In this document: one piece after another, positions 1 through 64,000 of the stretch
Numbering within the stretch: the stretch's first letter is position 1
How the letters are laid out: every line of letters begins with the position of its first letter
Source: an uncultured Porphyromonadaceae bacterium
Lineage (GTDB): Bacteria > Bacteroidota > Bacteroidia > Bacteroidales > Muribaculaceae
Reading direction: 5' to 3'
Length of the DNA: 64,000 bases
NCBI GenBank assembly: GCA_947649495.1
Contig: CANSRU010000003.1
Span: 1 to 64,000, forward strand
Notes under the pieces: model-generated
Database searches by the model: none
The model's input: only the letters and a program-made list of their open reading frames with translations
Told to the model about the DNA's origin: nothing
Made by a program: the position numbers and the translations under genes

Positions 1-71
1 CTTTATTTGATGACTTCTAAACTAACGCGATTTTTATCGCACCAGTAGTAATTTGAAAATATTAAATACGT

Positions 72-572
72 ATGAAAAAGATTGGCATTTTTTTTGGATC
101 GACCACGGGAACTACTGAATCTGTGGCTAATACTATCGCGAAATATATGGGCGTTCCGGCGGCCGATGTGCATGACGTGTCAAAAACAGCCCCCGATGCT
201 GTGGGCGATTACGATGTGTTGCTATTTGGATGCAGTACATGGGGCGATGGCGACATGCAGGACGACATGCAAGATTTCATGGATGGAGTGTCGTCCCTTG
301 AACTTGGAGACAAGACCGTGGCATTGTTCGGCTGTGGCGATGAAACTATGTCGGATACATTTTGCAATGGTGTTGGTGAGATGTATAGAAAGCTGTTGCC
401 GACGCATGCACGATTTATTGGCGAGTTCAACACTGACGGATATGATTATTCTACCACAGCTGCCGATGTTGATGGACGAATTGTAGGTCTGCTGATAGAT
501 AATGTTAATCACGAAGACACCGCCGATGAGCGCATAAAGCAGTGGACTGAAAAAATAAGAACAGAGATGTAA
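72..572 (+). CDS. fldA: Flavodoxin
   Basis: 166 aa; N-terminal FMN-binding loop GIFFGSTTGTTESVA and flavodoxin-type FGCSTWGDGDMQDD segment. Confidence 0.95.
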   Translation: MKKIGIFFGSTTGTTESVANTIAKYMGVPAADVHDVSKTAPDAVGDYDVLLFGCSTWGDGDMQDDMQDFMDGVSSLELGDKTVALFGCGDETMSDTFCNGVGEMYRKLLPTHARFIGEFNTDGYDYSTTAADVDGRIVGLLIDNVNHEDTADERIKQWTEKIRTEM

Positions 573-679
573 AATATTTTTCAGGTTGCATTGCTTGATT
601 TATAGTAATTTAAGTAGTGCAGCGTTATTGAGTGGTGAAAATATTCGCTCAAAAGTTTGGATAAAAAGACGGAATGACC

Positions 680-687
680 TAACTTTG
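680..687 (+). promoter_or_regulatory. Bacteroidetes-type promoter for tRNA-Met (-33 TTTG at 656-659, 20 nt gap, -7 TAACTTTG)
   Basis: TTTG-N20-TAACTTTG immediately upstream of the tRNA. Confidence 0.75.
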
Positions 688-707
688 CACCGCAATTCAG
701 AAATGAT

Positions 708-781
708 GGCGGGATAGCTCAGTTGGTTAGAGCGTCGGATTCATAACCCGGAGGTCTCGAGTTCAATTCTCGATCCCGCTA
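708..781 (+). tRNA. tRNA-Met (anticodon CAT, elongator type)
   Basis: GGCGGGA acceptor pairs with TCCCGCT; D-arm GCTC..GAGC; TTCATAA anticodon loop; GTTCAATTC T-loop. Confidence 0.93.
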
Positions 782-783
782 CA

Positions 784-817
784 AAAAAAGGAGATTGGGT
801 ACCCAATCTCCTTTTTT
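784..817. terminator. Bidirectional intrinsic terminator between tRNA-Met and the convergent porin gene
   Basis: Perfect inverted repeat AAAAAAGGAGATTGGGT/ACCCAATCTCCTTTTTT. Confidence 0.85.
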
Positions 818-834
818 ATTGCAACTCATTCTTT

Positions 835-2151
835 TTAGAATGAGAATTGGGCTACGGCTCCAACTCGCTTGGCCCATCGTGATTGTCCGTCCATGTCTGT
901 ACGCCGTCCGTAGTCAAACTCGGCTCCAACCTGCATTCGGGCAGTCATATTCCAAAATACGTTTACATTGCCCCATATTCCATGGCGGTACTCGTCCGGG
1001 GCTACCGCATGTTTCGGCAGGAAACGTGTTTGGCTGAATGAAGTGCTTAAGAATAGGTTGGGCTTTATGTTGTATTGCACGCCAAGGCACCATCCGAATG
1101 ATGCGGGAGCATAGAGCGAACCTGCTTTGCCGGGATTGGGTATAAGGTCGTAATTCCCAATAAGAAGGTCGCCGCCTAAACCGGCATATCCATGGCCATA
1201 GTTGGCTGTGATGTATGTGGTAAGCTGGTCTATGGGGTGGGCCACGGAGCTTAGTTGCAGACCCCATCCGGTCTTGTAGTGATTTTTCTTCGCTATCAGA
1301 TCGCGGTAAGATAGTGCGCGGACTATGCCTGACAGTCTTACATGGGATGTCCGTCCCCATTCGTATTGAACAAATGCCGCTCCATCAGGAATCCAGTTGT
1401 CTACTTTTTCAGTGTTCACATCGTCGGTAGAGATTTTTGTGGATGGTGTTTCTGCCGATATGGCGAAAACCCAATTGTTTTTCACCCGAGGCATCCAACG
1501 AACAAGAACTGCCGTATTGGCAAGTTTATTGTTGGGGCCTTGGGCGTCAACTGTGGCCGGAACAGCTGCTGGATCGCTGAACGTTGAGTTGGCATAGCCA
1601 ATTGTGAAGTCGTTGACAATGGCATAAGCCTTTTTCAAATGAAAATCACGTGCTTGGTAACCGTTGAAATTAGCTTCTATATAAATTTGGTAATTGCCTA
1701 TAGCTTTGTTCTGGCCTATAACTCTAAAAAACAAGCATGTTCCGGCCGGGGTGGTGTCGAAATGACGCATCTTGGCCGGATTAGGTTGCATTGGAATAAG
1801 GTAGGGCGCGAAGCCGGATGCGGGGATGGCTCCATCCCAATCGAAATAGCCTCTCATTCTCACCGCTCCACCTACACCCATTGCGAGTTTGGCATCTTTG
1901 CTCATGAATAGGAAGTATGGAGCCTCGGGGTCCTGAAAATGCCTGAATTGGTCATAGTAAAAGGATTCAATAAGGTTCCGCACGGAATCGGCATAAGCAG
2001 AAGTGCCGGATCTATGGCCATCGCCAATGGTTATAATCTTGTGTGATTGCACTATAGAGTCGTGTTGGATGTCGACAAGGCTTTTGGCTGTGACAGGTGC
2101 GCCTGAGAGCATGACGGCAATAGTAGCCGGTAAAAGATGTGAGAACTTCAT
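835..2151 (-). CDS. Outer-membrane porin, DcaP-like trimeric channel family
   Basis: 438 aa; signal peptide; alternating beta-barrel strands; C-terminal aromatic ...AVAQFSF. Confidence 0.7.
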   Translation of the reverse strand: MKFSHLLPATIAVMLSGAPVTAKSLVDIQHDSIVQSHKIITIGDGHRSGTSAYADSVRNLIESFYYDQFRHFQDPEAPYFLFMSKDAKLAMGVGGAVRMRGYFDWDGAIPASGFAPYLIPMQPNPAKMRHFDTTPAGTCLFFRVIGQNKAIGNYQIYIEANFNGYQARDFHLKKAYAIVNDFTIGYANSTFSDPAAVPATVDAQGPNNKLANTAVLVRWMPRVKNNWVFAISAETPSTKISTDDVNTEKVDNWIPDGAAFVQYEWGRTSHVRLSGIVRALSYRDLIAKKNHYKTGWGLQLSSVAHPIDQLTTYITANYGHGYAGLGGDLLIGNYDLIPNPGKAGSLYAPASFGWCLGVQYNIKPNLFLSTSFSQTRFLPKHAVAPDEYRHGIWGNVNVFWNMTARMQVGAEFDYGRRTDMDGQSRWAKRVGAVAQFSF

Positions 2152-2224
2152 GTGTTAGCGTGTTTGTGATGAATTGTAAAAAATAAACGCATACACATGT
2201 TGTAATGTTCGCCGATAAGCAATT

Positions 2225-2257
2225 CGGGCGGAAGCATCGATTCAATGCTTCCGCCCG
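2225..2257. terminator. Intrinsic terminator downstream of dnaJ
   Basis: CGGGCGGAAGCAT / ATGCTTCCGCCCG 13-bp perfect stem. Confidence 0.75.
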
Positions 2258-2280
2258 AGTTATTTTGGAGTGATGTGTTG

Positions 2281-3456
2281 TCAGTCGAAAATATGACGAA
2301 GTTTGCTGAATATGCGGTCCTTTACAGAAGCCGTAGGTTGCATGTTAGGAGAGTTTCTGAGTTTTTCAATTTCATTTTTCTCTTCGTCCGTAAGATTTTC
2401 CGGCACATAGACCATTACATTGATCAGCTCATCCCCCTTGCCGTAGCCATCTGTGGAGGGAAGGCCTTTGCCTCTAAGTCGCAAGATTTTGCCTGGTTGT
2501 GTTCCCGGAGCTATCTTTAGTCGGGCACGACCACCGATTGTGGGAACTTCGACACTTCCGCCAAGTGCGGCAGTAGGGAAGTCGAGCATGAGATTATACA
2601 CAACATCGTTGCCGTCGCGTATCAGCTCGGGATGTTTTATCTCTTCAATTACCACGAGTAAATCACCGTTTATGCCTCCATGCATCGGTGCGTTTCCCTT
2701 GCCTTTGATGGTGAGAGTCATGCCATCTGACACGCCGGCGGGTATATTGAATGAAACTGTTTGTTCACGGTGTTCAACACCGGTGCCATTGCAGTAATGG
2801 CATTTTTCGTTGATTATTTTCCCTTCGCCGTTGCAATCGGGGCACACGGCCTGAACCTGCTGCATGCCGAGGAATGTCTGATGTGCCCGTGTTACTGTGC
2901 CGGTGCCATGGCATGTGGGGCATGTGGTGAACGAGGTGCCATCTTTCGCTCCGGTACCGTTGCAATGTTCATCCTTGCAGAATGCTTTTAATTTAAGTGT
3001 TTTGGAAACGCCATTGGCAATGTCTTCCAATGAGAGCTTCAGTGTTATGCGAAGGTCATCGCCACGGTTCTGGCGAGGACGGGCACGGCGTCCTCCGCCG
3101 GTGGCCGATCCGAAACCACCCATGTCGAAATGAACATGACCTCCGAATATATCCCCGAATGCTGAGAATATATCGTCCATGGACATTCCGCCTGTACTGT
3201 AGCCATACGAGCCTCCTCCCGGGAATCCCTGGGGGCCCATGTTATGACCGAATTGGTCGTATTTGGCACGCTTGTCAGCATCGCTAAGTACATCGTAGGC
3301 TTCGGCGGCTTCCTTGAATTTCTCCTCGGCCTCCTTGTCTCCGGGATTCTTGTCCGGATGGTATTTAAGGGCGAGTTTTCTATATGCTTTTTTCAGCTCA
3401 TCGGCTGTCGCCGTTTTGCTTACACCAAGTACTTCGTAGTAGTCTCGTTTTTCCAT
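2281..3456 (-). CDS. dnaJ: Chaperone protein DnaJ
   Basis: J domain with HPD ([28 protein letters not shown]), Gly-rich region, CxxCxGxG repeats, C-terminal substrate-binding domain. Confidence 0.97.
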
Positions 3457-3517
3457 TTTATGAGTTGGGGTTTATTGGAGTGAGCCGTTGTGACTTATGT
3501 TTGAGGTGATATGGGGT

Positions 3518-4129
3518 TTATTGTCCGACCGCAACTTTTGCATGGCGAAGTACCTTATCGTTGATAGTGTATCCTTTGGTAGGGGTGTCTATTACTTTCC
3601 CTTTCATGGATTCATCATCGACGGGTACCATGGCGATGGCTTCGTGTATCTCGGGGTCAAACTCAGTCCCGTTGCTGTCTATCGGTTTCACACCGTTCTG
3701 CTCAAGGAATTTTATGAGTTTATTGTATATCAGCACCATTCCTTCTTTTACGGCATCGGCGTCAGATGTGTTCTTGACGGCTTCAAGGCCACGTTCAAAA
3801 TCGTCTACTATGGGAAGTAGGCTTTTCAGAACCGATTCGGCGGCATTTTTTATAATTTCTCCTTTCTCTTTGATGGTGCGTTTGCGGAAGTTGTCAAATT
3901 CGGCCATCAGGAAAAGATATTCCTTTTTCTCCTTCTCCACTTTTTCTTTCTCGTCGGCAAGTTGTTTGCATAGTGCATCAATCTGCGACATTTCGGCATT
4001 TTCTATATCTTCAGCCGATTCGTTTTCCTCGCTGGCTTCCGGCACGTTGTCCATTATCTCGGCATCGTCGGTCTGAGAATTGAAATTGTGGTTATCCTTA
4101 TCGTTCATATTATGATTGTTCTTGTTCAT
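3518..4129 (-). CDS. grpE: Nucleotide exchange factor GrpE
   Basis: 203 aa; acidic coiled-coil N-terminus; FDNFRKRTIKEKGE; ...HEAIAMVPVDDESMKGKVIDTPTKGYTINDKVLRHAKVAVG. Confidence 0.96.
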   Translation of the reverse strand: MNKNNHNMNDKDNHNFNSQTDDAEIMDNVPEASEENESAEDIENAEMSQIDALCKQLADEKEKVEKEKKEYLFLMAEFDNFRKRTIKEKGEIIKNAAESVLKSLLPIVDDFERGLEAVKNTSDADAVKEGMVLIYNKLIKFLEQNGVKPIDSNGTEFDPEIHEAIAMVPVDDESMKGKVIDTPTKGYTINDKVLRHAKVAVGQ

Positions 4130-4249
4130 CTTTTTTCTGGATTAATATTAAACTGATGTCGTTTTTTCTACTGCAAATTTATTGCCAATAATAGTAGGCA
4201 ACGGTTATTTATTTAAAAATAGTAACAAATCCGTCGCCATATCGTTCAG

Positions 4250-5077
4250 TCAGATTATTTTGCCAAGATATGTCACGCATGTGCTATGTGTCATCGCCGC
4301 CGATTCTGCCAAAATGGCATTGCGGAATATTCCGTATACGGCTGAGCCGGAGCCGGACATGGAAGCATATAGGGCTCCTTGGTTATATAAGCTTTGTTTT
4401 ATCTCTTCTATCTCAGGGTGGCTGTCAGTCACTGACTGTTCAAAATCGTTTTTCAGAGTGTCGCGCCATAGTTCCACAGGCGACATTATAAGCGATTCTA
4501 TATTTGGTGCGGATTCACAAGGATTCACATTGGAATATGCTTCGGCTGTGGATATGTGTATTTCCGGTTTGATTACCACGATGTGCCATGCGCTCATATC
4601 GGGAACCTTTATAGGTGATAACGTGGTTCCTGTTCCCGTGGCGAGTGTGGGGGTGTTGCTGATGAAAAATGGACAATCGGCACCTAATGACGCTGCGGTT
4701 TCGGCAAGCTGGGAGTCGGTGTATCCAAGTTCGAAAATCTTATTGAGGGCTTTAAGTGTAAAAGCTGCATCAGAGGAGCCTCCACCCAGTCCGGCTCCGT
4801 CGGGTATTATTTTTCTGAGGTAGATATCAACCGGAGGTATCGGGGTGATTGCATCAAGGGCTTTGTAGGCCTTGTAAACAAGGTTCTTTTCCTGAGGGCA
4901 ATCAACATTTCTTCCTGATGTGTGCAGTGTTGTGGCGTTGCCCTTTGCGGGTACTATCTCCAGAATATCGCACCAATTTATAGGGAGCATAATAGTGGAG
5001 ATGTCGTGGTATCCGTCGGGACGACGCCTCAGTATGTTGAGACCGAGGTTTATTTTAGCATTAGGAAAAACTACCAT
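4250..5077 (-). CDS. ispE: 4-diphosphocytidyl-2-C-methyl-D-erythritol kinase
   Basis: PNAKINLGLNILRRRPDGYHDI N-terminus; PDGAGLGGGSSDAAF GHMP kinase motif. Confidence 0.96.
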   Translation of the reverse strand: MVVFPNAKINLGLNILRRRPDGYHDISTIMLPINWCDILEIVPAKGNATTLHTSGRNVDCPQEKNLVYKAYKALDAITPIPPVDIYLRKIIPDGAGLGGGSSDAAFTLKALNKIFELGYTDSQLAETAASLGADCPFFISNTPTLATGTGTTLSPIKVPDMSAWHIVVIKPEIHISTAEAYSNVNPCESAPNIESLIMSPVELWRDTLKNDFEQSVTDSHPEIEEIKQSLYNQGALYASMSGSGSAVYGIFRNAILAESAAMTHSTCVTYLGKII

Positions 5078-5112
5078 CTTGTGTCAACGTTGATAAATTT
5101 AACTGCGAAGTT

Positions 5113-5134
5113 ACAAAATTAATCGTAATTTTGT
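5113..5134. promoter_or_regulatory. Back-to-back divergent -7 elements for ispE (-) and dnaB (+)
   Basis: ACAAAATTA-atcg-TAATTTTGT palindrome; each arm contains TAATTTTG on one strand. Confidence 0.6.
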
Positions 5135-5172
5135 GGGTGTAATTAGCAATCATACATATTATATATTAAGGT

Positions 5173-6720
5173 ATGGACTCAACGACATCCAAGAGTCGTC
5201 GCACGGCTCCACGCGCCCCGCAGCCACTTTATGACTTTGGCGGGCGTCAGCTTCCGCGCGACAAAGATTTAGAGGAGGCTGTGCTCGGAGCATTGATGCT
5301 TGAGAAAGATGCGTATACTGTAGTGTGCGACATTTTGAAAGCCGACAGTTTCTACGAGCCTGTAAATAAGAAGATATACGAGGCAATCCAGACACTCGGG
5401 GCTTCGCAGCAGCCAATAGATATGCTGACCGTAACTGAGCAACTGAGGCTTAATGGAACTCTTGACGATGTCGGTGGCCCTGTTTTTGTATCGGAACTTA
5501 CCTCAAGGGTGGCCTCGGGAGCGCATGTCGAATATCATGCCCGCATTGTGGCTCAGAAGTATCTGGCACGTGAGCTGATTACATTTGCTTCAGAAATCGA
5601 GAAAAAAGCTTTCGATGAGAGCAATGATGTCGACGACCTTATGCAGGAGGCCGAGGGGCGTCTGTTTGAGATATCGCAGAGAAACGTCAAGAAGGATGTA
5701 ACTCAGATTGACCCGGTTATTGGACAGGCCATAGAGCAGATTCAGTCGGCGGCAAACCGAACTTCCGGTCTGAGTGGCCTTGAAACAGGATTCCATGAAC
5801 TTGATAAACTTACGTCAGGCTGGCAGAACTCAGACCTTATAATTATTGCTGCACGTCCCGCCATGGGTAAAACGGCTTTTGTGCTCTCCATGGCTAAAAA
5901 TATGGCGGTGAATTATAACACGCCGGTCGCAATATTCTCGCTTGAGATGTCAAATTTGCAGCTTGTCAATCGTTTGGTGAGCAACGTCTGCGAATTACCG
6001 AGTGAAAAGATAAAAAGCGGTCAGCTCTCTCCTGTGGAGTGGGACCAGCTCATGGCTCGTATAAAACATCTGTATGGTGCGCCTCTATTTATAGACGATA
6101 CCCCATCGCTTTCAATATTTGAGCTTCGCACCAAGGCCAGACGTCTGGTCAGGGAGCATCAGGTCAAGATTCTTATAATTGATTACCTGCAGCTTATGAA
6201 TGCTTCCGGAATGAAGTTCGGTAGCCGTGAACAGGAGGTGAGTATGATATCCCGTTCGCTTAAACAATTGGCTAAAGAGTTGAATATACCGATTATCGCG
6301 CTTTCACAGCTTAACCGAAGTGTGGAATCGCGAGGGGAGGGCAAAGACGGTAAACGCCCGCAGCTGTCAGACCTTCGTGAGAGTGGTGCGATAGAGCAGG
6401 ATGCCGATATTGTGTGCTTCATACACCGACCTGAATATTATCTGCGGTCGTCGACCGATGGCACGGATAGAGATATACGCGGTCTGGCGGAGTTTATTGT
6501 CGCAAAGCATCGTAGCGGTAGGGTGGACGATGTGGAGATGCGATTCAAAGCTGAATTTGCAAGGTTTGAGAATTGGAAAGATGCCGAGGCTGATGCCGGA
6601 TCTATCACATCTGTGGAATCCCGGTTGAATTCATCTTCCGATTTCCCGGCGGCATCTCCGTTTCAGGGTGGTAATGCTGATTTTCTGTCAGAGCAACCCG
6701 ATTCGGTCACGCCATTTTAG
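5173..6720 (+). CDS. dnaB: Replicative DNA helicase DnaB
   Basis: 515 aa; Walker A ARPAMGKTAF; LLIIDYLQLM-type Walker B; SQLNRSVE. Confidence 0.97.
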   Translation: MDSTTSKSRRTAPRAPQPLYDFGGRQLPRDKDLEEAVLGALMLEKDAYTVVCDILKADSFYEPVNKKIYEAIQTLGASQQPIDMLTVTEQLRLNGTLDDVGGPVFVSELTSRVASGAHVEYHARIVAQKYLARELITFASEIEKKAFDESNDVDDLMQEAEGRLFEISQRNVKKDVTQIDPVIGQAIEQIQSAANRTSGLSGLETGFHELDKLTSGWQNSDLIIIAARPAMGKTAFVLSMAKNMAVNYNTPVAIFSLEMSNLQLVNRLVSNVCELPSEKIKSGQLSPVEWDQLMARIKHLYGAPLFIDDTPSLSIFELRTKARRLVREHQVKILIIDYLQLMNASGMKFGSREQEVSMISRSLKQLAKELNIPIIALSQLNRSVESRGEGKDGKRPQLSDLRESGAIEQDADIVCFIHRPEYYLRSSTDGTDRDIRGLAEFIVAKHRSGRVDDVEMRFKAEFARFENWKDAEADAGSITSVESRLNSSSDFPAASPFQGGNADFLSEQPDSVTPF

Positions 6721-6764
6721 AATGTTATGGCATAAGACCTCCTTTAGGATGTATTACTGTTAAG

Positions 6765-6799
6765 AATATGAAGATTTGAAAAAAATCTTCATATTTTTT
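6765..6799 (+). terminator. Intrinsic terminator after dnaB
   Basis: AATATGAAGATTT / AAATCTTCATATT stem followed by a T run. Confidence 0.75.
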
Positions 6800-6870
6800 A
6801 TTATTTGAAAACCTTTCGTCGGGGAGTGTTGTTAAATAGACAAAAACAACATTAACCCAACAGTTTAGTT

Positions 6871-7929
6871 ATGAAAAAGATTTTAGTAATGATTACCCTC
6901 ATGCTCGGATGTATGACGGTTTTCGCCCAGAAGATTGACAAGAATGAGGTTAAACAGCTCAAGACTTTCTTGTCGCAGGCCTCGGAGAAGGATGGAACAA
7001 ACGCCAACGCTCTCAAAGTGACCAATATCAATGACATTACATCTATTGAAGGTGTGACGGTGGCCAACGGACATGTTACTGCCATAGAATGGAAAGACAA
7101 ACATCTTGCCGGTGATTTGGACCTTTCCGGATTCAAGGCTTTGACAAAGGTCGATGTTTCGAGAAACAAACTTTCGTCTCTTTCTTTAGCCGGTAATGCA
7201 GCGCTTACAGAAGTGAATGCTTCGCGCAATGTTCTTAAAACAGCTGATTTCAGCGGTTGCTCCAGCCTTGTAAAGATTTCGGTATACAAGAATCGTCTTA
7301 CCGATATTGCTCTTGAGGACTCGCCCCTGTTGCAGAATCTTAACGTTTCCAACAACTTGTTTGTGGAGCTGAATGTGTCAAATTCTACAACTCTCGAGAC
7401 TTTGAATTGCCAGGGCAATCATCTTGAAACACTGCTTGTATCAGGTTGCACCGCTCTTAAGAATCTATATTGCGGCTACAATAAGCTGACCAGTCTTAAC
7501 CTTTGGGGTGTGGAAAGCCTTTCCAACCTTAATATCGACGACAATCAGATTACATCGATGATTGTTTCCGGTCTGCCTGCTTTGAGCACCTTCGTCTGCA
7601 GCGACAACCGTATGGTGACTCTCGGTGTCCGTAATTGCAATAACCTGATAGACTTGGTTTGCTCCTACAATGATTTGACCACCCTTGATGTTGAAGGTTG
7701 CACCAATCTTACATTCGTGGATTGCTCATACAATGATCTCACCACCCTTAATCTGTCAAACCAGACATTCCTCCAGCGTTTGCTTTGCAATAATAATCAG
7801 CTGAACACGCTTGATGTATCATTTGATAACGCTTTGGTATATGTCAACTGCCGATATAACATGATTACTGATTTCCGCACCATCGGTTGCTCAAATCTTA
7901 GAATGGTTGCTTGTCAGTGGAACTTCTGA
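6871..7929 (+). CDS. Secreted leucine-rich-repeat protein
   Basis: Signal peptide; about 20-aa LRR units (L..L..S.N.L..L.V.GC..L..L.C..N.L). Confidence 0.85.
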   Translation: MKKILVMITLMLGCMTVFAQKIDKNEVKQLKTFLSQASEKDGTNANALKVTNINDITSIEGVTVANGHVTAIEWKDKHLAGDLDLSGFKALTKVDVSRNKLSSLSLAGNAALTEVNASRNVLKTADFSGCSSLVKISVYKNRLTDIALEDSPLLQNLNVSNNLFVELNVSNSTTLETLNCQGNHLETLLVSGCTALKNLYCGYNKLTSLNLWGVESLSNLNIDDNQITSMIVSGLPALSTFVCSDNRMVTLGVRNCNNLIDLVCSYNDLTTLDVEGCTNLTFVDCSYNDLTTLNLSNQTFLQRLLCNNNQLNTLDVSFDNALVYVNCRYNMITDFRTIGCSNLRMVACQWNF

Positions 7930-7952
7930 TAGATTCCGGGCAAATTAAATAT

Positions 7953-7993
7953 AACGAACGGGAGGATGTCATTCCGACATCCTCCCGTTCGTT
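7953..7993. terminator. Strong inverted-repeat terminator between the LRR gene and rpsP
   Basis: AACGAACGGGAGGATGTC / GACATCCTCCCGTTCGTT, 18-bp perfect stem, 5-nt loop. Confidence 0.75.
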
Positions 7994-8043
7994 GTATTAT
8001 GAAAATAAATTACGTAGACCATTGTCGTTTCAATTAAAAGTTG

Positions 8044-8051
8044 TAATTTTG
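8044..8051 (+). promoter_or_regulatory. -7 element TAATTTTG of the rpsP promoter
   Basis: TAATTTTG with ATTG about 19 nt upstream, 41 nt 5' of rpsP. Confidence 0.6.
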
Positions 8052-8091
8052 CATCCGCTAATCAATACAAAACCAATTTAATTAATTTTTA

Positions 8092-8640
8092 ATGGCAACT
8101 AAAATTAGATTACAACGTCATGGTCGCAAGAACTATGCGTTTTATCCTATTGTTATCGCCGATAGCAGGGCACCACGAGATGGTAAATTTATTGAAAGGA
8201 TAGGTTCCTATAATCCGAACACTAATCCTGCTACAGTAACTTTGAATTTCGAACGGGCTTTGTATTGGGTGAATGCCGGTGCTCAACCCACCGACACAGT
8301 GCGCACTATCCTTTCTCAGGAGGGCGTGTTGATGATGAAGCACCTTCAGGGTGGTGTGAAGAAAGGCGCATTTGATGAAGCTGAAGCTCAGCGTCGTTTC
8401 GATGCTTGGAAGCAGAAAAAGCAGGCTTCTGTTGATGCTCTTCGTTCTTCTATGGCAAGTGCCAAGGAACTTGCCGACAAGCAGCGTCTTGCTGAAGAGC
8501 AGGCCAAAAACAATGCCAAGGCTGAAGCTGTGGCTAAGAAAAAAGCCGAACTCGCTGCTGCTAAGGCGGAAGCTGAAGCCGCTGCCGCTGCTGAGGCTGC
8601 TCCTGCCGAAGAAGCTGCTGAAGCTCCTGCCGCTGAATGA
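8092..8640 (+). CDS. rpsP: 30S ribosomal protein S16 with long Lys/Ala/Glu-rich C-terminal extension
   Basis: [42 protein letters not shown] is canonical bS16. Confidence 0.96.
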
Positions 8641-8691
8641 TAAGTTCACGGCCGTTAATATAGCATATCAAATATATGATGATGTTATAGT

Positions 8692-8728
8692 AAGTTGTCG
8701 CTCTTATGGGCGACAACTTTATTTTTTG
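8692..8728 (+). terminator. Intrinsic terminator after rpsP
   Basis: AAGTTGTCGC / GCGACAACTT stem then TTATTTTTT. Confidence 0.8.
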
Positions 8729-8732
8729 AGAT

Positions 8733-11048
8733 ATGTGGAAAAAAAGTGCGATATATAGTCCGGTATGGTTCGCCGTTGTCGTATTGTTGGCATCGGTTTG
8801 TCAGTTGTGCGTTTTCTTGAAGTCGGTGGCTATGTTGACACATAGTTGGTACACCGTAATTACAGTGTCGCTGGCCGATATGCTTCTGCTATACATTCCA
8901 TATTGGTTTGTGTCGCCACGATTCCGTAAATATATACTGCTGCCATTCTGGGGGTTTACGGTATGGTATATAATCAATCTGTTGTATCTGCGTGCTTACC
9001 ATGATTTGCTGCCGGTATCGTCACTGATGCTGTTTGGCAACGTGGATTCTGTCACAATACGGTCTTCGTTAGCATTGTTGAGTGCGATTGATATTTTTAT
9101 TATTGTACCACCGCTTGTCACCACGTTGTTGTATTTCATATATTTCAGAAATAAACTCACATCATTTAGATTCAGTACCCCGGTAAGAGTAGCGGCCATT
9201 GCCTTAACGCTATTTGTGTTTGTGGGACAGCAGCTGTTTTTTTGCCGGCAATTCCATGTGGCCTATGGTGAGCCATATCTGTCTTATTATAAACCGAGGC
9301 CTGATGTCAGCAGGCAGTCTACCCTTAGGGAATATGGATTGTTGCGCTATATTTTTATTGAATCGTTGAAAGCGTTTCATTCAAAACGGGATTTAAGAGC
9401 CGATGAGTTGGCTTTGGTGAGGTCTTACATATGCGGAAAGATCATGCCGCCGGTATCAATCCCTGATTCCGTGGATAATTCGGAAAAGAATCTGATATTG
9501 ATAATAGTCGAATCCCTTAATTCTGCTGTGGTTGGATATTGCGTAGATGGCAGGCCTATTACCCCGGTGCTTAATGAAATTTGCCGCTCGTGTAATTCGG
9601 TGGTGGCTCTGGATATGGTGTCGCAGGTGGGCTGTGGCAGGTCGTCTGATGGTCAGCTGATGTATAATACCGGATTGCTTCCTATGCGTGATGAAGTCAC
9701 GGCATTGCGTTATGCTGATAATGAGTATCCATCGTTGGCCGACGCATTGAATAAGTCTGTGTCTGTGGAGGTGATAGGGGAAAATGCCGGGATGTGGAAT
9801 CACCGGGCCACAAATCTGGCTTTTGGTTACGATGCTTTGGTTGATGGATGTGCGGGCGATGTCAGGGACTCCTATGATGGTGAGATATTTCAACGTGCTT
9901 TATCGTTGATGAAAGAATTACCCCAACCTTTCTTCGCACAAATAACAACTCTTGGCATGCACGATCCTTACGATGGACCGGATGGTTATCTTCATGCAGT
10001 GTCGCGGTTTGATGAAAGTTTAGGGGAGTTCCTTACGGCATTGAAGTCCGCCGGTCTGTACGATAATTCGGTTATAGCCATTGTGTCCGACCATAATGGA
10101 GACATCTCTTTGCCTGGATCGGTAAGACGTGATGATGCCATAATGCTGGCGATACTTAACTCCGGTATTGATGCTAAGATAGAATGTGAGGTGGCGCAGA
10201 TAGATGTGTATCCTACAATTCTTGATGTAATGGGTGTGTCGGGTATATATCATTGGCCTGGCATGGGCAGAAGTCTATTGCGTGATTATGGCAGTGAGGA
10301 GCGCGATATGTCGCATCTATGGAATATTTCTGAAAATATTATAGCGTCTGATTATTTTCGTCGTTATGCCGAGGGGGAGATGATAGCCCATGGGGGAGGC
10401 TCTATTGATGGCAAGGTTGTGACAAATTCTTTGGAAGCCGTGCAGAAATCCATAGCCGATGGATTCCGGTATATTGAGCTTGATTTGTGCCTCACATCCG
10501 ATAGTATGGTGGCGGCGACCCACGATTGGCATACGTTTCACGAAATGACCGACTCGGTTGAATTTGATTATGTTCCTACCCTCCGTGAGTTTTCGGAGTC
10601 AAAGTTGTATGGCAAATACACTCCGCTTACATCTATTCTGATAGATTCGCTGTGGAAGGCTAATCCATCATTGGTATTGGTTACGGATAAATTGGACGAT
10701 GCTTCTGTGCTTTCGGCTGCATTTCCTGATTTGCGTAGGCGCATTATAGTGGAATGTTTTACCGAAAAGGCTGCCGATGAGTTGGCTGCGGCCGGATTCA
10801 AGACTATGTATAATTATCACAGGTTGAGAAATGGGATTAAATTGAAGGCGAAATCCATTCTTGGTTTTGGAGTTGACCCATACTTGGTGACTTGTCCGGT
10901 GGTCCGTTATGAGGCTGCTGAATATAAGCGGGAAGAAAAATGGCTTGGAAAACGCTCGGCGGTTTTCTCAGTTGCCGATACCGCCGGTGCTGCTCGTTTT
11001 ATCTCGGAAAATCCCATCGTGAGGTTTGTCTATACAGATAATCTTTAG
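8733..11048 (+). CDS. LtaS-like (alkaline phosphatase/sulfatase superfamily) membrane phosphoglycerol transferase fused to a C-terminal GDPD-like domain
   Basis: N-terminal TM helices; ILIIVESLNS..ITPVLNEI, QVGCGRSSDGQLM, TTLGMHDPY and VSDHNGD match LtaS-type motifs; then AHGGGSIDGKVVTNSLEAVQKSIADGFRYIELDLCLTSDSMVAATHDW matches a GDPD-type catalytic barrel. Confidence 0.8.
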   Translation: MWKKSAIYSPVWFAVVVLLASVCQLCVFLKSVAMLTHSWYTVITVSLADMLLLYIPYWFVSPRFRKYILLPFWGFTVWYIINLLYLRAYHDLLPVSSLMLFGNVDSVTIRSSLALLSAIDIFIIVPPLVTTLLYFIYFRNKLTSFRFSTPVRVAAIALTLFVFVGQQLFFCRQFHVAYGEPYLSYYKPRPDVSRQSTLREYGLLRYIFIESLKAFHSKRDLRADELALVRSYICGKIMPPVSIPDSVDNSEKNLILIIVESLNSAVVGYCVDGRPITPVLNEICRSCNSVVALDMVSQVGCGRSSDGQLMYNTGLLPMRDEVTALRYADNEYPSLADALNKSVSVEVIGENAGMWNHRATNLAFGYDALVDGCAGDVRDSYDGEIFQRALSLMKELPQPFFAQITTLGMHDPYDGPDGYLHAVSRFDESLGEFLTALKSAGLYDNSVIAIVSDHNGDISLPGSVRRDDAIMLAILNSGIDAKIECEVAQIDVYPTILDVMGVSGIYHWPGMGRSLLRDYGSEERDMSHLWNISENIIASDYFRRYAEGEMIAHGGGSIDGKVVTNSLEAVQKSIADGFRYIELDLCLTSDSMVAATHDWHTFHEMTDSVEFDYVPTLREFSESKLYGKYTPLTSILIDSLWKANPSLVLVTDKLDDASVLSAAFPDLRRRIIVECFTEKAADELAAAGFKTMYNYHRLRNGIKLKAKSILGFGVDPYLVTCPVVRYEAAEYKREEKWLGKRSAVFSVADTAGAARFISENPIVRFVYTDNL

Positions 11049-11584
11049 CGTTTTATTATGGTGAATCCGTAGAGCCCTTTGCGCGTTGTTGTGGTTTTGC
11101 GGTTCCCGGTTTTTGTTCTCCGATACTCGGAAAAGTTTACTTCCATCTCCTTTTCCCGGCCATCGGGTAGTGTCAGTGTCAGATGGTAGGAATAGCGTAC
11201 GCCATCGTTGATATAGCGGTTGCGCCCCACACGTCTGCGCTTTTGATGCTCCTTGCGATATTTATCCGTAACGGTGGTTTCTACTTTTGTTTCTGAAGCC
11301 TGATTGGCAAAAAAGTAGTTTGTGGTAAGAAAAATAGTCGAGGCTATTATGCAGGTTACGGTCAAATGCACTATGGCAGATAGCAAGGTGCTGTTGTTTC
11401 CGGTCAACTTTGCCCATCGAAACAGCAATGCCGGTGATGTCGCTGCTGAAAAGGCTAAACCGATAACCAATACAATCCACCAGGCTATCAATGTGCGATG
11501 GTAAATAACAAGCCCGATTCCTGCTGTGAAAATGCAGATAACCAGCAGGGTTATTAGAATCAATTTCCGATGTAGGGGACGCAT
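11045..11584 (-). CDS. Hypothetical membrane protein
   Basis: 179 aa; several hydrophobic helices and a basic C-terminal soluble domain; convergent with the upstream gene. Confidence 0.65.
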   Translation of the reverse strand: MRPLHRKLILITLLVICIFTAGIGLVIYHRTLIAWWIVLVIGLAFSAATSPALLFRWAKLTGNNSTLLSAIVHLTVTCIIASTIFLTTNYFFANQASETKVETTVTDKYRKEHQKRRRVGRNRYINDGVRYSYHLTLTLPDGREKEMEVNFSEYRRTKTGNRKTTTTRKGLYGFTIIKR

Positions 11585-11640
11585 GTCTGTGAACTCTTCA
11601 ACTGTTAATTCAAATTTGGCGCAAATATACTATTTCTGTT

Positions 11641-11671
11641 TTTGACAATTGCAGAAATAGAACTACTTTTG
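11641..11671 (+). promoter_or_regulatory. glnS promoter (TTTG-N19-TACTTTTG) overlapped by a dyad
   Basis: TTTG 11641-11644, TACTTTTG 11664-11671; CTATTTCTG (11630-11638) / CAGAAATAG (11652-11660) inverted repeat. Confidence 0.65.
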
Positions 11672-11717
11672 TACTTTGATAATTTAACTTTCGAAATAAT
11701 TAAAATTACATATAGCC

Positions 11718-13421
11718 ATGGCTGAAAATGAAATTGAAGAGGTGACTGAAAAGAAAAGCCTTAATTTTGTGGAGCAAATAGTCTGGGATGATCTTCAGGC
11801 CGGTAAGAATGGTGGTAGACTTAACACCCGGTTCCCTCCGGAGCCTAACGGTTACCTGCACATAGGCCATGCAAAGGCTATATGTATGGATTTCGGTGTT
11901 GCTGAAAAATTTGGAGGAACATGTAATCTCCGTTTTGACGATACCAATCCGGTAAAAGAGGATGTGGAGTATGTCGATTCAATCAGAGAGGACATACATT
12001 GGCTTGGATTTGACTGGGGCGATCGCGAATATTATGCCAGCGATTACTTTCCGCAATTGTTTGAACTTGCTGTTCGGATGATAAAAGAAGGAAAGGCCTA
12101 CGTTGACGATCAGACCTCGGAGCAGATAGCTATGCAGAAGGGTACACCTACCGAACCGGGCACAGAAAGTCCGTACCGTAATCGGTCGGTAGAGGAGAAT
12201 CTTGATTTGTTCCGTCGCATGAACGAAGGAGAGTTTGAGGAGGGGGCAAGGGTGCTCCGTGCTAAAATAGACATGGCCTCACCCAACATGCACTTCCGCG
12301 ACCCTATTATGTACCGTATCATAAAGCATCCTCATCATCGCACCGGTACGACATGGAAGGTTTATCCTATGTACGATTTCGCACATGGACAGAGTGATTA
12401 CTTCGAGGGAGTGACACATTCTATATGTACACTTGAGTTTGTGGTTCACCGTCCGCTGTACGAATATTTCGTAAAAGAGCTCGCCGATGAGACATACTGT
12501 CCGCGACAGATTGAGTTCAACCGTTTGAATCTCACATATACTGTGATGAGTAAACGAAAACTGCTTCAATTGGTCAAGGAGGGTTTGGTGGCCGGTTGGG
12601 ACGATCCCCGTATGCCCACTATCTCCGGTATGCGACGTCGCGGGTTTACACCTCGTTCCATACGTAACTTCATTGACAAGATTGGTTATACCAAATACGA
12701 GGCGCTCAACAGCATATCCTTGCTTGAACATGCTGTGCGGGAGGATTTGAACGCGGTGTCTACCCGAGGCATGGCGGTGGTTAATCCGGTGAAGGTGATA
12801 ATCACTAATTATCCTGAAGGTGAAGTGGAGTATGTCGATATGGAAAATAATCCTGAGGATGCTACTTCAGGAACACACTCTATGCCTTTCTCAAAAGAGA
12901 TTTACATAGAGCGCGACGACTTTATGGAAAATCCTCCTAAAAAATTCTTCCGTCTCGCTCCTGATGGAGAGGTTCGTCTTAAAGGTGCCTATATAGTGAA
13001 ATGTACAGGCTTTAAGAAGGATGCTGATGGAAATATTGAAGAAATATATTGTACATATGATCCCGAAACACGCAGCGGATTGCCTGGAAGCATGCGCAAG
13101 GTAAAAGGTACGTTGCATTGGGTTTCCGCTCCTCATGCCGTTGATGCTACGGTTCGCATGTACGACCGTCTGTTCAACGTTGAGAATCCTGCTGCTGAAA
13201 CTGAGCGCGATTTCCGCGAAATGCTTAACCCTGATTCATTGAAGGTTGTCGAAGGTGTTAAGGTAGAGCCGTTTCTGGCTCAGAACGCTGTACCGGGAGC
13301 TCATTTCCAATTCCAGCGTATTGGGTATTTCACACCTGATAAGGATTCCACTGCCGATAATTTGATTTTCAACCGCACTATAGCATTGAAAGATAGCTGG
13401 GAGAAAGCGCAGAAAAAATAA
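11718..13421 (+). CDS. glnS: Glutamine--tRNA ligase
   Basis: 567 aa; [23 protein letters not shown] motif; VMSKRK KMSKS-type motif. Confidence 0.97.
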
Positions 13422-13425
13422 CACG

Positions 13426-14880
13426 ATGAACGATTCGTCATCAGATATGGATGAGTTTGAACAAGTATATCGTGATTTCAGACGATATCTCTCAGGCGAA
13501 AGCAAAACTTCTGACTTTACAGAGGAGGAATTGTTGGATATATTTGATTATGCCGGTGATTTGGCCGATGAATATGTCCGCATGCAAGTCCTCCTGTATG
13601 CCCGCGGTCATATGCCGTTGAGCCGCCGATTGAGGGAACGGGAGGTGCTGTATCTGATATCTATTGGCGAACTGGATGGCGCTATGAAAATAGCCCGCAG
13701 ATTGCCACCGGCATCATTTATAAGCCGTGTTGCCCTGATTAGGTGCGGTGTGGTTGAAGATAATTATGAGGATGCTTTGGAGGCGATTATAAAGGGGGTT
13801 AGGCCGGGAGCGTTATCTGATGAGGAGGCGATTCAGTTGGTCACGGCGTTCGACGAGCGAGCTAACGCTGATGTCTTGTTTCACCATGTCGACAGGATTG
13901 CTGCATTGTGTGAATTTCCGGAGACGTTCCTTTATGAGCTGGCGCTGTCTCTCCGCAATGCCAATATGCTGGATGAGGCCAGAGAATTGTCAGCGAGGTT
14001 GACTTCGATAGAGCCGTACAGCACCGAGTTCTGGAGCCTGAATGCGGAGTTGAATCTGAGAGCCAACCCTAATTACGAGGAGGCTCAATCGTCAATAGAT
14101 TATGCTCTTGCCATAGACCCGACTTGTGTTCCTGCTTTGAGGCTGAAGCACCAGTTGCTTTACTCGACATCTGCACCTGAAGAAGAACTCGAGCCCATAT
14201 TAGCCGACATATGCCGGTATGCCGCTTCTGATGCTACTTCATGGTATAATATGGCGGTGTTTTTGGCCGGTGTAGGACGTAATGAAGAAGCCACTGCTGC
14301 AATAAAGAAAGTTCTGCTGCTTGATGCAACCTTTCCATGTGCTGTAGAACAATTGTTCAGGTATACTTCAGGAAATATACCTGATGATATGTCTGAACTT
14401 GTCAGAAAGTGGATTGCAGCACGCGATGATGAGGAGCTGACACCGATTATTATGAATTTTGTCGATATGCGTCAGTACGATGCGGCGTTATCGATGCTAT
14501 ATGCATGTGAAAGTGTTTTCGGTGACCTGATGTCGGTGAAGCTTGAGTTGTTGGTGCTTGAACTGCTGTATCGGGTGGGGCGGTACCAAGACGTGGTGGA
14601 TAGAGCTATGTCTATGTTTCAGGATCTGGATTCACTCTCTTATTCTCCCGATGCGGTGTTGCTGTATTCTTTGGCCCGGAAGAAACTCGGTGACACTGAG
14701 GGATTGGCCGAATTGATCGATATGGCTATTGGCCACCTTCACCAATTGCCTTACGAAGATACTCTTGAGGATAATTACAAGCATGTCGGGCGCAATTACT
14801 ATTTGCTTCAAATGCACAATGCGTTGACGGTTCGCCCTGATGTGGAGGAATCGTATTATGATCCATTCTGGAGAGAATAA
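13426..14880 (+). CDS. Tetratricopeptide-repeat protein
   Basis: 484 aa; TPR-like helical repeats (NAELNLRANPNYEEAQSSIDYALAIDPTCVPAL); starts 4 nt after glnS stop. Confidence 0.75.
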   Translation: MNDSSSDMDEFEQVYRDFRRYLSGESKTSDFTEEELLDIFDYAGDLADEYVRMQVLLYARGHMPLSRRLREREVLYLISIGELDGAMKIARRLPPASFISRVALIRCGVVEDNYEDALEAIIKGVRPGALSDEEAIQLVTAFDERANADVLFHHVDRIAALCEFPETFLYELALSLRNANMLDEARELSARLTSIEPYSTEFWSLNAELNLRANPNYEEAQSSIDYALAIDPTCVPALRLKHQLLYSTSAPEEELEPILADICRYAASDATSWYNMAVFLAGVGRNEEATAAIKKVLLLDATFPCAVEQLFRYTSGNIPDDMSELVRKWIAARDDEELTPIIMNFVDMRQYDAALSMLYACESVFGDLMSVKLELLVLELLYRVGRYQDVVDRAMSMFQDLDSLSYSPDAVLLYSLARKKLGDTEGLAELIDMAIGHLHQLPYEDTLEDNYKHVGRNYYLLQMHNALTVRPDVEESYYDPFWRE

Positions 14881-14885
14881 TTGTA

Positions 14886-15533
14886 TTATCTCCTGAAAAA
14901 TGGATTGCTTCCTGTTTCGTGTCCTATTGATGTCGGGGCTCCGTGTCCGGGATATACTATAGTTTCCGGAGGAAGGCTGAACAGTCGTGTGCGTATGCTG
15001 TCAAGCAGTTGTTGGTGATTTCCACCGGGCAGATCTGTGCGGCCGATGCTTCCATTGAAAAGTGCATCGCCGGTAATTACAAATTTACTTTGGGGGCAAT
15101 ACAGGGCAATGGAACCGGGAGAATGTCCGGGTACATATATCACTTCAAGGTATTCATCGCCGAGCCATATTTTGTCTCCGTCAACCAGATTATGGTCTAT
15201 GGAGAGTGGAGAGGGGGCTATACCCCGAAGATGAAACATCTGTGCCTGTGCACTTCGTGCCATACCTAAGGCGGCATCGGCATTGCAGGCCTCGGTGGGC
15301 ACAGCATACTCTTCCATCACAAAATCGTTGCCAAGAGTATGGTCTATATGCAAGTGGGTGTTTATCAGGTGGGATATTTTCAGATTGTGTCTATTGATAA
15401 ACTGAGCCAGTGCGGAACGTTCATTCTCATCTGACATGCCGGGGTCTATGATGGCGGCGTGATGAGTCTTCTCATCCCAAACTACGTATGTCTTTACTCC
15501 GAATAGATTGAATTCAAACGATGCTATTTTCAT
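14886..15533 (-). CDS. MBL-fold metallo-hydrolase (glyoxalase II-like)
   Basis: THLHIDHTLGND, YVPGHSPGSIALY, FNGSIGRTDLPGG, YPGHGAPTSIGHE. Confidence 0.93.
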   Translation of the reverse strand: MKIASFEFNLFGVKTYVVWDEKTHHAAIIDPGMSDENERSALAQFINRHNLKISHLINTHLHIDHTLGNDFVMEEYAVPTEACNADAALGMARSAQAQMFHLRGIAPSPLSIDHNLVDGDKIWLGDEYLEVIYVPGHSPGSIALYCPQSKFVITGDALFNGSIGRTDLPGGNHQQLLDSIRTRLFSLPPETIVYPGHGAPTSIGHETGSNPFFRR

Positions 15534-16150
15534 AGTTCTACGTATATCAGTTCTTTGGTCTGGAAGTATTCTTCGGTGAAATAGTCGCTCAATGGCACTT
15601 CGATTATCGGTTGTGTGACATTCTTTATTTCATCAGTCAAATCGCCTCCTTTTAGGCATAACAATCCGTTGGGGATTCTGTTTGTTGATTTTGATGATAC
15701 GTTTTTTCTGATTAATGGAATTAGTTCGTCAAGACGCATTACCGCCCGGCTTACCACATAGTCGAATTTATTGCGGCATTCTCCAATGTCGCCATGCTGG
15801 AATGTTACATTGGTAAGCCCGATGCTTTCAGCAATAGCGCGGGCCACTTTTACCTTCTTGCCGATGCGGTCTATCAGATGAAATTTGCATTCGGGCCACA
15901 TTATGGCCAATGGTATGCCGGGGAATCCTCCACCGGTACCCATATCAAGGAATGCTGTGCCCCGATTGGGAGTGATGAATTTGCTTATTGACAGGGAATG
16001 AAGGATATGATGGGTGTACAGATTGGAAATATCCTTTCGGGATATTACATTGATTTTCTCGTTCCAGTCATTGTACAAAGGTCCGAGCATCGCAATCTGT
16101 TGTAGCTGAGTGTCTGTGAGATTTGGGAAATATTTGGTGATTTGTTCCAT
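15530..16150 (-). CDS. rsmG: 16S rRNA (guanine527-N7)-methyltransferase RsmG
   Basis: 206 aa; DMGTGGGFPGIPLAIMWPECKFHLIDRIGKKVKVA SAM motif. Confidence 0.95.
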   Translation of the reverse strand: MEQITKYFPNLTDTQLQQIAMLGPLYNDWNEKINVISRKDISNLYTHHILHSLSISKFITPNRGTAFLDMGTGGGFPGIPLAIMWPECKFHLIDRIGKKVKVARAIAESIGLTNVTFQHGDIGECRNKFDYVVSRAVMRLDELIPLIRKNVSSKSTNRIPNGLLCLKGGDLTDEIKNVTQPIIEVPLSDYFTEEYFQTKELIYVEL

Positions 16151-16179
16151 TGTGGGCTAAAGGGGTTACGTGAATAGTG

Positions 16180-16208
16180 CAAAATTACGAATATATTTCG
16201 TAACTTTG
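16180..16208. promoter_or_regulatory. Back-to-back divergent -7 elements for rsmG (-) and the cvfB-like gene (+)
   Basis: CAAAATTACGAA-tatat-TTCGTAACTTTG dyad; TAATTTTG on the minus strand, TAACTTTG on the plus strand. Confidence 0.6.
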
Positions 16209-16227
16209 AATTCTTAAATACAGACAA

Positions 16228-17067
16228 ATGATAAACATTGGAGAATATAATGAGCTGACAGTAGCGCGGCTGGTGGATTTTGGAGTTTACTTGACTGATG
16301 GTGACGGGAATGAAGTTCTGTTGCCGGCGAGATATATAACAGATCCTCTAAATATAGGCGATTCTATACGGGTATTTATATATACGGATTCCGAGGATCG
16401 TCTTATAGCTACTACTGAGACTCCGAAGGTCAAAGTCGGTGAATTCGCCATACTTGATGTTGCGGCTACCAATCGTGTAGGGGCATTTCTGTCGTGGGGC
16501 TTGATGAAGGATTTGCTGGTGCCGTTCAGCGAGCAGAAAGTGCGTCTTATGCCTGGCATGAAAGCATTGGTGTATGTCTATCTCGACGACGCTTCAAAAA
16601 GAGTTGTCGCATCGGCTAAAATTGAAAAATTCATTGGAAATGCATATCCGGAGTATAAAACACACCAGCAGGTGAGGGTGCTGCCATATAAGGCTACGCC
16701 TATTGGCTATGCCTGTATTGTGGACAATATGCATAATGGAATGATATATTCCAATGAGACTTATCGGGAAATCCATATCGGTGAGTGGATTGATGGATAT
16801 GTGAAAAAAATTAGGGACGATGGCAAGATTGACATAACGCTGTCAGACCGGGCTGTGTGCCGAACAAATAATCTCTCTGATGCTATAATGAATGCTCTTG
16901 AGAGTGGCGATGGGCATATTGATTTGGGGGATAAGTCAGACCCTGATGAAATAAAAAAATTGTTCCATTGCAGCAAAAAAGACTACAAAAAGGCCATAGG
17001 ACATCTATTTAAAGAGGGCTATATAAGTATTTCGGACACCGGAATAACACTTTTAAATAGAAAATAG
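16228..17067 (+). CDS. S1-like RNA-binding protein, CvfB family
   Basis: 279 aa; tandem S1-type domains and C-terminal winged-helix (FHCSKKDYKKAIGHLFKEGYISI). Confidence 0.88.
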   Translation: MINIGEYNELTVARLVDFGVYLTDGDGNEVLLPARYITDPLNIGDSIRVFIYTDSEDRLIATTETPKVKVGEFAILDVAATNRVGAFLSWGLMKDLLVPFSEQKVRLMPGMKALVYVYLDDASKRVVASAKIEKFIGNAYPEYKTHQQVRVLPYKATPIGYACIVDNMHNGMIYSNETYREIHIGEWIDGYVKKIRDDGKIDITLSDRAVCRTNNLSDAIMNALESGDGHIDLGDKSDPDEIKKLFHCSKKDYKKAIGHLFKEGYISISDTGITLLNRK

Positions 17068-17146
17068 GTCAAATGTGAAAAAAAATTATCATCTTTGCAG
17101 ATAAATATTATATTTCAATTCAGCCTATATAAACATAGATACGGAA

Positions 17147-18178
17147 ATGGAATTTTCAGTAAACCAGATAGCGGCGTTGGCCAACGGTACTGTTGAAGGT
17201 GATGGAGATGTGATGATAAACACCATCGCCAAGATAGAGGAGGGGCATCCCGGTGCCATATCGTTTTTAGCCAATCCAAAATATACCCAATATATATATA
17301 CAACTAAGTCGTCGGCTGTGCTCGTAAACAAAAATTTTGTTCCCGAACAGCCGATTTCAGCAACATTGATACGCGTGGACGATCCCTATGCTACGGTTGC
17401 ACATCTTCTCACTATCGTTCAGCAAATGGTTACCCCGGTTCATGTCGGTGTGGAGCAACCATGCTATGTGTCAGATGGGGTTGAACTTCCCGAAGATGCG
17501 TATGTGGGAGCTTTTGCCTATATTGGCAAAGGGGTGAAACTTGGCAAGGGTGTGAAAATATATCCGCACGTATATATTGGCGACGGTTGCCGTATAGGTG
17601 ATAATACCATTCTTTATTCCGGTGTTAAAGTATATCATGGCTGCAAGATTGGAAATAACTGTATTATTCATTCCGGTGCCGTTATCGGTGCTGATGGATT
17701 TGGATTTGCGCCTACTGAACATGGTTATGACAAGATACCACAGATTGGAAATGTGGTGATTGCCGATAATGTTGAAATTGGTGCGAATACTACTGTTGAC
17801 CGAGCCATGATGGGTTCCACCCGCATAGAAAGTGGAGTGAAACTGGACAATCTTATACAGATTGCGCACAACTGCGTGGTCGGTAGTAACACAGTAATGG
17901 CTTCGCAGGCTGGAGTGGCCGGATCTACTAAGATCGGGCAATGGTGTATGATAGGTGGCCAGGTTGGTCTCGCAGGACACATCACCGTAGGCGATAGAGC
18001 TGAGATAGCCGCACAATCAGGCACTCAGAAAAATGTTGATTCAGGAGCTCGTCTGTTCGGCTCTCCTGCGATGGACCTTAAAGCCTATGGCCGTCAGGTT
18101 GTGAATATAAAGAATCTCCCCGACTTGTATAAGAAGGTGAAGGAGCTTGAAAATAAAATTAATGAACTAAGCAAATAA
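17147..18178 (+). CDS. lpxD: UDP-3-O-acylglucosamine N-acyltransferase
   Basis: 343 aa; hexapeptide repeats; GADGFGFAPTEHGYDKIPQIGNVVI. Confidence 0.97.
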   Translation: MEFSVNQIAALANGTVEGDGDVMINTIAKIEEGHPGAISFLANPKYTQYIYTTKSSAVLVNKNFVPEQPISATLIRVDDPYATVAHLLTIVQQMVTPVHVGVEQPCYVSDGVELPEDAYVGAFAYIGKGVKLGKGVKIYPHVYIGDGCRIGDNTILYSGVKVYHGCKIGNNCIIHSGAVIGADGFGFAPTEHGYDKIPQIGNVVIADNVEIGANTTVDRAMMGSTRIESGVKLDNLIQIAHNCVVGSNTVMASQAGVAGSTKIGQWCMIGGQVGLAGHITVGDRAEIAAQSGTQKNVDSGARLFGSPAMDLKAYGRQVVNIKNLPDLYKKVKELENKINELSK

Positions 18179-18190
18179 CGTAACTGAGAT

Positions 18191-19573
18191 ATGAAACAGA
18201 TGACCCTCAAAGCGCCTTTTTCAGTTCATGGTAAAGGCCTGCATTCCGGACTTGTCATCGATGCGGAATTTCTTCCCGCACCAGACAATCACGGTTATAA
18301 GTTTCAGCGTGTGGATCTGGAGGATGCTCCGGTGATTGATGCTCTTGCTGAAAATGTGGTTCAGACATCGCGCGGCACCACAATTGCTCGCGGAGAGGTG
18401 ACTGTAAGCACCATAGAGCATGCAATGTCGGCATTATATGCAGCCGGTATTGACAATGTGCTTGTAAAAATCAATGGCCCTGAGATGCCTATTCTTGATG
18501 GAAGCGCAAAGGAATTTTGTGAAAAGATCGAGGAAGTCGGTGTCGTTGACCAAAAATCGGAGAAGGATTATTATATTGTAAAACAGAAAATGGAATTGCG
18601 CGATGACGAAACGGGTTCGTCTATTGTGGTTCTTCCTGATTCTGATTTCAGTGTTGATGTGATGATTCAGTTCGATTCGCCCGTATTGCCCAACCAGTAT
18701 GCCTCGCTTGAGTGCATGGAGGATTTTGGCAAGGATGTTTCGGCATCACGTACATTCGTTTTTGTACGGGAGATTGAACCTCTGGTAAAGCATAACCTTA
18801 TAAAAGGTGGTGACCTTGAAAATGCAGTTGTGATATACGACCGCGCCATGGAGCAGTCGGAATTGGATAGATTGGCTGATATAATGGGCGTGGAGCATAA
18901 GGAAGTAGCAGAGTTTGGCTATATTCAGTCGCGTCCATTGGTATTCCCCAATGAGCCCGCACGCCACAAATTGTTGGATGTCCTGGGTGACCTTGCATTG
19001 ATAGGCCGTCCGATTAAGGGAAAAGTTATCGCTACGCGTCCCGGACATGCCATAAACACTAAGTTCGCTAAGAAAATCAGAAAAGATATAAAGCGACAGG
19101 ATATACAGGCTCCTCTATACGATCCCAATAAGGAACCATTGATGGACAATAACCGTATACGTGAATTGCTCCCACACCGTTATCCATTCCTTTTGGTAGA
19201 CAAAATAATTGAAAAGGGTGCCAACTATATTGTCGGTGTAAAAAACATCACAGCCAACGAGCCGTTCTTTACCGGCCACTTCCCTCAGGAACCTGTGCTT
19301 CCCGGTGTACTCCAGATAGAAGCCATGGCGCAGACCGGTGGACTGTTGGTGCTCAGCACTGTCGATGAACCAGAATTGTATTCTACATACTTCATGAAAA
19401 TCGACAATGTGAAATTCCGTCAGAAAGTGGTTCCGGGCGATACGCTGATATTCCATATCTCGTTTATGACAGAGTTACGCCGCGGATGTGCCGTTATGAA
19501 AGGATATGCTTTTGTCGGAGAAAAGATTGTGTCGGAATGTGAGTTCATGGCTCAGATAATCAAGAATAAATAA
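18191..19573 (+). CDS. lpxC/fabZ: Bifunctional UDP-3-O-acyl-GlcNAc deacetylase / 3-hydroxyacyl-ACP dehydratase
   Basis: N-terminal LpxC (GKGLHSG, STIEHAMSAL) and C-terminal FabZ (LLPHRYPFLLVDKI, HFPQEPVLPGVLQIEAMAQTGG). Confidence 0.97.
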   Translation: MKQMTLKAPFSVHGKGLHSGLVIDAEFLPAPDNHGYKFQRVDLEDAPVIDALAENVVQTSRGTTIARGEVTVSTIEHAMSALYAAGIDNVLVKINGPEMPILDGSAKEFCEKIEEVGVVDQKSEKDYYIVKQKMELRDDETGSSIVVLPDSDFSVDVMIQFDSPVLPNQYASLECMEDFGKDVSASRTFVFVREIEPLVKHNLIKGGDLENAVVIYDRAMEQSELDRLADIMGVEHKEVAEFGYIQSRPLVFPNEPARHKLLDVLGDLALIGRPIKGKVIATRPGHAINTKFAKKIRKDIKRQDIQAPLYDPNKEPLMDNNRIRELLPHRYPFLLVDKIIEKGANYIVGVKNITANEPFFTGHFPQEPVLPGVLQIEAMAQTGGLLVLSTVDEPELYSTYFMKIDNVKFRQKVVPGDTLIFHISFMTELRRGCAVMKGYAFVGEKIVSECEFMAQIIKNK

Positions 19574-19595
19574 TCAAAACACCTTATTATATATA

Positions 19596-20372
19596 ATGAA
19601 ACAACCGTTAGCATACATACACCCCGCTGCCAAGATAGCACCCAGTGTGGTGATTGATCCGTTTGTTACGATAGAACAAAATGTGGAGATTGGCGAGGGC
19701 ACACGAATCGGTAGCAATGTTACCATAATGGAAGGTGCCAGAATCGGGAAAAACTGTACAATATTCCCCGGTGCTGTAATCAGTGCTGTTCCTCAGGATT
19801 TGAAGTTCCAGGGGGAAGATACTTTGGCGATAATAGGGGATAACACTACAATCCGTGAGTGTGTCACTATAAACAGAGGTACTGCAGCAAAAGGTAAGAC
19901 TGTGGTTGGAAACAACTGTCTGATAATGGCGTACTGTCATGTTGCCCATGATTGTGTGGTTGGAGATAATGTTATAATGTCAAATGCAACGCAACTTGCC
20001 GGAGAGGTAGTGGTTGACAACTATGCTGTGATAGGCGGTGGTGCATTGGTTCATCAGTTCTGTCACATCGGTCCGCATGTAATGCTTCAGGGTGGCGCGT
20101 TGGTAAATAAGGATATTCCTCCGTATGTTAAGGCTGCACGTGAACCGATAGCCTATGCCGGAGTAAATTCCATCGGTTTGCGTCGCCGTGGCTTTACAAG
20201 CGAATCCATACGCGACATTCAGGAAATATACCGTTATCTCTATCTTTCCGGGTTGAACAATACCGAGGCCGTTGAGAGAATAGAGGCAGAACTTCCGGCA
20301 ACAAAAGAACGTGATGAGATAATTATGTTTGTGCGAAATTCAAAACGTGGTATCATCAAAGGATACGTATGA
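19596..20372 (+). CDS. lpxA: UDP-N-acetylglucosamine acyltransferase
   Basis: 258 aa; hexapeptide repeats; RECVTINRGT; GVNSIGLRRRGF. Confidence 0.97.
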   Translation: MKQPLAYIHPAAKIAPSVVIDPFVTIEQNVEIGEGTRIGSNVTIMEGARIGKNCTIFPGAVISAVPQDLKFQGEDTLAIIGDNTTIRECVTINRGTAAKGKTVVGNNCLIMAYCHVAHDCVVGDNVIMSNATQLAGEVVVDNYAVIGGGALVHQFCHIGPHVMLQGGALVNKDIPPYVKAAREPIAYAGVNSIGLRRRGFTSESIRDIQEIYRYLYLSGLNNTEAVERIEAELPATKERDEIIMFVRNSKRGIIKGYV

Positions 20373-20392
20373 TTTGGAGCTATAAACACATG

Positions 20393-20444
20393 CTATATAA
20401 CAATAAATCCTGTTCCATCCGGAACAGGATTTATTGTTATATAG
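20393..20444. terminator. Bidirectional terminator between lpxA and the convergent transglutaminase-domain gene
   Basis: CTATATAACAATAAATCCTGTTCC-ATCC-GGAACAGGATTTATTGTTATATAG, 24-bp perfect stem with 4-nt loop. Confidence 0.85.
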
Positions 20445-20452
20445 GTAAATGA

Positions 20453-23071
20453 TTACCTGAGTTTCCGTATTGTATCCATCAGTTTGTTGCCAAGTCCGAT
20501 ATTATATCCTTGTGACAGGAATACGATCCGATTGAATGTGTCGGCAATTATGAATATCGGATAATCACCGCTACGTATATTTAGTCCGGATTTCAGCTTT
20601 GATTTTATATCTCCGGAAATATCGGTACCGAAAATTGCATTTTCAGGCAATTGTGGCAGTTGTGACATGTCCATTCTGGATGATTCCTCGGGAGTGTCAT
20701 ACAACAGGAGTATGCTGCGTCCCCAGTCCTGTAATTCATCTTTATATTCAGATATATTACGCAGGGCATGATTTGTAGGTTCATGATTCGGGGATATGAG
20801 ACCGATTATATAATATCCGCGCCCTGTAGTGGATAATATGGATTTCTCTTCTGTCCGGTCTATGGGGATATATTTGCTTTCAGAATCGAAAGAGCCTATT
20901 ACCTGAACTTGTGAATTGTCTTCCCGCATAAAGAGGGTATCTGTGGTAAGACTGTCGGGTACTATATCCAACATGCGTATATGAGATAAGACGCTGCCAT
21001 CGGCAAGGCGTTGGCCCGTAACTGTCATATATTTACCAGAATCCAGTAGCACCGGATTACTGAATAACTCGCTCCAAGGTATAAAGTCCGGAAAGGTAAG
21101 CAGTTGCGGTTCGCCATCTGATATTCTCGAGATAGAGAAGTGGGTGTAATATTTTGGATCTGGTAGTGTGTGGTTGGGTGAATATATCAGCTGTAAAGTT
21201 CCCTTTGGGGCGACGTTGGATGCCGGAGGTGTATTAGAGTCTAATGTCGCATCATGCCATGTAGAGGTTGAATCAGCCCATTGTACCTTTCCTGTAATCG
21301 GGTCGATTCTTGCGGGGATTCCAATCGCTCTTGCTCCGGCAACAAAAAATATGTCCCTTGATTTTCGAGATGTATTACGGTTATGCCATACAGACTCCGG
21401 TTTCATTGTAGCTTGTTCGGGATACCATGTCTTGTCAGTCCGGATATTGTTTTTTACCCATTCTTCCCATAGAGCAGGATTTTTACGGAATATGGAGCGG
21501 TCTTCCGCAACGATATTGTTGATGAAAAATGCCTTATATGGAGTTAGTTCCTCGAGGTCAATGCGGGGAGAAAGTATGTAAGGGAAGTATAGCGGAGTGT
21601 CGTATTCAGGGGTGGCCATATGGTCGTCCAGAACTTCCAATGTGACATCGGTCAGGTCTTTTTCCGACAGTGATTGCAATAAGGCAATTGCTTTCGGACG
21701 CATGTCCAGATTCTGCTTCTCAATGAAATTAGTGATTATAGCATGATTGCCTCGTGATTTGGTCAATAAATCCATTATAGCCTGTTCGTCAATATTCCAT
21801 TTACGGGCCAATTCCTTGGCTGTATCACAATCAATGAAGGTCGCTATGTAACTGTTGCGAATGGAGTCTTCTTTTGCAAGACGAAGGTTATTGGCATTCC
21901 GTTCACAGTCGGTTACGGCAACATGCTCTATCCCCGCTTTCGGAGGTACAATGTCTAAATTCAGAATGGAAGCGGATGGATTTTCGGAGATAACAATGGT
22001 TACATCATTATCTTTGCCAACAGTACATTTTTTGAATCCGAATCGTTGTCCATCAGTGGCCCATGCTATAATATCACCCATTCCGCATATTAAAGAGGCT
22101 TTTCCATCGGCATCAGTGCGTTTTGATGCAACAGGATAGAATTCTGCATAATTGTATATGCGGAACGACACATTGGCATTCGGTTGAGGCAATCCGTTGA
22201 TGTCTGTTACCTTTACTGTAATTTGGTCTACCGGAGCATAATTGGAGGTTACATTTATATCTGTGTTTCCCGCTGTACGGTTAAGAGTTTCTTCTCCACC
22301 TGCATAATTGCCGAATACTCTGGCGTGCATAAGCATACCTCTCGAGGCCGGGGAGTTGAACCATCCAAGATTCAATACAGGTTCAGGTTCGCACGCTCCA
22401 AGGAAGTACCATTTGCCATCGGCCCATGCTTCTACCCAGGCGTGATTATCGTCGGTATGAGCCCAACGTGGTGTGTAAACTTGTCGGGCCGGTATTCCCA
22501 TGGCGCGTAGTGCGGCCACGGTGAATGTCGATTCTTCCCCACATCGACCTATTGCAGAACTTGTTGATTGAAGGGGAGAGTGTGTACGGCCGTCGGATGG
22601 TTGGTAGGAGACTTTTTCATGGCACCAATGGTTAATCTCAAGAATGGCGTCCTGCATCGACATGTTTATTATACGACTCTTAAGCTCGTTGTAAAATTGT
22701 GGCCGATGAGTGTCGAGTGCTTCATTATTGACGCGAAGCGGGAGTACAAAATGTAAAAATTCTGTTTTGTGGACGGTTGTACCCCAAGGCATTTCTTCCG
22801 ATGCCTTTAATGCCGGATTTATGGCATAGTTTAAGTAAAAATCCAAGCTCCGGTCGGTGATATCAGACAAAGGCATGTAGGCATACAGCATTTTTATGCA
22901 GTCTATTTGTTCCGGAGATAAATCCCGGAGTTGGTTCTCTGTAATAGGTATTGTGCCTGACGCTTTTCTTTTCTGATAGTCATGTTCAATATTGACTGAT
23001 ATGTTATCTCCGGCTTTTATTTCCGGAGTTACAGCCAACAATAGAATCAGAATCGGAATTATATGTTTCAT
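20453..23071 (-). CDS. Secreted transglutaminase-like domain protein with C-terminal thioredoxin-like region
   Basis: 872 aa; signal peptide; GRCGEESTFTVAALRAMGIPARQVYTPRWAHTDDNHAWVEAWADGKWYFLGACEPEP (Cys-His-Asp); Ig-like NANVSFRIYNYAEFYPVASKRTDADGKASL. Confidence 0.85.
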   Translation of the reverse strand: MKHIIPILILLLAVTPEIKAGDNISVNIEHDYQKRKASGTIPITENQLRDLSPEQIDCIKMLYAYMPLSDITDRSLDFYLNYAINPALKASEEMPWGTTVHKTEFLHFVLPLRVNNEALDTHRPQFYNELKSRIINMSMQDAILEINHWCHEKVSYQPSDGRTHSPLQSTSSAIGRCGEESTFTVAALRAMGIPARQVYTPRWAHTDDNHAWVEAWADGKWYFLGACEPEPVLNLGWFNSPASRGMLMHARVFGNYAGGEETLNRTAGNTDINVTSNYAPVDQITVKVTDINGLPQPNANVSFRIYNYAEFYPVASKRTDADGKASLICGMGDIIAWATDGQRFGFKKCTVGKDNDVTIVISENPSASILNLDIVPPKAGIEHVAVTDCERNANNLRLAKEDSIRNSYIATFIDCDTAKELARKWNIDEQAIMDLLTKSRGNHAIITNFIEKQNLDMRPKAIALLQSLSEKDLTDVTLEVLDDHMATPEYDTPLYFPYILSPRIDLEELTPYKAFFINNIVAEDRSIFRKNPALWEEWVKNNIRTDKTWYPEQATMKPESVWHNRNTSRKSRDIFFVAGARAIGIPARIDPITGKVQWADSTSTWHDATLDSNTPPASNVAPKGTLQLIYSPNHTLPDPKYYTHFSISRISDGEPQLLTFPDFIPWSELFSNPVLLDSGKYMTVTGQRLADGSVLSHIRMLDIVPDSLTTDTLFMREDNSQVQVIGSFDSESKYIPIDRTEEKSILSTTGRGYYIIGLISPNHEPTNHALRNISEYKDELQDWGRSILLLYDTPEESSRMDMSQLPQLPENAIFGTDISGDIKSKLKSGLNIRSGDYPIFIIADTFNRIVFLSQGYNIGLGNKLMDTIRKLR

Positions 23072-23079
23072 AATGTGGG

Positions 23080-23835
23080 TTATGTGTGAACAATGTGTGA
23101 AAGTTGAGCCACAGTATGTGCTGAGGTGACGTATCTGGAATATTCATCTTTACCTTTATCGCCCATATTTACGCGATTGTTCCGGTATGTCATCTGGCTT
23201 TGCACGAGTTCCCGTGCAGACGCATGTAATTCCAATATCTCAGAACTGTCGAGAATAAATTTAGCGTTGAGAGGTGTTACACCGCCACCTGCAAGAATGG
23301 TTATCTGATTTCCTACACGTTGGTTTAATGCTCTCAAAGTGTCTATACCGGCTTCGGCTGATTCGGCGCAACCGGATGTCAGTATGCGATTGCACCCAAG
23401 GGCTGCTATCTGTTCGGCAGCCTCCATTGGGTTACGGCACACGTCGAAGGCACGGTGGAATGTAATATTCATATTACCTGCATGTCTGATAAGTTCGCGG
23501 CAAATGTCGAAATCGATATCTCCTGATGACGTCAGCGCTCCTATCACAATTCCATGTGCGCCAAGTTCTTTTACCATGTCAATATCATATAACATGGCTT
23601 GCACTTCTCGACGTGAGTATAAAAAATCACCTCCTCGCGGGCGAATAAGAACGTGAACGGAAATGCCGGGAACGCCAAGGGCACATCTTATAAGACTTAC
23701 AGATGGAGTCAGACCGCCCTCGCCAAGGGCCGAGCATAGTTCTACACGGTCGGCTCCTCCAGAAGCGGCTGCCACGACACTGTCAATATCGGCAGCGCAT
23801 ATTTCAAGTTTACGTCGGTTGGTTGTCATAATCAA
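23080..23835 (-). CDS. cutC: Copper homeostasis protein CutC family
   Basis: 251 aa; LEICAADIDSVVAAASGGADRVELCSALGEGGLTPS; VHVLIRPRGGDFLYS. Confidence 0.95.
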   Translation of the reverse strand: MIMTTNRRKLEICAADIDSVVAAASGGADRVELCSALGEGGLTPSVSLIRCALGVPGISVHVLIRPRGGDFLYSRREVQAMLYDIDMVKELGAHGIVIGALTSSGDIDFDICRELIRHAGNMNITFHRAFDVCRNPMEAAEQIAALGCNRILTSGCAESAEAGIDTLRALNQRVGNQITILAGGGVTPLNAKFILDSSEILELHASARELVQSQMTYRNNRVNMGDKGKDEYSRYVTSAHTVAQLSHIVHT

Positions 23836-25145
23836 TTGGTGATTAGCTCCACAACAAAATCAATGGCTGTGGTGTCACGTGGTGGTATTTGCAATTCATA
23901 GCCATTGTCCTTGCGATGTATGGTCAAAGGCTTGCGTGATATATAGTCTACGTTTTTTTTCACCTTACAGGTAAGTGGTAAATGTACGGATGTTACATCC
24001 GGATCCAAGATGTGTACAAACAGACGGTTGCCTTTACGGGTGGTAGTGCCCCACGGTTGTGCCTGAAAATCGCCGGCGGAGGTTCCGTATATTGTTTCGC
24101 CATAAGTTCTCATCCATTGTCCGATATCTTTCAATCTGGCGAGGGCTGTTTCAGGTAGCTCTCCATTTGGCTGCGGACCGATATTCAGAAGTAAATTGGC
24201 TCCCATGCCGGCAGTCTTTATCAAATAATGTATCAGGGTCCTGGAATCTTTGTAGTTTTGATCGGCCACTTTGTATCCCCACATGCCGTTCATCGTCTGA
24301 CACGTTTCCAATGGAAGTCTGGAAATAGCCTGACCGGAATAACCTGCTGTATTTTCGCCGGGGACATCCCGTTCAAAAATTTGTATGTCTTCTCCTTCAA
24401 ATGGCGTTTGGTGATGGTTGTTGCCCACAAGGCATTTGGGTTGCAGTCTGTGTATCAAATCGTATTGAGGCCGCAATTGCCAGTCAAAAGGTATGCTGTC
24501 GGAATCGTGGTCCCACCAGCCATCAAACCATATCGCTCCTATTTCACCGTATTGGGTTAACAATTCGGTCAATTGTTTATTCATAAAATCGTAGTAACCG
24601 GGCCAGTTGCGCAGTGTGGTGTCGCGTCCTGTCTCAAGTCCGGTTCGACCGGAAGGATAGTCCGGACGTGTCCAGTCAATATGTGAATAGTATAAGTGTA
24701 GCTTTATACCTTGGTTGTGACATTCGTCGGCAAGTTCTTTTATGATGTCGCGTTTGAACGGTGTTGCATCAACAATATTGAAGTCAGATTCTTTTGTGTG
24801 CCACATTGAGAATCCGTCGTGATGGCGTGATGTGAAGCATATATATTTCGCACCGGAATCTTTAATGGCTCTAACCCATTCCGATGCATTGAAATCTGCA
24901 GGATAAAAACCCTTTGCCGCTTTGGCATATTCTTTAGCGTCTATACCATAGTTGAGATACCATTCACCTTGTCCGAACATGCTGTAGATTCCCCAGTGGA
25001 TAAATATGCCGAATCCATTGTCGGCAAATTCCTTGCGGGACTGAATTATATCATCGGATGGGGTGTAGGGTTGCTCTTGTGCATATGTATGGAGTACAGT
25101 GCCTGATATGAGCAGGCTGAGAAGAAGGTGGCTAATGCATTTCAT
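23832..25145 (-). CDS. Secreted alpha-L-fucosidase (GH29)
   Basis: MKCISHLLLSLLISGTVLHTYAQ signal peptide at 25145; FGIFIHWGIYSMFGQGEWYLN; SRHHDGFSMWHTKESDFNIVD; GAIWFDGWWDHD. Confidence 0.93.
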   Translation of the reverse strand: MKCISHLLLSLLISGTVLHTYAQEQPYTPSDDIIQSRKEFADNGFGIFIHWGIYSMFGQGEWYLNYGIDAKEYAKAAKGFYPADFNASEWVRAIKDSGAKYICFTSRHHDGFSMWHTKESDFNIVDATPFKRDIIKELADECHNQGIKLHLYYSHIDWTRPDYPSGRTGLETGRDTTLRNWPGYYDFMNKQLTELLTQYGEIGAIWFDGWWDHDSDSIPFDWQLRPQYDLIHRLQPKCLVGNNHHQTPFEGEDIQIFERDVPGENTAGYSGQAISRLPLETCQTMNGMWGYKVADQNYKDSRTLIHYLIKTAGMGANLLLNIGPQPNGELPETALARLKDIGQWMRTYGETIYGTSAGDFQAQPWGTTTRKGNRLFVHILDPDVTSVHLPLTCKVKKNVDYISRKPLTIHRKDNGYELQIPPRDTTAIDFVVELITN

Positions 25146-25254
25146 GGCTTTACAGTTACGGTGAGGGTAAAAAAGAGCAAAGGAATCTAACAGGTATGTG
25201 CCCACGGATTCCTTTGCTATGTATGAGTTTTTTATGATGTGATGAAGCGGACGG

Positions 25255-25617
25255 TTAGAAGGGGATGTCTTCTTCCGGGCTGCTTTGTGCAAAATCAACA
25301 GGTGCAGGCGGGGCAAACGGTACTCCGGCAGCGGCCTCAGGTGTTGCCGCACCTTCTTTATCCACTTTCCATCCGCGTATACCGGTGTACCAACGACCAT
25401 TGTACTCACGGCTTTCTATGTCAAAACTGAGTGTCACAACTTCTCCTACATTGAGTGGATATTGGTCCGCACGTTCGCCAAACAAGTCAAAATGAACTTT
25501 TTTAGGATATGTTTCCATGGTCTCAAGCACATATTCGCGCTTTTTCCAGTTGTTTCCGCTTTTTGACACTCCAGACTGCTCTGGCAGGGAGAGAATGATT
25601 TTTCCTTTTATTTCCAT
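25255..25617 (-). CDS. DUF3127 domain protein (OB-fold/Ssb-like)
   Basis: Likely start MEIKGKIILSLPEQSGVSKSGNNWKKREYVLET; acidic C-terminal tail EEDIPF resembles an SSB tail. Confidence 0.85.
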   Translation of the reverse strand: MEIKGKIILSLPEQSGVSKSGNNWKKREYVLETMETYPKKVHFDLFGERADQYPLNVGEVVTLSFDIESREYNGRWYTGIRGWKVDKEGAATPEAAAGVPFAPPAPVDFAQSSPEEDIPF

Positions 25618-25770
25618 GTTGTGGAATGTGGTTTTAAATGATTTACTATTTGATATTGCAATTACAAATGTAGCGAGATAATGGATAAACAGCAAATAAT
25701 ATAATGGAAAGTTTTCTACCGGCACATAATAAATTAGTAACTTTACCAACAAATATAATATGATATAACA

Positions 25771-26205
25771 ATGGCAGACAATGGTGTTTGGTGGACTGCG
25801 CCTACAAGCAGTGAGAGCGGTCTGGTGATAATGGTTACCGGAAGAAAGGATATAGATAAATTCCGCAATAACCCCAGATTTGACAAGCGGGTGGAAGTTA
25901 CATGGAAATATTCCGGTGATAAGTCTGGAATGCCGGATAAAGCAACCTCTACGCTAATGGAAGAGGTGCAGGACGCTCTTGTGGCGGCGTTTGATAAAGA
26001 TCCGGTCGCGGTATTGACCGGTATATTCACGGGTGACAATCAGCGTGATTGGATATTTTACACGTTAAGCACGCATATCTTCGGCCGAAAACTGAATGAG
26101 GCTCTTTCTGATTTCCCCATGTTGCCTATAGAGATATATTGTGAGAACGATGCCGACTGGAATCAATATAATGAAATGTCGGAGGCGGAAATCAAGATGG
26201 ATTAG
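25771..26205 (+). CDS. Conserved hypothetical protein, DUF695-like
   Basis: 144 aa; WKYSGDKSGMPDKATSTLMEEVQDALVAAFDKD..GDNQRDWIFYT. Confidence 0.7.
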   Translation: MADNGVWWTAPTSSESGLVIMVTGRKDIDKFRNNPRFDKRVEVTWKYSGDKSGMPDKATSTLMEEVQDALVAAFDKDPVAVLTGIFTGDNQRDWIFYTLSTHIFGRKLNEALSDFPMLPIEIYCENDADWNQYNEMSEAEIKMD

Positions 26206-26235
26206 CGTTCCGGTAATTGATGTTCATAATGAATT

Positions 26236-26272
26236 AACGGCATCCCTTGAATTTTTTATTCGGGATGCCGTT
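26236..26272. terminator. Bidirectional terminator between the DUF695-like gene and ftsH
   Basis: AACGGCATCCC / GGGATGCCGTT stem with A/T-rich loop. Confidence 0.7.
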
Positions 26273-26276
26273 TCTG

Positions 26277-28265
26277 TTATTTCTGTTCTGGAGGAAGCTG
26301 AGGCATTGGCGGGGGAGTGGGAGCCTCAGGAAGGGCTTTGGTGTCGGTGGGTTCAGCGGTGTTGGCCGCAAGAATCTCGTCGGTGCGTGACACCCATTGC
26401 CGTTTTCCGAAAATTTTCTCAACGTCTTCAGTGAAGATTACCTCCCGGGTTATCAGCACTTCGGCAAGCTGTCCGTGGCCTTCAGCATGTTCTTTCAATA
26501 TCTGCTTGGCCCGTTCGTATTGCTCATTGATTATTCGGGATACCTCTTCGTCGATTGTCCGGGCCCGTTCGTCACTGTATGGTTTGGAAAATCCATAGTC
26601 CTGACCGGTTGAATCGTAATAGCTCAGATTCGGTAATTTCTCGCTCATGCCATAATATACCACCATCGCATAAGCTTGTTTTGTAACACGTTCAAGATCG
26701 TTGGCAGCTCCTGTGGATATTCTGCCAAGAAACAGTTCCTCTGCCGCGCGTCCACCTAATGTGGCGCACATTTCATCCAATATGGCCTGGGTGGGGGTAA
26801 TCTGACGCTCCTCGGGCAGATACCATGCTGCGCCAAGAGCCTTGCCACGAGGCACTATGGTAACTTTAATGAGCGGATTGGCATAGCGAAGATGCCACGA
26901 TACTGTAGCATGTCCCGCTTCATGTATGGCAATGGACTTTTTCTCCTCGTCGGTAGTGATTTTGGAGCGTTTCTCCAATCCACCTATTATCCTGTCCACA
27001 GCATCAATGAAGTCCTGTCGCCCCACGGCCGGATGATTATGGCGGGCAGCTATAAGGGCGGCCTCGTTACATACATTTGCTATATCGGCTCCGGAGAATC
27101 CGGGAGTCTGCCGTGCGAGCAGATCAACATCGACGCTGTCGTCTATCTTGATTTTGCGCAGGTGTACGTTAAATATCGCCACACGGTCGTTGAGATCCGG
27201 CAAGTCAACATATATCTGGCGGTCAAAACGTCCGGCTCGCAACAGTGCTTTGTCGAGAATATCGGCGCGGTTTGTCGCAGCGAGTATTATCACACCGCTA
27301 TTTGTCCCAAAGCCATCCATTTCGGTAAGCAGCTGGTTGAGGGTGTTTTCTCTTTCATCGTTTGCTCCCATGTTGGGATTTCTGCCTCGGGCGCGGCCTA
27401 CGGCATCAATCTCGTCAATGAAAACAATACATGGCGCTTTTTCCTTGGCCTGACGGAAAAGGTCGCGCACACGAGATGCGCCTACACCAACAAACATCTC
27501 GACGAAGTCGCTGCCCGACATGGAGAAGAACGGAACATTGGCTTCGCCGGCAACAGCTTTTGCCAAAAGCGTTTTACCTGTGCCGGGAGGGCCAACAAGC
27601 AGCGCTCCTTTGGGTATCTTACCCCCGAGATTGGTGTAACGCTGCGGGTTTTTAAGGAATTCGACTATCTCTTCTATTTCTGTTTTAGCTTCAGATAAGC
27701 CGGCCACATCCTTGAATGTTACCTGAATAGGACCGTCCTTATCAAATATCTTGGCTTTGGACTTGCCGACACTGAACACTCCGCCACCATTGCTGTCTTT
27801 GCCAGACATTCTACGCATCATCCATAGCCAGAAAGCTATGAGAAGGACAATCGGGCCAAACGACCACAGATAGGTGCTGAAGTCAGAACTCTTTTCATAC
27901 TTGACGGCACCATTGAATTTTCCGGAAGCCTGCCACGCTTCAATCTTACTTTGCAGTATGTCGGCAGAAGGGATATTGGCAAAGATTTTAGCGACACTGC
28001 CTTTTGACAATTCCTCGCCCGGAAATTGCTTTTTGGCGATAGAGTCGGATAGCAGAGCCTCGGCTTCATGTTTGGCGCTGAATACTGTTATCTCCTTTAC
28101 ACCACCATGTTCCACTATTTTTTCAAATTCGGAGAAGCTGACCTCTTTGGTGTGTGCTGTGTCGTCAAGATAAAGCATGCCAAAAAGGAAGATGAACACC
28201 AGGGCGTACATCCAGTACATGCTGAAGCCGAATAATGGCTTTTTTTGTTTTTGAGGGGATTGCAT
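26277..28265 (-). CDS. ftsH: ATP-dependent zinc metalloprotease FtsH
   Basis: 662 aa; [37 protein letters not shown] zinc site. Confidence 0.98.
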
Positions 28266-28308
28266 TTATATTATAGTGTGATGATGTGAATATCTGTTTC
28301 GGTTATAG

Positions 28309-28683
28309 TCAATCCAAATCGGGAATTTCCTGAAGCCGTGCATCGCTCCAAAGTTCTTCAAGATTGTAATGTTGGCGTTGGTCCGGCACGAATATATGGA
28401 CAATTGTTGAGCCATAGTCGATAACTATCCATTGTGAATTCTGGTACCCATCGTAATTGTATGGCTTGACGCGGGCTTTGTCCAATAAATATTCGCGAAT
28501 ACTATCGGCTATTGCCGCCACGTGCATGCTGCTGGTTCCCTCGCAGATGATAAATCCTGAGGTTGCGGCCGATTCATTGTCCGACAGGTCTATAAGAGTG
28601 ATTTTTTTTCCCTTGCGTTCCTGAATTCCTTCGATTATGAGTTGTGTCAGTTCTGACGGTTCTATTAAATCGTTGTTTGTCAT
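28309..28683 (-). CDS. rsfS: Ribosome silencing factor RsfS
   Basis: 124 aa; FIICEGTSSMHVAAIADSIREYL..WIVIDYGSTIVHIFVPDQRQHYNLEELW. Confidence 0.95.
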   Translation of the reverse strand: MTNNDLIEPSELTQLIIEGIQERKGKKITLIDLSDNESAATSGFIICEGTSSMHVAAIADSIREYLLDKARVKPYNYDGYQNSQWIVIDYGSTIVHIFVPDQRQHYNLEELWSDARLQEIPDLD

Positions 28684-28825
28684 TTAAAAATCTGTCTATA
28701 TATGGAATATTTTACAAAAATAGTAAACTTTTTCTTTGTTGTCAATCAAAAGGAGTGACAGTTGACATATAAACAAATATAATGCCAAAAAGGTCGAATT
28801 ATAATAAAATTGACAAATATTATAT

Positions 28826-30079
28826 TTATTCGTAGCGCATTGAATTAGCCGGGGAAAGACGCGCTATTATGCCAGAGGGTATAATCAGCAATAAGAATGA
28901 GACCAAAATTACGCCTATGTTCAGAATCACGATTGGCAGCAACTCCAAATCGACTGGCACATAATTGATATAATAAGCATCGGCATCAAGAGGCAGAATG
29001 TGCCAATAATGTTGCAGCATCAGCAGTCCCACGGCTACAACATTCCCGATAATAAGTCCCTTGAACACGAGGCGCTCTGTCATATATATGAAGATTGCTC
29101 TTATCTGGGCATTAGTGGCTCCGAGGGCTTTTAAAAGACCAATCATGCGCACACGTTCCAGAATTATTATAAATAGGCTTGATATCAACGTAAACCCTGA
29201 CACACAAAGCATAAGCGCTATTATCACCACCACGTTTGTGTCGAGCAGGTCGAGCCAGTTGAAATACATGGCACAGCGGTCGTAGACAGTCTCGGTTCTA
29301 TATAAATATCTGCCTCCATTCTCAATCACCTCATTGAGCAACCGGTTGGTTATCTCTCCCGCAACATGCGGGATTTGCTTCTTGTCTACTCCGTTTATTT
29401 CAATAATGGAGCCGGTTATGGAATCGACTTTACATAGTTTCTGCAATAAGGTTATCGGGCAATACGCATACATGGCATCGTATTCGGAAAAATGGGTGTC
29501 GTACACACCTGTGATTTTCAGATTACGTGTGCGCAGGGTGCTATTGTTGAAAAAGTGAGCCTTTACCTTGTCACCCGGATATAACCCGAGCATATCGGCG
29601 GTTGAACGAGATATTACTATGGTATTGTCGTCAATTGCTGAGGTGTCGCCCGGTAGTTTTCCGCTGGTTATGTTTGCCTTGACAAAATTCCAATCCTGAG
29701 ATTTGTCGAGCCCCTTTAAAATGAGACCACGGAAATTATTGTCGGTTTTTAATATTACAGGTTCACACATTGAAATTGATACAGACGCTTCAGGGGCAAT
29801 GTCGTGTATCATTTCCAGCATATTGTTATCGTATCTTATGCCGGTGGTAAGTCCGGGCACAGAGTCGTTCTCGGGTGGATATATCGATATCTGGGATATG
29901 AATCCCATGAGTTTTTCGGTAATCTCTTTTTTGAATCCCGACACAATCGAGATGGAAATGAGCATGATTATGAACGATAAGGCAATTCCGGCGATGGCTA
30001 TTACGATGCCGGGCGATGGTGCGCTCCGGCCTTCAGCCTTTAACGACAGTCTCTTACCTATGAATACCGCTAAATTCAT
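28826..30079 (-). CDS. ABC transporter permease, LolC/LolE-like
   Basis: 417 aa; MacB-type periplasmic domain and FtsX-type helices (IIILERVRMIGLLKALGATNAQIRAIFIY). Confidence 0.9.
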   Translation of the reverse strand: MNLAVFIGKRLSLKAEGRSAPSPGIVIAIAGIALSFIIMLISISIVSGFKKEITEKLMGFISQISIYPPENDSVPGLTTGIRYDNNMLEMIHDIAPEASVSISMCEPVILKTDNNFRGLILKGLDKSQDWNFVKANITSGKLPGDTSAIDDNTIVISRSTADMLGLYPGDKVKAHFFNNSTLRTRNLKITGVYDTHFSEYDAMYAYCPITLLQKLCKVDSITGSIIEINGVDKKQIPHVAGEITNRLLNEVIENGGRYLYRTETVYDRCAMYFNWLDLLDTNVVVIIALMLCVSGFTLISSLFIIILERVRMIGLLKALGATNAQIRAIFIYMTERLVFKGLIIGNVVAVGLLMLQHYWHILPLDADAYYINYVPVDLELLPIVILNIGVILVSFLLLIIPSGIIARLSPANSMRYE

Positions 30080-30091
30080 GCCACGTTAGCA

Positions 30092-31291
30092 TCAGATGGT
30101 GCGACCCGGGTATGCTTTAAGAGCTTCAGCCAATACTTTAAGAGCCTCAGCGAGATCTTCTTTGTTCAGCACATAAGCCATTCTCACTTCGTTGATGCCC
30201 ATGCCGGGAGTGGTGTAGAAACCAGAGGCCGGTGCCATAAAAACGGTGGCTCCTTCGAAACTGAATTCCTTAAGGCACCATTCGCAGAACTTGTCAGCAT
30301 TATCCACCGGAAGCTGGACCACTGTATAGAATGCACCCATCGGTATCGGAGTGTAGCATCCGGGAATCTTGTTTATTCCATCGATAAGGAATTTTCTGCG
30401 CTCGACATACTCGTTATATGTCATAAGCATATATTCGGCCGATGTATCTATGGATGCCTCTGCAACAATCTGTCCGAGCAGTGGCGGGCTCAAACGAGCC
30501 TGACAGAACTTCATTACATTTTTTTTCAGCTCTTTGTGCTTGGTTATCAATGCGCCGATGCGTATTCCGCACTCGCTGTAACGCTTTGAAACAGAGTCGA
30601 TGAGCACCACCTGCTCCTCTATGCCCGGAAGATGAAAGGCTGAGATGTATGGTGCGCCGGTATAGCAGTATTCTCGGTACACCTCATCTGAAAACAGAAA
30701 TAAATCATATTGCTTGACTATGTCACGCAACTGGTTCATCTCTTTTTGTGTATACAGGTAGCCGGTGGGATTGTTGGGATTGCATATCAGTATTCCCTTG
30801 GTGCGTGGAGTGATTAATTTTTCAAATTCTTCCACTGGAGGTAACGCAAACCCTTCTTCAATGCTTGACGGAACGGTGATTATCTTTGCTCCTGCTGATA
30901 TGGCAAACGCCATATAGTTGGCATAGGCCGGTTCCGGTACTATTATTTCATCGCCCGGATCCAGACAAGCCATAAATGCGAACAGAACGGCCTCCGAACC
31001 GCCGGTGGTTATTATAATATCGTCAACATCCACATTGATGTTGAAACGCTTGTAATAATCAACCAACTTGGTTCTTAACGAAAGCAATCCTTCCGACGGA
31101 CTGTATTCGAGGACTGTTCTGTCTATGGTTTTCAACGCATCGAGACCTTCGCGTGGAGTTGGAAGATCCGGTTGCCCGATATTCAGACGGATTACCTTTA
31201 TGCCTCGTTCGGTAGCCTCATTGGCCAAAGGCACTAATTTGCGTATTGGGGAAGCGGGCATCATTTCGCCACGCTGAGATATAACTGGCAT
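30092..31291 (-). CDS. Class I/II pyridoxal-phosphate aminotransferase
   Basis: 399 aa; NPNNPTGYLYTQKEM; SDEVYREYCYTG; SVSKRYSECGIRIG PLP-Lys region. Confidence 0.93.
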   Translation of the reverse strand: MPVISQRGEMMPASPIRKLVPLANEATERGIKVIRLNIGQPDLPTPREGLDALKTIDRTVLEYSPSEGLLSLRTKLVDYYKRFNINVDVDDIIITTGGSEAVLFAFMACLDPGDEIIVPEPAYANYMAFAISAGAKIITVPSSIEEGFALPPVEEFEKLITPRTKGILICNPNNPTGYLYTQKEMNQLRDIVKQYDLFLFSDEVYREYCYTGAPYISAFHLPGIEEQVVLIDSVSKRYSECGIRIGALITKHKELKKNVMKFCQARLSPPLLGQIVAEASIDTSAEYMLMTYNEYVERRKFLIDGINKIPGCYTPIPMGAFYTVVQLPVDNADKFCEWCLKEFSFEGATVFMAPASGFYTTPGMGINEVRMAYVLNKEDLAEALKVLAEALKAYPGRTI

Positions 31292-31439
31292 TTTTGTAGT
31301 AGTCGTTTTTCAGTACATTTTATATTATGCAAAGTTAAGATAAATGGTGCCAATCGCAAAATTTTTTCTAACCCTGCTGTCTTAATTGGAAAAAGGGGGA
31401 TAGCAACCCGATGAAATTACAAAGAGAACATTTAAATAA

Positions 31440-31471
31440 AAACCCTAAACCGTTGCAGCGGTCAAGGGTTT
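31440..31471 (-). terminator. Intrinsic terminator of the small RNA
   Basis: Minus strand AAACCCTTGACCG-CTGCAA-CGGTTTAGGGTTT followed by TTATTT. Confidence 0.8.
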
Positions 31472-31665
31472 AAGGTTGAAAAGTAATGCCGCCGCTTTCC
31501 AATCTTAATTAACCAGTCGCGGCGAGCCTTTTCTATCTTATGAGAATTGAAGTTTCTTTTAAGGTAGGCAAATGGACGGTAAAAATTATATTCCGTCGCT
31601 GATGCCTGGGGGCTGCAAATGGCTGTAGTGGTTGGCAATCCACAAGTCTCCCGAAAGGTTTTCAA
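31440..31665 (-). ncRNA. Candidate structured small RNA, unassigned family
   Basis: Promoter TTTG-N20-TATCTTTG on the minus strand (31697-31700, 31669-31676); paired ends TTGAAAA/TTTTCAA (31659-31665, 31476-31482); internal stems GTGG/CCAC, GACGG/CCGTC, CGCCGC/GCGGCG; 3' terminator hairpin. Confidence 0.72.
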
Positions 31666-31668
31666 TCG

Positions 31669-31700
31669 CAAAGATAACGCAAACTTTGCAAAGATGCAAA
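31669..31700 (-). promoter_or_regulatory. Promoter of the small RNA (TTTG-N20-TATCTTTG)
   Basis: CAAAGATA at 31669-31676 and CAAA at 31697-31700 on the plus strand. Confidence 0.7.
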
Positions 31701-31779
31701 AAGGCCCTGTGTTGTGTCTTTACAGACGTGCTTTCGCTTGAACTCACATAATGTGTAGGTAATTTTAGTGCTGTAAAAC

Positions 31780-31816
31780 AGCAGGAAGTCAGGTGTCTAC
31801 CACCTGACTTCCTGCT
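31780..31816 (-). terminator. Terminator downstream of tRNA-Thr
   Basis: AGCAGGAAGTCAGGTG / CACCTGACTTCCTGCT 16-bp perfect stem, T-rich on the minus-strand 3' side. Confidence 0.75.
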
Positions 31817-31829
31817 TGTTGCTTGCTTG

Positions 31830-31902
31830 AGCCGCGAGTGGGACTCGAACCCACGACCTTTTCGTTACGAATGAAATGCTCTACCGACTGAGCTATTGCG
31901 GC
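31830..31902 (-). tRNA. tRNA-Thr (anticodon CGT)
   Basis: Reverse complement GCCGCAATAGCTCAGTCGGTAGAGCATTTCATTCGTAACGAAAAGGTCGTGGGTTCGAGTCCCACTCGCGGCT folds as a cloverleaf. Confidence 0.92.
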
Positions 31903-31930
31903 TGGTTGCGCTAAAAGCGCTACAAAGATA

Positions 31931-33322
31931 CTAATAATTTACTGTTTGTTTGCTATACGTGAATTTTATTTTTGCATCATCTAATAGCAATTTACACATG
32001 GCCGGACCGCTTACGTATGGGTTTATTCCGGTGATGTAGCTCTGACCTTGCTGATAGTATGAGCCTTGGGTGCTTTCAACTACCAAATCCACAGGGGTGA
32101 GGGTGAAGGTATAGTCTTCGGCCTTTATTTCGTCCTTTGCCAACATATCTATTATGTACTGGCGCATAGCGGTGAAGTCGTATGTCTTTGTTGTGGAGTT
32201 GTACGAAGCGATGAACGACGTCTTGTCGTCGTTAATTTTATTGTCGGCAAAGAAATCTTTTTTGTCCTTCGACAGAATCAGAAGTACATTTACCGGAGGT
32301 TCGATACCATAGTTGTTGGTGATTTCCTCTACGGGGATTGAGAATGTGAGAGTGTTTATTACAGACAGGTCTCCGCCGTTGGTTTTATAACGGTTGATGA
32401 TGTCAAGTGTCGGGAATGTCAGTTGTACATCGTAACCCGACGGTGCCACGATGATATTCTCACCCGCATCGGCCATATCGGAAAGCGAAGAGCTGAGCGA
32501 TAGGTCTATGATGTTGTTTGTGACAACCTCAGGTGTCACAGCCATGTATGTTGAGGATACTTTGTAGACAGTGTCGCGGGTCACATCGTTTTTTGTTACC
32601 TTGTCGTGTTTCTTATAGTAGAGGTTGATTCGGGTTTCATTGATGTTGACCACCAATCCGGAACCGAATGTACTCTTGATATACACTCCGGGGAAGAACT
32701 CGGCGAATGCCCCCGGGGTGGCAAATGTAGCGGGATTGGTAATGTATTCGTTGTAGAACCGCTTTGCAAACGACAAAGGTAAATCTACGGATATTGTGCG
32801 GTATGCCAGATTGTTTACAGAGTCATTGTAGAGAGCATTAGCCGTATATATCTGAGTCTGGGGAGTCCACACATTGGCGGGGTCGTAATATCCTTCAGGA
32901 TTGAAATTACTATATATCGGCGAGGGGAGCTGTCGGGTCAGGGGATATACCTTAAGACCCATGGGTACCAATGAGTCGCCGGTGAAATCTCCGGGTTTCA
33001 TAAACATGAGCATCTTTATTGAATCGATGTCGTTGATTCCCACGCCTACTGTGTCCAGCTGCATGGCCGGCATAAATTGAGTTACGATATCCGATTTGAA
33101 TCGTCCGAATTCCTTGGCATCCAATGCCCCAAGTATCTGGGTGACGGTTCGCGATTGTAAGTCGGTGTTGGTACGTGGCGTGCCCGATACGGTGAAAGCC
33201 GAATCGATTATAACTTCAGACCGGTCTGTGACAAGAGAACTGCCTATTGTCGAGGAGTCGTCGCATGCCGTTGATATCCCCAGTGCTATGCAGGCTAATA
33301 TGAATATATGGGTAAATTTCAT
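31931..33322 (-). CDS. DUF4270-family lipoprotein
   Basis: 463 aa; lipobox-like ISTAC; DDSSTIGSSLVTDRSEVIIDSAFTVSG. Confidence 0.85.
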   Translation of the reverse strand: MKFTHIFILACIALGISTACDDSSTIGSSLVTDRSEVIIDSAFTVSGTPRTNTDLQSRTVTQILGALDAKEFGRFKSDIVTQFMPAMQLDTVGVGINDIDSIKMLMFMKPGDFTGDSLVPMGLKVYPLTRQLPSPIYSNFNPEGYYDPANVWTPQTQIYTANALYNDSVNNLAYRTISVDLPLSFAKRFYNEYITNPATFATPGAFAEFFPGVYIKSTFGSGLVVNINETRINLYYKKHDKVTKNDVTRDTVYKVSSTYMAVTPEVVTNNIIDLSLSSSLSDMADAGENIIVAPSGYDVQLTFPTLDIINRYKTNGGDLSVINTLTFSIPVEEITNNYGIEPPVNVLLILSKDKKDFFADNKINDDKTSFIASYNSTTKTYDFTAMRQYIIDMLAKDEIKAEDYTFTLTPVDLVVESTQGSYYQQGQSYITGINPYVSGPAMCKLLLDDAKIKFTYSKQTVNY

Positions 33323-33365
33323 AATATATATACGGTGTGAGAAGAGGAGGTTATAAGAAACTCGT

Positions 33366-34184
33366 TTATTCGTTTATCAATGTTTCATAAAATGCCGAAT
33401 AACGGTCGTTGAGCGAATCCTCATCGGGCGAATATGGCATGAATGGTTTGCCTGAAGCCCGGGCGTATTCTATAAGCTCTTCAGGAACACCATCGCCTGA
33501 TTGTATTATGGCATCCGAGTAGTCAATGGCGAGTTTGTTTAATGAGATGAAGTCAACCGGTGCGTCAACTATGGATTTCAGGTCGCTGTCGGAAAATTGG
33601 CTCATGCGTAATTTCTCGGCAAATCGTTCGTCGAGATTTCCCTGGAAGTCTTCCGGACGCAATGCGTATACTATTTTCGAGCTGACAAACGATGGATCCT
33701 CGTGGTACATGCGTTTGAGATACAGTGGTACCAAGGCCGATATCCATCCCATGCAGTGTACTATTGCAGGTTCCCAGCGTAGTTTCTTTACTGTTTCAAT
33801 GACCCCTTTGGCAAAAAACATTATACGTTCATCATTGTCTTCAGGCGAAGAGTCTATCTCAAGACGTTTGTCGGGTGAGAAATGGAAGTAATCATCATTG
33901 TCGATGAAGTATACCTGCATGCGTGCCGGTTGCAATGTGGCCACCTTTATTATTAGAGGATGGTCGGAATCGTCAATTATGACATTCATGCCTGATAGGC
34001 GAATTACTTCATGAAGCTGATTGCGGCGTTCGTTGATGCAACCATATTTGGGCATGAATGTGCGTACTTCATAGCCTTTTTCCTGTGTGCCCTGAGGCAA
34101 TTTGTTGCCCAAAACGGAGAGTGCGGTCTGGGGCAGGTATGGAGTTATTTCTTGAGAGATGTACAGTACTTTTTTACGCTCCAT
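33366..34184 (-). CDS. Single-domain glycogen/starch synthase-like (GT5 N-terminal) protein
   Basis: 272 aa; KVLYISQEITPYLPQTALSVLGNKLPQGTQEKGYEVRTFMPKYG.. and IVHCMGWISALVPLYLK resemble the GT5 catalytic N-domain; no GT1 C-terminal domain. Confidence 0.8.
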   Translation of the reverse strand: MERKKVLYISQEITPYLPQTALSVLGNKLPQGTQEKGYEVRTFMPKYGCINERRNQLHEVIRLSGMNVIIDDSDHPLIIKVATLQPARMQVYFIDNDDYFHFSPDKRLEIDSSPEDNDERIMFFAKGVIETVKKLRWEPAIVHCMGWISALVPLYLKRMYHEDPSFVSSKIVYALRPEDFQGNLDERFAEKLRMSQFSDSDLKSIVDAPVDFISLNKLAIDYSDAIIQSGDGVPEELIEYARASGKPFMPYSPDEDSLNDRYSAFYETLINE

Positions 34185-34336
34185 CGCGAATGTGTTGTAA
34201 ATTTATAGTTAAGTTCCGCAAAGATACGGAAAAAATTTGATATGGATGAATTACACATCTGTTTAAAAAGTAAAAAGTGTGAATTTCTCCGCAATGCGGT
34301 TTTTTGTTAGTATATTTGCACAAATTTTTTAGACAG

Positions 34337-34804
34337 ATGTTACGATTCAAGTTTATTTTTATATTAATGGTGTTGTGGAGTGCGGTGGCGCATTCCCAAA
34401 GCCCTGAAGCAGGTGCGAGGTGGCGGGTTAATGTCAAAATGACATCTGCCACAGCCGGTGAAGTGATTGTGAAGGCTGTGATTGATGATGGATGGCATAT
34501 TTACGGAACTTCTCTCCCTGAAGGTGGCCCGATTTCCACAACTATCGATTTCAATGGCAGTACAGGAGTGAAGTTTACATCTCCGGTCAAGGTGTCGCCT
34601 GCACCACATAAAGGCTTCGATTCGATGTTCAATATGGAGTTGACATGGTGGGAAAACGCTGTTACATTCCGCCGGTCGTTTACCGTGACGGATGTTGATG
34701 CGGCTCAAATCAAAGGTTCGGTGTCGTATATGATGTGCAATCAGCGTAATTGCATGCGTCCTCCAGTATATAATTTTTCAAAATCACTACCTAAAGTAAA
34801 ATGA
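34337..34804 (+). CDS. Stand-alone DsbD N-terminal (nDsbD) domain protein
   Basis: Likely start MLRFKFIFILMVLWSAVAHSQ; DDGWHIYGTSLPEGGP; MMCNQRNCMRPP Cys pair. Confidence 0.85.
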   Translation: MLRFKFIFILMVLWSAVAHSQSPEAGARWRVNVKMTSATAGEVIVKAVIDDGWHIYGTSLPEGGPISTTIDFNGSTGVKFTSPVKVSPAPHKGFDSMFNMELTWWENAVTFRRSFTVTDVDAAQIKGSVSYMMCNQRNCMRPPVYNFSKSLPKVK

Positions 34805-36804
34805 TATTCAGTAAATTACGTGCTGTGTTCGGCATGGTTGCCGTTATCGTGGCTTTTAATGTCGGTGCACAGATTGTGACACCTGTCACATGGCAGTCAA
34901 CAATAGAGATGACCTCTGCTACGGAGGGAAAGATGATATTTAAGGCTCATATTGACGACGGATGGCATTTGTATGGATTGAATCTGCCTTCCGGCGGTCC
35001 TCGTTCCACCCGCTTTGATTTTACTGATATCGATGGCGCATCGCTTATCGGTGATATCGTACCTTCGGTTGCACCTATTGAGAAAGTCGATCGCTTTTTC
35101 GACCTGAAATTGAGCTGGTGGGAGAGCGATGTGGCTTTTACACAGTTATTTAAACTGGATAGTGATAGCCATGGTTGTCGAGTGTCCGGAACCATTGAGT
35201 TTCAGGGTTGCAATAGCAAAAGTTGCATACCTCCGTCTACTGAAACGTTTGAACTTTCTGTAGGTAGTGCGCCTGCCGCTGTGGATAAAACAGAGGTTGG
35301 CGACACAGTGGCTGCATCAGGGATTGTGGGGAAGGATGTACAGGAAACAGTTTCTGATGCCAGATGGTGGGCTCCAGTAACATTCCCTGAGAGCGATGAG
35401 GCAAGTACTCTCGACATTGCGCGCTCATCATCGTTATGGTACATTTTTATCTGGGGCTTTATCGGTGGACTGATAGCTATTATGACTCCATGTGTATGGC
35501 CCATGATTCCTCTTACAGTTAGTTTTTTCCTTAAAAAAAGCTCCTCCCGTCGTCGTTCGATTGCGGATGCATTGATTTATGGATTGTCAATAATTGTGAT
35601 ATACCTCGGTCTCGGATTGATTATAACATTGGTTTTCGATGCCGGTAAATTGAACGATTTAGCCACTAACGCGGTGTTCAATCTCATATTTTTTGCGCTG
35701 TTGGTGGTATTCGCGGTTTCGTTTTTCGGAGCGTTTGATATAAAACTTCCATCAAGCTGGAGCACTGGTGTTGACAGCAAGGCTGAGCGTACATCCGGAC
35801 TTCTCAGCATATTCTTTATGGCTTTCACATTGGCATTGGTATCGTTCTCATGTACCGGTCCGCTTATCGGTACACTCTTGGTGGAGGCCGCTTCTGATGG
35901 TAGCATAGCAGGTCCGGCCGTGGGCATGGGTGCGTTTGCATTGGCTTTGGCCATACCGTTCACGCTATTTGCATTTTTCCCATCTCTTATAAAAGGCATG
36001 CCCCGCTCCGGGGGCTGGTTGAACTCCGTTAAGGTGGTTCTCGGATTTCTTGAATTGATATTATCTCTTAAATTCCTTTCGATAGCCGACCTTGCTTACG
36101 GTTGGGGCATATTGGATCGCGAGATTTTCATCGCTATATGGATTGTATTGTTCATCCTGCTGGGGATGTATCTGTTGGGTAAGTTGCGGTTTAGTCACGA
36201 TGCTCCGCTTGAGTGGGTGTCTATTCCCCGTTTCTTCATGGCGTTGGCCTCGTTTAGTTTTGCGGTGTATCTGTTGCCCGGTATGTGGGGCGCGCCGCTA
36301 AAGGGAGTCAGTGCCTTTGTACCTCCGTTGCATACTCAGGATTTTAATCTTTACGAGGATGGCCAATTTCAGACTTTCGACGATTTTGATGAAGGTATGA
36401 GATATGCTGCTGAACATCATAAGGCCGTGTTATTGGATTTTTCAGGCTATGGATGTGTCAATTGCCGTAAGATGGAAGGGGCGGTATTTGACACCCCCGA
36501 GGTGCAGAACATGATAAAGGATAACTTTGTGCTGATAACTCTTATGGTGGATGACAAGCAGGAACTGCCACAGCCCATATCCGTAGAGGAAAATGGAAAG
36601 AAACTTAAGCTGACTACTGTAGGAGCCAAATGGAGCTATCTGCAACGCACAAAATTCGCAGCAAGTGTACAGCCATATTATGTGATAGTAAACAACGAAG
36701 GCGATGCCTTGGTCAATCCGTATTACTTTGACGAGAGCGTGGATAAATTCGTTGATTGGCTGAACTCTGGATTGAAGGCATATAAGGCCGAAACAAGTAA
36801 ATAG
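34801..36804 (+). CDS. dsbD: Thiol:disulfide interchange protein DsbD
   Basis: 667 aa; nDsbD (CNSKSCIPP), TM core (TPCVWPMIPLTVSFF, SFSCTGPLIG), C-terminal thioredoxin GYGCVNCRKME. Confidence 0.96.
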   Translation: MIFSKLRAVFGMVAVIVAFNVGAQIVTPVTWQSTIEMTSATEGKMIFKAHIDDGWHLYGLNLPSGGPRSTRFDFTDIDGASLIGDIVPSVAPIEKVDRFFDLKLSWWESDVAFTQLFKLDSDSHGCRVSGTIEFQGCNSKSCIPPSTETFELSVGSAPAAVDKTEVGDTVAASGIVGKDVQETVSDARWWAPVTFPESDEASTLDIARSSSLWYIFIWGFIGGLIAIMTPCVWPMIPLTVSFFLKKSSSRRRSIADALIYGLSIIVIYLGLGLIITLVFDAGKLNDLATNAVFNLIFFALLVVFAVSFFGAFDIKLPSSWSTGVDSKAERTSGLLSIFFMAFTLALVSFSCTGPLIGTLLVEAASDGSIAGPAVGMGAFALALAIPFTLFAFFPSLIKGMPRSGGWLNSVKVVLGFLELILSLKFLSIADLAYGWGILDREIFIAIWIVLFILLGMYLLGKLRFSHDAPLEWVSIPRFFMALASFSFAVYLLPGMWGAPLKGVSAFVPPLHTQDFNLYEDGQFQTFDDFDEGMRYAAEHHKAVLLDFSGYGCVNCRKMEGAVFDTPEVQNMIKDNFVLITLMVDDKQELPQPISVEENGKKLKLTTVGAKWSYLQRTKFAASVQPYYVIVNNEGDALVNPYYFDESVDKFVDWLNSGLKAYKAETSK

Positions 36805-36806
36805 AT

Positions 36807-37592
36807 ATGAAGCATACTCGTTCAGAAAAGATAGAGGCATTAGGTCGTGTTATCGACACTCTGGATATCCTTAGGGTACAATGTCCATGGGATCGGAAAC
36901 AGACTAATGAATCTTTGCGACCCAACACCATTGAAGAGGTGTATGAGCTTTGCGATGCGCTGATGCATGATGATGAGTCCAACATATGCAAGGAACTCGG
37001 TGATGTGTTGTTGCATGTGTTGTTTTATGCCAAGATTGGCGAGGAAAAAAATGCGTTCGACATTTGTGATGTTGCCGATGCGCTTAATTCAAAACTTATT
37101 TTCCGCCATCCTCATGTCTTTGGAAGTACGAATGTCGCTGACTCCAATGAGGTATCTCAGAACTGGGAGCAAATAAAGTTGAAGGAACGGGGAGGAAACC
37201 GTACTGTGCTTGCCGGAGTGCCTAAATCGCTTCCTGCATTGATAAAAGCTTTCCGCATTCAGGAAAAGGCCGCTAACGTCGGTTTTGATTGGGCGGAACG
37301 TGCGCAAGTATGGGATAAGGTTAGGGAAGAGATCTCCGAATTTGCCGTTGAGGCTGAATCGTTGGCTCCAGACAGAATGGAAGCGGAAATGGGAGATTTG
37401 CTTTTTAGTCTCATCAATGTGGCACGTTTATACGGCATAAATCCGGAGAACGCTCTTGAAAAAACTAATGCGAAGTTTATTCATCGGTTTAATTATATTG
37501 AAGCCAAAGCTACCGAATGTGGTAAGTCAATCAAGGATATGACACTTGGAGAGATGGATGCATTGTGGAACGAGGCTAAAATGACAGAATGA
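36807..37592 (+). CDS. mazG: Nucleoside triphosphate pyrophosphohydrolase MazG
   Basis: 261 aa; LRVQCPWDRKQTNESLRPNTIEEVYEL; ELGDVLLHVLFYAKI. Confidence 0.96.
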   Translation: MKHTRSEKIEALGRVIDTLDILRVQCPWDRKQTNESLRPNTIEEVYELCDALMHDDESNICKELGDVLLHVLFYAKIGEEKNAFDICDVADALNSKLIFRHPHVFGSTNVADSNEVSQNWEQIKLKERGGNRTVLAGVPKSLPALIKAFRIQEKAANVGFDWAERAQVWDKVREEISEFAVEAESLAPDRMEAEMGDLLFSLINVARLYGINPENALEKTNAKFIHRFNYIEAKATECGKSIKDMTLGEMDALWNEAKMTE

Positions 37593-38017
37593 ATAAGATT
37601 GTATTAAAGGTAATTGCTGTGGCACTTATGGCTTGTGGAAGTATAGGCCTTTGCTCACAGACATTGAAGCACTATACTGTTAGAAAAAACGGTTCATCTG
37701 AATTGATGGATCTAAGGGTGGACAGCGTGGATTTTCGCGATGATCTTACTCGGGTCTATGGTAAACTTATGGGGCGTCCACATACATCATCACGTATAGA
37801 CCGTTTGTATATCACTATATCAGGCAAGCAATTCGAGTCAATGGATATTGATGGAGTGGATATGAAAAGATGGTTTCAATGGGAGGATGATGGACTGATT
37901 CCTGTAGAGATTGACTTCATGCCGATGAAACATACCGGAGATTTTGAAATTGTAGTCAATGGCCCCCGGGGTGAGGACAGGTGGATTGTAACGAATGCTA
38001 AAAGACACGTAAAGTGA
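37589..38017 (+). CDS. Conserved secreted hypothetical protein
   Basis: 142 aa; signal peptide; ATGA overlap with mazG; VDSVDFRDDLTRVYGKLMGRPHTSSRID. Confidence 0.75.
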   Translation: MNKIVLKVIAVALMACGSIGLCSQTLKHYTVRKNGSSELMDLRVDSVDFRDDLTRVYGKLMGRPHTSSRIDRLYITISGKQFESMDIDGVDMKRWFQWEDDGLIPVEIDFMPMKHTGDFEIVVNGPRGEDRWIVTNAKRHVK

Positions 38018-40056
38018 AACTTTGTATCACCGAGAAACCGAGTGTGGCTCGGGATATTGCCGATATTCTTGGTGCCACAGTAAAACGTGATGGATATTAC
38101 GAAGGGGCCGGATATAATGTCACATGGACGTATGGGCATCTTTGTACATTGAAGGAACCGGCAGATTACACTGATAGGTGGAAACGGTGGTCTCTGTCTG
38201 CTTTGCCCATGATTCCTCCGCGCTTTTCCATTAAGCTGATAGAGCAGGAAAGTATAAAACGGCAGTTCAAGGTGATTGAAAATCTTGTGTCACAGGCCGA
38301 TGAGGTTATAAACTGTGGTGATGCCGGGCAGGAGGGGGAATTGATTCAGCGGTGGGTTATGCAGAAAGCCAAGACAACGTGTCCGGTGAAACGATTGTGG
38401 ATATCCTCTCTTACCGATGAGTCTATTCGCGATGGATTCAAGTCGCTTATGCCTCAGAGCGATTACGATAATCTTTATTATGCCGGAGTGTCGAGAGCGG
38501 TTGGCGACTGGATACTTGGCATGAATGCTACCCGATTGTATTCCTTAAAATATTCCGAACCGGGTAAGGTCCTTTCAATCGGGCGTGTGCAGACGCCCAC
38601 ATTGGCGCTTGTGGTTCAACGGCAATTGGAGATTGACAATTTTAAGCCGGAGGATTATTGGGAGATAAAAACAGAATACCGTGATGTGATATTCAATTCA
38701 TCGGCAGGGCGTTATAAATCGCAGGATGAAGCTGAAAAGGTCATGGAAAGCATGGTTGGAAGCGAATTGGCAATAACATCTGTTCAGGAAAAGAAAGGAA
38801 AGGAGGCTCCATTGAGATTGTTTGATCTGACCTCGCTTCAGGTGGAATGCAATAAACGTTGGGGATGGACTGCCGATGAGTCCTTGAAACTGATACAATC
38901 GCTGTATGAAAAGAAGGTCACTACATATCCACGTGTCGACACAACGTATCTTACTGAAGATATATATCCGAAGATACCCGCTATTTTAAAGCAGATGACG
39001 CCGTATGCCAAGATTACGGAACCTGTACTTGCAAATAGGATTGTGAAAAGTAAAAAGGTGTTTGATAACTCTAAGGTTACAGATCACCATGCCATTATAC
39101 CAACCGGTCAGTCGCCTGCTGCATTGAGCGGTGATGAGAAAAAATTATATCATCTCATAGCCCTGCGATTTATCGCAGCTTTTTATCCGGACTGTGTGTA
39201 TTCAACCACATCTGTAGAAGCTCTTGTAGGTAAAATTCCATTTAAAGTCACCGGTAAAACGATAATAGAACCGGGATGGAGAGCGCTTTTTATGTCAGAT
39301 ACAAATAAACCGGATTCGGATGATGGTATTCTGCCTGAATTCTCCGTGGGTGAGAAGGGGCCGCATAAGCCATCATTATTGAAAAAAGCCACAACACCTC
39401 CCAAATATTATACAGAAGGAACTTTGCTAAGGGCAATGGAAAGTGCCGGAAAAACCGTTGACGATGAAGCTCTGCGGGAGGCGATGAAGGAAAATGGTAT
39501 CGGTAGGCCGTCCACGCGCGCTTCAATAATCGAGACGCTGTTCAAGCGTGGCTATTTATTTCGTGAGAAGAAAAATATACATGCAACAGAGGCCGGCATA
39601 ACGCTTATATCCTTAATTAAAGAAGACTTGCTCAAAAGCGCCAAACTCACCGGGTTATGGGAAAATAAATTGAGACGCATAGAGCGAGGTGAATACAATG
39701 CCGCTCAGTTCGTAGATGAATTGAAAACTCTTATAAATGAGATTGTGCTGAATGTGTTGAATGATAATTCTTCACGAAAGATTGTCATAGATAATAACGG
39801 GAGTACAAAATCAGCCAAAGAGACAAAAAATAAAAATGAAGTTAAATCTGTCAAGGTAAGAAAGCCGGCTATAAAGAAACTTGATCAGATTGTCTGTCCA
39901 AAGTGCGGCACGGGTTCATTAATTAAAGGACATACAGCTTACGGATGCAGTCGGTATAAAGAGGGGTGCGACATGAAATTGCCCTTTGAAAGCTATTCTC
40001 CGGAGTTGTCACCTGCAAAGTTGAATCAATTGATAAAGAAACAATATGGAGGATGA
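38014..40056 (+). CDS. topB: DNA topoisomerase III
   Basis: 680 aa; MKLCITEKPSVARDIADILGA toprim; SIGRVQTPTL; TYPRVDTTYL catalytic Tyr; C-terminal zinc ribbon CPKCGTGSLIKGHTAYGCSRYKEGC. Confidence 0.97.
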   Translation: MKLCITEKPSVARDIADILGATVKRDGYYEGAGYNVTWTYGHLCTLKEPADYTDRWKRWSLSALPMIPPRFSIKLIEQESIKRQFKVIENLVSQADEVINCGDAGQEGELIQRWVMQKAKTTCPVKRLWISSLTDESIRDGFKSLMPQSDYDNLYYAGVSRAVGDWILGMNATRLYSLKYSEPGKVLSIGRVQTPTLALVVQRQLEIDNFKPEDYWEIKTEYRDVIFNSSAGRYKSQDEAEKVMESMVGSELAITSVQEKKGKEAPLRLFDLTSLQVECNKRWGWTADESLKLIQSLYEKKVTTYPRVDTTYLTEDIYPKIPAILKQMTPYAKITEPVLANRIVKSKKVFDNSKVTDHHAIIPTGQSPAALSGDEKKLYHLIALRFIAAFYPDCVYSTTSVEALVGKIPFKVTGKTIIEPGWRALFMSDTNKPDSDDGILPEFSVGEKGPHKPSLLKKATTPPKYYTEGTLLRAMESAGKTVDDEALREAMKENGIGRPSTRASIIETLFKRGYLFREKKNIHATEAGITLISLIKEDLLKSAKLTGLWENKLRRIERGEYNAAQFVDELKTLINEIVLNVLNDNSSRKIVIDNNGSTKSAKETKNKNEVKSVKVRKPAIKKLDQIVCPKCGTGSLIKGHTAYGCSRYKEGCDMKLPFESYSPELSPAKLNQLIKKQYGG

Positions 40057-40558
40057 ATTACTCCCCATCGTTGATGGCGATGGCTGTGTGATTGGTGCGG
40101 AGTGGCGTTCGCGGTGTCATTCCGGAAGTATGATTATGCATCCGGTGGTACATTTACATGTATTGGATAAAAATGGCTGTTTGTTGATGCAGAAACGTTC
40201 AATGGCGAAGAAAATTCAGCCCGGAAAGTGGGACACAGCTGTGGGCGGGCATGTGGTATATGGTGAAACCATCAGCACGTCTTTGCTTAGGGAGGCCATG
40301 GAGGAAATAGGTCTTTCCGACTTCACTCCGGTATTATTGCTTAAATATGAATTTCAATCTGAGATTGAAAAAGAGCTGATTTATTGTCATGCGGTTAGGC
40401 TGAATAAAGATTTTATTCCGGCGGTTGAAGCCGGTGAGTCTGATGCTGTAGCTTTTTGGCCTATGTCGGAAATACGCAGTTCAATTGGTAAAAATGTTTT
40501 TACCCCTAATTTTGAAATGGAGTATCGCAAAATTGAGCGGTTGTTATTGAACCTATAA
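40046..40558 (+). CDS. NUDIX hydrolase
   Basis: 170 aa; GGHVVYGETISTSLLREAMEEIGL Nudix box. Confidence 0.92.
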   Translation: MEDELLPIVDGDGCVIGAEWRSRCHSGSMIMHPVVHLHVLDKNGCLLMQKRSMAKKIQPGKWDTAVGGHVVYGETISTSLLREAMEEIGLSDFTPVLLLKYEFQSEIEKELIYCHAVRLNKDFIPAVEAGESDAVAFWPMSEIRSSIGKNVFTPNFEMEYRKIERLLLNL

Positions 40559-40571
40559 TCCCTGATATATA

Positions 40572-40766
40572 ATGAATGAGGTTTTACAGATAATAGCGGT
40601 CTGTATAATTATAGCAGTTTGTATAGTCTGGGTTGTCAGGCGCATACGTGGGAATAATCGTCGTCATAGTGACGCCGGTTCGGCATCTTGTTCAGGATGT
40701 CCGTTGGCCTCTAAATGTGGCGGAGCTCAGTCTTTGTCCGACGACTGCGATAGATCCCTTAAATGA
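40572..40766 (+). CDS. FeoB-associated Cys-rich-like small membrane protein
   Basis: 64 aa; one TM helix then CSGCPLASKCGG. Confidence 0.75.
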   Translation: MNEVLQIIAVCIIIAVCIVWVVRRIRGNNRRHSDAGSASCSGCPLASKCGGAQSLSDDCDRSLK

Positions 40767-40778
40767 GCATCCGTTCTT

Positions 40779-42806
40779 TTATCGGTTCATGCGTTTGAGC
40801 AGATTGTACGATGGCACTATGCCTAATTCTCCTGATTTACTTAAATCAGCCGAGCCTGCAAGTCGGTTTCCAAGCTTGAAATACACGTAACCACGGTTAT
40901 AATAAGCTTCTCCAAAATCGTTCTTAAGTTCAATTGCGCGATTAAATGACGCCAATGCAGATGTGAGATCCTGTAAATATACCATTATTACGCCTTTGTT
41001 ATAATGGGCTATAGCCATGTTGGGCGATAATTTGAGTACATGATCAATATCGTCAATTACACCTCTTAGTTTTATGAGTTTGTTTTGAGCATTGAGTGTC
41101 TGTCCTCTTTGTGACTCATTTTCTATATTGGATGTTGCCTGCTTGTATTTGGCAATGGCTCTCATAAAATAAGCAAGGGTGAAATCTCCTGCGGCATTGA
41201 TTGCTGAAGAGAAATCCGTTATGGCGGCATCATAATTATGAACAGACATCTGGTCCATTGCCCGGCCAAAATAGTCAATGGCTCTTGGAGTATGTGTTGA
41301 CAGGTAAGAATTGTAATATTCAATGGAATTGAAATGCCGGTCTATTTCGTCCGGATCAGTTAGCGCTACCTCATGGTTGGTGAGCTGGAGTAGGAATCTT
41401 AGCGCTTTCGTGCGGTTCAGTTCGTCCATTTCACGAAGATAATCGCCTGTTGGTTTTAACTCGGAAGGAGATGTGTAATAAGTTAGTGTAAACATCGGCT
41501 CCACATCTACTGTCACATTGTTGTCCTGAACTTTGCCACGTATATTCTTATTATTGTATTCCTTATTCGTGTCAATTCGGTTTTCAACAGTGAGAAGTTT
41601 TGAGAACCGGGCTGACACCACTTCCTGTGCCTCAGAAATGCTGTCGGTTGACGTTGTGTTTCCTGACGGTTTTCCGAACAAATCGATGGCGTTTGAATTG
41701 TCATCTCCGGTGTAGACCCGCTGTTTTGCCAATGCGAGCGATTTATTGTAATCGGCCGAGGCCGAGCGGTCGCCCATGGCTTGCTTTATGTCGTATCGTA
41801 GGAAATAAGCGGCTGCGAGATCGGGGAATGTATTTATCAATCTGTTCACATCCTTAAGGGCATTCTTGTAATCATTCAGTTGTCGGTAGACTACGGCGCG
41901 GTTATACAATGCCTTGTAGTCGTTGGGACTAAGCTTAAGAACCTCATTGAAGTCGTCAATCGCTTTGTTATAATCATGTACTTCGGTTTTGAGCAAAGCT
42001 CGGTTATATATAGCCGTTGGATTCAGTGGATCAAGATTTATCGCGTAATCGTAATCGCTCATTGCTCCGAAATAATCATCAAGACTATAGCGTAAAAACG
42101 CTCGGTTTATGAAATATCCGGCAAAATGTGGCTGGAGCTTTATGGCTTCATCCATATCGGCAAGTGCCTGGGCGTAGTCCTTTGATTGGTGAATGGCAAT
42201 ATCGGCACGCATAAGATAGCCATTGACGGCATTTTTGTTTAGTTCAAGTGCTTTGTTTATGTCAGCGAGAGCTGCGGTGGTGTCTGATGCCGAAAGAAGC
42301 AGTCGTGCACGGCCTATATATCCACCGTCGAAATTCGGATGCGATTTGAGCAATGTTGAGAAGCTCTCTTTAGCTCCATCATAATCTTTTATATCCGCTT
42401 GTGCCATAGCTTTATTGTATAGCAGCCCTCGATTTTCGGGTAGCATTGACAGGGCTTTGTCATAATCCTTTATGGCATCCTCGTTTCTGCCCAAATTCTG
42501 TCTTGCCACACCGCGCAGTTCGTAAGCATCGGTTATGAACGGATTGTGTTCTATGGCTATGCTTGCATCTTCTTCCGCACCCTTGAAGTCGTCAAGATTA
42601 TATTTGGCGAGTGCTCTGAAAAAATAAGGCTGAGCTAAATATGGCTTGGCTGCAATCACTTGATTAAAGTATTGGATAGAAAGTACGTAATCCTCAAAAT
42701 AGAGAGCATTTCTACCTATCTGCAATACTTGATCGGTGTTAATCTGAGCATGTATGGATATAGCGTAAGTTATTATAGAAAGAAGTATGGTGAATAGACG
42801 CTTCAT
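40779..42806 (-). CDS. Secreted tetratricopeptide-repeat protein
   Basis: Likely start MKRLFTILLSIITYAISIHAQ at 42806; many TPR units (ALYNRAVVYRQLNDYKNALKDVNRLI). Confidence 0.92.
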   Translation of the reverse strand: MKRLFTILLSIITYAISIHAQINTDQVLQIGRNALYFEDYVLSIQYFNQVIAAKPYLAQPYFFRALAKYNLDDFKGAEEDASIAIEHNPFITDAYELRGVARQNLGRNEDAIKDYDKALSMLPENRGLLYNKAMAQADIKDYDGAKESFSTLLKSHPNFDGGYIGRARLLLSASDTTAALADINKALELNKNAVNGYLMRADIAIHQSKDYAQALADMDEAIKLQPHFAGYFINRAFLRYSLDDYFGAMSDYDYAINLDPLNPTAIYNRALLKTEVHDYNKAIDDFNEVLKLSPNDYKALYNRAVVYRQLNDYKNALKDVNRLINTFPDLAAAYFLRYDIKQAMGDRSASADYNKSLALAKQRVYTGDDNSNAIDLFGKPSGNTTSTDSISEAQEVVSARFSKLLTVENRIDTNKEYNNKNIRGKVQDNNVTVDVEPMFTLTYYTSPSELKPTGDYLREMDELNRTKALRFLLQLTNHEVALTDPDEIDRHFNSIEYYNSYLSTHTPRAIDYFGRAMDQMSVHNYDAAITDFSSAINAAGDFTLAYFMRAIAKYKQATSNIENESQRGQTLNAQNKLIKLRGVIDDIDHVLKLSPNMAIAHYNKGVIMVYLQDLTSALASFNRAIELKNDFGEAYYNRGYVYFKLGNRLAGSADLSKSGELGIVPSYNLLKRMNR

Positions 42807-42931
42807 TATCAGTTTGGAAAATGTGACAACGGCAAAATTAGCCAAAAACTTCGGTAAAGATGAATAAAACATCATAAAAGGTCTAAATTAAAAGTGTTGT
42901 ATGGATATATTTGAATTGCTAATTTTGCAGT

Positions 42932-43615
42932 ATGTTGAATATTGGCAGATATATAATTATAGTTTTATTGTGTATATCTATACCATTCCCATTTTCCGCT
43001 ATTTGTGGTGAATTGGACTGCAAAATGTCTGACTTCGGATTAGTGGATGTTCAGGCATTGGATTCTACAATTATGGTTGACTTGATGTACGCGGGGAAAG
43101 ATAATTTTGTGGGTGAGGCTATGTACAAAGGTACGGATAAGGCATATCTCCATCCTGATGCGGCATTGGCATTGAAAAAGGCATCGGCCGAGTTGCACAG
43201 GATAAAACCCGGATATAGGTTGAAAATTTGCGATGCTGCCCGTCCTATGAGTGTCCAACGGCGGATGTATAATGTTGTGAGGGGGACATCCAAGGCTCCC
43301 TATGTCAGCAATCCATCAAGGGGAGGTGGGTTACATAATTACGGTTTGGCAGTGGATGTTACTATTGTTGATGATAATGGTCAGGATCTTGATATGGGAA
43401 CCAAAGTGGATCATCTTGGTGTTGAGGCAAATATAGACAAAGAAACTGTGCTCGTAATAAAAGGAATAATATCGGAAGCAGCAAGACAAAACAGATTGTT
43501 ATTACGCCGGGTGATGTCCCATGGTGGATTCCATTCTCTACGAAGCGAGTGGTGGCATTTCAATCTGTGTACACGCGCTGAAGCGCGCAGACGATATAAA
43601 GTACTTGATTTTTAG
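42932..43615 (+). CDS. D-alanyl-D-alanine dipeptidase (VanX-like, M15D)
   Basis: 227 aa; SNPSRGGGLHNYGLAVDVTIVD and SEWWHFNL zinc-site motifs. Confidence 0.9.
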   Translation: MLNIGRYIIIVLLCISIPFPFSAICGELDCKMSDFGLVDVQALDSTIMVDLMYAGKDNFVGEAMYKGTDKAYLHPDAALALKKASAELHRIKPGYRLKICDAARPMSVQRRMYNVVRGTSKAPYVSNPSRGGGLHNYGLAVDVTIVDDNGQDLDMGTKVDHLGVEANIDKETVLVIKGIISEAARQNRLLLRRVMSHGGFHSLRSEWWHFNLCTRAEARRRYKVLDF

Positions 43616-43672
43616 GTATATCATCAACAATTGAGGCACTCCGGCTGTTAGTAGTTCAAAGCTAATGGAAAT

Positions 43673-44953
43673 ATGAGTACTCGTAAACGTATAGTAGTGA
43701 TAGGCGGTGGTTTCGCAGGCCTGAATTTCATAAAGTATATTGATAAAAGGAAGTATGAGGTGATTCTTGTGGACAGGAACAACTTTCATAGTTTCCCTCC
43801 GCTTTTTTATCAGATTGCTTCAAGCGGACTTGAGCCGGGAAGTATCTGTTTCCCTTTCCGCAGAGAATTCCGGAAGGGGCGTGTGCATGGAGCAGATTAT
43901 CGTATGGGTGAAGTGCAGAGAATCGAAGTCGATAACAAGCGGATTGTCACGCAGTATGAGACGATAACCTACGATATGCTTGTAATATCCGCCGGCTCCA
44001 CCAATAATTTCTTCGGGAACGACGACCTTATAAAGTCGGTGTTTACTTTGAAAAGTACAGCGCAGGCCATGCGGTGCCGTGACGAGATTCTCGACAGGCT
44101 TGAACGTGCGAGTCTGAGTAATGATCCGGTAGAACGGAAAAAGCTGTTGAGTTTTGTTGTGGTTGGCGGAGGTCCCGCAGGAGTGGAAGTGGCCGGAGCA
44201 CTCGGAGAGATGAAGCGTTATATTGTGCCTCGTGAATATTTGCATATTCGTCCGGATGAAATAAGTATCGTGCTGCTTGAGGGTTCGGGCAATTTATTGG
44301 GGGCAATGAGTCATAAAGCGCAGTCAAAAGCACTTAAATATCTTGGCGATTTGATGGTGGATGTAAGATTACATCATTTAATGAAATCATATTCCAATAA
44401 TGTCGTCACTCTTGATGATGGTACCTCCATCAGTTCCGGAATGGTGATATGGACGGCCGGTGTAACCGGTTGCAAGTTCGATTCCGGGAATAGGTTACCT
44501 ATAGGGGCCGGAGGCAGAATTGAAGTAGATGAGTTTAACCGAGTAATAGGCATTGAGAACGTCATGGCTATTGGTGATATTGCAATAATGCACACTGAAC
44601 GGTATCCTAAAGGCCATCCGCAATTGGCACAGGTTGCAATTCAGCAGGGGCGACTGTTGGCGCTGAATATTAATTCGGGGGATTTTAACCGACCGTTTGA
44701 GTATGTCGATAGGGGAGCCATGGCTACCATAGGACGTAATAGGGCGGTGGCTGATATAAAATCGGTTCATCTGTCAGGTTGGATAGCATGGATGGCATGG
44801 ATGTTCGTCCATTTGATATCGATACTTGGCATGAGAAATAAATTGAGTGTGCTCATTGACTGGATATGGGGATATTTCAGTTACGGTACATCGCTGCGAT
44901 TGCTGCTGCACACATCCAGATTTCCATTGCGATGGCGATGGGGCGAAAAATAA
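43673..44953 (+). CDS. NAD(P)/FAD-dependent oxidoreductase, type II NADH dehydrogenase-like
   Basis: 426 aa; VVIGGGFAGLNFIKYI; VVVGGGPAGVEVAGAL; MAIGDIA. Confidence 0.93.
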   Translation: MSTRKRIVVIGGGFAGLNFIKYIDKRKYEVILVDRNNFHSFPPLFYQIASSGLEPGSICFPFRREFRKGRVHGADYRMGEVQRIEVDNKRIVTQYETITYDMLVISAGSTNNFFGNDDLIKSVFTLKSTAQAMRCRDEILDRLERASLSNDPVERKKLLSFVVVGGGPAGVEVAGALGEMKRYIVPREYLHIRPDEISIVLLEGSGNLLGAMSHKAQSKALKYLGDLMVDVRLHHLMKSYSNNVVTLDDGTSISSGMVIWTAGVTGCKFDSGNRLPIGAGGRIEVDEFNRVIGIENVMAIGDIAIMHTERYPKGHPQLAQVAIQQGRLLALNINSGDFNRPFEYVDRGAMATIGRNRAVADIKSVHLSGWIAWMAWMFVHLISILGMRNKLSVLIDWIWGYFSYGTSLRLLLHTSRFPLRWRWGEK

Positions 44954-44978
44954 AGTTGTCGGTTAATACTTAATTTGT

Positions 44979-44986
44979 TAATTTTG
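44979..44986 (+). promoter_or_regulatory. -7 element of the rnpB promoter
   Basis: TAATTTTG with GTTG 20 nt upstream. Confidence 0.6.
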
Positions 44987-44990
44987 CATT

Positions 44991-45373
44991 GACAGTCGGG
45001 CATTCCGTCGCTCGCCGGCTCAAACCGGTGTGAGGAAAGTCCGGGCAACATAGAGCGCCATATTTCTTAACGGGAAGCTGCCGGCAACGGTAGAGACAAC
45101 GTGACAGAAAACAACCGCCTGGACCAGTTCCGGGTAAGGGTGAAAAGGTGGGGTAAGAGCCCACCGGATGCTGTGGTGACATGGCATGCCGCACGTCTTA
45201 TGGGTTGCAAGGCCAAGTATACCGGCATTCAAGGGCTGCTCGTCCATTGCCGGGGGGTAGGCTGCTAAAGCCACATGGTGACATGTGGCTCAGATAAATG
45301 ACGGAACGCAGGTTGTGGCCCCTTGATAGGGTAGTGCACTTGCCGACATAACCCGGCTTATCGTCCGGCTGTC
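44991..45373 (+). ncRNA. rnpB: RNase P RNA
   Basis: GAGGAAAGTCCGGGC, ACAGAAAAC, GGTAAGGGTGAAAAGGTGGGGTAAGAGCCCACC, AGATAAATGACGG, ACATAACCCGGCTTA; ends pair GACAG/CTGTC; T-run terminator. Confidence 0.96.
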
Positions 45374-45392
45374 TTTTTTTTTTGTAAGAATT

Positions 45393-45998
45393 ATGATAAT
45401 AAATAGCGCACGTTTTGTAATAAGTAATTCCGATGTGAAAAAATGTCCGTCGGATACGCGTCATGAGTATGCATTCATTGGCCGATCCAATGTCGGCAAA
45501 TCCTCGTTAATCAACATGCTCACCGGACGCAAAAGTCTTGCCATGACATCTGCTACTCCGGGAAAGACTATGCTGATAAATCATTTTCTGGTTAATGATT
45601 CGTGGTATATTGTGGATTTACCAGGATATGGTTACGCACGTAGGGATAAAAAAAATCGAGATTTGCTCACCAAGATTATAGAAGACTATATCTTGGAACG
45701 TAAACAGATGACCAATCTATTTGTTCTGGTCGATTCCCGCCATGAACCGCAAAAAATAGATATGGAATTCATTGAATGGCTCGGTGAGCATGGCGTGCCG
45801 TTCAGCATTGTTTTTACAAAGGTTGATAAAATGAGTCAGTCGGCAGGGAAACGAAATGTTGAGGCTTATTGTAGGAAATTGTTGGAGACATGGGAGGAAC
45901 TTCCGCCAATATTTGTTACTTCGGCTGAAAACGGTACCGGTCGGAATGAATTGTTGGATTATATAGAGCAATTGAATACACTACCTGTTGAGGGTTGA
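45393..45998 (+). CDS. engB: Ribosome biogenesis GTPase YihA/YsxC/EngB
   Basis: 201 aa; [34 protein letters not shown]. Confidence 0.96.
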
Positions 45999-46052
45999 TT
46001 AAAAACCATTTGCCATATACTTTTGTTATGCTTATAGAATAAGAAAAAGACA

Positions 46053-46238
46053 ATGTATATGGATGCAAAAAGACACTGTAAAGTTAAAAATACCGCACAG
46101 GTATCTGATAAGATTGAGAATGCCGATAAATATGCCGGAGTGGCTGTGAACGACGCCGATGGCGATAAGGTTACAGACAAACTGGTTTCGGAACGGACAA
46201 AAGCTCTTAACAACAATCCGCGAAACAACGAATCTTGA
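46053..46238 (+). CDS. Small conserved hypothetical protein
   Basis: 61 aa; ATG ORF between engB and the rel gene, C-terminal TKALNNNPRNNES, followed by a terminator. Confidence 0.55.
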   Translation: MYMDAKRHCKVKNTAQVSDKIENADKYAGVAVNDADGDKVTDKLVSERTKALNNNPRNNES

Positions 46239-46274
46239 AGGCATTTCATGTTTCAGGCATGAGCAATTATGCAT

Positions 46275-46320
46275 AACCCTCCCCTCAGACGTTTTGATTC
46301 GTCAGGGGAGGGTTAATTTT
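46275..46320 (+). terminator. Intrinsic terminator
   Basis: AACCCTCCCCT / AGGGGAGGGTT then T-rich. Confidence 0.8.
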
Positions 46321-46373
46321 TATTTATATTTGAATTTGATGGAAAAAAGGCATAATTTTGTGTTACTGCTTGA

Positions 46374-48608
46374 TTGGTGTTAATCAGATACATGATTTAT
46401 AAAATGGAAGCATCAGAAATCAAAATAAAAGAGATTAGGAATATAAAGGAACTTTACCGTGGCTTACGTAAGGATTTGGGAGATTTATTTTCCACATACG
46501 ATATAATGCAGCTAAAGTCCATTATTTCGCAAGCAATAGCGGCCGGACAATATCTGCGCGACCGTTTCGGAATGCATCCAGTGCTCAGAAACTTGTCGAC
46601 AGCCAAGGCGCTGTGCGAGTCAGTCAGTGCCGACCGTAATATGGTATTGGCAATTTTGCTCTCACAATTGCATGATACCGATTTTATTGCTGCTCCAGAG
46701 ATAAAATCATGGTTGGGCGACGACGTGCTTAAAATGATGGATGGTCTGCGTAAAGTCAATTCGCTTTATCGTCACAATGCTTCGGTTGCCACTGAGAATT
46801 TCCGTAATCTGATGCTTACGTTTGCTGAAGACATACGCGTTATCATCATAATGATTGTCGACAGATTAGTGTTGATGCGCCTTATCAATCATCATCCTCA
46901 GGAGGATATGGTTAGGGATGTGTCGCTGGAGTCAAGCTACCTGTATGCACCTTTGGCACATAGACTCGGGTTGTATAAGATTAAAGGAGAACTTGAGGAT
47001 TTGTCGCTGAAATACACAAATCGCGATATGTTCAATAGCATAGCGCGGAAGTTGAATGAGACAAAGCGCAATCGCGATGCTTACATCGAATCGTTTATTG
47101 CGCCAGTTAAGGCAGCGCTTGAACGTAATGGCCTGAAGTTTGACATAAAGGGTCGTACCAAATCCATATATTCTATATGGAATAAGATGATGAAGCAACA
47201 CAATGATGTGGAGCAGATCTATGACCTGTTTGCCATCAGGATTATTCTTGATGTGCCGGTAGAACGTGAGCGTGCCGAATGTTGGATGGCATATTCGATT
47301 GTTACCGATATGTATCAACCTAATCCGGCACGATTGAAGGACTGGTTGTCGGTTCCCAAATCGAATGGCTATGAATCACTTCACATAACTGTGCTTGGCC
47401 CTCAAGGGAAATGGGTTGAGGTGCAGATCCGCTCGCGGCGTATGGATGAGATTGCCGAAACCGGAGTCGCAGCACACTGGAAGTATAAAGGGATAAAGAG
47501 TGAGAATAATCTTGACACATGGATGAATCATGTGAGAGATATATTGGAGGATACTGAGTCTGGTCCATTGGACTTGATGAAAAATCTGAAAATGGATTTG
47601 TATAATAAGGAGGTATTTGTCTTTACTCCAAAAGGAGATTTATACAAACTTCCTCTTGGTGCTTCATTGTTGGATTTCGCTTTCAATATACATTCGAAAC
47701 TCGGATGCTCATGTGTTGGAGGTAAGGTCAATGGTAAGACCCGTAAATTGAATTACAAACTCAAGAGTGGTGATACTGTGGAAGTCTTGACTTCGGCTAC
47801 ACAGATGCCAAAACTTGATTGGCTCTCTATTGTGGTCACCTCAAAAGCGCGCAATAAAATCAGACAGGCTGTAAATGAGATAAATAATCGTCAGGCTGAT
47901 ATTGCAAAGGAACTGTTGCAGCGTCGCTTCAAGAATCGAAAAATCGATATTGATGAGGCGGTTATAATGAAAGTTATTAAGAAGCGTGGGTATAAAACCG
48001 TAACAGATTTCTACAATGCAATTGCTACAGAAGAGTTTGATGTTAACGATGTTATCGCTGAATATGAGGCTATTTCAACAAAAATTGAATCGCCGGTTGA
48101 AAAAACTTCAGCTGAAGAATTCACATTGCAGAATTCCGTAAAAGAGGAGGGGAGTGCCGATGATGTCCTGGTGATAGGGGATAATGTCAAGGGGATTAAT
48201 TATCGCCTTGCCAAATGTTGCAATCCTATATATGGCGATGATGTGTTCGGATTTGTTTCGGCCGAAGGTGTGATAAAGATTCATCGGAGAGACTGTCCCA
48301 ATGCGTCGCATATACACCAGCGTTATCCATATAGAATTATAACCACGCGCTGGTCCGGGAAAACCGGAAATCAGTTCGCGTCGGTAATTAACGTTGTGGG
48401 CCAAGACGATATTGGCATAGTGACAAATATCTCATCGATAATCAACCGTGAGAGTGGAGCCTCATTACGTAATATTTCTATAGACTCACATGATGGACTT
48501 TTCCATGGCTATCTTGTGGTCGGAGTGGAAAATCGTGAGATATTGAATAATTTGATAAAAAAAATAACAGCAATAAAAGGTGTTAAAGATGTACAACGTA
48601 GTAACTAA
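46374..48608 (+). CDS. RelA/SpoT family (p)ppGpp synthetase
   Basis: 744 aa; GRTKSIYSIWNKM synthetase; VPKSNGYESLHITVLGPQG; TGS domain FTPKGDLYKLPLGASLLDFAFNIHSKLG; C-terminal ACT. Confidence 0.95.
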   Translation: MVLIRYMIYKMEASEIKIKEIRNIKELYRGLRKDLGDLFSTYDIMQLKSIISQAIAAGQYLRDRFGMHPVLRNLSTAKALCESVSADRNMVLAILLSQLHDTDFIAAPEIKSWLGDDVLKMMDGLRKVNSLYRHNASVATENFRNLMLTFAEDIRVIIIMIVDRLVLMRLINHHPQEDMVRDVSLESSYLYAPLAHRLGLYKIKGELEDLSLKYTNRDMFNSIARKLNETKRNRDAYIESFIAPVKAALERNGLKFDIKGRTKSIYSIWNKMMKQHNDVEQIYDLFAIRIILDVPVERERAECWMAYSIVTDMYQPNPARLKDWLSVPKSNGYESLHITVLGPQGKWVEVQIRSRRMDEIAETGVAAHWKYKGIKSENNLDTWMNHVRDILEDTESGPLDLMKNLKMDLYNKEVFVFTPKGDLYKLPLGASLLDFAFNIHSKLGCSCVGGKVNGKTRKLNYKLKSGDTVEVLTSATQMPKLDWLSIVVTSKARNKIRQAVNEINNRQADIAKELLQRRFKNRKIDIDEAVIMKVIKKRGYKTVTDFYNAIATEEFDVNDVIAEYEAISTKIESPVEKTSAEEFTLQNSVKEEGSADDVLVIGDNVKGINYRLAKCCNPIYGDDVFGFVSAEGVIKIHRRDCPNASHIHQRYPYRIITTRWSGKTGNQFASVINVVGQDDIGIVTNISSIINRESGASLRNISIDSHDGLFHGYLVVGVENREILNNLIKKITAIKGVKDVQRSN

Positions 48609-49425
48609 AGCAGCCATATTGATGGCATCGGTATCTATTTCCATGGGCATGTTGTGTTCATGTGGAGATAACAAAGAGAAACTTGCTGCAGATTTGTTTG
48701 GACAAGCTCAAGGATTATATGATGCGGGCGATTATAATGGCGCCCTGGTATTGCTTGACTCTATTGATCAAGCACTTCCGGGGGCGCTATCAACTCGGCG
48801 TGAAGTAATGTCGTTTCGTCCGAAAGTTATAGAAAAACAGACTTTGGAGCAATTGGCCCAAGCTGATAGTATATTGGCTGTGAATCTGTTGCTTGGTGAT
48901 TCGTTAAACAGGACACTTGTCTATGTGGAGAATCCCATTGAAGGCTATTATGTTGCAGGTTCGGAGAAAGGAATGGATGTGAACAACGTTGTAGGCTTGC
49001 ATCCTCGAATGGAGCCTGACGGGGCTTTCTATCTCATCGCTACGTGTCAAGGTAAGTCTGACGGATTCAAACTGACGAGTGAGAATATTGAGTTTGTGTC
49101 GCCATCAGTACCTGTAGACGGAGAGCGTAACGATATCTCATCGAATCATTCGGTGATTATGTTTACTCCGTTGGAGTCGGATTCTATAGCACGATTTGTT
49201 GTGGATAATCAAACCAATCCGATATCGATTTGCTTCAATGGTAAATCTGGAGCTACAGCGCTCAGTGCGACTCAGCGTGATGCAATCCTGCAGGTTTATG
49301 AAACGGCGCAGGTAGTTTTGAAATGCAAGCGAGCTCAGATCGATAAGGCGCGCCTTGAAAAGCGTCTTGAAGTGGCGCGTAACCAGATGGCCAGATTATA
49401 TCAAGATTCGATAGATACGAAGTAA
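48589..49425 (+). CDS. Lipoprotein, hypothetical
   Basis: Start ATG at 48589; lipobox MLCSC; coiled-coil C-terminus; overlaps the rel 3' end by 20 nt. Confidence 0.8.
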   Translation: MYNVVTKAAILMASVSISMGMLCSCGDNKEKLAADLFGQAQGLYDAGDYNGALVLLDSIDQALPGALSTRREVMSFRPKVIEKQTLEQLAQADSILAVNLLLGDSLNRTLVYVENPIEGYYVAGSEKGMDVNNVVGLHPRMEPDGAFYLIATCQGKSDGFKLTSENIEFVSPSVPVDGERNDISSNHSVIMFTPLESDSIARFVVDNQTNPISICFNGKSGATALSATQRDAILQVYETAQVVLKCKRAQIDKARLEKRLEVARNQMARLYQDSIDTK

Positions 49426-49616
49426 CGAGTTTCGACGGTTAATCCGCGATACTTGATAATAATATTGCGTGAGTCACCCATAATCCCTGCATCATAATCT
49501 GACGCAGGGATTTGCTCATAATGGGCATTATGTTAAATAGGTTTTGCGGGGTGTGCTCTTCGGCAGCTTCGTTTGAAGCTATACCCTATTTAACTTGAAT
49601 TCTTATGTAGAAAACA

Positions 49617-50117
49617 TGGTATGCAGGAGCCAGCTTGAATTTAAAATTGAATGACATCTACGGATTTGGTGCTAATATCAATATCGGTGTAGACCATTTT
49701 GAGACCATGGGCGAGAATTGGTGCCATCACCTTACTTCTTTTGATGCTAGTTTCACATTATGGTGGAATAAGGGTCCTTACACAGTCTCATATTGGCGTA
49801 AGATACCTGGAAAATATCTCAGTGGTAATTACGTTGGAAAAGATGAAAATGGAGATGCTCTCAGCTTTGAGTATAAGCCAAACAAGCACTGGACATTTGA
49901 GGCAAGTTGGATGTACATGTTTGATACGAAAGGAACAAAATATCCTTCCTGGGGATGCTCAAGCGTGAATCCATATTATAGAGAACGCTATATCAAGAAC
50001 AATGGGAATATGGTTGTACTGTCAATCAGTCACTCGGCTGATTTTGGCTCAATATTCCGTTCTTCTCGCCGTTCACTCAACAACTCAGATAATGGATCTT
50101 CTTTGCTGAAGATGTAA
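49617..50117 (+). pseudogene. C-terminal remnant of a TonB-dependent/outer-membrane beta-barrel receptor
   Basis: WYAGASLNLKLNDIYGFGANINIG..SFTLWWNKGPYTVSYWRKIPGKYLSGNY; reading frame opens directly after an in-frame TAG; no plug or N-terminal domain. Confidence 0.65.
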
Positions 50118-50182
50118 TTCATCAAAAACAAGAATCTCCGTTTTTTTATGTACTTTTGTGCGTGTAATTAAATTGATTTATT

Positions 50183-50344
50183 ATGTATGCCTTCCCATTG
50201 TTTGCCGCTCTAATTGCTTGGCTTATAGTCCTAATAGTCGCACTTGTGTTTATTCGTTTTTTATGGTATCTCGGTTCCTATTTTAAGAATAAGAGTGAAA
50301 TTTTTTATGATTCTGAAGAAAACGACCCACCTACCCTACAGTGA
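50183..50344 (+). CDS. Small single-pass membrane protein, 53 aa
   Basis: MYAFPLFAALIAWLIVLIVALVFIRFLWYLGSYFKNKSEIFYDSEENDPPTLQ; TACTTTTG -7 box at 50153-50160. Confidence 0.5.
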   Translation: MYAFPLFAALIAWLIVLIVALVFIRFLWYLGSYFKNKSEIFYDSEENDPPTLQ

Positions 50345-50470
50345 TTTTGTAGGTATATAATAATATATGGCCGTTTGGGAATTCTTTTTGCAATCTCGCA
50401 TAAGAATTGCGTTTAATCCTACATAAGATTAAACAGAAAAACATTACCGATAAAACTGTAAATGGACGAT

Positions 50471-52069
50471 TTATTCCGATGATAGTGCTTTGGTTATTAT
50501 GTCCTTGGTTAAGCTTTGGGCTTTAACGCCAAACCATAGCCATGTGGCATTATCTAAGCCGAGAATACAGCTACGACGTTTCATTTCGGCAATAAATTCA
50601 TCAGAAAAGATTTCATGTAGTGGTTCGGCGGTCGGTTCTGTATCAAGAGCATGTAGGAATAAATATCCGTCGAAACAGTCGCTATAGCATCCACTGCGGA
50701 TGTCGTATTTGGTTTCGTATAAGGCATCGAAAGGCTCAGAACCGAACGGACTGCCTTTAAGGTCGAATCCTATCGGTTTGTTGCCGTTCTGCAGAAATGC
50801 CATATCGAAGATTCCGCCACGGATTAGTCTCTTATGGCCACCGGAATTGTCTTTCGAATAATTATGTTGTAGGACAGAATAAACGTTGTCTTTGCCTAAA
50901 CGTTCGCTCAATTGGGCGCCGGCTTCTTTTGCCGGATGTTGTCCGGATGGTGTGGAATATTTCCCGGGAATATCTGACTTTGAAGCATGGGCACAGCCTA
51001 CAAGAAAGAGGTGGTTACGACTATCGGTGGTAACAGAGATATAATTCTCAATAATATCGGCCATGTGTGTATTCCTGTCCTCCTGATTTATTGAGGCGTT
51101 ATCTGATATGAGTGAGTATGGAATCTGATAATCAGCAAGAATCACCCGAATCTTTTCGTCTCGGTCAAGAGATTTATTCAGATTCCATATCTGACATATA
51201 AATTCAAATTCGCCTCTATCCCACCATCCATTAGGTTGTTCATCGCGGAATATGTCAAGAATATAATTCGGGTTTAAAGTGTCGCTTGCCATGAATTTAT
51301 CCATGGTGGGCTGATGCCATGACGGTAGTTCCATAAATATGGTACCTACGGTTTTATGAAAATCGTCAGATGCAATCAAACGTTTCAGCATGTCCCATGA
51401 GACTTTTCGCCGATGTTGTTCTCCGTTTATCACCAGCTTGTACTTCTTAAGTTTAGACAGAAGAAATTGTTCAGGTGTGTCATTGGTAGATTTGAGAAAT
51501 TCTGTGAACTTGTCGGGAGAGTCCGGAATACTTCTAATCATTTCTATACGTGATAGATTGGAATGATATTCCGGCATTTTATGCTTAATCAAGTCGATGA
51601 GTTCAGTTTCATTGTCGGCTATTTGCTGGCCACCGTTGACCCATAGCCCATTCTCAATCCAGCATGTGTTTATCAGAAAATAATCGGGTGCTTCCCGGGT
51701 TATAATAGCTCCTACAGAATCTTTATAAGTCACGATGCCTACGATACTTTCATTCATTACTGTCTGCTGCATTGCCGTATCGGGAGTTTCGTCCGGTTCA
51801 TCGCGGTTGAATTCAAATTTAATCGATGATATATCAGCCCACATACTGTTTTTGCCATTGGCCCGTATCCATGCCCGGGATAAATAGTAGTTTAACGGCG
51901 AAGAAAGATTGATGGAGTCAAGCTTGAAGTCCCCTACATTGCGGTTTACCTCAATTATTTTATAATCTTTTCCAAGTTCGGATACAATGGACATACCGAA
52001 TGAGAAATGCAGTGTGAATACTGATAATAGTGACAGAATGAGGATTCGTTTCATAGATTGTTGTTCCAA
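50471..52069 (-). CDS. Secreted protein with EreA/ChaN/TIKI-like fold
   Basis: 532 aa; signal peptide; LVINGEQHRRKVSWDMLKRLI, IFMELPSWHQPTMDKFM, HLFLVGCAHASK. Confidence 0.55.
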   Translation of the reverse strand: MEQQSMKRILILSLLSVFTLHFSFGMSIVSELGKDYKIIEVNRNVGDFKLDSINLSSPLNYYLSRAWIRANGKNSMWADISSIKFEFNRDEPDETPDTAMQQTVMNESIVGIVTYKDSVGAIITREAPDYFLINTCWIENGLWVNGGQQIADNETELIDLIKHKMPEYHSNLSRIEMIRSIPDSPDKFTEFLKSTNDTPEQFLLSKLKKYKLVINGEQHRRKVSWDMLKRLIASDDFHKTVGTIFMELPSWHQPTMDKFMASDTLNPNYILDIFRDEQPNGWWDRGEFEFICQIWNLNKSLDRDEKIRVILADYQIPYSLISDNASINQEDRNTHMADIIENYISVTTDSRNHLFLVGCAHASKSDIPGKYSTPSGQHPAKEAGAQLSERLGKDNVYSVLQHNYSKDNSGGHKRLIRGGIFDMAFLQNGNKPIGFDLKGSPFGSEPFDALYETKYDIRSGCYSDCFDGYLFLHALDTEPTAEPLHEIFSDEFIAEMKRRSCILGLDNATWLWFGVKAQSLTKDIITKALSSE

Positions 52070-52239
52070 TTTATTGTGATAATTAGATGGCCGTAAAGGT
52101 ACGAAAAAAAACGAGTTATGTATAATTATGTGTAATTATGTATAATAAAGTATGGTATGGGCTGTCGGGCATTGTGTAGCTGTGGGTAATTTATTACATT
52201 TGCATTAATTTCATTAACTATACCATATTTTATTTTTTC

Positions 52240-53430
52240 ATGGCAAAAATCGGATCAGTTTTTACTCCAGTAGGACGAAAAGCACTGTTGCTTGGCAGCG
52301 GAGAGTTAGGAAAGGAAGTAGCATTGGAACTTCAGCGCTACAATGTAGAGGTGATAGCATGTGATAAATATGCCAATGCCCCGGCCATGCAGGTGGCTCA
52401 TCGTTCGTATGTGTTTAATATGCTTGATGGCCAGGCATTGCGCGAAATTGTGGAGAAGGAACGACCGGACCATATAATACCCGAGGTGGAGGCCATCGCA
52501 ACCCCTACCCTTCTTGAATTGGAAAAGGAGGGTTATAACGTGACTCCTACGGCCCGGGCAGCATGGCTTACCATGAACCGTGAAGGTATTCGCCGTCTTG
52601 CCGCTGAAGAACTTGGAATTGTCACTTCTCCCTATCGCTTCGCTTCGACATATGAGGAGTTTGTAGCAGCTGTAGACGAAATAGGCATTCCATGTGTGGT
52701 CAAACCGATAATGAGTTCTTCGGGACATGGACAGAGTACGGTCAAGACCGCTGAGGATGTAGATAAAGCATGGAAAATAGCACAGGAAGGTGGACGTGCA
52801 GGAGCCGGACGTGTGATAGTGGAAGGTTTTGTGAGATTTGACTATGAAATAACCCTGCTTACTGTGCGCAGCGTATCAGGAACCACATTCTGCGAACCAA
52901 TCGGCCATGTGCAGGTGGATGGTGATTACCGTTATTCATGGCAACCGCAAGCCATGACTGCAAAGGCACTTGAGTCAGCCCGCGAGATAGCGCGCAAAGT
53001 TACTGATGCCTTGGGTGGATACGGTATATTTGGCGTAGAACTGTTCATTAAGGGTGACGATGTGATTTTCAGCGAGGTGTCACCCCGCCCTCACGATACT
53101 GGTATGGTAACTATGATTTCTCAGGATCTGAGCGAATTCGGACTTCATGCACGTGCGTTGCTCGGTCTGCCTGTGCCATCAATCAGATTCTATGGGCCAT
53201 CGGCTTCGCGTGCGATTGTGGTTGAAGGAGATACTGACAAGATTGAAATGGATAATCTTGAAGAAGTATTGGCCGAACCCGGTGTGCAGATACGTATATT
53301 TGGCAAGCCGGAAATAAAAGGACATCGCCGTATGGGTGTTATATTGGCTACAGACGAATCGGCAGATGAGGCACTTGCTAAAGCCCAGCGTGCTTACGAA
53401 AAACTTAAAGTCAATGTGATGCCGCGCTAA
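52240..53430 (+). CDS. purT: Formate-dependent phosphoribosylglycinamide formyltransferase
   Basis: 396 aa; [42 protein letters not shown]-grasp; [13 protein letters not shown]. Confidence 0.97.
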
Positions 53431-54307
53431 TAGAAGATATGAGATATTTGTAAATGCAGTTCGCGATTCTTGAGATTGCGGCTGCATTTGCTTTATCTGT
53501 CTCCCTGGAATCGCATACAAAAACCACAATATATGCCTTACGGCCATCGGGCATATATATAACTGCCGCATCGTTGTCGGCAACCTTCACTCCAAGCCTG
53601 TTGCGGTCGGAACTTCCTGTTTTGTGTCCGATGACAATTTCCTTGGGGATGCCTGCTCTGATTTTATCAGTCCCGGTAGATGTGTTCTGCATGGCATCGG
53701 TAAAACACTTAAGGTATATTCCCGACAGAATTTTGCCGGCATAAACTTTTTCAAGCAGCCGTGCCACCGATACCGGGGTGGCACAGTTATCGCGACATCG
53801 TGTAGTGTCGATGTGCATATCATTTTCGGTAGCGCTTATTCTGAATCCATCTATGCCGAGTGACCGGATGTATTTTTCAATAGTCTCTGTTCCATCACAA
53901 TAATCAATAAGCACATCGCAGGTATTGTTGTCACTTTTCGAAACCGTATAGTTTATGAGCTCACGCAGGCTGATGGAAACAGACGCTCCGGCAGTAGACT
54001 CGTCCCTAAGCGGGCTATAGGTGTTTTCATGCATCATTTGCCAAGGTACTACTATAATGGAATCGGGGCTGGTGCCGGATTGCTCCATCCAGTGTAACGC
54101 GGTTAATGCCACATGAATTTTGAAAACACTCAGCATAGGCAAAGGTGTGGAACAATTGATGGCGGACACATGTCCGCCATCAATTCCGTATGCTATACCT
54201 ATGTTTGCATTGTAATCAGCCGCTATCCGGCTAAGCTCATAATTTACATCGGCTTTTGTCTGGAGGCATGAAAACAATACAATTCCGGCAAGCAATATCC
54301 GTATCAT
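53411..54307 (-). CDS. Class A beta-lactamase (A2-like)
   Basis: 298 aa; signal peptide; SVFK (SxxK), SKSDNNTCD (SDN), TENDMH omega-loop Glu, HKTGSSDRN (KTG). Confidence 0.92.
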
Positions 54308-55146
54308 TTCTTTTTTGTAGACTTGGTTGCAGTTGCCTTAGGCGCAGGAGTCGGTTCGGGTTTTGAGAATCCATCGGCGGTGGCGCGTTTCTGCATTCTC
54401 TGAATACGTTCCTCAAGATCAGGATGAGATGAGAAAAGCTGATTCATTATTTTGCTACCTTTCGATGCCTGTTGTTCGTCCTGAAGTTCTTTCAGACGTT
54501 CGAACGACATGGACATGGCCCATGGATTTTTCCCATGGCTTTTCAGGAACTCATAGCCATAATCGTCAGCTTCACGTTCCTGTTTTTTCGAGTACTGAGC
54601 GTTAACCAGATTCTCGCTCAGGTCACCAAGTTGAGAATCAGTCAGCTTGCCTGCAACCCCTCCATTAGCAGAAACCGCGTCTTTAGCCGCAGATGTGAGT
54701 AAAGCTGTGCGGAATGCTTTCTTGGAATCTTTATGAGCCACATGGCCAATCTCGTGTCCGATAACACCGAGTAGCTCTTCGTCGGACATAATGTCCATCA
54801 ATGAACTGAACACGCGTACGCTGCCATCGGCACAAGCAAACGCATTGACATCAATAACATAGTATACCTTGAAATTCAAAGGAATTCCTTCGACATCGGT
54901 AAGCCCGGCAGTTAGTTTATTAAGTCGTTGTGTGTATGGACTCTTTTCATCGCACACCGGATTGTGGGCATCGCACCAGTCAATATATTCCTTAACGTAA
55001 GCACGCATCTGCTCGTCGGTCAAGGTCAATGCCTGAGCGGCTTTCTTGCCGGCTCCAATCATTTTCGACCATTTCTGTGCCGATACGTTGCTACAAAATG
55101 CTGTGGCCATACATATTATGGCACCTATCATAAATGTCCTTCTCAT
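54304..55146 (-). CDS. M48-family metallopeptidase
   Basis: Start MRRTFMIGAIICMATAFCSN; LLGVIGHEIGHVAHKDSKKAF zinc motif; QEREADDYGYEFL. Confidence 0.93.
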   Translation of the reverse strand: MRRTFMIGAIICMATAFCSNVSAQKWSKMIGAGKKAAQALTLTDEQMRAYVKEYIDWCDAHNPVCDEKSPYTQRLNKLTAGLTDVEGIPLNFKVYYVIDVNAFACADGSVRVFSSLMDIMSDEELLGVIGHEIGHVAHKDSKKAFRTALLTSAAKDAVSANGGVAGKLTDSQLGDLSENLVNAQYSKKQEREADDYGYEFLKSHGKNPWAMSMSFERLKELQDEQQASKGSKIMNQLFSSHPDLEERIQRMQKRATADGFSKPEPTPAPKATATKSTKKK

Positions 55147-55202
55147 AATAAGTATAGAATTAGTTTGGTTTTTGCGGTGCAAAAGTATAATAATCGCATG
55201 AA

Positions 55203-56573
55203 TTATGAAAATAAAGCGCGGAATGCTTCCTCAACTTTCGATACTTCGACAATTTTGATTCTGAATTTGGTCAGATCCACACCTTTCAGATTATATCGTG
55301 GAATAATGATAGTGTCCATGCCGAGTTTCTCAGCTTCCGATATGCGTTGTTCCATGCGTGTTACCTGACGTATCTCACCCGAGAGTCCTACCTCGCCGGC
55401 CATGCATGTGCCATGTGGTATGGCCATATCCACATTTGATGACAGAATGGAGCAGATTACGGGTAAATCAAGAGCGGTGTCGTTGACTTTAAGTCCACCG
55501 GCAATATTGAGAAACACATCTTTCTGGGCGAGTTTGAATCCGACCCTCTTTTCAAGGACGGCAAGAAGCATATTCATGCGTTTGGCGTCAAATCCGGTTA
55601 CCGACCTCTGGGGAGTGCCATAGGCGGCTGTGCTTACAAGAGCCTGGACTTCTATCAGAAAGGGCCGCAATCCTTCAAGGGTTATTCCAATCGCCATTCC
55701 TGATAGCTCTTCGCTTTCGGAGTTGTGGTTGAGCAGCATTTCCGACGGATTGCTTACCTCGCGGAGACCTCGTTGACACATCTCGTAAATGCCCAGTTCG
55801 GAGGTGCTTCCAAAGCGATTTTTAATGGCACGCAATATACGGTACATATAATGGTGGTCGCCTTCAAACTGAAGCACTGCGTCTACAATATGTTCGAGCA
55901 CTTTTGGCCCGGCGATGCTCCCCTCTTTATTTATATGACCAATCAACAGAACCGGCACTCCCGATTCCTTGGCGTATTTCAATAGTCTTGCCGAACATTC
56001 TCTGACCTGACTAACGCTGCCGGCCGACGATTCAATATCGTCGGAAGCAATGGTCTGTATCGAGTCAATTATGACCAATTCGGGATTGGTGTCGGCAATA
56101 TGCTCCATTATGTTTTCAAGAGATGTGTCGCAGACGATGAGCACGTTATCGCACGTGCGCCCTATGCGGTCTGCTCTCATTTTGAGCTGGGCTGCGCTCT
56201 CCTCTCCCGACACATATAATATGCGCTTCGAGCGTATGGATAGAATGTTTTGAAGCACAAGCGTAGATTTACCTATGCCCGGCTCCCCTCCTATAAGTAC
56301 GAGAGAGCCGGCAACCAATCCACCACCCAACACTCGGTTCAACTCCTGCGAGGGCATCTTTATACGTGGTTCATCAACAATCTCGATTTCCGATACCCGT
56401 TGCGGCTGGGGTTTATTTGTCGAGAGCCGTCTTCCGCTTTTGACTGTTGATTTGGCATCGATTTTCTCTTCCACCATGGAATTCCATGCTCCGCAAGCCG
56501 AGCAGCGTCCTTGCCATTTGGGATATTCCGCACCACATTCGGTACAGAACCATGCTGTTTTTGATTTAGCCAT
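55203..56573 (-). CDS. radA: DNA repair protein RadA
   Basis: 456 aa; zinc finger CTECGAEYPKWQGRCSACGAWN; GGEPGIGKSTLVLQ; KNRFGSTSELGIYEM. Confidence 0.97.
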   Translation of the reverse strand: MAKSKTAWFCTECGAEYPKWQGRCSACGAWNSMVEEKIDAKSTVKSGRRLSTNKPQPQRVSEIEIVDEPRIKMPSQELNRVLGGGLVAGSLVLIGGEPGIGKSTLVLQNILSIRSKRILYVSGEESAAQLKMRADRIGRTCDNVLIVCDTSLENIMEHIADTNPELVIIDSIQTIASDDIESSAGSVSQVRECSARLLKYAKESGVPVLLIGHINKEGSIAGPKVLEHIVDAVLQFEGDHHYMYRILRAIKNRFGSTSELGIYEMCQRGLREVSNPSEMLLNHNSESEELSGMAIGITLEGLRPFLIEVQALVSTAAYGTPQRSVTGFDAKRMNMLLAVLEKRVGFKLAQKDVFLNIAGGLKVNDTALDLPVICSILSSNVDMAIPHGTCMAGEVGLSGEIRQVTRMEQRISEAEKLGMDTIIIPRYNLKGVDLTKFRIKIVEVSKVEEAFRALFS

Positions 56574-56584
56574 GATCTTTAATG

Positions 56585-57349
56585 TTATGTGTGCGGGGTG
56601 CGACGTCGGAATTCGGATAGTGTGATTGCCGTGGCTATTGCCACGTTGAGCGATTCTGATGTCGGCTGGTTGGGGGGATATGACGGTATGGTAAGCGGAT
56701 CGGTCACCAACCGGCGTATTTCGTCAGACAGGCCGTTTCCTTCATTACCCATCACGATAATGCCTGATGATGCGAGCTTTTCAGGGTATATATTGTTGCC
56801 ATTAAGCAGTGTGCCGTAAACTTTTGTCCCACTTCCAATATTTGTTATCGTTTCAGCTAAATTGCAATAATGGATTCTGGCTCGAGATATGGCCCCCATG
56901 GTTGATTGGACAACTTTCGGAGAATAGGCATCGGCTGTTGTCCGGGAGCATAGTATGGTGTGCAAACCAAACCAATCGGCCGTGCGTATTATCGTACCGA
57001 GATTGCCGGGGTCCTGTATGCCGTCAAGTGCGAGTATCAATTCATTTTTAAGGGCTGCCGTATCTAACGATAGCTGCGGAGTTTGATAGACGGCGATTAC
57101 ATCGGCAGGTGTGGATAGTGAACTCATCCGCTGAATGTCGCGGGAGGTAACTTTCATTATGCGATTGCAGTCGATGTCGTGTTTGCTCAGCCATGAGTCT
57201 GTTGCCGCTAAATATTCCACGGTGAAGTGATTGATGGTGTCAAGCACGCATTTTGTCCCTTCGGCTTTGAACAAGCCACTGGCATGCCTGTGTTTTCTTT
57301 CGCCCAACGATGCTATGAGCTTACGAATATTGTTGGTGATTTCAATCAT
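56585..57349 (-). CDS. TrmH/SpoU-family RNA methyltransferase
   Basis: 254 aa; LALDGIQDPGNLGTIIRTADWFG; IVMGNEGNGLSDE; PTSESLNVAIATAI. Confidence 0.95.
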   Translation of the reverse strand: MIEITNNIRKLIASLGERKHRHASGLFKAEGTKCVLDTINHFTVEYLAATDSWLSKHDIDCNRIMKVTSRDIQRMSSLSTPADVIAVYQTPQLSLDTAALKNELILALDGIQDPGNLGTIIRTADWFGLHTILCSRTTADAYSPKVVQSTMGAISRARIHYCNLAETITNIGSGTKVYGTLLNGNNIYPEKLASSGIIVMGNEGNGLSDEIRRLVTDPLTIPSYPPNQPTSESLNVAIATAITLSEFRRRTPHT

Positions 57350-57493
57350 TTAAGAGCTAATTTAGCTACAAAAATAGTGAAAAAATGCGGATAGACAATA
57401 TTTGCGTTAGCTCGGCATGTTTGCTGTCCGGCGGTGCGTTAATGTCATTTTTTATAACTAAATTTGCACTTGATTTTATAAAAATAATATTAA

Positions 57494-58357
57494 ATGAAGA
57501 TATTAGTCACCGGTTCAAATGGGCAGCTTGGCAATGAATTGCGCAATGTGCTTGAAAAAGCAATGCCCGGAGTCACGACATATACAGATATAGCAGAACT
57601 CGACCTCACTGATGCGGCGGCAGTCGACATGTTTCTGGAGCGGGGTGAGTACACCCATATAGTGAACTGTGCTGCATATACAGCTGTAGATAAGGCTGAA
57701 AGCGACCAGACGTTGTGCTATTCAATCAATTATGACGCAGTGCGCAACATAGCCGTGGCGGCATCAAAACATGGTGTAAAAGTGGTGCATATATCCACTG
57801 ACTATGTGTTTGACGGGACATCGTGTCATCCATATCGTGAGTCAGACAAAGTGAATCCGACATCGGCCTACGGAACATCCAAGCGTAAGGGTGAGATGGT
57901 GTTGCTTTCGCTGTGTCCTGAGGCCGTGATTTTGCGTACGGCATGGTTGTATTCTCCTTACGGTCATAACTTTGTCAAGACTATGCTGAAACTTGGCCGT
58001 GAACGCGCAGAGTTGAGAGTGGTGTGTGACCAGATTGGAACCCCGACGGCCGCCAAAGATCTGGCTGAAATGATAGTGACAGTGATAAGTGCCCGCCAAT
58101 GGGTGCCCGGCATATACCATTTTTCGGATGAAGGAGCCTGTTCATGGTATGATTTCACTAAAAGCATTCACCGTATTGCCGGAATTGATTCGTGCAAGGT
58201 GGTGCCGGTGACCACTGACGACTACCCCACAGCCGCCGTGCGTCCGGCCTACAGTGTACTTGACAAATCCCTCATAAAGCGTACTTATGGAGTTGAGATA
58301 CCACATTGGGAGGAAAGTCTCGCCGAATGTTTGACGCGGATTGTGGATATCGATTAA
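57494..58357 (+). CDS. rfbD: dTDP-4-dehydrorhamnose reductase
   Basis: 287 aa; ILVTGSNGQLGNELR; HISTDYVFDGT; SAYGTSKRKGE. Confidence 0.95.
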   Translation: MKILVTGSNGQLGNELRNVLEKAMPGVTTYTDIAELDLTDAAAVDMFLERGEYTHIVNCAAYTAVDKAESDQTLCYSINYDAVRNIAVAASKHGVKVVHISTDYVFDGTSCHPYRESDKVNPTSAYGTSKRKGEMVLLSLCPEAVILRTAWLYSPYGHNFVKTMLKLGRERAELRVVCDQIGTPTAAKDLAEMIVTVISARQWVPGIYHFSDEGACSWYDFTKSIHRIAGIDSCKVVPVTTDDYPTAAVRPAYSVLDKSLIKRTYGVEIPHWEESLAECLTRIVDID

Positions 58358-58385
58358 TTGAATATAAACCTGAAAGTATAGAAAT

Positions 58386-59966
58386 ATGCCATCTATCGAC
58401 GATGAAATAAGCCGTAGACGTACATTTGCCATAATCTCGCATCCTGACGCCGGCAAAACCACTCTTACTGAAAAATTGCTTCTTTTCGGTGGCGCCATAC
58501 ATATAGCCGGTGCCGTGAAATCGAACAAGATAAAGAAGACTGCAACCAGCGACTGGATGGAAATAGAGAAACAGCGCGGTATTTCTGTAGCAACTTCAGT
58601 AATGGGATTTAATTATGGCGATTATAAGATAAATATCCTCGATACCCCCGGACACCAGGATTTTGCCGAAGATACCTACAGGACACTTACGGCTGTTGAC
58701 AGCGTGATTATCGTGGTCGATGTGGCCAAAGGTGTGGAGCAGCAGACGCGTAAACTAATGGAAGTGTGCCGTATGCGTAACACTCCTGTTATAATCTTTG
58801 TTAATAAACTTGACCGCGAGGGTCGCGACCCATTTGAAATACTTGATGAACTTGAGGCCGAACTAAAGGTGAATGTCCGCCCTCTTTCGTGGCCTATAAA
58901 TATTGGCGCCAAGTTCAAAGGCGTATATAATATTTACGAGAATACACTCGACCTTTTTACTCCTGACAAGCAGAAGGTGTCGGAACGCGTGGAGATTGAC
59001 AATGTAAACGATGAGCGCATAGATGCCGCTGTGGGAGCACAGGATGCCTCGAAACTACGTGAGGACCTGGAACTGATAGAGGGTGTGTATCCCGAATTTG
59101 AGGTTGCCGATTATCTGGCCGGGAAAGTAGCTCCGGTGTTTTTCGGCTCGGCATTAAATACATTCGGTGTAAAGGAGTTGCTTGATTGCTTTGTGGAAAT
59201 AGCGCCATCGCCCCGTCCTATTGTTGCCGAGGAACGTGAAATACGCCCTGAGGAGCCCGGTTTTTCCGGATTTGTGTTCAAGATTCATGCCAATATGGAT
59301 CCTAATCACAGGTCGTGTATAGCGTTTGTAAAAATCTGTTCCGGTAAATTTGAACGGAATGCCCCATACAAGCATATACGTTCGGGCAAAGTGATGAAGT
59401 TTGCTGCCCCCACGGCTTTTATGGCTCAGAAAAAGAGTATAGTCGACGAAGCATATCCCGGTGATATTGTCGGAATACCAGATACCGGTAATTTTAAGAT
59501 TGGCGATACGATAACCTCCGGTGAGACACTGCATTTTAAAGGATTGCCGAGTTTTTCACCCGAAATGTTCAAATACATAGAGAATGCTGATCCGATGAAG
59601 TCGAAGCAACTTGAGAAAGGATTGCAGCAACTCATGGATGAGGGTGTGGCTCAGCTGTTTGTAAATCAGTTCAATGGACGAAAGATTGTCGGCACGGTAG
59701 GTCAACTCCAGTTTGAAGTGATACAGTACCGTTTGCTTCACGAATACGGAGCGCAATGCCGTTGGGAACCATTGTCACTGTATAAAGCATGCTGGGTAAC
59801 CAGCGACGATGCTGATGCTCTTGCTGCATTCAAAAAGCGCAAACATCAGTTTATGGCGGTGGATAGAGAGGGCCGGGATGTATTCTTGGCCGATTCATCG
59901 TATGTACTGCAAATGGCGCAGGCTGATTTTCCGAAAATATCGTTCTATTTCTCTTCTGAATTTTGA
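58386..59966 (+). CDS. prfC: Peptide chain release factor 3
   Basis: 526 aa; ISHPDAGKTTLTEKLLLFGGAIHIAGAVK; DTPGHQDFAEDTYRTLTAVDS. Confidence 0.97.
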   Translation: MPSIDDEISRRRTFAIISHPDAGKTTLTEKLLLFGGAIHIAGAVKSNKIKKTATSDWMEIEKQRGISVATSVMGFNYGDYKINILDTPGHQDFAEDTYRTLTAVDSVIIVVDVAKGVEQQTRKLMEVCRMRNTPVIIFVNKLDREGRDPFEILDELEAELKVNVRPLSWPINIGAKFKGVYNIYENTLDLFTPDKQKVSERVEIDNVNDERIDAAVGAQDASKLREDLELIEGVYPEFEVADYLAGKVAPVFFGSALNTFGVKELLDCFVEIAPSPRPIVAEEREIRPEEPGFSGFVFKIHANMDPNHRSCIAFVKICSGKFERNAPYKHIRSGKVMKFAAPTAFMAQKKSIVDEAYPGDIVGIPDTGNFKIGDTITSGETLHFKGLPSFSPEMFKYIENADPMKSKQLEKGLQQLMDEGVAQLFVNQFNGRKIVGTVGQLQFEVIQYRLLHEYGAQCRWEPLSLYKACWVTSDDADALAAFKKRKHQFMAVDREGRDVFLADSSYVLQMAQADFPKISFYFSSEF

Positions 59967-60011
59967 TTGAGTTATAATTGTATTTTTAAGACACAATATT
60001 AAACTGTTATA

Positions 60012-62450
60012 ATGAAAGTATTGAAATTTGGCGGAACATCCGTGGGGACTGTTGAAAGTCTCAGGAATGTGAAGTCAATAGTTGAAAGCCGTCCTGAACA
60101 GCTTGTGGTTGTGGTTTCGGCATTAGGTGGTCTGACCGACCGTCTGATAGCTACAGCCAAGCTTGCGGCTGAGGGTGGCGACGGTTATGTGGCGGAGTTT
60201 GATGCCATGGTTACGCGGCATCATAATGTCATAGCCGGAATAGTGCCTCAGAAGTATCAGTCGGAGGTCACTGTGCTGGTGGACAATCTGCTTGAAGAAC
60301 TGGGTAATATATATAAGGGAGTAAGTCTAATCAAGGACTTGTCGCCACGATCATTAGATATAATAGTAAGCTATGGTGAACGGTTGTCCAGCACTATAAT
60401 ATCCCGGATAATTGATGGAGCAGTGTTGTTTGACTCGCGTGAATTCATCAAGACTCTTGACCAATTCGGAAAACATGTGCTTGATAATGATGTTACGCAA
60501 CGGCTGATTCATAGCACATTTGACAATGCTGATTTCAAGGTTGCCGTTGTTCCAGGATTTATCTCTTCCGATGCAAATGGCGATATAACAAATCTCGGCA
60601 GAGGTGGCAGTGACTACACCGCTGCTATCCTTGCTGCGGCACTTGATGCCGATACACTTGAGATATGGACTGATGTGGATGGTTTTATGACCGCCGACCC
60701 GAGAGTGATTGACAATACTTACGTGATAGATCATCTCTCGTTTATCGAGGCTATGGAGCTTTGTAATTTTGGTGCCAAAGTAATATACCCGCCTACCATA
60801 TATCCTGTATTTCACAAGAATATCCCCATTCTTATAAAGAATACATTTAACCCAACAGCCCCCGGCACGTGCATAAGTGAACAGCGCCCCCCTGCCGAAG
60901 GAAAGGACATTAAGGGCATATCGTCAATAAACGATACATGCCTTATCACTGTGTCCGGATTGTGTATGGTGGGAGTTATCGGTGTCAACGCACGTATTTT
61001 CAATGCTTTGGCAAGGCAAGGCGTGAGTGTGTTCCTTGTGTCGCAGGCATCAAGTGAGAACACCACTTCGTTTGCTGTTAAAAATGCCGATGCTCCGCGT
61101 GCTTTGCAGGCATTGGAGACAGAATTTGCAGCTGAACTTGAGACCGGGGAGCTTAATCCTATGCAGGTGGAGCACGATTTGGCTACGGTGGCTGTGGTTG
61201 GTGAGAATATGCGTCATGCATCAGGAGTAGCCGGAAAGTTATTCAATACTCTTGGTCGCAATGGTATCAACGTGATAGCATGTGCCCAGGGCGCATCAGA
61301 AACCAATATATCGTTTGTAATAGAATTAAAGAATCAGAAAAAAGCGTTAAACGTAATTCACGACAGTTTTTTCTTGTCTGACATCCAAGTGCTTAATCTA
61401 TTTATAATTGGAATTGGCAACATTGGGTGTCACCTGCTCCAGCAGCTGGCCCGTCAGCAGGCAAATCTTTTGCAGCAGAAAGCGTTGGAGCTAAAGGTAG
61501 TGGGCATTGCCAATTCCAAAAAAGCATTTTTTGACCGCGAAGGTATAGATGTGTCACGGTGGAAAGAACTTCTTGAACAATCGGAACTGAAGTCTACTAA
61601 CGAGGTGCTCAAACGAGAAATTATCGGCATGAACATCTTTAACTCCGTGTTTGTCGATTGTACATCAAGCTCTGATATCGCATCGCTATATTCCGACATG
61701 CTTTCCAACAATATAAATGTGGTTGCAGCCAATAAGGTTGCGGCTTCAGGCGAATATGGCCACTACTCTCAGTTGAAAAGCATCGCGCGCAAAAAGGATG
61801 TCAAATATCTTTTTGAAACCAATGTGGGAGCCGGACTCCCGATTATAAACACCATAAACAACCTGATAAACAGTGGTGACAGGATATTGAAGATTCAAGC
61901 TGTGGTTTCAGGAACGCTCAATTATATCTTCAATACATTGAGCGATGAGATACCATTGAGTAAAGCCATTGCCATGGCTCAGGAACTTGGCTACAGCGAG
62001 CCTGATCCGCGTATAGACTTGAGTGGAGTTGATGTTATAAGAAAACTGGTGATATTAAGCCGCGAATCAGGCTATCCTATCGAGCAGGAGGATGTGTCGG
62101 TGACTCCATTTCTTCCGCAAAGTCTGTTTGATGGGACTTTATCTGATTTCTATGCAAATGTACGCGATAAAGAAGATGCGAAAATGGAACATATCAGGTC
62201 TGAAGCCGAACGAAAGGGCTGTAGACTGCGGTATGTGGCATCATTGAACCATGGCAAGGCTTCAGTCGGGTTACAGGAAGTCAGTGCTACGCATGCCTTT
62301 TATAACCTTGAAGGAAGTAATAATGTGATACTTATAACCACAGAAAGGTATAAAGAGTATCCGATGGAAATAAAAGGCTATGGCGCTGGTGCAGATGTTA
62401 CTGCAGCCGGTGTTTTCGCAGATATAATATCTATTGCCAATATCAGATAG
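60012..62450 (+). CDS. thrA: Bifunctional aspartate kinase/homoserine dehydrogenase
   Basis: 812 aa; MKVLKFGGTSVGTVES; GRGGSDYTAAI; homoserine dehydrogenase FETNVGAGLPIINTINNLINSGDRI. Confidence 0.97.
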   Translation: MKVLKFGGTSVGTVESLRNVKSIVESRPEQLVVVVSALGGLTDRLIATAKLAAEGGDGYVAEFDAMVTRHHNVIAGIVPQKYQSEVTVLVDNLLEELGNIYKGVSLIKDLSPRSLDIIVSYGERLSSTIISRIIDGAVLFDSREFIKTLDQFGKHVLDNDVTQRLIHSTFDNADFKVAVVPGFISSDANGDITNLGRGGSDYTAAILAAALDADTLEIWTDVDGFMTADPRVIDNTYVIDHLSFIEAMELCNFGAKVIYPPTIYPVFHKNIPILIKNTFNPTAPGTCISEQRPPAEGKDIKGISSINDTCLITVSGLCMVGVIGVNARIFNALARQGVSVFLVSQASSENTTSFAVKNADAPRALQALETEFAAELETGELNPMQVEHDLATVAVVGENMRHASGVAGKLFNTLGRNGINVIACAQGASETNISFVIELKNQKKALNVIHDSFFLSDIQVLNLFIIGIGNIGCHLLQQLARQQANLLQQKALELKVVGIANSKKAFFDREGIDVSRWKELLEQSELKSTNEVLKREIIGMNIFNSVFVDCTSSSDIASLYSDMLSNNINVVAANKVAASGEYGHYSQLKSIARKKDVKYLFETNVGAGLPIINTINNLINSGDRILKIQAVVSGTLNYIFNTLSDEIPLSKAIAMAQELGYSEPDPRIDLSGVDVIRKLVILSRESGYPIEQEDVSVTPFLPQSLFDGTLSDFYANVRDKEDAKMEHIRSEAERKGCRLRYVASLNHGKASVGLQEVSATHAFYNLEGSNNVILITTERYKEYPMEIKGYGAGADVTAAGVFADIISIANIR

Positions 62451-62493
62451 ATGCCAGGTCAGTGCGAGTGGTGAAAAAATAGGTTTTTATAAA

Positions 62494-63780
62494 ATGAAGT
62501 ACTATAGCACATCAGGCAATAATGAACTTATCGGTCTTGAGGAGGCTGTGATGCGCAGTCTTTCGCCCGATGGCGGAGTATATATGCCGGAGACAATACC
62601 ATATATTCCTAAAGCATTATTCAATAACATATCGGAGATGTCCCTTACCGATATATCCTATGTCGTCGGTACCCAGTTGTTCAGGTCTATCGAACCTGAA
62701 GTGATCAACGATATAGTGAAAGATGTGATGGCATTTCCCATTCCGCTAGTCAAGATAAGCGACAGATGCTATTCACTTGAACTGTTTCATGGGCCTACCG
62801 GTTCATTTAAAGATGTCGGGACCAGATTTATGGCGCGGATTCTGACGCATTTCCGCAGTTCCGGTTCCAAAGACCCACGACCGGTCAACGTGCTTGTAGC
62901 GACATCCGGCGATACAGGTGCGGCCGTTGCCGATGCATTCGGAGGAATAGATGGTGTTTCGGTTCATATATTATATTCTAAAGTCCATAATTCAAACCGG
63001 AATTTAGGATTCATGCAATCACATGAATCCAACATACATCCCGTAGAGGTGCGTGGTACTTTTGATGAGTGTCAGAATATGGTGCGTGCGGCTATATTGG
63101 ACCGGGATTTATCCCGGTCAATGCGGCTTACTTCAGCCAATTCGCTCAATATTGCTCGTCTGTTGCCTCAGACATTTTACTATTTTCATGCTTACGCCCG
63201 GCTTGTGGAATATGGTGAGAATCCTCATGGAATGGTTATCTCCACACCATGTGGCAATCTCGGCAATCTGACGGCTGCACTTCTTTCTAAACAGATGGGG
63301 CTGCCCATTGCAGGTATGTTAGCGGCCGGATCGGCCGGCGAACGGTTATGGGGAGACATCCGTGGGGATATTTTCTCCACTACCCCTAATGAAGTTACGC
63401 TGAGCACGAATTTGTCGCGGATACATCATATTGTAGAGCAAAATCCAGAACTGAAATCTATTATCGGTTGTCATACCTATAGCAACAACGATATAGATAG
63501 TCAGATATATGACACCTATAATAAATCCGGATATCTTATGGGCCGAAATTCTGCTATGGCGTGCAGAGCGCTTGGCGAGATTCCGTCAGGTTCCGGAGTA
63601 GGAGTATTCCTGTCAACATCAAATCCGTCAGGATATGCAGCGCATTTAAATGAGTTGCTCGGTGACAATGTGATTGATGAGCCAGATGTCCGCCGGCACC
63701 ATAAACCGGATCGTAACCGCCATGTCATTGCTCCTACTTATCAAGCCTTACGAAAATATCTATTGGACAACAGTAATTAA
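62494..63780 (+). CDS. thrC: Threonine synthase
   Basis: Likely start MKYYSTSGNNELIGLEEAV; LELFHGPTGSFKDVGTRFMAR; TSGDTGAAVADAF. Confidence 0.96.
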   Translation: MKYYSTSGNNELIGLEEAVMRSLSPDGGVYMPETIPYIPKALFNNISEMSLTDISYVVGTQLFRSIEPEVINDIVKDVMAFPIPLVKISDRCYSLELFHGPTGSFKDVGTRFMARILTHFRSSGSKDPRPVNVLVATSGDTGAAVADAFGGIDGVSVHILYSKVHNSNRNLGFMQSHESNIHPVEVRGTFDECQNMVRAAILDRDLSRSMRLTSANSLNIARLLPQTFYYFHAYARLVEYGENPHGMVISTPCGNLGNLTAALLSKQMGLPIAGMLAAGSAGERLWGDIRGDIFSTTPNEVTLSTNLSRIHHIVEQNPELKSIIGCHTYSNNDIDSQIYDTYNKSGYLMGRNSAMACRALGEIPSGSGVGVFLSTSNPSGYAAHLNELLGDNVIDEPDVRRHHKPDRNRHVIAPTYQALRKYLLDNSN

Positions 63781-63802
63781 CCATACATAAATCAGAAAAA
63801 TT

Positions 63803-64000
63803 ATGGCAAGTAAACGAAATCTAAAAAAACAGATCCGCTATATATGCGGAGAAATCGCCGTTGAGTGCATTCTCGCACGCGAATGTGTAAAGGACATTGA
63901 TGTGGCTAAGATGAATGAAATCGTGATTAAGGTAGCCGATCTTCAGGAAAAATCAGTCCGCAATGTATCATTTGCATTTGACAAGGTCCCCCACGATTTC
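63803..64000 (+). CDS. Conserved hypothetical protein, truncated by window end
   Basis: MASKRNLKKQIRYICGEIAVECILARECVKDIDVAKMNEIVIKVADLQEKSVRNVSFAFDKVPHDF... Confidence 0.7.
   Translation, partial: MASKRNLKKQIRYICGEIAVECILARECVKDIDVAKMNEIVIKVADLQEKSVRNVSFAFDKVPHDF

Follow-up and report, generated by a model that had tools for sequence, protein, structure and literature searches.

In Bacteroidales that apparently make PE and PI and have no PG synthase, which headgroup is moved by an LtaS-like enzyme? The question is raised by a single gene in the window (the whole stretch of 64,000 nucleotides that was analyzed), which encodes a 771-aa protein with a five-TM LtaS-like transferase followed by a C-terminal GDPD-like phosphodiesterase. 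The gene is located between rpsP and glnS, and the features of the locus are as follows:

8692..8719, + strand: terminator-like hairpin after rpsP, with a 12-bp stem and a T tail; its end lies 13 nt ahead of the fused gene's start codon
8733..11048, + strand: fused gene (771 aa), five-TM LtaS-like transferase plus C-terminal GDPD-like phosphodiesterase
8733..9449, + strand: N-terminal membrane region and linker, with five TM helices predicted from hydropathy
9486..10238, + strand: LtaS-like sulfatase-fold domain, aa 252-502 (Pfam, alignment and structure match)
10338..10382, + strand: fusion point, IASDYFRRYAEGEMI and then AHGGG, where the end of the LtaS module is joined directly to the GDPD
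10380..11045, + strand: GDPD-like TIM barrel, aa about 550-771 (Pfam, AlphaFold2 and Foldseek)
11045..11584, - strand: 179-aa membrane protein that weakly matches DUF2500; its gene is convergent with the fused gene and overlaps the last bases of the latter

Architecture and integrity of the fused gene

The ORF begins with ATG and contains no internal stops. Pfam matches to Sulfatase (PF00884, aa 252-502, E = 2 × 10−15, above the cut-off) and to GDPD (PF03009, aa 563-610, 31.4-34.1 bits versus a gathering cut-off of 23.6) fall on this one uninterrupted chain, as had been proposed in a preliminary description of the locus; every motif quoted there was found in the 771-aa ORF, and the profile search agreed with its reading of the C-terminal half as GDPD-like. 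Hydropathy analysis placed TM helices at aa about 4-36, 42-60, 68-86, 106-127 and 147-165, the same pattern as in the LtaS-like protein of a congener (L059:7167-8837). The stretch that separates the sulfatase fold from the GDPD domain holds no convincing TM segment; a single weak peak (aa 253-272) corresponds to the sulfatase fold's first strand. Given five N-terminal helices and no convincing helix between the domains, both the LtaS-like and the GDPD domain should lie on the periplasmic side, in agreement, for the LtaS-like domain, with the extracytoplasmic placement proposed earlier.

A frameshift or an assembly join of two genes was ruled out. In the congener G002, the same two modules are encoded by neighboring genes in the same direction: a 557-aa LtaS-like protein that ends ...ISDLIVRGGYFR, and a 256-aa GDPD that has its own TM anchor and begins MKRITIIVILIGILCLVVYDRI...IAHAGG. 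In the fused protein, ...ISENIIASDYFR leads directly into ...YAEGEMIAHGGG, without the membrane anchor seen in stand-alone GDPDs. This anchor is absent rather than shifted, which a sequencing slip would not produce and which argues for a true fusion onto an already membrane-bound protein. Codon-position base composition is typical for host genes and does not shift at the junction.

Seven congeners have glnS no more than a few hundred bases after rpsP, and the fused gene and the gene of the 179-aa membrane protein thus make up a segment of about 2.9 kb that is missing there. The congeners also show the glnS upstream stretch and terminator-like hairpins after rpsP comparable to that at 8692..8719; in the scan as a whole, terminator-like sites were not in excess over shuffles. 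In one congener (G011, L075:10760-11779), an LtaS-like gene without a GDPD lies 15 bp upstream of an Acyl_transf_3 gene.

Active-site residues and the likely lipid donor

LtaS is the nearest of the solved structures to the N-terminal half by sequence. It is also the best NCBIfam match of this part (NF053595), at 119.7 bits against an equivalog cut-off of 970, while representatives of OpgB and CptA score 47.8 and 20.8 bits and neither is the nearest family. The AlphaFold2 model of the full-length protein is poor (pLDDT 61.5), although its sulfatase region still best matches LtaS from Listeria, Bacillus and Staphylococcus (4uor, 2w8d and 2w5q); the model of the C-terminal domain is good (pLDDT 85, pTM 0.83) and has a GDPD fold, with Foldseek matches to GDPD structures up to TM 0.72 (2pz0) and to 8ghh at TM 0.70.

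Like LtaS, the fused protein combines a five-TM part with an extracellular sulfatase fold, and it keeps the Mn-site residues E260, D453 and H454 as well as H410. Together with S304, the candidate nucleophile, these candidate metal and catalytic residues match LtaS positions and are kept across the LtaS-like partners described below. Ser304 aligns with the LtaS nucleophile Thr300, a replacement already read from the motifs in the preliminary description; Thr and Ser nucleophiles are both found in this superfamily, and the change is mild. Residues D349, W354, R356 and H416 of S. aureus LtaS, which we take to be the glycerol-phosphate pocket, correspond to E350, W355, H357 and H410 when mapped through the alignment, so that two of the four are kept, D349 and R356 are replaced, and E350, W355 and H357 occupy positions of the LtaS headgroup site.

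The host, whose genome is 99.98% complete, encodes three CDP-alcohol transferases: one is PssA, which scores above its cut-off; another is a BT1523-like PIP synthase, which reaches 272 of 350 bits; and the gene of the third lies near the cluster that contains this synthase. All three fall short of the PgsA cut-off (TIGR00560), and no PgsA above this cut-off was found in any of 61 genomes (the host and 60 Bacteroidales relatives) or in those Bacteroidota genomes carrying OpgB-type fusions that were tested. PgsA of Sulfurospirillum and Vibrio does pass; the cut-off may be too strict for this phylum, and the result is an argument rather than proof. PG synthesis in Bacteroidales is therefore in doubt, or proceeds through a divergent enzyme. 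The host also has a complete BT1522-1526-like inositol-lipid set (L240:4852-11597, G000:C2), with PgpA, GtrA, PIP synthase, PAP2 and MIPS homologues. In B. thetaiotaomicron, the BT1522-1526 cluster makes PI and inositol phosphoceramide (PMC8791184, PMC9246714), and PE and PI are the glycerophospholipids reported (PMC8791184). With PssA and a full inositol-lipid cluster encoded and no recognizable PgsA, PE or PI rather than PG is the likely donor in the host. A HAD hydrolase and a nucleotidyltransferase are also encoded near the cluster, as is the third CDP-alcohol transferase.

The GDPD domain shares with GDPD/GlpQ enzymes (PF03009; 2pz0, 5t91) the TIM barrel and several active-site residues. 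The canonical motif reads HR...EN...E-x-D...HD plus E-x-K, with residues His17, Arg18, Glu44, Asp46, His59, Glu111 and Lys113 (PMC4926365). Candidate catalytic and metal residues in the fused protein are H553 (of HGG), E582, D584, H597, D652, K653 and E674. In 30 sequences of its subfamily, H553, E582, D584, H597 and D652 are invariant, K653 is present in 29 and E674 in 28, and the Arg of HRG is Ala or Gly in all 30; the HRG-to-HGG change pointed out earlier thus falls within a subfamily pattern of H-A/G-G in place of HRG. Both His, E-x-D and Lys are kept, whereas EN has become TN and E-x-K, which holds the third canonical metal ligand, reads T-D-K. D652 and E674 may replace the lost ligand, and the HGG/T-D-K site could be a sign of different specificity. 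The subfamily further differs from GlpQ in being a membrane-anchored periplasmic partner of transferases.

Recurrent pairing of the GDPD subfamily with transferases

The LtaS-like and GDPD domains both come from known superfamilies, and no description of their combination was found in the open-access literature searched. The GDPD alignment was scanned against 85,462 species genomes and gave 80 loci. Many of these code for long fusion proteins that combine N-terminal TM helices with a sulfatase fold and an H-A/G-G GDPD; they come from marine Bacteroidota, Pelagibacteraceae, Campylobacterota and other Proteobacteria (counts over whole genomes are based on family searches; alignments A3 and A4, which mixed full-length and single-domain proteins, were misaligned and were left out). 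A sulfatase-fold partner accompanied the subfamily in 35 of 88 loci (23 fused, 12 within 400 bp), versus 0 of 29 loci of canonical GDPDs of the host family, searched within about 1.5 kb (Fisher P = 9 × 10−6; with the 12 adjacent cases alone, P = 0.016; inside the host family, 4/18 versus 0/29, P = 0.017), although these P values are optimistic, since the loci are related and are not phylogenetically independent samples. The other 53 GDPD domains had no transferase next door. Distribution is patchy, with the subfamily present in 23 of 397 genomes of the host family and 7 of 393 of the order, which suggests horizontal movement or repeated loss.

NCBIfam assigned the partners to three families: OpgB-like (for example L093, 211.7 bits), LtaS-like (L105, adjacent, 131.8 bits) and CptA-like (L131, fused, 190.9 bits; L056 and L060, adjacent, about 240 bits), where all of these scores are under the curated cut-offs and the families are accordingly labeled “-like”. 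The fused domains comprised 19 OpgB-like, 1 LtaS-like, 1 CptA-like and 2 other, and the adjacent ones 5 OpgB-like, 2 LtaS-like, 1 CptA-like and 4 other, with weak calls (L119, L126, L133, L135, L143 and L159; best scores <80 bits) counted as other sulfatase-fold proteins. CptA-like proteins lie next to a subfamily GDPD at L056/L076 and L060, and the CptA-like fusion, from a Prevotellaceae MAG, is an 826-aa protein in which a phosphoethanolamine transferase is joined to a GDPD of this subfamily (L131:6228-8705). The LtaS-GDPD fusion proper was seen in one genome only. The search for the domain pair across genomes, a check proposed in the preliminary description, thus showed recurrent pairing of the GDPD subfamily but no specificity for LtaS, as OpgB-like and phosphoethanolamine-transferase-like partners occur too.

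OpgB/MdoB phosphoglycerol transferase I (NF003000, NF009027) is likewise a Gram-negative membrane headgroup transferase, and marine bacteria have relatives of it joined to GDPDs of this subfamily, but the transferase of the 771-aa fusion is LtaS-like. CptA/EptA phosphoethanolamine transferases (NF012179, NF028537) share the fold, and CptA-like members are fused or adjacent to the GDPD subfamily, yet they form another transferase family to which the 771-aa protein shows only weak similarity.

The GDPD domain has been paired with transferases repeatedly and independently. In the GDPD tree, OpgB-type fusions fall in a 34-row set (SH-aLRT 98) that includes some stand-alone members, and the GDPD of the 771-aa fusion lies among Bacteroidales sequences that stand alone or have a CptA- or LtaS-like gene next to them. 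AU tests rejected all fused sequences as one clade (p-AU = 5 × 10−4), and with it a single ancestral fusion for all, and likewise rejected one GDPD clade of the 771-aa and OpgB fusions (p-AU = 4 × 10−5). Grouping the 771-aa fusion with the CptA fusion L131 (P = 0.14) or with LtaS-linked L084 and L105 (P = 0.12) was not rejected. Rejection of one clade for the fusions supports at least two independent origins, and three origins by partner family are likely, because the CptA-like and LtaS-like halves belong to different families.

Possible roles of the two domains

We put at about even the probability that the fused protein works in the inner membrane as a bifunctional enzyme, editing phosphodiester groups of lipid origin on a molecule of the envelope. 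As the fold and the conserved metal and nucleophile residues suggest, the LtaS-like domain would use Ser304 to remove the phospho-headgroup of a membrane lipid, in this host probably PE or PI and not PG, and the headgroup would then be passed to a periplasmic acceptor, either glycan or lipid. The GDPD domain on the same chain would hydrolyze such phosphodiesters, so that the modification is limited, trimmed or reversed. The make-and-trim role suggested in the preliminary description is in this sense plausible: the linkage of the domains is observed directly, and the chemistry, that is, lipid donor, acceptor and direction of the second step, is what we infer. Simple trimming would need a changed specificity, since the canonical GDPD GlpQ is stereospecific and cannot cut intact sn-glycerol-1-phosphate (Gro1P) polymers of the LtaS type (PMC7086022), which makes plain GlpQ-like activity unfit for an LtaS product; loss of the HRG Arg could be a route to such a change. 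It is also not obvious that a single class of substrate could serve the three partner families, because GDPD chemistry uses a neighboring hydroxyl and a phosphoethanolamine group has none.

The GDPD domain might instead act on the donor side: its substrates would be phospholipids, lysolipids or deacylated glycerophosphodiesters, whose cleavage would supply or recycle headgroups, and the modified acceptor would stay untouched. We consider this explanation credible but unlikely. It would suit any transferase partner, PE- or PG-type, but transferases of the LtaS/EptA superfamily leave DAG and not a lysolipid or glycerophosphodiester, and there is no obvious shared intermediate. Lysophospholipase D-type GDPDs do act in this way, and the S. 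aureus LPG phospholipase D has a GDPD fold (8ghh, the TM 0.70 match above; PMC10404611). It is doubtful that the domain serves as a second transferase or cyclase, using cyclic-phosphate chemistry either to pass the group on to a different acceptor or to make a cyclic phosphate of it: catalysis in the GDPD superfamily does go via a cyclic intermediate (PMC6299612), and the HRG Arg and the third metal ligand are changed in the subfamily, but D652 and E674 may stand in for that ligand. The original reading of a PG-using phosphoglycerol transferase coupled to a canonical glycerophosphodiesterase that trims phosphoglycerol was not upheld and appears improbable. While LtaS provides the best structural and NCBIfam matches and OpgB-type partners dominate the fused set, no PgsA above the cut-off was found in the host or in the 61 Bacteroidales genomes searched, D349 and R356 of LtaS are replaced, GlpQ-type GDPDs leave intact Gro1P chains uncut, and the pairing extends to CptA partners, which transfer phosphoethanolamine. 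Co-location alone, with two unrelated envelope activities carried on a horizontally moved surface-variation cassette, would fit the patchy distribution and the segment missing between rpsP and glnS in seven congeners but is very improbable, as it is difficult to see why fusions to different families of transferase would have arisen repeatedly and independently unless the activities share a pathway.

Returning to the editing enzyme, the same cutting module beside three kinds of attaching enzyme in distant bacteria suggests a widespread, unstudied “attach and trim” system. Writers of OPG phosphoglycerol, lipid A/core phosphoethanolamine and teichoic acids are important for resistance to antimicrobial peptides and for contact with the host. 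To our knowledge, dedicated removers of lipid-derived surface groups are little known in Gram-negatives, and the repeated pairing of a hydrolase with three families of writers suggests that reversal is regulated. More speculatively, and with a low probability in our estimate, the H(A/G)G GDPDs might be a dedicated eraser or editor class for envelope headgroups, recruited independently by the three transferase families, which in PG-lacking Bacteroidales would edit an undescribed PE- or PI-derived decoration, possibly phosphoinositol. GacH (5u9z, 6dgm), an LtaS-fold phosphoglycerol transferase among the structure matches, decorates a surface polysaccharide instead of making a polymer, but it is Gram-positive and without a GDPD domain.

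Among the fused proteins of the wider set, OpgB-like/GDPD fusions are present in Pelagibacteraceae (L093, 928 aa; L102, L124 and L154), which is unexpected for streamlined genomes. Weak matches to ILEI (interleukin-like EMT inducer; ILEI/FAM3-like) occur just before the GDPD domain in two marine Flavobacteriaceae loci, within the fused protein in L153 and in a stand-alone GDPD in L111.
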